Virus record (IMG/VR): IMGVR_UViG_3300049027_000145
Span: 1 to 27,181 of that record
DNA length: 27,181 nt
DNA from: a virus
Reading direction: 5' to 3' (one strand)
Below are positions 1-27,181 of the stretch, in pieces (position 1 is the first letter of the stretch; each line of letters opens with the position of its first letter). The notes beneath the pieces are model-generated. The model did not search any database. It saw only the letters and a list, made by a program, of their open reading frames with translations, and was not told the origin of the DNA. Made by a program: the position numbers and the translations under genes.

Positions 1-1308
1 GTGCCACTAACCGATACGCAGTGCAAAAAGGCTCTTCCGGGCGAGAAGGATTACAAGCTGTCCGACGCGGGCGGGCTCTACCTCTTCATCACCTCCAAGG
101 GCGCGAAGTCCTGGCGGCTCAAGTACCGCTTCGCCGGGAAGGAAAAGCGGCTGGTGTTCGGCCCCTACCCCGACGTGTCGCTGCGCGAGGCGCGCGATCG
201 TCGCGACGAGGCCAAGCGGTTGCTGCGCGAGCATCGGGACCCGGTGACCGAAGAACGCAAGCGCAAGGCAACAGCCCACGCGGCGGCCGGCGCCACCTTC
301 AAGATCGTGGCCCAGCGATGGTATGCGGCGCAGCTCGGGCGCTGGTCCAAGGTCAATGCGACCAAGATCCAACAGGCGCTGGACCGCGACGTATATCCGG
401 CGATCGGCGCGCTGCCGCTGGGCGACATCGATGGGCCCGCGGTCCTCGCCCTGTTGCGCAAGGTTGAGAAGCGCGGTGCGATCGACACGGCCAAGCGCAT
501 CCGCCAGCACATCTCCGCGGTGTTCGGATACGGCATGGCCGAAGGGCTTTGCCTCGCTGATCCAGCCGGCAAGCACCTAGTCAAGGCCATGCTACCGACG
601 CCGGTCGGCGGGAGCCAGCCGGGCCTGAGTAGCGTGGAGGAGATTCGCGAGCTGCACAGGACGATTGACGCCTCGACCGGAGGCCCGCTGACCAAGCTGG
701 CGTCGCGCCTGCTCGGGCTCACCTTCGTCCGGCCGGGCCTGATCCCGACGGCGCGCTGGGAGGAGTTCGAAGGGATCGACTGGTCGGACCCGACCGGCGC
801 CAACGACGCCGAGGAACCCATCTGGCGCATTCGCGCCGAGCGCATGAAGCTTGAGCTGGAGAACAAGAGCGACGAGGCGTTCGAGCACGTCGTGCCGCTG
901 GCGCCGCAGGCGGTCGACGTGCTGCGCGCCGTACACCGGCTCTCGGGCCGGTTCCCCTACCTCTTCCATAGCGTCCGCTCGACGCACCAGCCGATGAGCC
1001 CGAACACGATCGGCTACCGCTACAACCAGTGCGGCTATCGCGACCGGCACGTGCCGCATGGCTGGCGCACGGCCTTCTCGACGATCATGAACGAGCGAGC
1101 CACGCTGCTCGGATTGGAGGGCGACCGGCCGATCATTGACGCTATGCTGTCGCACAAGCCTAAGGGCGTGTCGGCGGCCGAGATGGCGTACAACCGCGCA
1201 CGGCACATGCCCCGGCGCTGGGATCTGGCGCGCTGGTGGGCCGACGAGACAATGAAGGGGCTACCTCCCGCCGCAGCCCTGCTGGGCGGCTACGAGCGCG
1301 CGGGCTGA
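1..1308 (+). CDS. int: Tyrosine-recombinase integrase (P4-like, DUF4102 N-terminus)
   Basis: Site-specific recombinase expected to insert and, with an excisionase, remove the prophage at the host att site. The N-terminal ~90 residues look like the DUF4102 arm-binding domain of P4-type integrases (the LSDAGGLYLFI and GPYPDVSLREAR motifs). A SAM-like core-binding domain follows at about residues 95-190, then the catalytic domain. The catalytic set is visible: R244 (TFVRPG), H353-x-x-R356 (HGWR), H385 (LSHK) and nucleophile Y397 (AYNRA). The 435-residue length is normal for the family. The GTG start is at the first base of the window, so an upstream start cannot be excluded. It converges on the NYN gene 13 bp away. 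The att site is probably left of the window. Confidence 0.95.
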   Translation: MPLTDTQCKKALPGEKDYKLSDAGGLYLFITSKGAKSWRLKYRFAGKEKRLVFGPYPDVSLREARDRRDEAKRLLREHRDPVTEERKRKATAHAAAGATFKIVAQRWYAAQLGRWSKVNATKIQQALDRDVYPAIGALPLGDIDGPAVLALLRKVEKRGAIDTAKRIRQHISAVFGYGMAEGLCLADPAGKHLVKAMLPTPVGGSQPGLSSVEEIRELHRTIDASTGGPLTKLASRLLGLTFVRPGLIPTARWEEFEGIDWSDPTGANDAEEPIWRIRAERMKLELENKSDEAFEHVVPLAPQAVDVLRAVHRLSGRFPYLFHSVRSTHQPMSPNTIGYRYNQCGYRDRHVPHGWRTAFSTIMNERATLLGLEGDRPIIDAMLSHKPKGVSAAEMAYNRARHMPRRWDLARWWADETMKGLPPAAALLGGYERAG

Positions 1309-1321
1309 GGTGTGGCAGCGC

Positions 1322-1909
1322 CTAGGGTTGTGGCCATGCGACTCGGCGCTCGAAGTCCGCATGGTACAGCAACTCCGACGCACAGTTGTGATTCGGAAAG
1401 GTCGCTAAAGCCACCTGTAAACCAGCTTTCCGGGCGTGCTTCATCGCGGGGACGCAATCCGTATCGTTGCTGATCAAGATCAGCCTTTCGACGGCACGGT
1501 TCTCGGCGAACGTCGCAAAGTCGAGGCCGATGCGCATGTCGACGCCCTTCTGTTCGAAATTGGCCTTGAAATCCGCGTCGGTTGGCTGCGCTCCTAGAGG
1601 GGTCTTTTTCGGAACCCACCCACGAAACTTTAGGACGCCTCGTCGGATTGCGAACAAGTCCTTCTTCGCAAGCCGATGAAGCCAAGCATCATTGCCTGTG
1701 AACGACTTCTTTCCTTGGGAGATCGGCAGATCGACGTCCCCCGAAAACGGCGCGCAATCATAGTACAGGACCCGGAACAACGCCTCGTCGGGCGATGCAC
1801 AGGCGTGCGCAACCTTCTCGATATAATCCGGCGTGTACGCCAAATTGTTCATTTTCGTCAGTACGCGGAGGTGCCCCCCATCAATCAGCACCGCGACTTT
1901 GCTCACCAT
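1322..1909 (-). CDS. NYN domain protein (LabA/DUF88-like, PIN-fold nuclease family)
   Basis: A 195-residue protein matching the NYN/LabA pattern of PIN-fold, metal-dependent RNase-like proteins. It opens with a beta strand ending in LIDGGH (D10). Acidic residues follow at D124 and D130 (the MRIGLD stretch), and then the diagnostic LISNDTD strand (D149, D151) with PAMKHARKAG after it. These acidic residues would form the metal site. Function is unknown; NYN proteins act on RNA or in regulation, and a defence or lysogenic-conversion role is an inference from its place between integrase and the early operon. It looks less GC-rich than its neighbours, which suggests separate acquisition. The ATG lies just after a 10-bp-stem hairpin that contains its only Shine-Dalgarno-like bases. 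Confidence 0.85.
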   Translation of the reverse strand: MVSKVAVLIDGGHLRVLTKMNNLAYTPDYIEKVAHACASPDEALFRVLYYDCAPFSGDVDLPISQGKKSFTGNDAWLHRLAKKDLFAIRRGVLKFRGWVPKKTPLGAQPTDADFKANFEQKGVDMRIGLDFATFAENRAVERLILISNDTDCVPAMKHARKAGLQVALATFPNHNCASELLYHADFERRVAWPQP

Positions 1910-1915
1910 ATAGCA

Positions 1916-1947
1916 AGACCCCCGGAACCGCGAGGCGCCGGGGGTCT
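1916..1947 (-). promoter_or_regulatory. Hairpin sequestering the NYN gene ribosome binding site
   Basis: A perfect 10-bp inverted repeat (arms 1916-1925 and 1938-1947, 12-nt loop) lies 6 nt upstream of the NYN ATG. Read on the minus strand, the proximal arm ends in GGGGGTCT followed by TGCTAT and ATG, so the G-rich candidate Shine-Dalgarno sits inside the stem. There is no T-run after it, so a classical terminator is unlikely. An RNA element limiting translation of read-through transcripts from the upstream leftward operon is an inference. Confidence 0.6.
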
Positions 1948-2292
1948 AGAATAGTGCCCGCCTACGGGCGTCACGGATTTGATGGGCCGTATGTATTACC
2001 GGCCTATCGAGCCGTCAATACCCTCCGAACCGGTACCGGGTCGGAGCGATCGTACGCGATCGCGCGCAGGTAGGCGGCTGGATTCGTATAACGCCAAGCT
2101 CGTTAAAAATCTCCCAAATAGCGCCATTCATGCAGTCGACGGGCGGCGATCGGGCCGGTCGGAGTACGCCAAGGCCCACGGCAAGTACTGGGTCCTTCGG
2201 CTGGCGGACCTCGCGATCCCCCGCGCCCGACCTTGGCAGGCATGAACAAGCTCGAAACAGGCTCGTCTATCGGCCAGTCCCCAGCGTGGCAG
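1948..2292. other. Non-coding gap between the NYN gene and the AlpA-like gene
   Basis: I see no convincing gene in this 345-bp stretch. The short open frames here have no ribosome binding site or recognisable product. It contains a 24-bp near-palindrome at 2023-2046 and a repeated GCGATCG heptamer (2046-2052 and 2056-2062). A short A-run at about 2104-2108 would read as T on the minus strand but has no convincing stem. The promoter for the NYN gene and the end of the leftward operon transcript should fall here. No tRNA was recognised. An attachment site is possible but cannot be identified without the other prophage end. Confidence 0.5.
2023..2046. repeat. 24-bp near-perfect palindrome
   Basis: CTCCGA (2023-2028) and TCGGAG (2041-2046) flank a CCGG-TA-CCGG core (2030-2039). 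Eleven of twelve base pairs are complementary, with one A/G mismatch at 2029/2040. It has no loop, which suits a dimeric protein-binding site or a cruciform better than a terminator. Its role is unknown. Confidence 0.6.
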
Positions 2293-2496
2293 CTACGCCG
2301 CCTCTTCCCAGTGCATCGGCGAGCGCAGCCAGCGCTGCAGGTCGCTCTCGTACCAAGCGACCACGTTAGCGCTGATCCTGTGCCGTCGAGGAAATTCGCC
2401 GCGCATCTCCTTGCGCCGGATCGTCTCCCGCGACAGGCCGGTGCGCCGGATAACCTCCGGGAGCCGCACGAAGGCGTCGTGGCTTGATTCGGTCAT
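2293..2496 (-). CDS. AlpA/excisionase-family MerR-like HTH regulator
   Basis: A 67-residue DNA-binding protein of the AlpA/Xis type. The RLPEVIRRTGLSRETI stretch at about residues 10-25 is the winged helix-turn-helix signature, and the FPRRHRIS and VAWYESDLQRWL segments form the wing and C-terminal helix typical of AlpA. Such proteins act as excisionases or as activators of the integrase. It is the last gene of the leftward early operon, the usual place for xis. The ATG at 2496 was chosen because it makes a 4-nt ATGA overlap with the gene before it and starts the conserved domain; a longer N-terminal extension would be low-complexity Arg/Ala. Excisionase function is inferred. Confidence 0.88.
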   Translation of the reverse strand: MTESSHDAFVRLPEVIRRTGLSRETIRRKEMRGEFPRRHRISANVVAWYESDLQRWLRSPMHWEEAA

Positions 2497-2633
2497 TGGC
2501 GTCCTTTCCGCGCGAGCTTGAGCAGCGCCTCCATCGCGTCGGCGGTGCGCTTGGCGTGCCCGGCCGCGCGCGCGAGCGACCATGCCGCCCAGGCCGCGAT
2601 CAGCATCATCATCGCCAAGTCACCCTTGCTCAC
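2493..2633 (-). CDS. Small one-span membrane protein of the leftward operon
   Basis: A 46-residue protein with a hydrophobic segment near its start (MMMLIAAWAAWSLA, about residues 8-21), followed by a basic amphipathic helix (HAKRTADAMEALLKLARK). GTG at 2633 is the likely start because GGAAAGGAG precedes it by 7-8 nt. It overlaps the upstream gene by 14 nt and shares a 4-nt ATGA overlap with the AlpA-like gene. Function is unknown. A positively charged helix after a single membrane span recalls small phage membrane proteins, but that is only resemblance. Confidence 0.6.
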   Translation of the reverse strand: MSKGDLAMMMLIAAWAAWSLARAAGHAKRTADAMEALLKLARKGRQ

Positions 2634-3018
2634 CGGCGCACTCCTTTCCGCGCAAGTTGGCGGCGCCAGCCGGACGCGGCATCGCAACCAAGCGATAGAA
2701 CATGATGTTGCGGCGCCAGCTATGAGCTTCGCCCCGCCACCAGCTTTCGTGCCAGTAGCCGGCGTTCTCGACGTCGCGGCCGTCGATCAGAAGCCCGTCC
2801 GCCATCACCAGCTCGACAGGCAGCCTCGCGTCGAACGGGAACGGCCCGCCCATGTGCCTAATCCAGCCGCCCGGGAGGATGCGCACGCGCGGCTTGTTAA
2901 CGGCCTTTGCCGGGTGTCGGGCGGGGATCGCTCGCGCATCCGGGAGAACTGTGTCGTCGCACGTGCACCACGAGACTGTTTCGGCGCACAACTTGCGCAT
3001 GAGCCATTCGATCAGCAC
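2620..3018 (-). CDS. Hypothetical phage protein, 132 aa
   Basis: I do not recognise a named family. The protein is rich in Trp and charged residues, with a DGLLIDGRDVENAGYWHESW segment and a following RNIMFYRLV strand, and looks soluble and globular. The GTG start at 3018 is supported by an AAGGGGG ribosome binding site 6 nt upstream; an internal ATG at 3000 is the alternative. Two Cys lie close together near residue 19 (the WCTCDD stretch). It overlaps the zinc-finger gene before it by 7 nt and the small membrane gene after it by 14 nt, so it is translationally coupled within the leftward operon. Function is unknown. Confidence 0.7.
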   Translation of the reverse strand: MLIEWLMRKLCAETVSWCTCDDTVLPDARAIPARHPAKAVNKPRVRILPGGWIRHMGGPFPFDARLPVELVMADGLLIDGRDVENAGYWHESWWRGEAHSWRRNIMFYRLVAMPRPAGAANLRGKECAGEQG

Positions 3019-3197
3019 GGCCGCCCCCTTCCATCTCTACAGAAGCCGCAGCGGCCATCGACCAGCCGCGGCATGTCCTCGCCGCATTCCTCGCACTCGC
3101 CCGGCGCCCCGACCGGGATCTCGGCGCGTGCCGCGCGCAGGCTGCGCGCGAGGTGCTCCTCCGCGAGCTTGGTCGCTTCGTCGATCAGGTCAGCCAT
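3012..3197 (-). CDS. Short TraR/DksA-type zinc-finger protein
   Basis: A 61-residue protein with an N-terminal helix followed by a C4 zinc finger: C35-x2-C38 (CEEC) and C50-x2-C53 (CGFC). The layout is that of phage TraR/DksA-family proteins, which bind RNA polymerase through the secondary channel and alter promoter output. TraR of F plasmid is of similar size (73 aa). A TTG at 3200 also reads into this frame, but the ATG at 3197 is preferred; it overlaps the stop of the preceding gene by one base (TGATG). RNA polymerase binding is inferred from the family, not shown by the sequence. Confidence 0.75.
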   Translation of the reverse strand: MADLIDEATKLAEEHLARSLRAARAEIPVGAPGECEECGEDMPRLVDGRCGFCRDGRGRPC

Positions 3198-3394
3198 CAA
3201 CTCCCGTTCCTGTTGTGAACCCGCGCGACCTCGCGGGTGATGATGAATGTCTGCTCGGGGTATGCGGCGGACAGCCGCAGCGCCGCGGCCTCGGCGGCAC
3301 TGAAGGAGCGATAGGGCGTGTCCTTGCGCTTCCCGTCCTTCTGCACCCGATAGGCACCCTGGCGGGCATGCACGTCGAAGTTGCCGCGGCTCAT
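3197..3394 (-). CDS. Hypothetical phage protein, 65 aa
   Basis: A small basic soluble protein with an N-terminal GAYRVQKDGKRKD strand-turn and a helical AAEAAALRLSAAYP segment followed by TFIITREVA. No family is recognised. It starts at ATG 3394 with a 4-nt ATGA overlap with the winged-helix gene and ends overlapping the zinc-finger gene. The tight coupling on both sides is the main evidence that it is real. Confidence 0.65.
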   Translation of the reverse strand: MSRGNFDVHARQGAYRVQKDGKRKDTPYRSFSAAEAAALRLSAAYPEQTFIITREVARVHNRNGS

Positions 3395-3714
3395 GTGCGC
3401 CGCCCCTTCAACCGCGCCGGGTGTACGGGGGCCCAGACGATCGCGTTGCGCCCGCTGGCGTTGCGGCGACGCGCGCCGCTGTCGCGTACCTTCCCGAGAC
3501 GGGAGAGCTCAGTCAGGCGGGGGCGGATGGAGAGGATCGACAGGCCAAGGCGACCGGCGACCTCGTCGGCGGTGAGGCCGTTCGATCGTTCGATGACGGC
3601 GAGCGCCTTGGCGCGGAGCAGCGGCGCCGTTTCAGCGGCCTGGTCGGCCGCCTCGCGCGAGGGGTCACGGTTCTGCGCACCCGGCTGGTGCGGATAGCGG
3701 AACAGGTCGGCCAT
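3391..3714 (-). CDS. Winged helix-turn-helix protein
   Basis: A 107-residue protein with a winged-helix DNA-binding domain. Helix 2 and recognition helix 3 are visible at residues 45-71 (GLTADEVAGRLGLSILSIRP, then RLTELSRLGKV), and a basic wing follows (RDSGARRRNASGRNAIVW). This is the common small phage wHTH of the MarR/ArsR-like fold, perhaps a transcriptional or replication accessory factor. ATG 3714 is chosen because it overlaps the preceding stop by one base (TGATG); a longer frame to 3978 exists but only runs antisense-like through the previous gene. Its target is unknown. Confidence 0.75.
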   Translation of the reverse strand: MADLFRYPHQPGAQNRDPSREAADQAAETAPLLRAKALAVIERSNGLTADEVAGRLGLSILSIRPRLTELSRLGKVRDSGARRRNASGRNAIVWAPVHPARLKGRRT

Positions 3715-3914
3715 CAGTGCACCGTCCCGCCGGCACCGGTCAGGCGCTCCAGCTCCTTCTCCCACCAATCCCGCATGATGCCGGCCACCGCGACTTTGTG
3801 AGGCTCGCCGGTCGCGATCATCTCGCGACACAGTTCGAGCTTTTCCAGCGCCTCGAGGACGTCCGGGTCGCGATGCACGCGGCCCATGGGGAATGGGATG
3901 ATCTCGGCGCTCAT
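3714..3914 (-). CDS. Hypothetical phage protein, 66 aa
   Basis: A small mostly helical protein beginning MSAEIIPFPMG, an N-terminal style often seen in short alphaproteobacterial phage proteins. An acidic helix follows (PDVLEALEKLELCREMI), then an amphipathic helix ending WWEKELERL. No family is recognised. ATG 3914 gives a 4-nt ATGA overlap with the preceding gene. It ends one base into the winged-helix gene. Confidence 0.65.
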   Translation of the reverse strand: MSAEIIPFPMGRVHRDPDVLEALEKLELCREMIATGEPHKVAVAGIMRDWWEKELERLTGAGGTVH

Positions 3915-4144
3915 GCCGCAGGCCTCGGGTCGCTCTCGGCGAGGTACAGCGCTCGCCACTCTTCCCAAAGGCGTGCAACCTCCTGCGCCTTGCTCATGCG
4001 CAGCCTGCGCCCATCCGTGGTGTCGCCGAATATTGGGTCGAACGGGTCGACGGCGGCGTAAATCTGGTGGAGGGCAAGCGCGGCCGCGTCGAACGCCGCC
4101 CATGCTGCCTCTACCGGCGAGTTCTCGACAGCGAGCCGGATCAC
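3911..4144 (-). CDS. Hypothetical phage protein, 77 aa
   Basis: An Ala-rich helical protein with a central DPFDPIFGDTTDG loop and a C-terminal helix (SKAQEVARLWEEWRALYLAE). It begins with GTG at 4144, which overlaps the preceding stop by 4 nt (GTGA), and ends with a 4-nt overlap with the next gene. No domain is recognised and no function is proposed. Confidence 0.65.
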   Translation of the reverse strand: MIRLAVENSPVEAAWAAFDAAALALHQIYAAVDPFDPIFGDTTDGRRLRMSKAQEVARLWEEWRALYLAESDPRPAA

Positions 4145-5109
4145 GCCGCATAGACCTTGTCGACGAAGCCGCGCCCGCGGACCATCGTCTGGTTGACCCA
4201 GGTCACCCGCTCATTTGAGAGGCGGCGGATGTGTCCGCGTCGAAGATGCGAGCGCGGCCCTCGGCGATCATCAGCGGCGCCGCCAGCCCCGCTCATCTGC
4301 TCTCCCGACAGCTCCAGGACATGGAAGCCGTAGAGCGGCAACTTGCCGGCTTTCGCCCGCTGCCGATTCAGCTTCTCGGGGGCCGGGTGTCGGCGCGTCG
4401 AGACGTTCTTGCATGCGAGCGCCCAGCACAGATCCATGTAGGCGGCGGCCTCGTCCATGAGGTCCGCGCTCATCATGTCCCATGCCTGCGCGAGGCCGAA
4501 CGCGCCTGCCGCCGCGAATATGGTTTCGGGTGACACCGGTATTGGCGTTCCCGGGAGAGTCCGAGCGCTCGCGACAGCTGGCGTGAGCCTCCCAGACGCC
4601 AGCATCGAATCGCGGAATGCGCTCTGGTCGGTCGGCCGGTGCCAATCGGCCTCATAGTCGACGTGCATCGCGACCGCGATTGGCATCCACTGCTGGTGCT
4701 CGTCATAGAAGCTGATCGACGCGATGACGACCCCACGTGGAAGCGGCCGGCCCAGCATCTCGGCGATCGGCCCAGGCAGATCGTCGGTGTAGTCCCAAGC
4801 CAGCGCGATCCGCCGCGAGCACTGCGACGCGTTATAGATCGGGTCCTGCCAATCGGCTGTCGCGGCCTCGTATTCGAGTGCAACCACGGGGAATGGTGGA
4901 CGAACGACCAGCCCGGGCAACTCTGGACGCGGCTTGCCGCGGTCAAGCAGCTGGCCCGAGTCCGAAAGGACAAACACCTCGGCCGCGCGCAGCTTCGCGA
5001 CAAGATAGCGGATGCCGAGGCTCGTCAGCGGCGCGGTGGGCTCCGCCTGGGCAGCGAGTGCGGACAGGTCTTCGACTGCCTTGGGCGTGTAGTTGAGCGG
5101 CTGGGTCAT
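4141..5109 (-). CDS. Conserved hypothetical phage protein with C-terminal RRGHxRRL motif
   Basis: The largest gene of the leftward operon, 322 aa. The C-terminus (about residues 287-322) carries the pattern HLRRGHIRRL, then WVNQTMV, then GFVDKVYA. I recognise this as a recurrent ending of uncharacterised phage early proteins in Pseudomonas, Burkholderia and sphingomonads. The central part has a cluster of aromatic and acidic residues (FYDEHQQW, HVDYEADW). No catalytic signature is clear. ATG 5109 gives a 4-nt overlap with the tiny membrane protein gene upstream. Function is unknown; a DNA-related role is conceivable from the basic C-terminus but is not shown. Confidence 0.75.
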   Translation of the reverse strand: MTQPLNYTPKAVEDLSALAAQAEPTAPLTSLGIRYLVAKLRAAEVFVLSDSGQLLDRGKPRPELPGLVVRPPFPVVALEYEAATADWQDPIYNASQCSRRIALAWDYTDDLPGPIAEMLGRPLPRGVVIASISFYDEHQQWMPIAVAMHVDYEADWHRPTDQSAFRDSMLASGRLTPAVASARTLPGTPIPVSPETIFAAAGAFGLAQAWDMMSADLMDEAAAYMDLCWALACKNVSTRRHPAPEKLNRQRAKAGKLPLYGFHVLELSGEQMSGAGGAADDRRGPRSHLRRGHIRRLSNERVTWVNQTMVRGRGFVDKVYAA

Positions 5110-5231
5110 TTAGCCCTCCGCGGGAGGATCTCGCCGAAGCGATGAGCTTGCTGCCGGACGCTGAGGACCAGCGAGCAGAGCGAGGCGGAGAAGGCGGCGC
5201 CGAACAGCGCGCCCGTGAGATAGGCCGTCAT
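5106..5231 (-). CDS. Tiny membrane protein, 41 aa
   Basis: A short gene translated as a hydrophobic N-terminal segment (YLTGALFGAAFSASLCSLVL, residues 4-23) followed by a basic tail (RQQAHRFGEILPRRAK). It shares 4-nt ATGA overlaps with the genes on both sides, which fills an otherwise empty 120-bp gap in an operon where every other junction overlaps. That architecture is the main support. It resembles the other single-span protein at 2493-2633 in layout (membrane span then basic helix), though not in sequence. Function is unknown. Confidence 0.6.
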   Translation of the reverse strand: MTAYLTGALFGAAFSASLCSLVLSVRQQAHRFGEILPRRAK

Positions 5232-5881
5232 TCCCCTGCCTCCAGAACGAGCCAGCCATTGTCGGTGCGGGTGCCCAGCATGCGGACGGCGCGCTTGATC
5301 TGCGCATCGGACCGGAAGCGGCGGCGCATTTGGAAGTAGCCGCTCAGCGCCTCTTCACGTTGGACCGCGTCGACGGTGGAGACATCGCGCATGATGCAGG
5401 TGCCACCCTCTTCCAGTTGACCTTGAGGGCTAATCAGCAGTCGGCCGCCAGCGGCGAGGAACTCGCGCATTGCTTGCGTGGTGGCGCGGGGATTGCGCTG
5501 GCGCTTATCGCACGAGGGCCCGGACAGCCTCAGCTGGCGCATCAGCAGCTCGCGCCGAGTATCGACCTGATCAAGGTCGGCGAGCAAGAAGTGCATCCAG
5601 CGGTTCCGATGCCGCATCTGGGCGTCACACGGGCCGCCGAACATGAGGCCCTGGTCGCCGTCCCGCTCGTAGCAGATCAGGACGGAGACGCCGATCGATC
5701 GCACCAGTGCCCGCCAGAGCGTCACGTAGGCAGTGTCATCCCCTTGGTCGCACTCGCCAAGCCAATCGATCATCTGTTCGATTGGGGCGGCGGCTCGCAT
5801 GTCCGGTCCGTCCCAAGGGCGGCCGCGAAGCGCGGGGATGGGTTCATCAGCGGCTGCGATGTGCGGTGGAAGCTCGCTCAT
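5228..5881 (-). CDS. Hypothetical phage protein, 217 aa
   Basis: A soluble protein without a recognised family. Visible segments are an acidic N-terminal half (IEQMIDWLGECDQGDD), a helical centre (MHFLLADLDQVDTRRELLMR), and a basic C-terminal part rich in Arg (FQMRRRFRSDAQIKRAVRML) that may bind nucleic acid. ATG 5881 overlaps the first gene of the operon by 4 nt, and the stop overlaps the tiny membrane protein by 4 nt. Function is unknown. Confidence 0.7.
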   Translation of the reverse strand: MSELPPHIAAADEPIPALRGRPWDGPDMRAAAPIEQMIDWLGECDQGDDTAYVTLWRALVRSIGVSVLICYERDGDQGLMFGGPCDAQMRHRNRWMHFLLADLDQVDTRRELLMRQLRLSGPSCDKRQRNPRATTQAMREFLAAGGRLLISPQGQLEEGGTCIMRDVSTVDAVQREEALSGYFQMRRRFRSDAQIKRAVRMLGTRTDNGWLVLEAGE

Positions 5882-6423
5882 GACTGCGCGCTCCCGCTGA
5901 GTGCCGCCGGGCAGTAGATGCCGACCACCTTGCCGACGATCTGGTTCGTCAGCTGGAAGGCGTCATACGGCCCGTCCGAGCAGTGGAAAATGCCGCCGCT
6001 GCGGTTCGCGAGCGGGTGGATCATCCACTTATCCTGGCAGCCGCTCCACTGGCTGCGCGCGACGCGAACGATCGAGCGGCGAACTTCCAGCCGGCTGGGA
6101 CAGTAGCCCTCGCGATGCGCCCACCACATTTCCCACGTCATTCCAGCAGGGGGGCGCTGGCTCTCGGTGACGTAGATCGCACCATCTTCCAGGAGGCAGT
6201 CGACCGGGCCATTCGCTTGCCGCTCGCTCGCCCAAAGCTCGTCGAAGACCGCGACGTCGCCCGCACGGAACAGCACCGAGTTGGTGTCGACAGGGTGAAC
6301 GCCGAACCGCGGCGGAACCGCGGTGAAGATGCGGAGCGCCGGAACTTCGGCGCGGCATTGTGAAAGAGGCGCAATGGGTCGTTCACGCACCACCGTGGGT
6401 GCGCGGGATGCTTCGGCGGCCAT
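5878..6423 (-). CDS. First gene of leftward operon; possible S24-like fold without catalytic residues
   Basis: A 181-residue protein with an excellent ribosome binding site (AGGAGGGA, 6 nt before ATG 6423). The order of short motifs recalls the LexA/CI C-terminal (S24) fold: AGDVAVFD (54-61) where S24 proteins have GDxVxVD, DGAIYV (80-85), IVRVA (118-122) where the catalytic Lys would lie, and IVGKVVGIY (162-170) like the closing strand. No Ser-Met pair and no Lys are at the expected places, and there is no HTH. This is pattern-level evidence only; a general hypothetical protein is the safe call. It is the promoter-proximal gene, next to the repressor and its left operators. Confidence 0.7.
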   Translation of the reverse strand: MAAEASRAPTVVRERPIAPLSQCRAEVPALRIFTAVPPRFGVHPVDTNSVLFRAGDVAVFDELWASERQANGPVDCLLEDGAIYVTESQRPPAGMTWEMWWAHREGYCPSRLEVRRSIVRVARSQWSGCQDKWMIHPLANRSGGIFHCSDGPYDAFQLTNQIVGKVVGIYCPAALSGSAQS

Positions 6424-6561
6424 ATGCCGTCCCTCCTGCTGTGGTGGTTCGGGAGGACTGCGGCGCTGGGGCGAGCTATCTGCGCCCGCAGCACGTCGTC
6501 TGCCCTTCAGCCGGGACCAGAACGTCGCGAAAGCGGGCGCACCAGATCAGCTGATGCGACT

Positions 6562-6590
6562 AGAATTGCTTAATAGGCAACTTTGGTCAA
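6562..6590 (-). promoter_or_regulatory. Candidate leftward early promoter (PL-like)
   Basis: On the minus strand TTGACC (plus-strand GGTCAA, 6585-6590) matches five of six bases of a -35 box. A weak -10 candidate (AATTCT, plus-strand 6562-6567) lies 17 bp away. Operator copy 6566-6580 covers the spacer and -10, so repressor binding would block it. It would drive the 12-gene leftward operon starting at 6423. The weak -10 keeps confidence low. Confidence 0.4.
6566..6580. promoter_or_regulatory. Repressor operator, OL copy 1 (TTGC-N7-GCAA)
   Basis: TTGCT-TAAT-AGGCAA forms an inverted half-site pair. This copy and the one 34 bp to the right share a 17-bp direct repeat with one mismatch (6568-6584 and 6602-6618). 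The same architecture occurs three times on the other side of the repressor gene. Confidence 0.75.
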
Positions 6591-6599
6591 GCGTTAACT

Positions 6600-6614
6600 T
6601 TGCTTATTAGGCAA
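6600..6614. promoter_or_regulatory. Repressor operator, OL copy 2 (TTGC-N7-GCAA)
   Basis: TTGCT-TATT-AGGCAA, differing from copy 1 by one base in the spacer over 15 bp. It ends 6 bp before the stop codon of the repressor gene, so it lies behind that gene and upstream of the leftward operon. Confidence 0.75.
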
Positions 6615-6619
6615 CTTTC

Positions 6620-7357
6620 TTAACCGAGAAGCTCCTGCCACGGGATGACACGATCCATCCGAACGATGTCCTTGGCATCGATCCGGAAGACCTTCGCAGG
6701 ATGGAATTGCTCAAGCTCTACATAGCTGGAGCTGCGGCGGATGAGGCGCTTTACCAGCACCGCGCGTGCGGCCTCGCCGTTGTCGTCATCGGGATTCTCG
6801 GGTCGAAGGTACACCACGACATCCTCACCGCCTCGCACACGGCCTTTAGGGTCAACCAACAACATGTCCCCGTCCATATGGCGGGGCTCCATGGAGGAGC
6901 CCGAAACATATAGACCATATGCTGCGGAATTGCCGTTCAGTATCATCGGGCGCTTGGCGTACTGGACGATCTCGGCTCGGTTGAGCGTCGTCTGCTCGAT
7001 CGCTTCGCCGTCGATCTCCCGCGTCGCGCCAAGCGCGGTCCCGTAAATCGGCAAATCCTCCCGCATCCGCTCTCCTGACGCCCCTTCCATACGGATCGGC
7101 GTGGCGTTTGCTTCCGGCCGGTGAGATTGGAAACTCGTGATCCGCTCTGCGGTGCTTGGCTCGGCACCCTCGACATTGAGCAGCGCCCCTACAGAGCATC
7201 CCAGGAAACGGGCAAGCTGCACCAGGCGCTCCGCCGGGATGTTCACCACCCCCGACTCCCATTTCGACACCTGCGGAACCCCGATGTCCAAAGCCTCGGC
7301 AACCTCCGCCTGCGTCTTTCCTGCGGCTCGGCGGCACGCGCGAATGTTGTTTTCCAT
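6620..7357 (-). CDS. CI-like repressor: XRE HTH plus S24 peptidase domain
   Basis: The lysogeny repressor, 245 aa. Residues 1-60 are a Cro/C1-type HTH (GKTQAEVAEALDIGVPQVSKWESG). A linker follows, then an S24/LexA-type domain from about residue 100 with YGTALGA, SGSSMEP (catalytic Ser155), GDMLLVD and LVKRL (catalytic Lys203). RecA-stimulated self-cleavage is expected from the family. The linker (about residues 62-120) has no Ala-Gly or Cys-Gly dipeptide, the usual scissile bond, so the cleavage point is unclear. It is transcribed divergently from the Cro-like gene across three operators, with two more beyond its 3' end. By lambda analogy it should control both flanking early operons and its own expression. 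Confidence 0.95.
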   Translation of the reverse strand: MENNIRACRRAAGKTQAEVAEALDIGVPQVSKWESGVVNIPAERLVQLARFLGCSVGALLNVEGAEPSTAERITSFQSHRPEANATPIRMEGASGERMREDLPIYGTALGATREIDGEAIEQTTLNRAEIVQYAKRPMILNGNSAAYGLYVSGSSMEPRHMDGDMLLVDPKGRVRGGEDVVVYLRPENPDDDNGEAARAVLVKRLIRRSSSYVELEQFHPAKVFRIDAKDIVRMDRVIPWQELLG

Positions 7358-7367
7358 AGCTGCCCTT

Positions 7368-7382
7368 TTGCATCACAGGCAA
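7368..7382. promoter_or_regulatory. Repressor operator, OR copy 1 (TTGC-N7-GCAA)
   Basis: TTGCA-TCAC-AGGCAA, 11 bp upstream of the repressor start codon. It overlaps a second small palindrome, AGGCAA-tctt-TTGCCT (7377-7392). Its position next to the repressor gene suits autoregulation. Confidence 0.7.
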
Positions 7383-7395
7383 TCTTTTGCCTAGA

Positions 7396-7410
7396 TTACC
7401 CATAAGGCAA
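7396..7410. promoter_or_regulatory. Repressor operator, OR copy 2 (degenerate left half, TTAC-N7-GCAA)
   Basis: TTACC-CATA-AGGCAA lies 28 bp right of OR copy 1. The right half-site is perfect and the left half differs at one base, suggesting a lower-affinity middle operator. It sits midway in the divergent intergenic region. Confidence 0.6.
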
Positions 7411-7428
7411 CTTCTGATTGCGTGAAAC

Positions 7429-7443
7429 TTGCTTTTGAGGCAA
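7429..7443. promoter_or_regulatory. Repressor operator, OR copy 3 (TTGC-N7-GCAA)
   Basis: TTGCT-TTTG-AGGCAA, embedded in a longer perfect inverted repeat with 7-bp arms (AACTTGC 7426-7432 and GCAAGTT 7440-7446). It is the most symmetric copy and lies just before the Cro-like gene, where it would cover the rightward promoter. Confidence 0.75.
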
Positions 7444-7455
7444 GTTAACCATGAT

Positions 7456-7704
7456 ATGAGACTGTCAGCATTCCTCGACCTGCCTGGGCAGAGCGCCACC
7501 GACATCGCGCGCAAGTGCGACGTCGCCGTTTCCACCATCACGCGTGTAGCGAAGGGCGAGAAGAACCCTTCGCTCGAGCTGATGGCTCGCATCAGGGCTG
7601 CGACCCACGGCGCAGTTACGGGGGACGACTTCCTTCCGCCATTCAACCCTGAGATCCCCGGCCACGGCACCGCGTCACCGTCAGCGCAACTCGCGGCGGA
7701 GTGA
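7456..7704 (+). CDS. Cro-like HTH regulator
   Basis: An 82-residue protein with a helix-turn-helix at about residues 12-35 (SATDIARKCDVAVSTITRVAKGEKNPSLELM), followed by a Pro-rich tail. Its place, divergent from the CI-like repressor across three operators and first in the rightward operon, makes it the Cro equivalent. ATG 7456 is the first plausible start; in-frame TTG at 7429 would add residues encoded by operator DNA. There is no good Shine-Dalgarno (GAGG lies about 14 nt upstream), so a leaderless or weakly translated message is possible. Confidence 0.85.
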   Translation: MRLSAFLDLPGQSATDIARKCDVAVSTITRVAKGEKNPSLELMARIRAATHGAVTGDDFLPPFNPEIPGHGTASPSAQLAAE

Positions 7705-7709
7705 CGCCG

Positions 7710-8261
7710 ATGGTGAGCGCTGTGCGCTTGGTGGAGAGGGAGGGTCTTCCTGAGCCGCTAACCCCGCCGGATTGCGACCTCCGCGACTTCGGTCGGATGA
7801 TGATCGACATCACTCGGCTGCGGGCTTCGGACTTCGATGCGATCGGCGACGACACCGCATGGCGGGCTGGGGTGAACCTTTGGCTCACATCGTGGCACTC
7901 GGTGCCCGCGGGCTCGATGCCTGATAGCGATAGCGTGCTGGCAAAGGGCGCGCAGCTCGGCCGCGACCTTGCCACCTGGTCCGCTATCAAGGCCGAGGCT
8001 CTGCGCGGCTGGGTGCTTTGCTCCGATGGGCGCCTCTACCATCCGACAGTCTGCGAGATCGCACTCGAGAGCTGGATCGAGAAGCTCCACCAGCGCCGTT
8101 CCAGCGGCAAGGGCAACAGTGCCCGCTGGGGCGCCGCGTTCGACGAAACCACCGTTGACGACCAGATCCGTGCCGCCGCTGACATGCTGGCGCACCTCGC
8201 TCCTCAATCGAAAGCCCTGACGAGGCTGATCCGGCGCCAGAGCCGGAAGGAGGGCAAATGA
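7710..8261 (+). CDS. DUF1376 phage replication-module protein
   Basis: A 183-residue protein matching DUF1376, a family of phage early proteins usually placed where replication initiators or helicase loaders occur. The typical line is present: LRDFGRMMIDITRLRASDF, then AWRAGVNLWLTSWHSVPAGSMP, then LRGWVLCSDGRLYHPTV. The C-terminus is basic. ATG 7710 has GGCGGAG 8 nt upstream; a GTG at 7701 overlapping the previous stop is the alternative. Its stop overlaps the next short frame by 4 nt. DUF1376 proteins often have a longer low-complexity C-terminal region, which here seems to be carried by the next frame. Confidence 0.85.
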   Translation: MVSAVRLVEREGLPEPLTPPDCDLRDFGRMMIDITRLRASDFDAIGDDTAWRAGVNLWLTSWHSVPAGSMPDSDSVLAKGAQLGRDLATWSAIKAEALRGWVLCSDGRLYHPTVCEIALESWIEKLHQRRSSGKGNSARWGAAFDETTVDDQIRAAADMLAHLAPQSKALTRLIRRQSRKEGK

Positions 8262-8446
8262 CCCTCCGTAATCCCAGCGCGATCCCGACGGCATCCCACC
8301 GGCATCCCGGCGGGACTCCCGAAACGATCCTAGCGCGATCGCAAGAGACAGAGACAGAGACAGGGATACTCTTTCCCTTACCAGAGGGTAACCTCTCCTA
8401 TGGAGGGAATGCGCAGACGCACGCGAAAGCGGGGGCGGCAGCATGA
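8258..8446 (+). CDS. Short linker gene between DUF1376 and helicase, possibly a detached DUF1376 tail
   Basis: A 62-residue low-complexity frame rich in Pro, Thr and Glu (SQETETETG and LPEGNLSYGG), with no domain. It overlaps both neighbours by exactly 4 nt (ATGA at 8258 and at 8443), which is the pattern of genuine coupled genes. Its composition, including the Glu-Thr repeat, resembles the disordered tails of full-length DUF1376 proteins. An old frameshift splitting one gene in two is therefore plausible. Whether it is translated is uncertain. Confidence 0.5.
   Translation: MTLRNPSAIPTASHRHPGGTPETILARSQETETETGILFPLPEGNLSYGGNAQTHAKAGAAA
8344..8361 (+). repeat. Three tandem AGAGAC hexamers
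   Basis: AGAGAC is repeated three times in perfect tandem inside the short linker frame, coding for the Glu-Thr run. Such tandem hexamers change length by slippage without breaking the frame. I see no regulatory meaning. Confidence 0.7.
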
Positions 8447-9963
8447 CCGCCGACCTACTCGATCGGCTGGCACCGCCGGCCCAGCCGAAGCAACTGCGCC
8501 CGCATCAGGTGAATGCGATCGCGCTGCTGCGCGCGGCCACTGGTAAGGCACACCGGGAGAACCGACGCGCGCGGTTTATGCTCAAGCTCTCCACGGGCGC
8601 CGGCAAGACGGTCATCGCCGCCGCGATCGTCAGGGGTGCGCGAGCGAAGGGCAAACGGGTCCTGTTCATCGTCGACGCGATTTCGCTGATCGACCAGACC
8701 GTCGACGCCTTCGTCTCGGAAGGCATTCGCGAAATCGGCGTCATTCAGGCGCAACACCCGGCAGAAGACTGGTCGAAGCCGGTGCAAATCGCATCGGTCC
8801 AGACCCTCCGCCGTCGCGGCCATCTGCCCCCGGCCGACATCGTCATCGTGGACGAAGCGCACTGCCAAAGCGAATGGCTCAGCGAGATCATGCAGAGCGC
8901 GACGTGGGCGGGCGTGCCTTTCATCGGGCTAAGCGCCACGCCCTGGTCGAAGGGCCTCGGCCTGCTCTACGACGAGCTGATTTGTCCGGTGACGATGCAG
9001 GAGCTGATCGACCTCGGCTTCCTGTGCCCGTTCCGGGTCTACGCCGCGGCGCACCCGGACCTGACCGGCGTGAAAACCACCGCGGGCGACTATCAGCAAA
9101 ATCAGCTGTCGGAAGTCATGGCCGAGGGGAACCTTGTCGCCGACCTAGTCGACACTTGGCGGCGCCGCGGCGAGAACCGCCCGACGTTATGCTTCGCCGT
9201 CGATCGCGCCCACGCGAAGAAGATCCAGCGCCGCTTCGAGGCGGCTGGGGTCGGGTGCGGCTATATCGACGCCTTCACCGACATCGCGGAGCGCCGCGAG
9301 ATCAGGCGCCAGCTCGACACCGGCACAATCCGCGTCGTCTGCAACGTTGGGTGTCTGACCAAGGGCGTCGATTGGGCGATCGGCTGCATCATCCTCGCGC
9401 GCCCGACGAAATCGGAGATACTCTACGTCCAGATGGTCGGGCGCGGGTTGCGCGTGAACGACGGCATCCCGGACTGCATCATCCTCGACCATGCAGACAA
9501 CACGCTGCGCATGGGCTTCGTCACCGACCTCGATGTCCTGAACGAAATGTGCAAGGCAAAGCGAGGGGAGCGCTCCGCCAAGTCCCGGCCGGTGCCGCTA
9601 CCGAAGGAATGCGGCTCCTGCGGCTACCTCAAGCCGCCGAAGACCCGCGAGTGCCCGTCGTGCGGGTTCGTGGCCGAGCCTCAGTCGAAGATCGAGGAAG
9701 CGGACGGCGAGCTTGTGGAGGTTGCCCGCAAGCAGGCCGCGGCATCCCGAGACGAAAAGCAGGCATGGCTGTCGCAGCTCAACTGGATCGCTCGCGAGCG
9801 CGGATATTCGTCCGGCTGGGCTGCGAACACCTACAAGAAGAAATTCGGCGTCTGGCCGCAGAACCTCGACAAGACCGCTCTTCGCGAGCCCTCGTATGAA
9901 GTCCGCAACTATGTTCGGGCGAGCCTGATCGCCTTCGCCAAGCGCCGGGAGCGCGCGGCATGA
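8443..9963 (+). CDS. SF2 DEAD/DEAH-box helicase with C-terminal zinc ribbon
   Basis: A 506-residue superfamily 2 helicase of the phage/RecQ-UvsW-like type, expected to unwind or remodel DNA during phage replication. Motifs run in order: Walker A STGAGKT (50-56), motif II DEAH (137-140), motif III SAT (164-166) and motif VI QMVGRGLR (330-337). A zinc ribbon follows with C390-x2-C393 and C404-x2-C407. The C-terminal 90 residues hold a helical region (AWLSQLNWIARERGYSSGWAAN) common in phage helicases of this group. ATG 8443 overlaps the preceding frame by 4 nt and the stop overlaps the primase by 4 nt. Confidence 0.93.
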   Translation: MTADLLDRLAPPAQPKQLRPHQVNAIALLRAATGKAHRENRRARFMLKLSTGAGKTVIAAAIVRGARAKGKRVLFIVDAISLIDQTVDAFVSEGIREIGVIQAQHPAEDWSKPVQIASVQTLRRRGHLPPADIVIVDEAHCQSEWLSEIMQSATWAGVPFIGLSATPWSKGLGLLYDELICPVTMQELIDLGFLCPFRVYAAAHPDLTGVKTTAGDYQQNQLSEVMAEGNLVADLVDTWRRRGENRPTLCFAVDRAHAKKIQRRFEAAGVGCGYIDAFTDIAERREIRRQLDTGTIRVVCNVGCLTKGVDWAIGCIILARPTKSEILYVQMVGRGLRVNDGIPDCIILDHADNTLRMGFVTDLDVLNEMCKAKRGERSAKSRPVPLPKECGSCGYLKPPKTRECPSCGFVAEPQSKIEEADGELVEVARKQAAASRDEKQAWLSQLNWIARERGYSSGWAANTYKKKFGVWPQNLDKTALREPSYEVRNYVRASLIAFAKRRERAA

Positions 9964-10883
9964 AAATCACGGAGCGCACTGAGGGGCGCTGGCGCACGCT
10001 ACTTCCGCGGGTGGGCGTGGACAGCAAGTTGCTTTCGGGCAAACAGCAGGCGTGCCCCGGCTGCGGCGGCAAGGACCGATTTCGCTTCGACGATAAGTTC
10101 GGCAAAGGCGACTACTACTGCAACCAGTGCGGCAGGGGCGACGGCTTCAAGCTGCTCGAGATGGTCAAGGGCTGGGACTTCGCGACCGCGGCGCGCGAAA
10201 TCGAGGCGATCATCGGCGAAGTGCCGAAACACCCCCCGAAAGGTCGCATGAACAGCGACACAGGCCGGCGTCTATCGCGCTCGCTGTGGGGCGAATGCCT
10301 CACGATCCAACCGGGCGACGAGGCGCACCTCTATCTCGCGAATCGCGGCCATGCCGCGCCGCCGGGTGGCGCCCTGCGTTTCCATCCCGCATGCCCCGTG
10401 TCCGGTGTCGACGGCGTCACGACCCTCCCGGCGCTGGTGGCGCTGGTCCGTGACGCGAACGGCGATGGCGACACGCTCCACCGGACCTATCTTCGCGACG
10501 GCGCAAAGGCCCCGATCGACAGCCCGCGCCGACTAATGCCGGGGGGCATCACCAAGGGCGGCGCTATCCGTCTGATGCCGCACAAAGGCGAGCTTGGCGT
10601 GGCGGAAGGAATCGAGACCGCCCTCGCCGTCTGGCGTGATTTCGGCATTCCATGCTGGTCGACGATCAGCGAAGGGCTCCTCGGCGACTTCATTTGGCCG
10701 ACCGACATCACCAAGCTGCATGTCTTCGGCGACAACGACCTGAATTTCGTCGGCCAGGCGGCTGCCTACCAGCTTGCCAAGCGTGCCTCCGTGCATCGCA
10801 ACCCGGTGCCGGTCGAGGTGCACATTCCTCCTGTTCCCGGCACCGATTGGGACGACCACGGGAGGCTGGCCCGTGCCGCGTAA
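9960..10883 (+). CDS. Phage primase: zinc-binding plus Toprim domains
   Basis: A 307-residue DNA primase that should make RNA primers for phage DNA replication. The N-terminal zinc motif is CPGCGGKDRFRF with Cys32, Cys35, Cys54 and Cys57, as in P4/T7-like primases. The Toprim core is seen in GVAEGIETALAV (E216, E219) and VFGDND (D258, D260), the metal-binding residues. No helicase domain is attached, so the separate SF2 helicase encoded just upstream would supply unwinding. It overlaps the helicase by 4 nt and the following small gene by 11 nt. Confidence 0.92.
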   Translation: MKITERTEGRWRTLLPRVGVDSKLLSGKQQACPGCGGKDRFRFDDKFGKGDYYCNQCGRGDGFKLLEMVKGWDFATAAREIEAIIGEVPKHPPKGRMNSDTGRRLSRSLWGECLTIQPGDEAHLYLANRGHAAPPGGALRFHPACPVSGVDGVTTLPALVALVRDANGDGDTLHRTYLRDGAKAPIDSPRRLMPGGITKGGAIRLMPHKGELGVAEGIETALAVWRDFGIPCWSTISEGLLGDFIWPTDITKLHVFGDNDLNFVGQAAAYQLAKRASVHRNPVPVEVHIPPVPGTDWDDHGRLARAA

Positions 10884-11067
10884 CGAGGGGATCGTACCGC
10901 CTTACCCGCGGGTCGACATTCGATACCGCTGCGGCGTGGTCGTGCGCGACATCGATCCAGCGACCAGACGCTGGACGCTGAGCGACCCTGCCTTCGGCGG
11001 CGACGAGGGGTCCGATTTCGACATTCGAAGCTGGCAGCGGGCCGGCACAGGCCAAGGGGGAGAATGA
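10873..11067 (+). CDS. Hypothetical phage protein, 64 aa
   Basis: A short acidic beta-rich protein (IRYRCGVVVRDIDPATRRW, then SDFDIRSWQR). GTG 10873 is chosen because GGGAGG lies 8 nt upstream and because it starts inside the 3' end of the primase gene, as elsewhere in this operon. It overlaps the next gene by 4 nt. No family is recognised. Confidence 0.65.
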   Translation: MPRNEGIVPPYPRVDIRYRCGVVVRDIDPATRRWTLSDPAFGGDEGSDFDIRSWQRAGTGQGGE

Positions 11068-11327
11068 TGGCTGGAGAGATTTGCAGCGCCTGTCGTTTCT
11101 GGCGGCGGCTGGAGCAGGACGCCGACGAGTTCGGCTTTGCGCGCGACTACGAGGTGCCGGACGGCTCGACTGGCGTCTGTCGGCGCTACCCGCCGTCGAC
11201 GCGCCGTGCCGACATCGACCACGCGAGCTCGCACAGCTGGGACGCCGCAAGAGGCGCCTATTGGCCGGTGACCTGGGATGACGATTGGTGCGGCGAGTTC
11301 GACGCCGCGATGAAAGTGGTGGCGTGA
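11064..11327 (+). CDS. Small cysteine-motif phage protein, 87 aa
   Basis: A likely zinc-binding protein with C7-x2-C10 (CSACRFW), C39 (GVCRRYPP) and C76 (DDWCGEF). The CxxCrfW, CRRYPP and WCGEF pattern recurs in small uncharacterised proteins of phages and their hosts. ATG 11064 follows an AGGGGGAG site and overlaps the previous stop; a second ATG at 11067 is equally usable. Function is unknown. Confidence 0.75.
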   Translation: MMAGEICSACRFWRRLEQDADEFGFARDYEVPDGSTGVCRRYPPSTRRADIDHASSHSWDAARGAYWPVTWDDDWCGEFDAAMKVVA

Positions 11328-12154
11328 TGAAGGGGGACGAAACGATGGTGGAGCGCCGCGTGCGCGAACGACTGGAGCGGATCGCGCAAGCTCGTCAGGC
11401 ACTCGCGGACCGCTACGCCGCCGATCCCGCAGGGGTAGATCGCTTCAATGCGAGGATGCAGAGGCTCGCCCAGGCGCGGAAGCGCGAGCAGCAGCGGATC
11501 GACCACCTCGTTCTCGGAAAGCCTAGGCCGAAGCCCGAGCCCGGGTCGCTGACCAAACCAGCGGGCGTGAGCAACCGCGATTGGAAGGTCATGCGCAAGC
11601 GGCTCCTAGCCGAAGGTGCGCGCCTCGAGCCCGGCATCGAGGAGGCCCTGCAGCTGCGGGAGGCGTGGTCGCATAAGCAATTCGGGACGCCCGAGACGTG
11701 GGAGCATGCCGAGAAGACCCACACCGATTGCCTTGTGCAACTGGAGCGCAACGGCTCCATCGACAAGGAGCAGCTTGAGTGGGCGGCGCAGATCGCCAAC
11801 GTCTATCGCAGCCTTGAATCCGACGTCGCGATCAAGGTTGCTAGCCTGGAAGCCCGCGTCGACCAGTCTCGCCGCGCCACTGCCGCTGTCGAGGGCGTGC
11901 GTCGGGTGCGGTTGCACCTCGCCTACGGATACTGGCGAGACCAGCTACCGGACCCGAAGCAGATGATCCTCGACATGATCGTGGGCGATCCCATCGGCTA
12001 CACCGTCGCGGCCAAGCGGTACGGCGTGCACAACCGAAAGGCCAAACGGCTGCTCATTGCCGCTATCGACAGCTGGCCCGAATGCGTCGACCGCGCTCAC
12101 CGCCTCTACAGCGCGGACGAGATCAAAACGGCGCAAGCGGGCCTGGAGAAATAG
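11327..12154 (+). CDS. Coiled-coil/HTH protein, candidate late-gene regulator
   Basis: A 275-residue charged, helical protein. The N-terminal 60 residues are an Arg/Glu/Ala-rich helix, the middle (about 120-200) is helical, and the C-terminus (about 222-247, IGYTVAAKRYGVHNRKAKRLLIAA) looks like a helix-turn-helix of the sigma-region-4 type. It is the last gene of the rightward early operon and precedes the packaging genes, where many phages keep Q-, RinA- or ArpU-type late activators. That role is inferred from position and HTH only. The start at 11327 overlaps the previous stop (TGATG); ATG 11345, with AAGGGGGA 7 nt upstream, is an equally good start. Confidence 0.75.
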   Translation: MKGDETMVERRVRERLERIAQARQALADRYAADPAGVDRFNARMQRLAQARKREQQRIDHLVLGKPRPKPEPGSLTKPAGVSNRDWKVMRKRLLAEGARLEPGIEEALQLREAWSHKQFGTPETWEHAEKTHTDCLVQLERNGSIDKEQLEWAAQIANVYRSLESDVAIKVASLEARVDQSRRATAAVEGVRRVRLHLAYGYWRDQLPDPKQMILDMIVGDPIGYTVAAKRYGVHNRKAKRLLIAAIDSWPECVDRAHRLYSADEIKTAQAGLEK

Positions 12155-12201
12155 AGGTTGCAAGTGGTCACGAAAACCGCCAAAAAGCCCCTGCGACAGC
12201 T

Positions 12202-12741
12202 ATGCCTGAAACGCCTCCCTACATGAGCGATGACGCTGACGATGAAGTGCCCCCTGTCATCGTCTTCCGCGAAATCCCGCTGCTGATTGAGATCGAGCAG
12301 TGGATAGCGCGCGAGCGTGGCATCATGTGGCGTCCTGAGTTTGAGGAACGCGTTGATCAGGTTTCTGTCGCTCTGTTCGGGATCAAGCGGCATCCCAAAC
12401 CGCAACAGGACAAGTTCAGCAATCGTGCCGAGTTCTTCGGCGCCGAGCATGCTTGGGGAAACTGGCAGCGTAGCATCGGGTACCCCGAGGACCTCGAAAG
12501 GGAGTTCGGGGACTATGCGGGAGCCGAATGGCTCTACCGGCTAGGCATTCAGGTATGGGATGCCGATGGCAAGGACATGCGCTGCGCCGAGTGGTTCGTT
12601 GAACAGGCGATAGCTGCCGCGCTTGAATTCGACGGGGCCAAGTTCACGCCGGACGGATCGGGCTCGACGCTACCGGCCGATGCTGAGGAATGGGGTGCCT
12701 CGCTTGAGCGAGCCGCCCGGGAGTTCACCCGAAAGAAGTAG
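12202..12741 (+). CDS. Hypothetical protein, 179 aa
   Basis: An acidic protein with no recognised family. Visible parts are IVFREIPLLIEIEQWIARERGIMW, an aromatic-rich centre (GAEHAWGNWQRSIGYP), and a helical C-terminal half (CAEWFVEQAIAAALEFDG). ATG 12202 is used, although its ribosome binding site is weak; ATG 12223 is possible. A 47-bp gap precedes it, unlike the tight junctions of the early operon, and its third-position GC looks lower, so it may be an independently acquired gene. Confidence 0.65.
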   Translation: MPETPPYMSDDADDEVPPVIVFREIPLLIEIEQWIARERGIMWRPEFEERVDQVSVALFGIKRHPKPQQDKFSNRAEFFGAEHAWGNWQRSIGYPEDLEREFGDYAGAEWLYRLGIQVWDADGKDMRCAEWFVEQAIAAALEFDGAKFTPDGSGSTLPADAEEWGASLERAAREFTRKK

Positions 12742-12760
12742 CACGGGCACAGGAGGCGAA

Positions 12761-12943
12761 ATGGCAAGCCAGCCCGCGCCCCTCACCATTGCCCAGCAGC
12801 TCGAACGCATCGCTGCCGACGTTCACGACATGGCGTTCGACTTCATGGAGCCCGCGCGGTCTCACCGCGACGCCGAGGGGCGGATAGCTCGCGTTGAGGA
12901 TCTGGCCGATCGCTTGCGTGCCGCGGTTCGTGGGCGTGGGTGA
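12761..12943 (+). CDS. Small helical phage protein, 60 aa
   Basis: A short amphipathic helical protein (LTIAQQLERIAADVHDMAFDFM, then IARVEDLADRLRAAV). The ribosome binding site is perfect, AGGAGG at 12751-12756 with 4 nt to ATG 12761. It ends 8 nt inside the HNH gene. No family is recognised. Confidence 0.7.
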   Translation: MASQPAPLTIAQQLERIAADVHDMAFDFMEPARSHRDAEGRIARVEDLADRLRAAVRGRG

Positions 12944-13241
12944 ACGGCTCCGGGGGCGCGCAGGGCAGCGGGCCCGAGCCCGACGCCTCGCCCGCACCAA
13001 CGGCCTATGCGAACGCTGCCTCGATCGTGACATCGTCCGCATCGCAACGAGGGTCGACCACGTCGTACCACTCGGACTTGGCGGTGAGGATGTGGACGAC
13101 AACACCCGCAACCTTTGCGTGCCCTGCCACGCCGAGGTCACAGCCGAGCAGTTCGGACATGCCGCGCCGATCGAGGCGCGGGGCATTGGACGCGATGGCC
13201 GGCCGACCGCGCCGGACCATCCTTGGAATAGGGGTACGTGA
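12936..13241 (+). CDS. HNH endonuclease (cos-phage packaging type)
   Basis: A 101-residue HNH nuclease with the zinc frame C25-x2-C28 (CERC) and C61-x2-C64 (CVPCH), and the catalytic D41-H42 (VDHVVPL) with N59 and H65. HNH proteins encoded beside the terminase genes of HK97-like cos phages cooperate with TerL in cutting cos, which fits its place. The start is uncertain; GTG 12936 overlaps the previous stop, and GTG 12930 or 12918 would add only a few residues. It is followed immediately by a tiny zinc-ribbon gene (TGATG). Confidence 0.85.
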   Translation: MGERLRGRAGQRARARRLARTNGLCERCLDRDIVRIATRVDHVVPLGLGGEDVDDNTRNLCVPCHAEVTAEQFGHAAPIEARGIGRDGRPTAPDHPWNRGT

Positions 13242-13363
13242 TGTTTCGCAAGCTAGGCTGCCTTCTCGGCTTCCATGCCTGGAGACGATCGAAGTTCGTG
13301 GCGCTGAACTGCACCGAGGCCGCCCTAGTCTGCGACCGTTGCCGGAAGGTTTGGCAACCGTGA
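13241..13363 (+). CDS. Tiny DUF1660-like zinc-ribbon protein, 40 aa
   Basis: A 40-residue gene whose ATG overlaps the HNH stop by one base. The order LGFHAW, then C24, then CDRCRKVW resembles DUF1660 mini prophage proteins, where a GH-W pair and a CxxC knuckle form a small metal-binding fold. Function is unknown. It is easily missed because of its size. Confidence 0.6.
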   Translation: MFRKLGCLLGFHAWRRSKFVALNCTEAALVCDRCRKVWQP

Positions 13364-13365
13364 CC

Positions 13366-13611
13366 ATGAAGCCGCGGATCGCATCGCTTCGTCCAGGCCA
13401 TACGCAACTGGCAGCAATGGCTGCAGCTTTGGAGGGCAGCGCCTTCGAGCTTCTCTATGGCGATGGCACTGGCCGCTCGATGGGGTTGTTCGCCAACCAG
13501 CTTGCCCCCAGCCAGCGATCGAGTGTGCTTCACCCAGGACGCGACACGCGACAGCGACGCCGCGCCCAAGCGCGCGCGGATGCGAAGGCCACCCCCCGGT
13601 CGAAAGTCTGA
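13366..13611 (+). CDS. Doubtful hypothetical ORF, 81 aa
   Basis: A frame of 81 residues with an Arg-rich C-terminus (QRRRAQARADAKA) and no recognised domain. The ribosome binding site is poor (a GGAAGG lies about 17 nt away). A different frame at 13457-13669 is also open, so this stretch may be non-coding packaging DNA. It is listed so that the 345 bp between the zinc-ribbon gene and TerS are not left unexplained. Confidence 0.35.
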   Translation: MKPRIASLRPGHTQLAAMAAALEGSAFELLYGDGTGRSMGLFANQLAPSQRSSVLHPGRDTRQRRRAQARADAKATPRSKV

Positions 13612-13708
13612 GGGGTCGAACGGGCGGACACCCTGCGGCCCCACCGTGCGCAGCGAGAGTAGTTTCTGAGGGGGGAGGGTTTCCGCCCGCACCCCCCGGA
13701 GGTTTCCC
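13591..13708. other. Candidate cos/packaging region
   Basis: A G/C-tract-rich stretch between the HNH and TerS genes. ACCCCCCGG occurs at 13591-13599 and again at 13691-13699, exactly 100 bp apart, and TCTGAGGGG occurs at 13607-13615 and 13665-13673. A G6 run (about 13669-13674) faces a C6 run (13692-13697). HK97-like cos sites lie in this position and often carry GC-rich overhangs. The nick position cannot be read from sequence alone. The second copy also contains the TerS ribosome binding site. Confidence 0.4.
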
Positions 13709-14140
13709 ATGGCCGAACTGGTCGAGATCGCGGGCGGCGACGGCGTTCCGCCCGAGCCGAACTGGCGGTCGATCTTCGGACGTGCCGGCGATCGGGAGGC
13801 TGCTGCCGCCTATTGGCGCGAGGTCATCAGTGAGATGCGCGGCGCCGAGAAGCTGGCGGTTGCCAATTCGCATTCGATCAAGCGTCTCGTCGTCGCCTAC
13901 GTCACCTTCGACATCAGCGCCCGCGAAGTCCTGAAGGCAGGCCCGGTCATCAAGGCGAAGAAGACCGGCGTGCCGACTTACAACCCGTGGTGGACGACGA
14001 TGTCCAACGCGGCGAGCCAGGCGCAGGCGCTCGAAAAGGAGCTTTGCATCAGCCCGCGAGATCGGGGTGCCGGCGCCAAGGTCGAGAAGAAGACGCCGCG
14101 CGCGACCGGCGCGAGCCGCTACCTGAAGAACCGTGGCTAA
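13709..14140 (+). CDS. Terminase small subunit (P27 family)
   Basis: A 143-residue DNA-recognition subunit of the packaging motor. The P27-family pattern is visible: an N-terminal PPEPNWRSIF, a helical region AAAYWREVISEMR, the central RLVVAYVTFDIS, then VPTYNPWWTTMSNAASQAQALEKEL, and a Gly/Arg-rich tail. GGAGG lies 6 nt before ATG 13709. It overlaps TerL by 8 nt. It should bind the adjacent cos/pac site and load TerL. Confidence 0.9.
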   Translation: MAELVEIAGGDGVPPEPNWRSIFGRAGDREAAAAYWREVISEMRGAEKLAVANSHSIKRLVVAYVTFDISAREVLKAGPVIKAKKTGVPTYNPWWTTMSNAASQAQALEKELCISPRDRGAGAKVEKKTPRATGASRYLKNRG

Positions 14141-15953
14141 CCGCTTTCTCCGCGACCCCGATCCGACCACGGCCTGGGCAAAGGCGGCGGTCGAGGGGAA
14201 GCTCTTCACGGTAGGCGAGCTGGTCCAGCACGCCGCCGAGCGACACCTTCGCGACATTCGCGATGGCGAGCGCCGCGGGATCTTCTGGCGGCCGGACGCG
14301 GCGGCGCATTTCCTCGAGTTCCTGCCCTCGGTTTTCCAGGTCACGGATGGGCCCGCCGCAGGCGAGCCCTTCTATCCGCTGGAGTGGCATACGTTCGTTG
14401 GCGGCAGTCTGTTCGGCTGGCGCACCAACACCAACCGCTGGCGCTTCCGCACTGGCTGGCTGGAATCGGGAAAGGGGCAGGCGAAGTCGCCGCTCATGGG
14501 CGCGATCGGCGTCTACATCATGGGCTGGTGCGACATCGCGCGTGCGCAGTGCTATGCCATTGGCGAAGACAAGGCGACCGCGAACGTCCTGTTCCGTGAC
14601 GCTGTCGCCATGTGCCGCGCCGACATCCCCGGAGGCGATGAAGGCGAAAGCCTCGAAGGGCTCGGCGAGGTAATCATCCGCGGCGAGCTGGAGAACGCCT
14701 GGAAGATCGAACATCCCGACAGCGGGTCGTTCTTCATGCCAATTGCAAGCGGAGAATCCCAATCCGGCCCCCGCCCGGCCTATGTTGCTGGCGACGAGAT
14801 CCACGAACTGAAGTCCGAGAGCGCGCTGCTGACGTGGAAGGCGGCAATCGACAAGGTTGCCGGCAACGCCCTTATGCTCCTGGGCACCAACACCCCCGCC
14901 CGCGCTTCGCAGCACGTGGGCACGTCCTATTCGGATATGTACCAGCAGATCGTGAAGGGCGAGGCCCGCGACGATACGGCGTTCGCCTTCATCGCGCGGA
15001 TCGACAAAGCCGATCGCGAGAACGTGCTCGAGAACGAGGCTTGTTGGCAGAAGTCGCTCCCGGCTTTGGGCGAGACGTTCCCGATCGAGAACATCCGCGA
15101 GACGGTCAATTCGGCGAAGCTGCGTCCCTCGACCAAGTCGAGCGTGAAGCGCCTCTACTTCGGCATCGATTCGGCGGCTGCCGACTTCTGGATCGCGGAG
15201 GACAAGTGGTCAGCAGTGCAAGGCGCGGTCGACAGCCGCGCCATGATCGGCCGCAAGTGCTGGCTCTCGCTGGATCTCGCGCAGAAGAACGACCTTACCG
15301 CGCTATCGTCAGCGTGGGAGGTCTCCGACGATCTCCTGGCCGTGAAGACTTGGTACTGGACGGCGAAAGAGGGACTTGAGGAGCGCGCCGAGAACGACAA
15401 GGCGCCCTATGTCGACTGGGTCGAAGACAAGTATCTCACCGCAACGCCCGGCCCGACGATCGACTACACCTACGTCGCCCAGCAGGTTGCCCAGCTCTAT
15501 GCCGAGCATGACGTCGAGGCGCTTGCGGTCGATTCCGCCTTTCTGACCGCGTTCACCGACGCATGCGACCAGGTCGGCCTTGAATGGTGGCTCTACGACG
15601 GACCCGGCAAGCCCGATGGGCGCGGTCTGAAGATCATCCGGCACGCGCAGGGCCAACGGATCGCGTTCGAGGACCGGCAGCTATGTATGCCGCACTCGAT
15701 TACACGCACTGAGGATCGCATTCTTGAAGCTCGCATCCTGATCGATGCGTCACCGGTGACCTACAGCTGCGCCGCAAACGCGGTCGTCGAGGCGGATGGC
15801 CTCGGAAACCGCATGTTCAACAAGAAACGCTCCCGCGGCCGCATCGACGGAATGGTGACGATCGCGATGGCGGTTGGTGCCGCCACGTCGAGCGAGAAGC
15901 CGAAGAAAAAGTCGGTGTATGCCTCGCGCGGCGTCATCCGTCTGAGGGGTTGA
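14133..15953 (+). CDS. Terminase large subunit
   Basis: The 606-residue ATPase-nuclease that translocates DNA into proheads. The ATPase domain has a Walker A variant GKGQAKS (113-119) and Walker B AYVAGDE (D221, E222). The nuclease domain has the RNase H-like acidic residues D381 and D387 (LSLDLAQKNDL) and D572 (RGRIDGM). This matches HK97-like terminases. The GTG start at 14133 overlaps TerS. It ends 10 bp before the portal gene, which has its own AAGGAGG site. Confidence 0.95.
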   Translation: MANRFLRDPDPTTAWAKAAVEGKLFTVGELVQHAAERHLRDIRDGERRGIFWRPDAAAHFLEFLPSVFQVTDGPAAGEPFYPLEWHTFVGGSLFGWRTNTNRWRFRTGWLESGKGQAKSPLMGAIGVYIMGWCDIARAQCYAIGEDKATANVLFRDAVAMCRADIPGGDEGESLEGLGEVIIRGELENAWKIEHPDSGSFFMPIASGESQSGPRPAYVAGDEIHELKSESALLTWKAAIDKVAGNALMLLGTNTPARASQHVGTSYSDMYQQIVKGEARDDTAFAFIARIDKADRENVLENEACWQKSLPALGETFPIENIRETVNSAKLRPSTKSSVKRLYFGIDSAAADFWIAEDKWSAVQGAVDSRAMIGRKCWLSLDLAQKNDLTALSSAWEVSDDLLAVKTWYWTAKEGLEERAENDKAPYVDWVEDKYLTATPGPTIDYTYVAQQVAQLYAEHDVEALAVDSAFLTAFTDACDQVGLEWWLYDGPGKPDGRGLKIIRHAQGQRIAFEDRQLCMPHSITRTEDRILEARILIDASPVTYSCAANAVVEADGLGNRMFNKKRSRGRIDGMVTIAMAVGAATSSEKPKKKSVYASRGVIRLRG

Positions 15954-15963
15954 AGGAGGGCGC

Positions 15964-17253
15964 ATGGGAGCACTTTCGCCCGAGGATTACCAGCGAGCGG
16001 CTGGGTTCCGTCGATCCGCAGCGCCGCGTGCCGCTGCGCCGGCCCTGTCCGGCCCGATCATGGCCTACACGAGCTACGATCTGAGCGATCCGGCGCTGTT
16101 GGAGATGATGCGCGGCGGGCGCCTCGGGGTAACGGGCGTCTCGATCAATGAGCGCCAAGCACTCCGCAACAGCACGTTTTATCGGGCGATGAGCCTCATC
16201 GCGGGATCGATGGGCAAGCTGCCGATCCACCTCATGCGCAGGGTTGGAAATGTCACCGAAAAGGCGACCGACCACCCGCTGTTCAGCGTCCTGCATCGGA
16301 AACCGAATAGCTATCAAACGGCGAGCCGCTTCAAAAGCTACATGCAGCTGGTCGCGATGTTCGACGGGACGGCTTACGCGCTGAAGGTTAAATCGCGCGG
16401 CGCGGTTCGCGAGCTGATCCCGCTGCCCCGCCGCTCGGTCAAGCCGAAGCTCTCCGACACGTTCGATCTGACCTTCACCTACAACCGCCCCAGCGGCGGG
16501 ACGGTCATCCTGCAGCCCGACGACCTCTTCCATTTCAGCACGCCGCTCTCATTGGACGGGCTGAACGGCGTCTCTATCCTCGATGTCACCGCCGACACGC
16601 TCGGCATGGCGATGAAGGCGCAACAGGCAGCGGCGCGGATGCTGACCAAGGGCTCGATGGCCCGCGGCGCGCTCGAGACCGACCAGTCGCTAGGCGATGA
16701 GGCCATCAGCAATCTCAAGCAGAGCTTGAGCGAGGACTATGCCGGTGCCGACGCTGAGCATGACTGGATGGTCCTTGAGGAGGGCCTCAAGGCCAAACTG
16801 TTCGCGGCGAGCGCCCGCGATTCACAGCTGGTCGAGTTGATGAAGCGCGAAGCGGAGGAAGTGTCCCGCTTCACCGGCGCGCCTCGCCCGCTCCTGATGT
16901 TCGATGAGACGAGCTGGGGGTCTGGCGTCCGCGAGCTGGGCCTGTTCTTCGTCACCTACTGCCTCATGGATTGGTTCGTAATCTGGGAAGAGGCAATCTG
17001 GATGTGGCTCCTGACGCCGCAGGAGCAGGAAGTCTATTACGCCAAATACAACGAGGGCGCCCTGCTGCGGGGTTCGCTCAAGGATCAGGCGGAGTTCTTC
17101 AAGGCCGCGCTCGGCCCCAACAGCGCCTGGATGGTGCCGAATGAGGCGCGTGGCGCCTTCGACATGAATCCGATCGAGGGCGGGGATGACCTGCCCCGGC
17201 CAGGCACGACCGCCGCGGCCATCGCCCAGGAGGACAATGCAAATGCGCAATAG
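15964..17253 (+). CDS. Portal protein (HK97 family)
   Basis: The 429-residue dodecameric ring through which DNA enters the capsid. It matches the HK97 portal family: RNSTFYRAMSLIAGSMGKLPIHLM, then HPLFSVLHRKPN, the wing region with FNGVS-like LNGVSIL, and the late ETSWGSGVRELG and FFVTYCLMDWF segments. Length is typical. ATG 15964 follows AAGGAGG. The C-terminal tail is Ala/Gln-rich. It overlaps the protease gene by 11 nt. Confidence 0.95.
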   Translation: MGALSPEDYQRAAGFRRSAAPRAAAPALSGPIMAYTSYDLSDPALLEMMRGGRLGVTGVSINERQALRNSTFYRAMSLIAGSMGKLPIHLMRRVGNVTEKATDHPLFSVLHRKPNSYQTASRFKSYMQLVAMFDGTAYALKVKSRGAVRELIPLPRRSVKPKLSDTFDLTFTYNRPSGGTVILQPDDLFHFSTPLSLDGLNGVSILDVTADTLGMAMKAQQAAARMLTKGSMARGALETDQSLGDEAISNLKQSLSEDYAGADAEHDWMVLEEGLKAKLFAASARDSQLVELMKREAEEVSRFTGAPRPLLMFDETSWGSGVRELGLFFVTYCLMDWFVIWEEAIWMWLLTPQEQEVYYAKYNEGALLRGSLKDQAEFFKAALGPNSAWMVPNEARGAFDMNPIEGGDDLPRPGTTAAAIAQEDNANAQ

Positions 17254-18133
17254 CGGCTTGCTGGCGGTGCGCGCCACGCGCCCGCCAGAGATCACCGGCA
17301 TCGGCGATGGCTCGGGCTGGAAGTTCGAGACGACCGCCCTGGCAGAAGGCTTCAAGCACTTCGAGGTCCGCGCGCTCGCCTCGGATCGTCCCACCATATC
17401 GATCTTCGACTATATCGGCGACGACGGCGAAGGCGGTGGCGTGACTGCCAAGCGCGTTGCGGCTGCACTACGCACACTCGCCGGCAAGCCGATCACCGTC
17501 GAAATCAACTCGCCCGGTGGCAACTATTTCGAGGGCGTGGCGATGTACAATCTGCTGCGCCGGCATGACGCGGAGGTTCGCGTCGAGATCCTCGGCATCG
17601 CCGCGTCGGCCGCGTCTGTCGTGGCGATGGCTGGCGACGAGATCGCCATCGCGCACAACGCCGAGATCATGATCCATGAAGCTCGCGGCCTGTTCTTCGG
17701 CACCAAGTCGGAGATGGGCGAGGCGATAGAAGTCCTTAGCCACATCGACGACGCGATGGTCGGCACCTATGCTGCCCGTTCTGGCGGGGACGCCGCCAAG
17801 TTCGCGGCGATGATCGCCGGCAAGGACGTCTATTTCACCGGCCAGGAGGCAATCGACGCGGGTCTCGCTGACGTGCTCATGGAGCGCGACGCGCAGATGC
17901 CCGTCTACGCCGAAGGGCCTTGCCTTCCGAGCGATAAAGCCTCGCTCGACAAGTTTCTCGCTGAACAGGGAATGTCGCGTTCACAGCGGCGCGACCTGTT
18001 CCGCGCGATGGGGAGCGGCACGCCTCGCGCTACCGATCCCGACCCCGCCACGCTGCGCGCTGGCACCTCCGACGAGCCCGCCTTCCCGATCAACGCGGAA
18101 CAGCAGGCGCGGCTCGAAGCCCTGATCGTCTGA
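17243..18133 (+). CDS. ClpP-like prohead maturation protease
   Basis: A 296-residue ClpP-type (S14) serine protease that matures the capsid by removing the scaffold/delta domain. NSPGG (89-93) is the oxyanion loop, S122 in GIAASAAS is the nucleophile and H145 in MIHEARG is the general base. The FTGQEAIDAGLADVL segment near residue 200 is the usual ClpP C-terminal helix. ATG 17243 sits 9 nt after AGGAGG and is preferred over ATG 17237. The last 60 residues are disordered and Ala/Asp/Pro-rich. Confidence 0.92.
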   Translation: MRNSGLLAVRATRPPEITGIGDGSGWKFETTALAEGFKHFEVRALASDRPTISIFDYIGDDGEGGGVTAKRVAAALRTLAGKPITVEINSPGGNYFEGVAMYNLLRRHDAEVRVEILGIAASAASVVAMAGDEIAIAHNAEIMIHEARGLFFGTKSEMGEAIEVLSHIDDAMVGTYAARSGGDAAKFAAMIAGKDVYFTGQEAIDAGLADVLMERDAQMPVYAEGPCLPSDKASLDKFLAEQGMSRSQRRDLFRAMGSGTPRATDPDPATLRAGTSDEPAFPINAEQQARLEALIV

Positions 18134-18144
18134 AAGGAACAGAC

Positions 18145-19413
18145 ATGAACATGATGACCAACCTGCGCGGCTCCGCCGCGACGGGCCGGGGCCTGCTCGC
18201 CGTGCGCGCCGAAGCCCAGCCCAAGAAGCCCGCGACCCTCGACGACGTGCTGACCACGTTCGAGGCATTCAAGTCGAAGCACAGCGAGGAGTTGGCCGAG
18301 ATCAAGGCTGGCAAGACCGACGTGCTCACCAAGGAAGCTCTCGAAAAGATCAACGAAACGCTGAGCGAGCTGCAAGCCGCGGTCGATGATCAGGCCAAGA
18401 TCCAGGCAGCCGCCAAGCTCGGCAACGGCGCCGTGATCGGGGACATCAAAGCTGATCCCGAATACACCGCCGCGTTCAAGGCCCACATGCGCAAAGGCGA
18501 CCGCGCCCCGGCCGACATTCAGGCGGCAATGTCCAAGGGAACCGACGCAGATGGCGGCTACCTCGCTCCGATCGAGTGGGACCGCACCTTGGGCGAGAAG
18601 CTCAAGCAGATCAGCCCGATCCGCGCCCATTCGCGTGTGATCACGATCTCCACGGCCGGCTTCAAGAAGCTATTCTCTGACCGCAACGTCGGCTCCGGCT
18701 GGGTCGGTGAGACGGCATCGCGGCCGGCGACTGCCACTCCCCAGATTGGCGCTGTCCAGTTCGACACTGGAGAGATTTACGCCAACCCGGCGATCAGCCA
18801 GCAGCTGCTCGACGATTCCGCCGTGGATCTCGAGGACTGGCTCGGCAGCGAGGTAGACACCGAGTTCGCTCGGCAGGAGGGCATTGCGTTCCTTTCGGGC
18901 GACGGCGTCAATAAGCCCTACGGCATCCTGACCTATGTCGACGGTGCTGCCAACGCTGCTCGCCATCCGTACGGCGCGATCCCGGTGGTGAACAGCGGTG
19001 CTCCTGCGACGCTGACCGGCGACGGCATTCTCGATCTGATCTACTCGCTTCCCAGCGAGTTCACCTCGGGGGCAAAGCTGTACATCAACCGTCAGTCGCT
19101 GCTTGCCGCGCGCAAGCTGAAGGACGGCCAGGGCAACTATCTGTGGCAGCCGAGCTACGCCTCGGGACAGCCTCAGACGCTCGGCGGCGAGGCCATTGTC
19201 GAGGTGCCCGGCATGCCCGGCATCGCGGCTGGGAACATTGCCGCGCTCTATGGTGACATGGAGGCCTCCTATCTGGTGATCGACCGCGTCGGCATCCGCG
19301 TTCTGCGCGACCCGTACACCAACAAGCCCTTCGTGCACTTCTACACCACGAAGCGCGTGGGCGGCGGTGTCCACAATCCTGAACCGATGCGCGCGCTCAA
19401 GATCGCCGCGTAA
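18145..19413 (+). CDS. Major capsid protein (HK97 gp5 family)
   Basis: A 422-residue capsid subunit. Residues 30-125 form the helical, charged delta/scaffold domain (SELQAAVDD, KINETL), cleaved during maturation. The mature chain should begin near DADGGYLAP (134-142), the conserved HK97-fold N-arm motif. FTSGAKLYINRQSL, then LKDGQGNYLW, then IAALYGDMEASYLVIDR are the P- and A-domain motifs of this family. AAAGGA precedes the ATG. A strong hairpin follows the stop codon. The gene should be one of the most highly expressed in the phage. Confidence 0.95.
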   Translation: MNMMTNLRGSAATGRGLLAVRAEAQPKKPATLDDVLTTFEAFKSKHSEELAEIKAGKTDVLTKEALEKINETLSELQAAVDDQAKIQAAAKLGNGAVIGDIKADPEYTAAFKAHMRKGDRAPADIQAAMSKGTDADGGYLAPIEWDRTLGEKLKQISPIRAHSRVITISTAGFKKLFSDRNVGSGWVGETASRPATATPQIGAVQFDTGEIYANPAISQQLLDDSAVDLEDWLGSEVDTEFARQEGIAFLSGDGVNKPYGILTYVDGAANAARHPYGAIPVVNSGAPATLTGDGILDLIYSLPSEFTSGAKLYINRQSLLAARKLKDGQGNYLWQPSYASGQPQTLGGEAIVEVPGMPGIAAGNIAALYGDMEASYLVIDRVGIRVLRDPYTNKPFVHFYTTKRVGGGVHNPEPMRALKIAA

Positions 19414-19427
19414 CGGCCATGCTGGCT

Positions 19428-19454
19428 CCGGGCCGGGCTTAGCGCTCGGCCCGG
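19428..19454 (+). terminator. GC-rich stem-loop after the major capsid gene
   Basis: Perfect 8-bp arms CCGGGCCG (19428-19435) and CGGCCCGG (19447-19454) with an 11-nt loop begin 14 nt after the capsid stop codon. There is no U-run, only ttcctc, so partial termination or mRNA 3'-end protection is likelier than strong termination. Confidence 0.5.
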
Positions 19455-19504
19455 TTCCTCGAAGCTCCGGTGCGCCGGGGTTTCGGTGAACCGAGGAGGT
19501 GAAT

Positions 19505-19750
19505 ATGACCACCAAGAAGAGCGAACCGGCGGGAAAGCAGCAGAGCGGAGTCGAGCCCGCAAAGACGTTCGACAGCGCAGGCGCTCCCCAGCAGATCGTG
19601 CCAGACGTCGACCCGGACCACCCCGCTGTCGACGCCGATCCCCGCGAGAATACGACCGCGGACCAGAATCGCATCGACTTCAACGACCCGGCCCTGTCGG
19701 ACGCGGAAGCTGTCGCGAAGAACCTCAAGCAGGCTGACAAGGCCGATTGA
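19505..19750 (+). CDS. Hypothetical small acidic protein, 81 aa
   Basis: A low-complexity, mostly disordered protein rich in Asp, Ala, Pro and Lys (DVDPDHPAVDADPREN). It has a very strong ribosome binding site (GAGGAGGT, 4 nt before ATG 19505). It lies between the capsid and the head-tail connector, flanked by hairpins on both sides. Position and composition would suit a minor head or scaffolding-associated protein, but no family is recognised. Confidence 0.7.
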   Translation: MTTKKSEPAGKQQSGVEPAKTFDSAGAPQQIVPDVDPDHPAVDADPRENTTADQNRIDFNDPALSDAEAVAKNLKQADKAD

Positions 19751-19756
19751 GTACGA

Positions 19757-19784
19757 GGCGCTGGCGGGACCGCTCGCCAGCGCC
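19757..19784 (+). terminator. Terminator-like stem-loop
   Basis: Perfect 10-bp arms GGCGCTGGCG (19757-19766) and CGCCAGCGCC (19775-19784) with an 8-nt loop, followed by accctttta. The short T-run makes this the most terminator-like of the hairpins in the head genes, although late genes continue beyond it on the same strand. Confidence 0.55.
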
Positions 19785-19808
19785 ACCCTTTTAGACGCGA
19801 GGTGCACG

Positions 19809-20342
19809 ATGGCCGAACCCATCACGCTCGCCGAGGCGAGAAAGCACATCCGCGTCGACTCCCCGGCCGACGATGTGTTGATCGAAGGCTACATCGTGGC
19901 TGCGCGCGAATGGGTCGAGGACTACACCGGGCTGGTGCTGTCGCGCCGAGAGGTCACCGAGAGCGTGAGCGGCTTCACAAATCCGATCAAGCTGCGCGCC
20001 TGGCCGATCGCAGCTGACCAGCCAGTCTCCATCGCCTACCGGGATAGAACGGGCGTCGGCCAGACGGTCGCAAATGCAGTGCTCCGCGCGGCATCGCGCC
20101 CGGGCACGGTCTATCCGGCCGCGGGGGCACGCTGGCCGGATAGCAACACGGTCGACGGCGCCATCGATGTCACTGTCACCGCTGGATTTGTAGATGCCGG
20201 CTCAATCCCCCAGGTGCTGAAACAGGCCATGTTGGTCCTTCTGACGGCCTTCTACGAGGACCGGGAGGGGGGCGAGATGATCGCGGCGGCCGAGCGCAGC
20301 GCGCGTAGCCTGTGCCGCCGCTACAAGCGGTGGACTACGTGA
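19809..20342 (+). CDS. Head-tail connector (gp6-like adaptor)
   Basis: A 177-residue protein of the phage gp6-like head-tail connector family, which forms the first ring under the portal. The family opening is clear: ITLAEARKHIRVDSPADD, then LIEGYIVAAREWVEDYTG. The C-terminal half contains VTAGF and the helical PQVLKQAMLVLLTAFYEDRE motif. GAGGTG precedes the ATG. It overlaps the following adaptor gene by 4 nt. Confidence 0.9.
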   Translation: MAEPITLAEARKHIRVDSPADDVLIEGYIVAAREWVEDYTGLVLSRREVTESVSGFTNPIKLRAWPIAADQPVSIAYRDRTGVGQTVANAVLRAASRPGTVYPAAGARWPDSNTVDGAIDVTVTAGFVDAGSIPQVLKQAMLVLLTAFYEDREGGEMIAAAERSARSLCRRYKRWTT

Positions 20343-20731
20343 AGCCCCCACGGTCCCTCGCGAGCCGCATGAAGGACCGGGTTCGCATCGAGCGCCCTGT
20401 CGCGGACACCAGCCTTGACGGCGCCGGCTCCGGTTCCTGGGATCTAGTTCAGGACGAAGTAGCGGCGGAAGTCGAGGACATGTTGCCGAGCCGCGCCGAG
20501 CGAATGGCGGAAGGCATCAACGTCGCATCCCGCCCCGCCCGGGTCCGGCTCCGCTACCGCGACGACATCAAGCCAAGCATGCGCTTCGTGATGGGCGCCA
20601 CCGTCGTCGACGAGGTCGTGGATTACAGCTCGGCGAGGATCATGCAGATCATCGCCGGCCCCGCGAAGCTCGGACGGGACGGCGTCGAGTTCATCGTCGA
20701 GGAATACAGTCCGGCAGGGAACCCGGCCTGA
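20339..20731 (+). CDS. Head closure / head-tail joining protein
   Basis: A 130-residue beta-rich protein matching the phage head-tail joining family (SPP1 gp16-like). Typical segments are MKDRVRIERPV, then GSWDLVQDEVAAEVEDMLPSRA, then MQIIAGP. It forms the stopper ring below the connector. GTG 20339 overlaps the previous stop (GTGA), and the stop overlaps the next ATG by one base. Confidence 0.87.
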   Translation: MKPPRSLASRMKDRVRIERPVADTSLDGAGSGSWDLVQDEVAAEVEDMLPSRAERMAEGINVASRPARVRLRYRDDIKPSMRFVMGATVVDEVVDYSSARIMQIIAGPAKLGRDGVEFIVEEYSPAGNPA

Positions 20732-21270
20732 TGGTCACCGTGCGCGGCAAAGCCGAGACGCAGCGCTACATGGCGCAGCTGCCGGCCAAGCTCGACGGTG
20801 TTGTGCGAGGCGCGGCGCGCGCGGGCGGCAAGGTGCTGGCCGAAGGGGTAAAGCAGCGGACCCCTTCCGAGGAAGTGCGCGAGAACGTCCGCATCCGCAC
20901 GCGGAAAAGCGACGATCAGATCACGGTCACGGTCGACGTAAAGCCTGGGTGGGCCCGTTCGATCGCCACGTGGCTCGAATATGGCACCTCGCCGCACTTT
21001 ATCTCAGTGGATGACAGCCAGCGGCGCGGCATGAGCGTCGGGCGCATCAACCAGCGCGCCAACGATCCCGACAGCAGCCACTCGCTCGTCATCGGCGGGA
21101 AGTTCGTCGGCGCTACCGTGTTTCACCCCGGCGCGCGACCTCACCCGGCGTTTCGCCCGGCGCTCGACGCCGACCGCGATGACGCGATCGCCGCGGCGCA
21201 GAGCTACATCAACGGCCGGGTCAAGCGGTCCGGCATCATCGCCAGCGCGGATGCGGGAGACGGCGAATGA
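20731..21270 (+). CDS. HK97 gp10-like tail component
   Basis: A 179-residue protein of the HK97 gp10 neck/tail-completion family. It begins with AETQRYMAQLPAKLDGVVRGAARAGGKVLAEGVKQRTP, the characteristic amphipathic helix, and ends with the VFHPGARPHPAFRPALD motif common to the family. It probably joins the neck to the tail terminator. The stop overlaps a small Cys-rich gene by 4 nt. Confidence 0.88.
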   Translation: MVTVRGKAETQRYMAQLPAKLDGVVRGAARAGGKVLAEGVKQRTPSEEVRENVRIRTRKSDDQITVTVDVKPGWARSIATWLEYGTSPHFISVDDSQRRGMSVGRINQRANDPDSSHSLVIGGKFVGATVFHPGARPHPAFRPALDADRDDAIAAAQSYINGRVKRSGIIASADAGDGE

Positions 21271-21410
21271 CCGTTTATCAGGACGCCCAGCATCTTTGCG
21301 CACGCGTGCCCGGCGGGCTTTGCAGCTTCCCAAGCTATTGCGCGCGCAGCGGGTGTCTCAACGAGAAGCCCCCTGCCCAAGCGAAGGCGCCCGATGACGA
21401 CCGGCGCTGA
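21267..21410 (+). CDS. Tiny Cys-rich ORF, 47 aa
   Basis: A 47-residue frame with four Cys (C11, C19, C25, C30) and a disordered C-terminus. GGGAGA lies about 8 nt before ATG 21267, and there is a 4-nt ATGA overlap with the gp10-like gene. It overlaps the tail terminator gene by 17 nt. The Cys spacing (x7, x5, x4) is not a standard finger. It fills the gap between two conserved neck genes. Function is unknown. Confidence 0.5.
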   Translation: MTVYQDAQHLCARVPGGLCSFPSYCARSGCLNEKPPAQAKAPDDDRR

Positions 21411-21798
21411 CATTGTCGGCGCGCTGCTGCGCGCAGATCCTGCGGTGACTGCGCTCGTCCCGGAGCCCAGCATCAAATTGGGGAAGCTCCCGGACGGTGT
21501 TGAACTTCCGGCTCTGCTGGTCCGCGTGATCAGCTCGAACGAGCGGCAGCCGCTCAAACGAGGCGAGAAGACCCGCACGATCGACCGTGTCTCGGTGGCG
21601 GTGCGCGCGGCGAATTACCGGGATCAGACCTTGGCTATGCGTCTGGTGCGCAAGTGTTGCGCCGGAAAGACGGGCGCCGTCGCTGGCGGCGAGAGCGTGT
21701 CGATCCTGACGGCGGGCACCGGCCCTGACCTGAACGGGCCCGGAAACAGCTTCGAACAGACCCAAGATTTCCGCGTCAGTTTCGACGCGACAGCGTGA
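21394..21798 (+). CDS. Tail terminator / completion protein (DUF3168)
   Basis: A 134-residue protein matching DUF3168, the gp17-like tail-completion family that caps the tail tube and binds the neck. The pattern ADIVGALLRADPAVTALVP is at the N-terminus, with the LPALLVRVISS strand and the FEQTQDFRVSF closing strand at the C-terminus. Length is typical. A GAAGG site precedes ATG 21394. Confidence 0.88.
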   Translation: MTTGADIVGALLRADPAVTALVPEPSIKLGKLPDGVELPALLVRVISSNERQPLKRGEKTRTIDRVSVAVRAANYRDQTLAMRLVRKCCAGKTGAVAGGESVSILTAGTGPDLNGPGNSFEQTQDFRVSFDATA

Positions 21799-21808
21799 GG
21801 AGAAGGCG

Positions 21809-22015
21809 ATGAGCACGAAGATGAAGGGCTATGCTCTGAGGACGTTCAAGAACAGGGGTACCGGCGAGCGGTTCGAAGGCGGCAAGCCGTACGAGTTCGA
21901 GCCCGATGCCTACGCGAACTACCTGAAGGCCGGCCTGGTTGGCGACAAGCCGACGGAATCGACCAACGAAAAGCCGGCAACGAAGTCTGCCGACAAGGGT
22001 GGCGCAACCGCCTGA
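21809..22015 (+). CDS. Small SH3-like phage protein, 68 aa
   Basis: A 68-residue protein whose first 45 residues (YALRTFKNRGTGERFEGGKPYEFEPDAYANYLKAGLV) match a common small phage structural pattern of a short beta-barrel with a terminal helix, seen beside tail genes. The remaining 20 residues are a disordered Lys/Thr/Glu tail. GGAGAAGG precedes the ATG. The role is unknown. Confidence 0.75.
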   Translation: MSTKMKGYALRTFKNRGTGERFEGGKPYEFEPDAYANYLKAGLVGDKPTESTNEKPATKSADKGGATA

Positions 22016-22023
22016 CCAGTTCG

Positions 22024-22062
22024 GCCGCCCCGGGCGGCTGATCCCCCGCCGGCCTGGCCGGC
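22024..22062 (+). repeat. Two GC palindromes before the tail tube gene
   Basis: GCCGCCC (22024-22030) faces GGGCGGC (22032-22038), and GCCGGCC (22048-22054) faces GGCCGGC (22056-22062). Both have single-base centres and lie in the 68-bp gap before the tail tube gene. There is no T-run. They would fold as stable stems in the late mRNA. Confidence 0.6.
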
Positions 22063-22083
22063 TCGCCCACTAGGAGAAATGAG

Positions 22084-22530
22084 ATGGGTTCCACGACGTC
22101 GGCGGGCACTGGGCTCGCCATCTCGGCCGCACTTCCGGCCACCGAAGACGCTGCCGGATACGCCGCGCTGACCTTTGTCGAGATCGGCGGCCCCGAGCAG
22201 TTGGGCGCTTTCGGCGCCTCGAACGAGGTGATTACCTTCCAGCCCCTCAAGGGGCCGGCGGAGAAGCATAAGGGCGGCACCAACTACGGCGCCATCCAGC
22301 CCTCGATCGCGCACGACGACGAGGATGCTGGTCAGACGCTGCTGCGCACCGCCGCCGAGGACCAGACGGACCTGTACGCGTTCGAGATCACCTTCCCGAG
22401 CGGAGCCAAGCGCTACTTTTGCGGTCGTGTCTTCGGCTACCCGGAGAACGTTGGCGCTGCCAACTCGATCATCATGGCGAACCCGTCGATCGAGATCAGC
22501 ACCAAGGTCGTCAAGGTCGACGCTCCCTAA
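22084..22530 (+). CDS. Major tail tube protein
   Basis: A 148-residue protein of the lambda gpV-like phage tail tube family, which polymerises around the tape measure. Typical features are the TFVEIGGPEQLGAFG opening strand, VITFQPLKGPAEKHKGGTNYGA and the FSG-like RVFGYPENVGAANSII loop before the final strand. GGAGAAATGAG precedes the ATG at 22084. Hairpins flank it on both sides. It should be highly expressed. Confidence 0.9.
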   Translation: MGSTTSAGTGLAISAALPATEDAAGYAALTFVEIGGPEQLGAFGASNEVITFQPLKGPAEKHKGGTNYGAIQPSIAHDDEDAGQTLLRTAAEDQTDLYAFEITFPSGAKRYFCGRVFGYPENVGAANSIIMANPSIEISTKVVKVDAP

Positions 22531-22566
22531 CCCCCATTCCGGCTGAACAGGCCGGTTCACAGGCAT

Positions 22567-22603
22567 CGGCCTGCTCGCTCGTCGCGGTCGGGCGAGCGGG
22601 CCG
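22567..22603 (+). terminator. 12-bp stem-loop between tail tube and chaperone genes
   Basis: Arms 22567-22578 and 22592-22603 pair over 12 bp with a single G-U pair in RNA and a 13-nt loop. A smaller stem (CCGGC 22539-22543, GCCGG 22551-22555) precedes it. There is no T-run, so attenuation or mRNA stabilisation is more likely than termination. Its position could lower chaperone expression relative to the tube. Confidence 0.55.
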
Positions 22604-22633
22604 GTGCACCCTTACCGCGAAAGGAATATTCGA

Positions 22634-23056
22634 ATGAAGATCGCAGCACTTGCTGTCGCCACGACGGCGTTCATGCACCTTAAGGGCCCCGATGGCGTTC
22701 CCCTCTATGAGGGCGCGGAAAAGGTGGGCATCGAGCTTTTCGGACCCGGCTCGCAAGAGTTCGCCCAGGTCGAGGAGCGACAGTCGGCCAGGGCACTCCG
22801 GCGCATGCAGGAGAACGACAATAAGATTGCGCTGGCGCCTATCGACACGCGTCGCGCGGAAGCGGCCGAGGACCTGGTCACACTCACTGCACGCTTTCAT
22901 CATATCGAGCACGACGGCCCGGATGGCCGCCCGCTCTCGGGTCTCGATCTGCATTCCGCGGTCTACTCGGACCCGAAGTTCGGTTGGATCAAGGAGCAGG
23001 CCACCAAATTCGTGGGTGATTGGGGAAAGTTCACGCCCGGCTCGGCCGGGAGCTAA
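22634..23056 (+). CDS. Tail assembly chaperone, gpG-like
   Basis: A 140-residue protein in the position of lambda gpG, and of the same length. It contains GPDGVPLYEGAEKVGIELFGPGSQEFAQ and the helical RRMQENDNKIALAP. AAGGAA precedes ATG 22634. Near its end the frame passes through GGGAAAG (23023-23029), the same slippery heptamer used in lambda, and a -1 shift there would join it to the gpT-like frame as a fusion of about 284 residues. It is expected to bind the tape measure and bring tube subunits. Confidence 0.85.
   Translation: MKIAALAVATTAFMHLKGPDGVPLYEGAEKVGIELFGPGSQEFAQVEERQSARALRRMQENDNKIALAPIDTRRAEAAEDLVTLTARFHHIEHDGPDGRPLSGLDLHSAVYSDPKFGWIKEQATKFVGDWGKFTPGSAGS
23023..23050 (+). promoter_or_regulatory. 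Programmed -1 frameshift site (slippery GGGAAAG plus stem-loop)
   Basis: GGGAAAG at 23023-23029 is phased as G-GGA-AAG in the gpG frame, the phase needed for simultaneous -1 slippage onto GGG-AAA. After a 6-nt spacer, CCCGGC (23036-23041) pairs with GCCGGG (23045-23050) around a TCG loop, forming a GC stem at the distance typical of stimulatory structures. The -1 frame is open to 23487. This matches the lambda G/GT arrangement in sequence, phase and position. Confidence 0.85.
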
Positions 23057-23487
23057 TCATCTTTGTTAGGCAGATGGCGTGGCTTGCTGCCACGCCTAAG
23101 CCGCCCGAAGGCTCCCTTCGCGCGAAGAGCCCGGGGCAGGCGCCGACGATCAGTCGGGCCGATCAGATGCGTAAGCAGGGCATCACGCCGCAGATGCCGC
23201 CCAACCCGGCGCCTCATATCGTTACCCGCTTGGTCGAAATCGGCCTGACTGGTTCGAACGGCATGGGGTCAGTGCCGCTCAGCTGGCTGGAAATAAACGA
23301 GTGGCAGCGTGCCACCGCCGTCCGGCTCGCCCCGTGGGAAGCTCGATTGATTCGAGACCTATCTGTCGCCTACCTCGCCGAAAGCAGGAGAGCGGAGAGC
23401 GAGACTTGCCCACCTCCGTGGCGAGCCCAAGTCACGAAGCGCGAGGCTGAGACTGAGGAGGCACGTCTCAGAGCGGTACTTGGCTGA
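23029..23487 (+). CDS. gpT-like tail chaperone extension (made as gpGT by frameshift)
   Basis: The -1 frame entered at 23029 encodes about 152 residues. The central part (TRLVEIGLTGSNGMGSVPLSWLEINEWQ, then LAPWEARLIRDLSVAYLAESR) is a pattern I recognise from the second tail-chaperone domain of Pseudomonas and sphingomonad phages, which recruits tail tube subunits while the G part binds the tape measure. No convincing ribosome binding site precedes the first in-frame ATG at 23074, which favours frameshift expression. A stand-alone start there is the alternative. Confidence 0.8.
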   Translation, partial: VHARLGRELIIFVRQMAWLAATPKPPEGSLRAKSPGQAPTISRADQMRKQGITPQMPPNPAPHIVTRLVEIGLTGSNGMGSVPLSWLEINEWQRATAVRLAPWEARLIRDLSVAYLAESRRAESETCPPPWRAQVTKREAETEEARLRAVLG

Positions 23488-23533
23488 TCTTCATTTGCGC
23501 GTGTATCAAGTGTGCTCGCAAAGAGGGGCGGTC

Positions 23534-24010
23534 ATGACCGTATTGCTGGCCGGGTCCGGTGCGTACGACTTCCCGATCGAGAAGGGTGGCCGGATTGAAT
23601 ACGAGGCGGTTGCACATCGCATTGGCCCCGTCCCCAGCACAGGCCTGCGACTCGATTGTCTCGCTATGGTCGTTCTCGATCCAGCAGCAGTCCATGATTT
23701 CGGTAACGGAGTTGCGGCCGGCGTGATGCTGCCAGGCGGCAAGGCTATCCCGGCAGGCTGGTTCAACTGGAAACATGGTCGCCGCTATCGCGCTGAACTC
23801 GCGCTACTGCGCATCGCGCCCGAAGAAGGGGTGCTCTGCCTCGGCAGATTGCATGGCGGCGGGGAAGTTCAGCTCCGCAACGGGCCGAAGCGCCTGCCAT
23901 TCCGCCTGTCCTTAGATTTGGACTGGCCTATTCGTCTCGTTGATGATTGGTATAGCGTTTGCCGCCCATTCATTCTGGCGAACAATCCGGGGCTGGTGGA
24001 GGATCGTTAA
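23534..24010 (+). CDS. Hypothetical accessory protein, 158 aa
   Basis: A beta-rich protein with no recognised family and no catalytic motif; it has neither a signal peptide nor membrane spans. Segments include VLLAGSGAYDFPIEKGGRIEYEAVA, VVLDPAAVHDFGNG and PLRLDCLAMVV-like hydrophobic strands. ATG 23534 follows AGAGGGG by 8 nt; longer starts lack a site. It is the first gene of the insertion between the tail chaperones and the tape measure, where phages do not normally need a structural gene. A structural or a moron role are both possible. Confidence 0.6.
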   Translation: MTVLLAGSGAYDFPIEKGGRIEYEAVAHRIGPVPSTGLRLDCLAMVVLDPAAVHDFGNGVAAGVMLPGGKAIPAGWFNWKHGRRYRAELALLRIAPEEGVLCLGRLHGGGEVQLRNGPKRLPFRLSLDLDWPIRLVDDWYSVCRPFILANNPGLVEDR

Positions 24011-24011
24011 C

Positions 24012-24374
24012 GTGCGATTGTTAGTATCTGGCTTGGCCCTAATCGCGACACCGGCAATGGCAGCGGATCAGTTCGATCTGGTTTGCAGCGGCGACAGCGA
24101 ACCTTGGCGCTATCGGGTCGACCTCGCCAAGAATGAGTGGTGTGCCGGCGTATGCGATTCGAGTTTCAGCATTGCGAGTGTCACGTCCACCACATTGGTC
24201 CTGCAGGATGCCCAGCCGCAACATCTGCGCGGCGACACTATCAAGAACTCGATCAGCAGAGTGTCGGGCGAGTGGTATTTCTACAGGTCGCTGCCCAAGA
24301 TTGGCTTCAATAGGACAGTGAAGGGAAAATGTGCAGTCGCGCCGTTTAGCGGTTTCCCCACGCGAAAGTTCTGA
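24012..24374 (+). CDS. Exported accessory protein, 120 aa
   Basis: A secreted or periplasmic protein. GTG 24012 begins a Sec signal peptide: a basic n-region (VRLL), a hydrophobic core (LVSGLALIATP) and a cleavage site AMA-AD at about residue 17. The mature part has paired Cys (LVCSG, WCAGVC, KCAV) and the ending APFSGFPTRKF. That combination (FDLVCSG, RVDL, WC, GFP-KF) belongs to a family of uncharacterised alphaproteobacterial exported proteins as I recall it. A GGAGG site lies about 10 nt upstream. It is a lysogenic-conversion candidate; an exclusion role is speculation. Confidence 0.72.
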   Translation: MRLLVSGLALIATPAMAADQFDLVCSGDSEPWRYRVDLAKNEWCAGVCDSSFSIASVTSTTLVLQDAQPQHLRGDTIKNSISRVSGEWYFYRSLPKIGFNRTVKGKCAVAPFSGFPTRKF

Positions 24375-24602
24375 TCAGCGGATCATGCCTTCGAGGTGTT
24401 CCGGATCATCTTTGTGGCGGAAACCCTTTTCGACCAACCGGCGAACCGCTTCCGGGCGCGACATATATGGGGCGCCCTGCTCTGCGATCCACGCATCAAT
24501 TTTGGCTAGTGCATCCACCTGAAAGCGAACACCCACGAGGGTCCCCGTCTCCACGGGGCGCCTTCTTTGGGATTTCGTGTTATCACCAGTTGACGTGCTC
24601 AT
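24375..24602 (-). CDS. Ribbon-helix-helix DNA-binding protein
   Basis: A 75-residue protein with a CopG/Arc-type ribbon-helix-helix: strand LVGVRFQVD (about 22-30), helix ALAKIDAWIAEQ, turn with PYMSRPEAV, and helix EAVRRLVEKGF. It is on the opposite strand to all surrounding late genes, which allows expression in a lysogen. It lies inside the late cluster, convergent with the exported-protein gene and divergent from the 24690 gene. Two matching inverted repeats overlap its start, consistent with autoregulation. Confidence 0.8.
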   Translation of the reverse strand: MSTSTGDNTKSQRRRPVETGTLVGVRFQVDALAKIDAWIAEQGAPYMSRPEAVRRLVEKGFRHKDDPEHLEGMIR

Positions 24603-24624
24603 GATGGCGTGTTAACACGAAATC
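24571..24624. promoter_or_regulatory. Candidate operator pair of the ribbon-helix-helix regulator
   Basis: Sixteen bases at 24571-24586 and 24609-24624 are inverted copies with one mismatch (core TTTCGTGTTATCAC against GTGTTAACACGAAA). The second copy also holds a perfect 12-bp palindrome CGTGTTAACACG (24608-24619). One copy lies within the first codons of the RHH gene and the other just upstream, covering the divergent promoter region. Repressor binding is inferred. Confidence 0.6.
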
Positions 24625-24689
24625 AGGCCGAAGGGAAGCGGCAACTTCCGCTCCGGCCCTAACCTCAACCGATCCTGTGGAGATCGATC

Positions 24690-24941
24690 ATGGCTGTCAG
24701 CCGAACTAACACCAAGCGGCCGAATAGTGCAGTGGAATTTACCATCCTTGGCACAACGCCGTTCTACACTGACACCGCCAACGAGTATGTGAACGCCGCG
24801 TATGCCGTGGCGACATTTGCGGCTGTCGCTACGGGCGAGCACGATGAGATCATGCCCACGGATGGGCTGACGATCGGTGTCTTCAATGCCATTTCGCTCC
24901 TCCTCGCCCACGCCGGACGATGCCTCGACGGGAGGGGCTAA
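24690..24941 (+). CDS. Hypothetical accessory protein, 83 aa
   Basis: A small protein with no confident family (VEFTILGTTPFYTDTANEYVNAAYAVATFAAVATGEHDEI). The helical, Ala-rich centre and the AISLLLAHAG end resemble short hypothetical proteins such as DUF3077, but I am not sure. GGAGA lies 7 nt before the ATG. It is divergent from the ribbon-helix-helix gene and 3 bp upstream of the HNH nuclease, so these two may be co-transcribed. Confidence 0.6.
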   Translation: MAVSRTNTKRPNSAVEFTILGTTPFYTDTANEYVNAAYAVATFAAVATGEHDEIMPTDGLTIGVFNAISLLLAHAGRCLDGRG

Positions 24942-24944
24942 CCC

Positions 24945-25490
24945 ATGGCAGACGAGGAATGGCGGCCGGTTGTCGGCTATGAGGGCCTGTACGAAGTAAG
25001 TTCATTTGGCCGAGTGAGATCACTTGACCGGCACGAGCGCGTCTCACTCCCTTCGGGTGCAGAATACGTCAGACGCCGTCGCGGCCGCTTGCTCGTGATA
25101 CCGCCCGATCACGACGGGTATGCTCACGCTAAGCTATCTCGCGACGGGGTAGTGTCGGGACACGGGGTGCATGCACTCGTTTGCGCAGCGTTTCACGGCC
25201 CCCGGCCTGAAGGAAAGCAGGCAGCCCACAACGACGGCCGGAAGGGCAACAATGCCGCGAGCAACCTTCGCTGGGCGACCCCAACAGAGAACAGTGCCGA
25301 CATGTTGTCGCATGGCACCGTGCTCAACGGGCAGAGAAATCACCTTGCCCGACTCTCGGAGGCTCAGGTGATCGAAATAAGGCGAAAACTTACGACGGCT
25401 GGACCAACGCAAATTGCGCGCGAGTACGGCGTCACTCCAGAGTGCATCATGGCGATAAGATCCGGCCGCACTTGGAAGCATCTACTCTAG
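24945..25490 (+). CDS. Free-standing homing-type HNH endonuclease (NUMOD4-HNH)
   Basis: A 181-residue phage homing endonuclease-like protein. NUMOD4 is at residues 5-28 (EWRPVVGYEGLYEVSSFGRV). The HNH domain follows with H76 (GVHALV) and the AHNDGRKGNN core (H95, N96, D97), then SNLRWATPTEN. The C-terminus (AQVIEIRRKL, then TQIAREYGVTPECIMAIRSGRTW) is a DNA-binding HTH. GGGAGGGG precedes the ATG. Such genes move by cutting intron-less or gene-less homologues. It is immediately followed by an intrinsic terminator. Confidence 0.9.
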   Translation: MADEEWRPVVGYEGLYEVSSFGRVRSLDRHERVSLPSGAEYVRRRRGRLLVIPPDHDGYAHAKLSRDGVVSGHGVHALVCAAFHGPRPEGKQAAHNDGRKGNNAASNLRWATPTENSADMLSHGTVLNGQRNHLARLSEAQVIEIRRKLTTAGPTQIAREYGVTPECIMAIRSGRTWKHLL

Positions 25491-25523
25491 GCCGACCACG
25501 CAACTCAGTCCGCTATACCTACA

Positions 25524-25544
25524 CCCCGCTTCGGCGGGGCTTTT
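25524..25544 (+). terminator. Intrinsic terminator after the HNH gene
   Basis: A stem CCCCGC (25524-25529) and GCGGGG (25534-25539) encloses a TTCG tetraloop and is followed by C-TTTT (25540-25544), a classical rho-independent terminator. It lies between the accessory cassette and the tape measure. Late transcription must pass it to reach the tail genes, so either read-through or antitermination is implied. Confidence 0.8.
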
Positions 25545-25561
25545 GCCGTTGGAGACCACCC

Positions 25562-27181
25562 ATGGACGACGGAACACCGGGCATTGGCATCGGCTTCGAA
25601 ATCGACACCGGCGGCTCGTTTACCGCTCTGAAGTCGCTCGACGACCTGATTGGCACGGCCGCCGCGAACGCCGTTCGCGAATTCCAGCGCCTTGAGAACG
25701 CTTCCAAGGGGGCGGTCAATCTCGGCGGGGCGACGGCGCAAGTGACGGCCTTCGGGAATGCTGCCACCCGCGAATTGCGGAATGTCGTGCGGGACACAGC
25801 GCGCGCCGAGAAGGCTGGAGAGAGCATTGTCCGCCAGCTCCAGCGGCAGGTAGAGACCTATGGCAAGACAGCGTCCGAGATCCGCAACATGCGGGCGGAG
25901 CAGCGCGCGTTGGCCGCGGAAGGGCAGGGGCTGACTGAACTGGCGGGCCGCATCCGCGCGCTCAATGCGCAGATGAATCAGCTCGAAAGCGGGACCGGGG
26001 GCGTCACGGGCGCGGCGACCGAGAACCGGATGGCGATGCAGGGCGCGTCCTATCAGGTGCAGGACTTCATTACCCAGGTCAGCATGGGCGCGAATCCGAT
26101 TAATGCATTCGCGGTTCAGGGCGCGCAGTTGGCCGGGCAGTTCTCGAATATTGAGGGCAAAGCTGGTGCGGTAGCCCGGTTCTTCATGGGGCCGTGGGGC
26201 TTGGCGATCACCGCCGGCCTCATGCTGCTCGGGCCGCTGGTCAGCAAGCTGATCGAGAGCAACAACGCCCTCGACGACGCCGTCAACAAGCTGAAGAAGG
26301 ATGCGGCGGAAACGGAGATCAATCGCCAGGCCAAGGAGCGCTTCAAGACGTCGGCAGAGGGTGTCGCTGCGGCGATCCGCGACGGGACAGAGGCGACGAG
26401 GGCGGCGATCGAGGCGGAAAAGACCTCTGCGGAACAGGCGAATATTGCCGCGCAGATCGCCCTGCGGCGAGAGCTTCATATCCGGCGAGTAACGCTGGCG
26501 CTCCTCGAACAGGCGAAGGCAGAGGCGGCGGCGGCCAATTCTGTCAGCTTCGGTGCCGGCGGTGGCGCCGGGGCAAGTGGCGCGCAGACGCTCTTTGCCA
26601 ATAAGGTCACGGAGCTGGAAAAGCAGGCTGCAGAGCAACTTGCGCTCATTCAGCAGGCCGAGGCGCGGCTCGGGCAGACCCGCATCGATCTCGCGACCGA
26701 AGCCGCAAAGCGGGCAACCGACGATGTCGCTCGCATCAACAAGCTCTATGACGATCAAGCTGCCCACCTACGCGCCGTCGCTCGCGCCGAGGGAACGGTG
26801 ACGATCGCGCGCGCGAACCGCTTGACGAACGAGCTCGCGGACAACGAGCGCGCCCGGCAGGCTGCGCTCAAGGCCGAGCAGGATAAGCAGCAGGCGATTC
26901 TGCGGACGGGCCAGATCGGTCGCGAGATCGACCTGGCCGAGGCACGGCGTATCGCCGAGAGCATCGGCGCGCGGATCACCAGCGAGCGCCGCTCCTATGA
27001 GGAGCAGAAGCGGCTCTACGACAAGTATATGGCGTACAAGTCGGGCAAAGGGCCGTGGGCGGCGCTCGCTGCCGCGCCCGGCACCAGCGACCACGAACTG
27101 GGCAACGCCCTCGACATCGCGAAAACGCCCGGAATGTCCCTCGCCAAGATCCGCGAGGCGTTCCGCGCTGCCGGCGTATCG
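25562..27181 (+). CDS. Tape measure protein with embedded M15 peptidase motif (3' end outside window)
   Basis: The first 540 residues of a tape measure protein, which sets tail length and passes into the host envelope. It has a charged, Ala/Gln-rich coiled-coil N-terminal half, a membrane-like segment at about residues 206-230 (FFMGPWGLAITAGLMLLGPLV), and long helices around 240-460. From about 455, RITSERRSYEEQKRLYDKY is followed by GTSDHELGNALDI (H511, D518), the VanY/M15 zinc-peptidase signature SxHxxGxAxD. The peptidase would cut peptidoglycan cross-links during DNA injection. GGAGA lies 8 nt before ATG 25562. The frame is open at base 27181. Confidence 0.88.
   Translation, partial: MDDGTPGIGIGFEIDTGGSFTALKSLDDLIGTAAANAVREFQRLENASKGAVNLGGATAQVTAFGNAATRELRNVVRDTARAEKAGESIVRQLQRQVETYGKTASEIRNMRAEQRALAAEGQGLTELAGRIRALNAQMNQLESGTGGVTGAATENRMAMQGASYQVQDFITQVSMGANPINAFAVQGAQLAGQFSNIEGKAGAVARFFMGPWGLAITAGLMLLGPLVSKLIESNNALDDAVNKLKKDAAETEINRQAKERFKTSAEGVAAAIRDGTEATRAAIEAEKTSAEQANIAAQIALRRELHIRRVTLALLEQAKAEAAAANSVSFGAGGGAGASGAQTLFANKVTELEKQAAEQLALIQQAEARLGQTRIDLATEAAKRATDDVARINKLYDDQAAHLRAVARAEGTVTIARANRLTNELADNERARQAALKAEQDKQQAILRTGQIGREIDLAEARRIAESIGARITSERRSYEEQKRLYDKYMAYKSGKGPWAALAAAPGTSDHELGNALDIAKTPGMSLAKIREAFRAAGVS

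Follow-up and report, generated by a model that had tools for sequence, protein, structure and literature searches.

Comparative evidence for programmed -1 ribosomal frameshifting between two tail assembly chaperone genes of a temperate siphovirus

Introduction

Phage lambda produces its gpG and gpGT proteins by a frameshift between genes G and T, in a ratio of roughly 30:1, and this arrangement is widely conserved in long-tailed phages (PMC5009743, citing Levin 1993; Xu 2004, 2013, 2014). When shift-prone tetramers are ranked in E. coli, A_AAG comes first and U_UUY next (PMC4066793). In this study, a 27,181-base IMG/VR virus record, referred to below as the window, was analysed for a comparable signal. 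Among the genes of the window are those for integrase, helicase, primase, terminase, portal, head protease, major head protein and head-tail connectors, as well as the tail completion and major tail proteins, and its source is a temperate siphovirus with known hosts in the Sphingomonadaceae and close kin. Between the major tail protein and tape measure genes lies a pair of overlapping reading frames, termed G and T here, for which a complete lambda-type frameshift cassette had been predicted.

Results

Every feature described here is on the plus strand. The G gene (22634-23056) has an ATG start backed by a Shine-Dalgarno sequence and encodes a gpG-like protein of 140 aa in the zero frame, which ends at the TAA stop at 23054-23056. 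In the frame set by the first base of the ORF (22634), the codons here are TGG GGA AAG; the heptamer at 23023-23029 is accordingly read as G_GGA_AAG, and the slip phase given in the original prediction is correct to the base. The 6-nt spacer (TTCACG, 23030-23035) and the perfect 6-bp GC stem with a TCG loop (CCCGGC-TCG-GCCGGG, 23036-23050), a probable stimulatory hairpin, are likewise present as described. From 23020 onwards the -1 frame has no stop until 23485-23487, and the T domain of 152 aa (23029-23487), which would be read only after slippage, gives a predicted fusion of 132+152 = 284 aa, matching the earlier estimate. The word GGGAAAG is not rare in the window, with four occurrences compared with 3.1 expected in shuffles, and the significance of the heptamer rests on its position, phase and conservation rather than on word rarity.

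The upstream neighbour of G is the major tail (tube) protein gene (22084-22530; phrog_158, 1.5e-19). Downstream, the tape measure gene begins at about 25562 and is cut short by the contig end at 27181 (phrog_24, a weak TMP_2 match and a VanY domain), and its product is the expected partner of the chaperones. Its start lies about 2 kb after T, whereas in the relatives examined a long tape-measure-type open frame begins within about 1.2 kb. A NUMOD4/HNH endonuclease gene and small unknown ORFs occupy 24945-25490, between the chaperone and tape measure genes. The VanY-like D-Ala-D-Ala carboxypeptidase domain covers residues 466-523 of the tape measure protein, near the contig end.

The -1 frame had been described as a gpT-like domain, and residues 76-115 of T indeed match Phage_TAC_18 (PF23812), with 27.9 bits narrowly exceeding the curated cut-off of 27. 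The G protein matched no family in Pfam or NCBIfam, including the lambda gpG/TAC family, and sequence and fold searches of the PDB with it found nothing. Its PHROG matches were scattered and weak, a single one of 47 relatives matching phrog_313 'Tail assembly chaperone' at 3e-4. The structure models of G (pLDDT 91) and T (pLDDT 87) both match the same fused-length phage tape-measure/tail assembly chaperones, namely those of Seurat (A0A0A0RTG6), K1H (D2XJD7), CcrColossus (K4K660) and Sansa (A0A0K1LLW3), with modest E-values of 0.003 to about 1. The agreement of the two halves on one set of proteins supports, at the level of predicted folds, a chaperone identity for G and T.

For comparison, loci were gathered by similarity to the T domain and not by motif, with three more added by G-protein similarity. 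This yielded 117 distinct 300-nt contexts, window included, from Sphingomonadaceae prophages and IMG/VR contigs, the relatives in named genomes belonging to Sphingomonas, Sphingobium, Novosphingobium and kin. Both genes are present in 170 of 172 loci, and T stands in the -1 relation to G in all 170. G was not found in the other two (L034 and L127), which represent one contig region of Sphingomonas sp. LaA6.9 and possibly a decayed prophage. The heptamer does not vary freely among these relatives: an in-phase GGGAAA[C/G/U] occurs in 103 of the 117 contexts, as GGGAAAC in 73, GGGAAAG in 29 and GGGAAAT in one. PF23812 loci in which the frame stays open over a long stretch were also searched for natural in-frame G-T fusions, and those read by eye contained none, the T frame simply continuing beside a separate, overlapping G-type ORF.

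Compact hairpins were counted when starting 4-10 nt after the heptamer. They occur in 75% of loci, compared with 29% under a null model preserving the -1 protein, and are less common elsewhere in the gene; with clustering at 90% identity, 53 of 77 have one vs 21.6 expected. Hairpin starts peak 6 nt after the slip site (46 of the 77 GGGAAA loci having a hairpin), which is the spacing in the window. The hairpin register floats between relatives and MFE z-scores are modest. Against the single-frame synonymous null, hairpins were found in 48 of 72 cases where about 22 were expected, and the expectation rose to 27.9 when the zero-frame stop, Ser and Phe were also kept. With every zero-frame residue kept it reached 45.7, and the difference was not significant. 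Stem conservation in relatives, proposed as a check on the original prediction, was thus found as an excess over the single-frame null and disappeared when both frames were fixed.

The near equality of 45.7 and 48 is what one would expect if the frameshift were real and the hairpin a non-stimulating by-product of GC-rich dual coding. Such a reading is in line with the lack of a comparable hairpin in lambda and with its absence, as a strong compact structure, from 26 of 103 GGGAAA loci, about a quarter of the relatives. However, the both-frames null fixes gpG residues past the slip site that vary freely among relatives; it is over-conditioned and has little power. The excess with only the stop, Ser and Phe fixed and the 6-nt spacing peak also speak against a by-product, as do the loci that carry U_UUY in place of GGGAAA (see below), 12 of 14 of which have a hairpin vs 4.3 expected under the single-frame null. 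A by-product is therefore considered unlikely, if still worth keeping in mind. Selection on the hairpin, as far as sequence comparison can tell, is probable but falls short of proven because the both-frames null shows no excess.

T could instead be a separate protein, made by reinitiation or translational coupling after the gpG stop, in which case no frameshift would be needed. An in-frame ATG at 23071, about 15 nt past the stop and preceded by a weak AGG, could serve such a route. This ATG, the only one nearby, has no Shine-Dalgarno sequence and is replaced by CTG in 27 of 98 relatives. Moreover, conservation of the -1 frame extends upstream of this ATG, with third-position variability indicating codon periodicity, and the first predicted helix of the T domain (residues 2-20) spans it. 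In-frame starts near the junction with a Shine-Dalgarno energy of -5 or better were detected in 4% of loci, compared with 90% for the G start and 17% at random places, as anticipated by the claim that T lacks a good start site; judged by sequence, T has no translation start of its own. A separate T would also leave the GGA conservation and motif swaps described next unexplained, and is regarded as very improbable.

Conservation of the heptamer could also reflect nothing but the peptide Asp-Trp-Gly-Lys/Asn-Phe, which is well conserved. Codon usage already contradicts this: in the comparison of synonymous conservation that had been suggested with the original prediction, GGA encodes the Gly that follows Trp in 98 of 100 cases, vs 29 of the 1,211 other Gly codons (2.4%) of the same genes. 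In four lineages (L126/L039, L167/L028, L029/L114 and L168/L008) the peptide is altered and GGGAAA is still found nearby, at a different codon. In all 14 contexts lacking GGGAAA, the conserved Phe codon coincides with a U_UUY tetramer, in eight cases within A_AAU_UUY; codons ending in T make up only 12% in these genes. The GGA bias, the U_UUY replacements and the moved GGGAAA show that the nucleotide motif is kept and not the peptide, and leave the peptide explanation with next to no probability.

In a quick T-domain tree based on few columns, the U_UUY loci require six state changes, of which at least three are forced by starred branches. The junction of one locus, L137 (GGGAAATTTC), unites the two kinds of shift motif, G_GGA_AAU with A_AAU_UUC, which may make it an evolutionary intermediate. 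It appears rather likely that slip-site turnover recurs within a single orthologous chaperone pair, GGGAAAN having moved by at least one codon in at least four lineages and having given way, in several others, to U_UUY at the next codon downstream, while the frame relation, the fusion and usually a nearby hairpin persist. If true, the turnover would form a natural series of recoding-signal movement without functional loss.

G_GGA_AAC is used by 73 of the 103 relatives with GGGAAA, even though its efficiency in E. coli is low (PMC4066793). The set of host tRNAs may explain this predominance.

A sequencing or assembly error, conceivable since only a single contig was seen to carry exactly this sequence, is refuted as the source of the frame break by the -1 relation in each of the 117 distinct contexts, isolate genomes included, and its probability is negligible. 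Transcriptional slippage was dropped as a candidate, GGGAAAG having no long homopolymer.

Discussion

The comparative evidence strongly supports the original prediction of a programmed -1 frameshift yielding a gpG/gpGT pair, and such a signal in the tail assembly chaperone operon is very probably the correct explanation of the junction. Most ribosomes would stop at the end of the first ORF and produce the gpG-like chaperone. In a minority, the Gly-tRNA and Lys-tRNA paired with GGA AAG would slip to GGG AAA, probably aided by the hairpin 6 nt downstream, and reading would continue in the -1 frame to give the 284-aa gpGT-like fusion. If lambda is a guide, the part shared by both products would coat the tape measure protein, and recruitment of the tail-tube protein would fall to the T extension. 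We infer slippage from what the sequences display, namely phase, reading frames, conservation, codon bias, motif turnover, lack of a start site and gene order; its efficiency, the role of the hairpin and the protein functions are proposed on the same footing.

The first protein falls into no Pfam family, and routine annotation would probably list two unrelated ORFs at such loci. The natural slip-site swaps and hairpin variants offer a test bed for -1 signals outside E. coli, and further interest lies in slip-site turnover within one orthologous family and in the prevalence of G_GGA_AAC despite its low E. coli efficiency.

The label 'lambda-type' is apt as regards mechanism, heptamer and gene order. 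In lambda, gene G (NC_001416, 9711-10133) contains GGGAAAG, as had been claimed, in the same phase and with a zero-frame stop soon after the slip site, and the order tail tube, G, T, tape measure is the same. The first ORF encodes 140 aa in both phages, an equality that is probably coincidence because the relatives differ in length. On the other hand, the first protein in the window has no sequence match to the lambda gpG family, and about 2 kb with an HNH endonuclease gene separate T from the tape measure gene. Nor does the hairpin belong to the lambda cassette, since lambda has no compact GC hairpin by its heptamer (best score 11 vs 18 in the window) and its region folds no better than shuffles. 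The fused chaperones of Seurat, K1H, CcrColossus and Sansa resemble the pair in that the predicted G and T folds each correspond to part of these proteins, which are 259-310 aa long, but identities are 9-18%, E-values are modest and the hosts differ. The Z_ZZN and X_XXZ_ZZN motifs of IS elements, with their downstream stimulators, include GGGAAAG, GGGAAAC and U_UUY as well, but there they lie in other genes and serve transposase expression (PMC4066793). Frameshifting of the gpG/gpGT kind is itself already known, and the locus described here adds another case, in an unannotated chaperone family.
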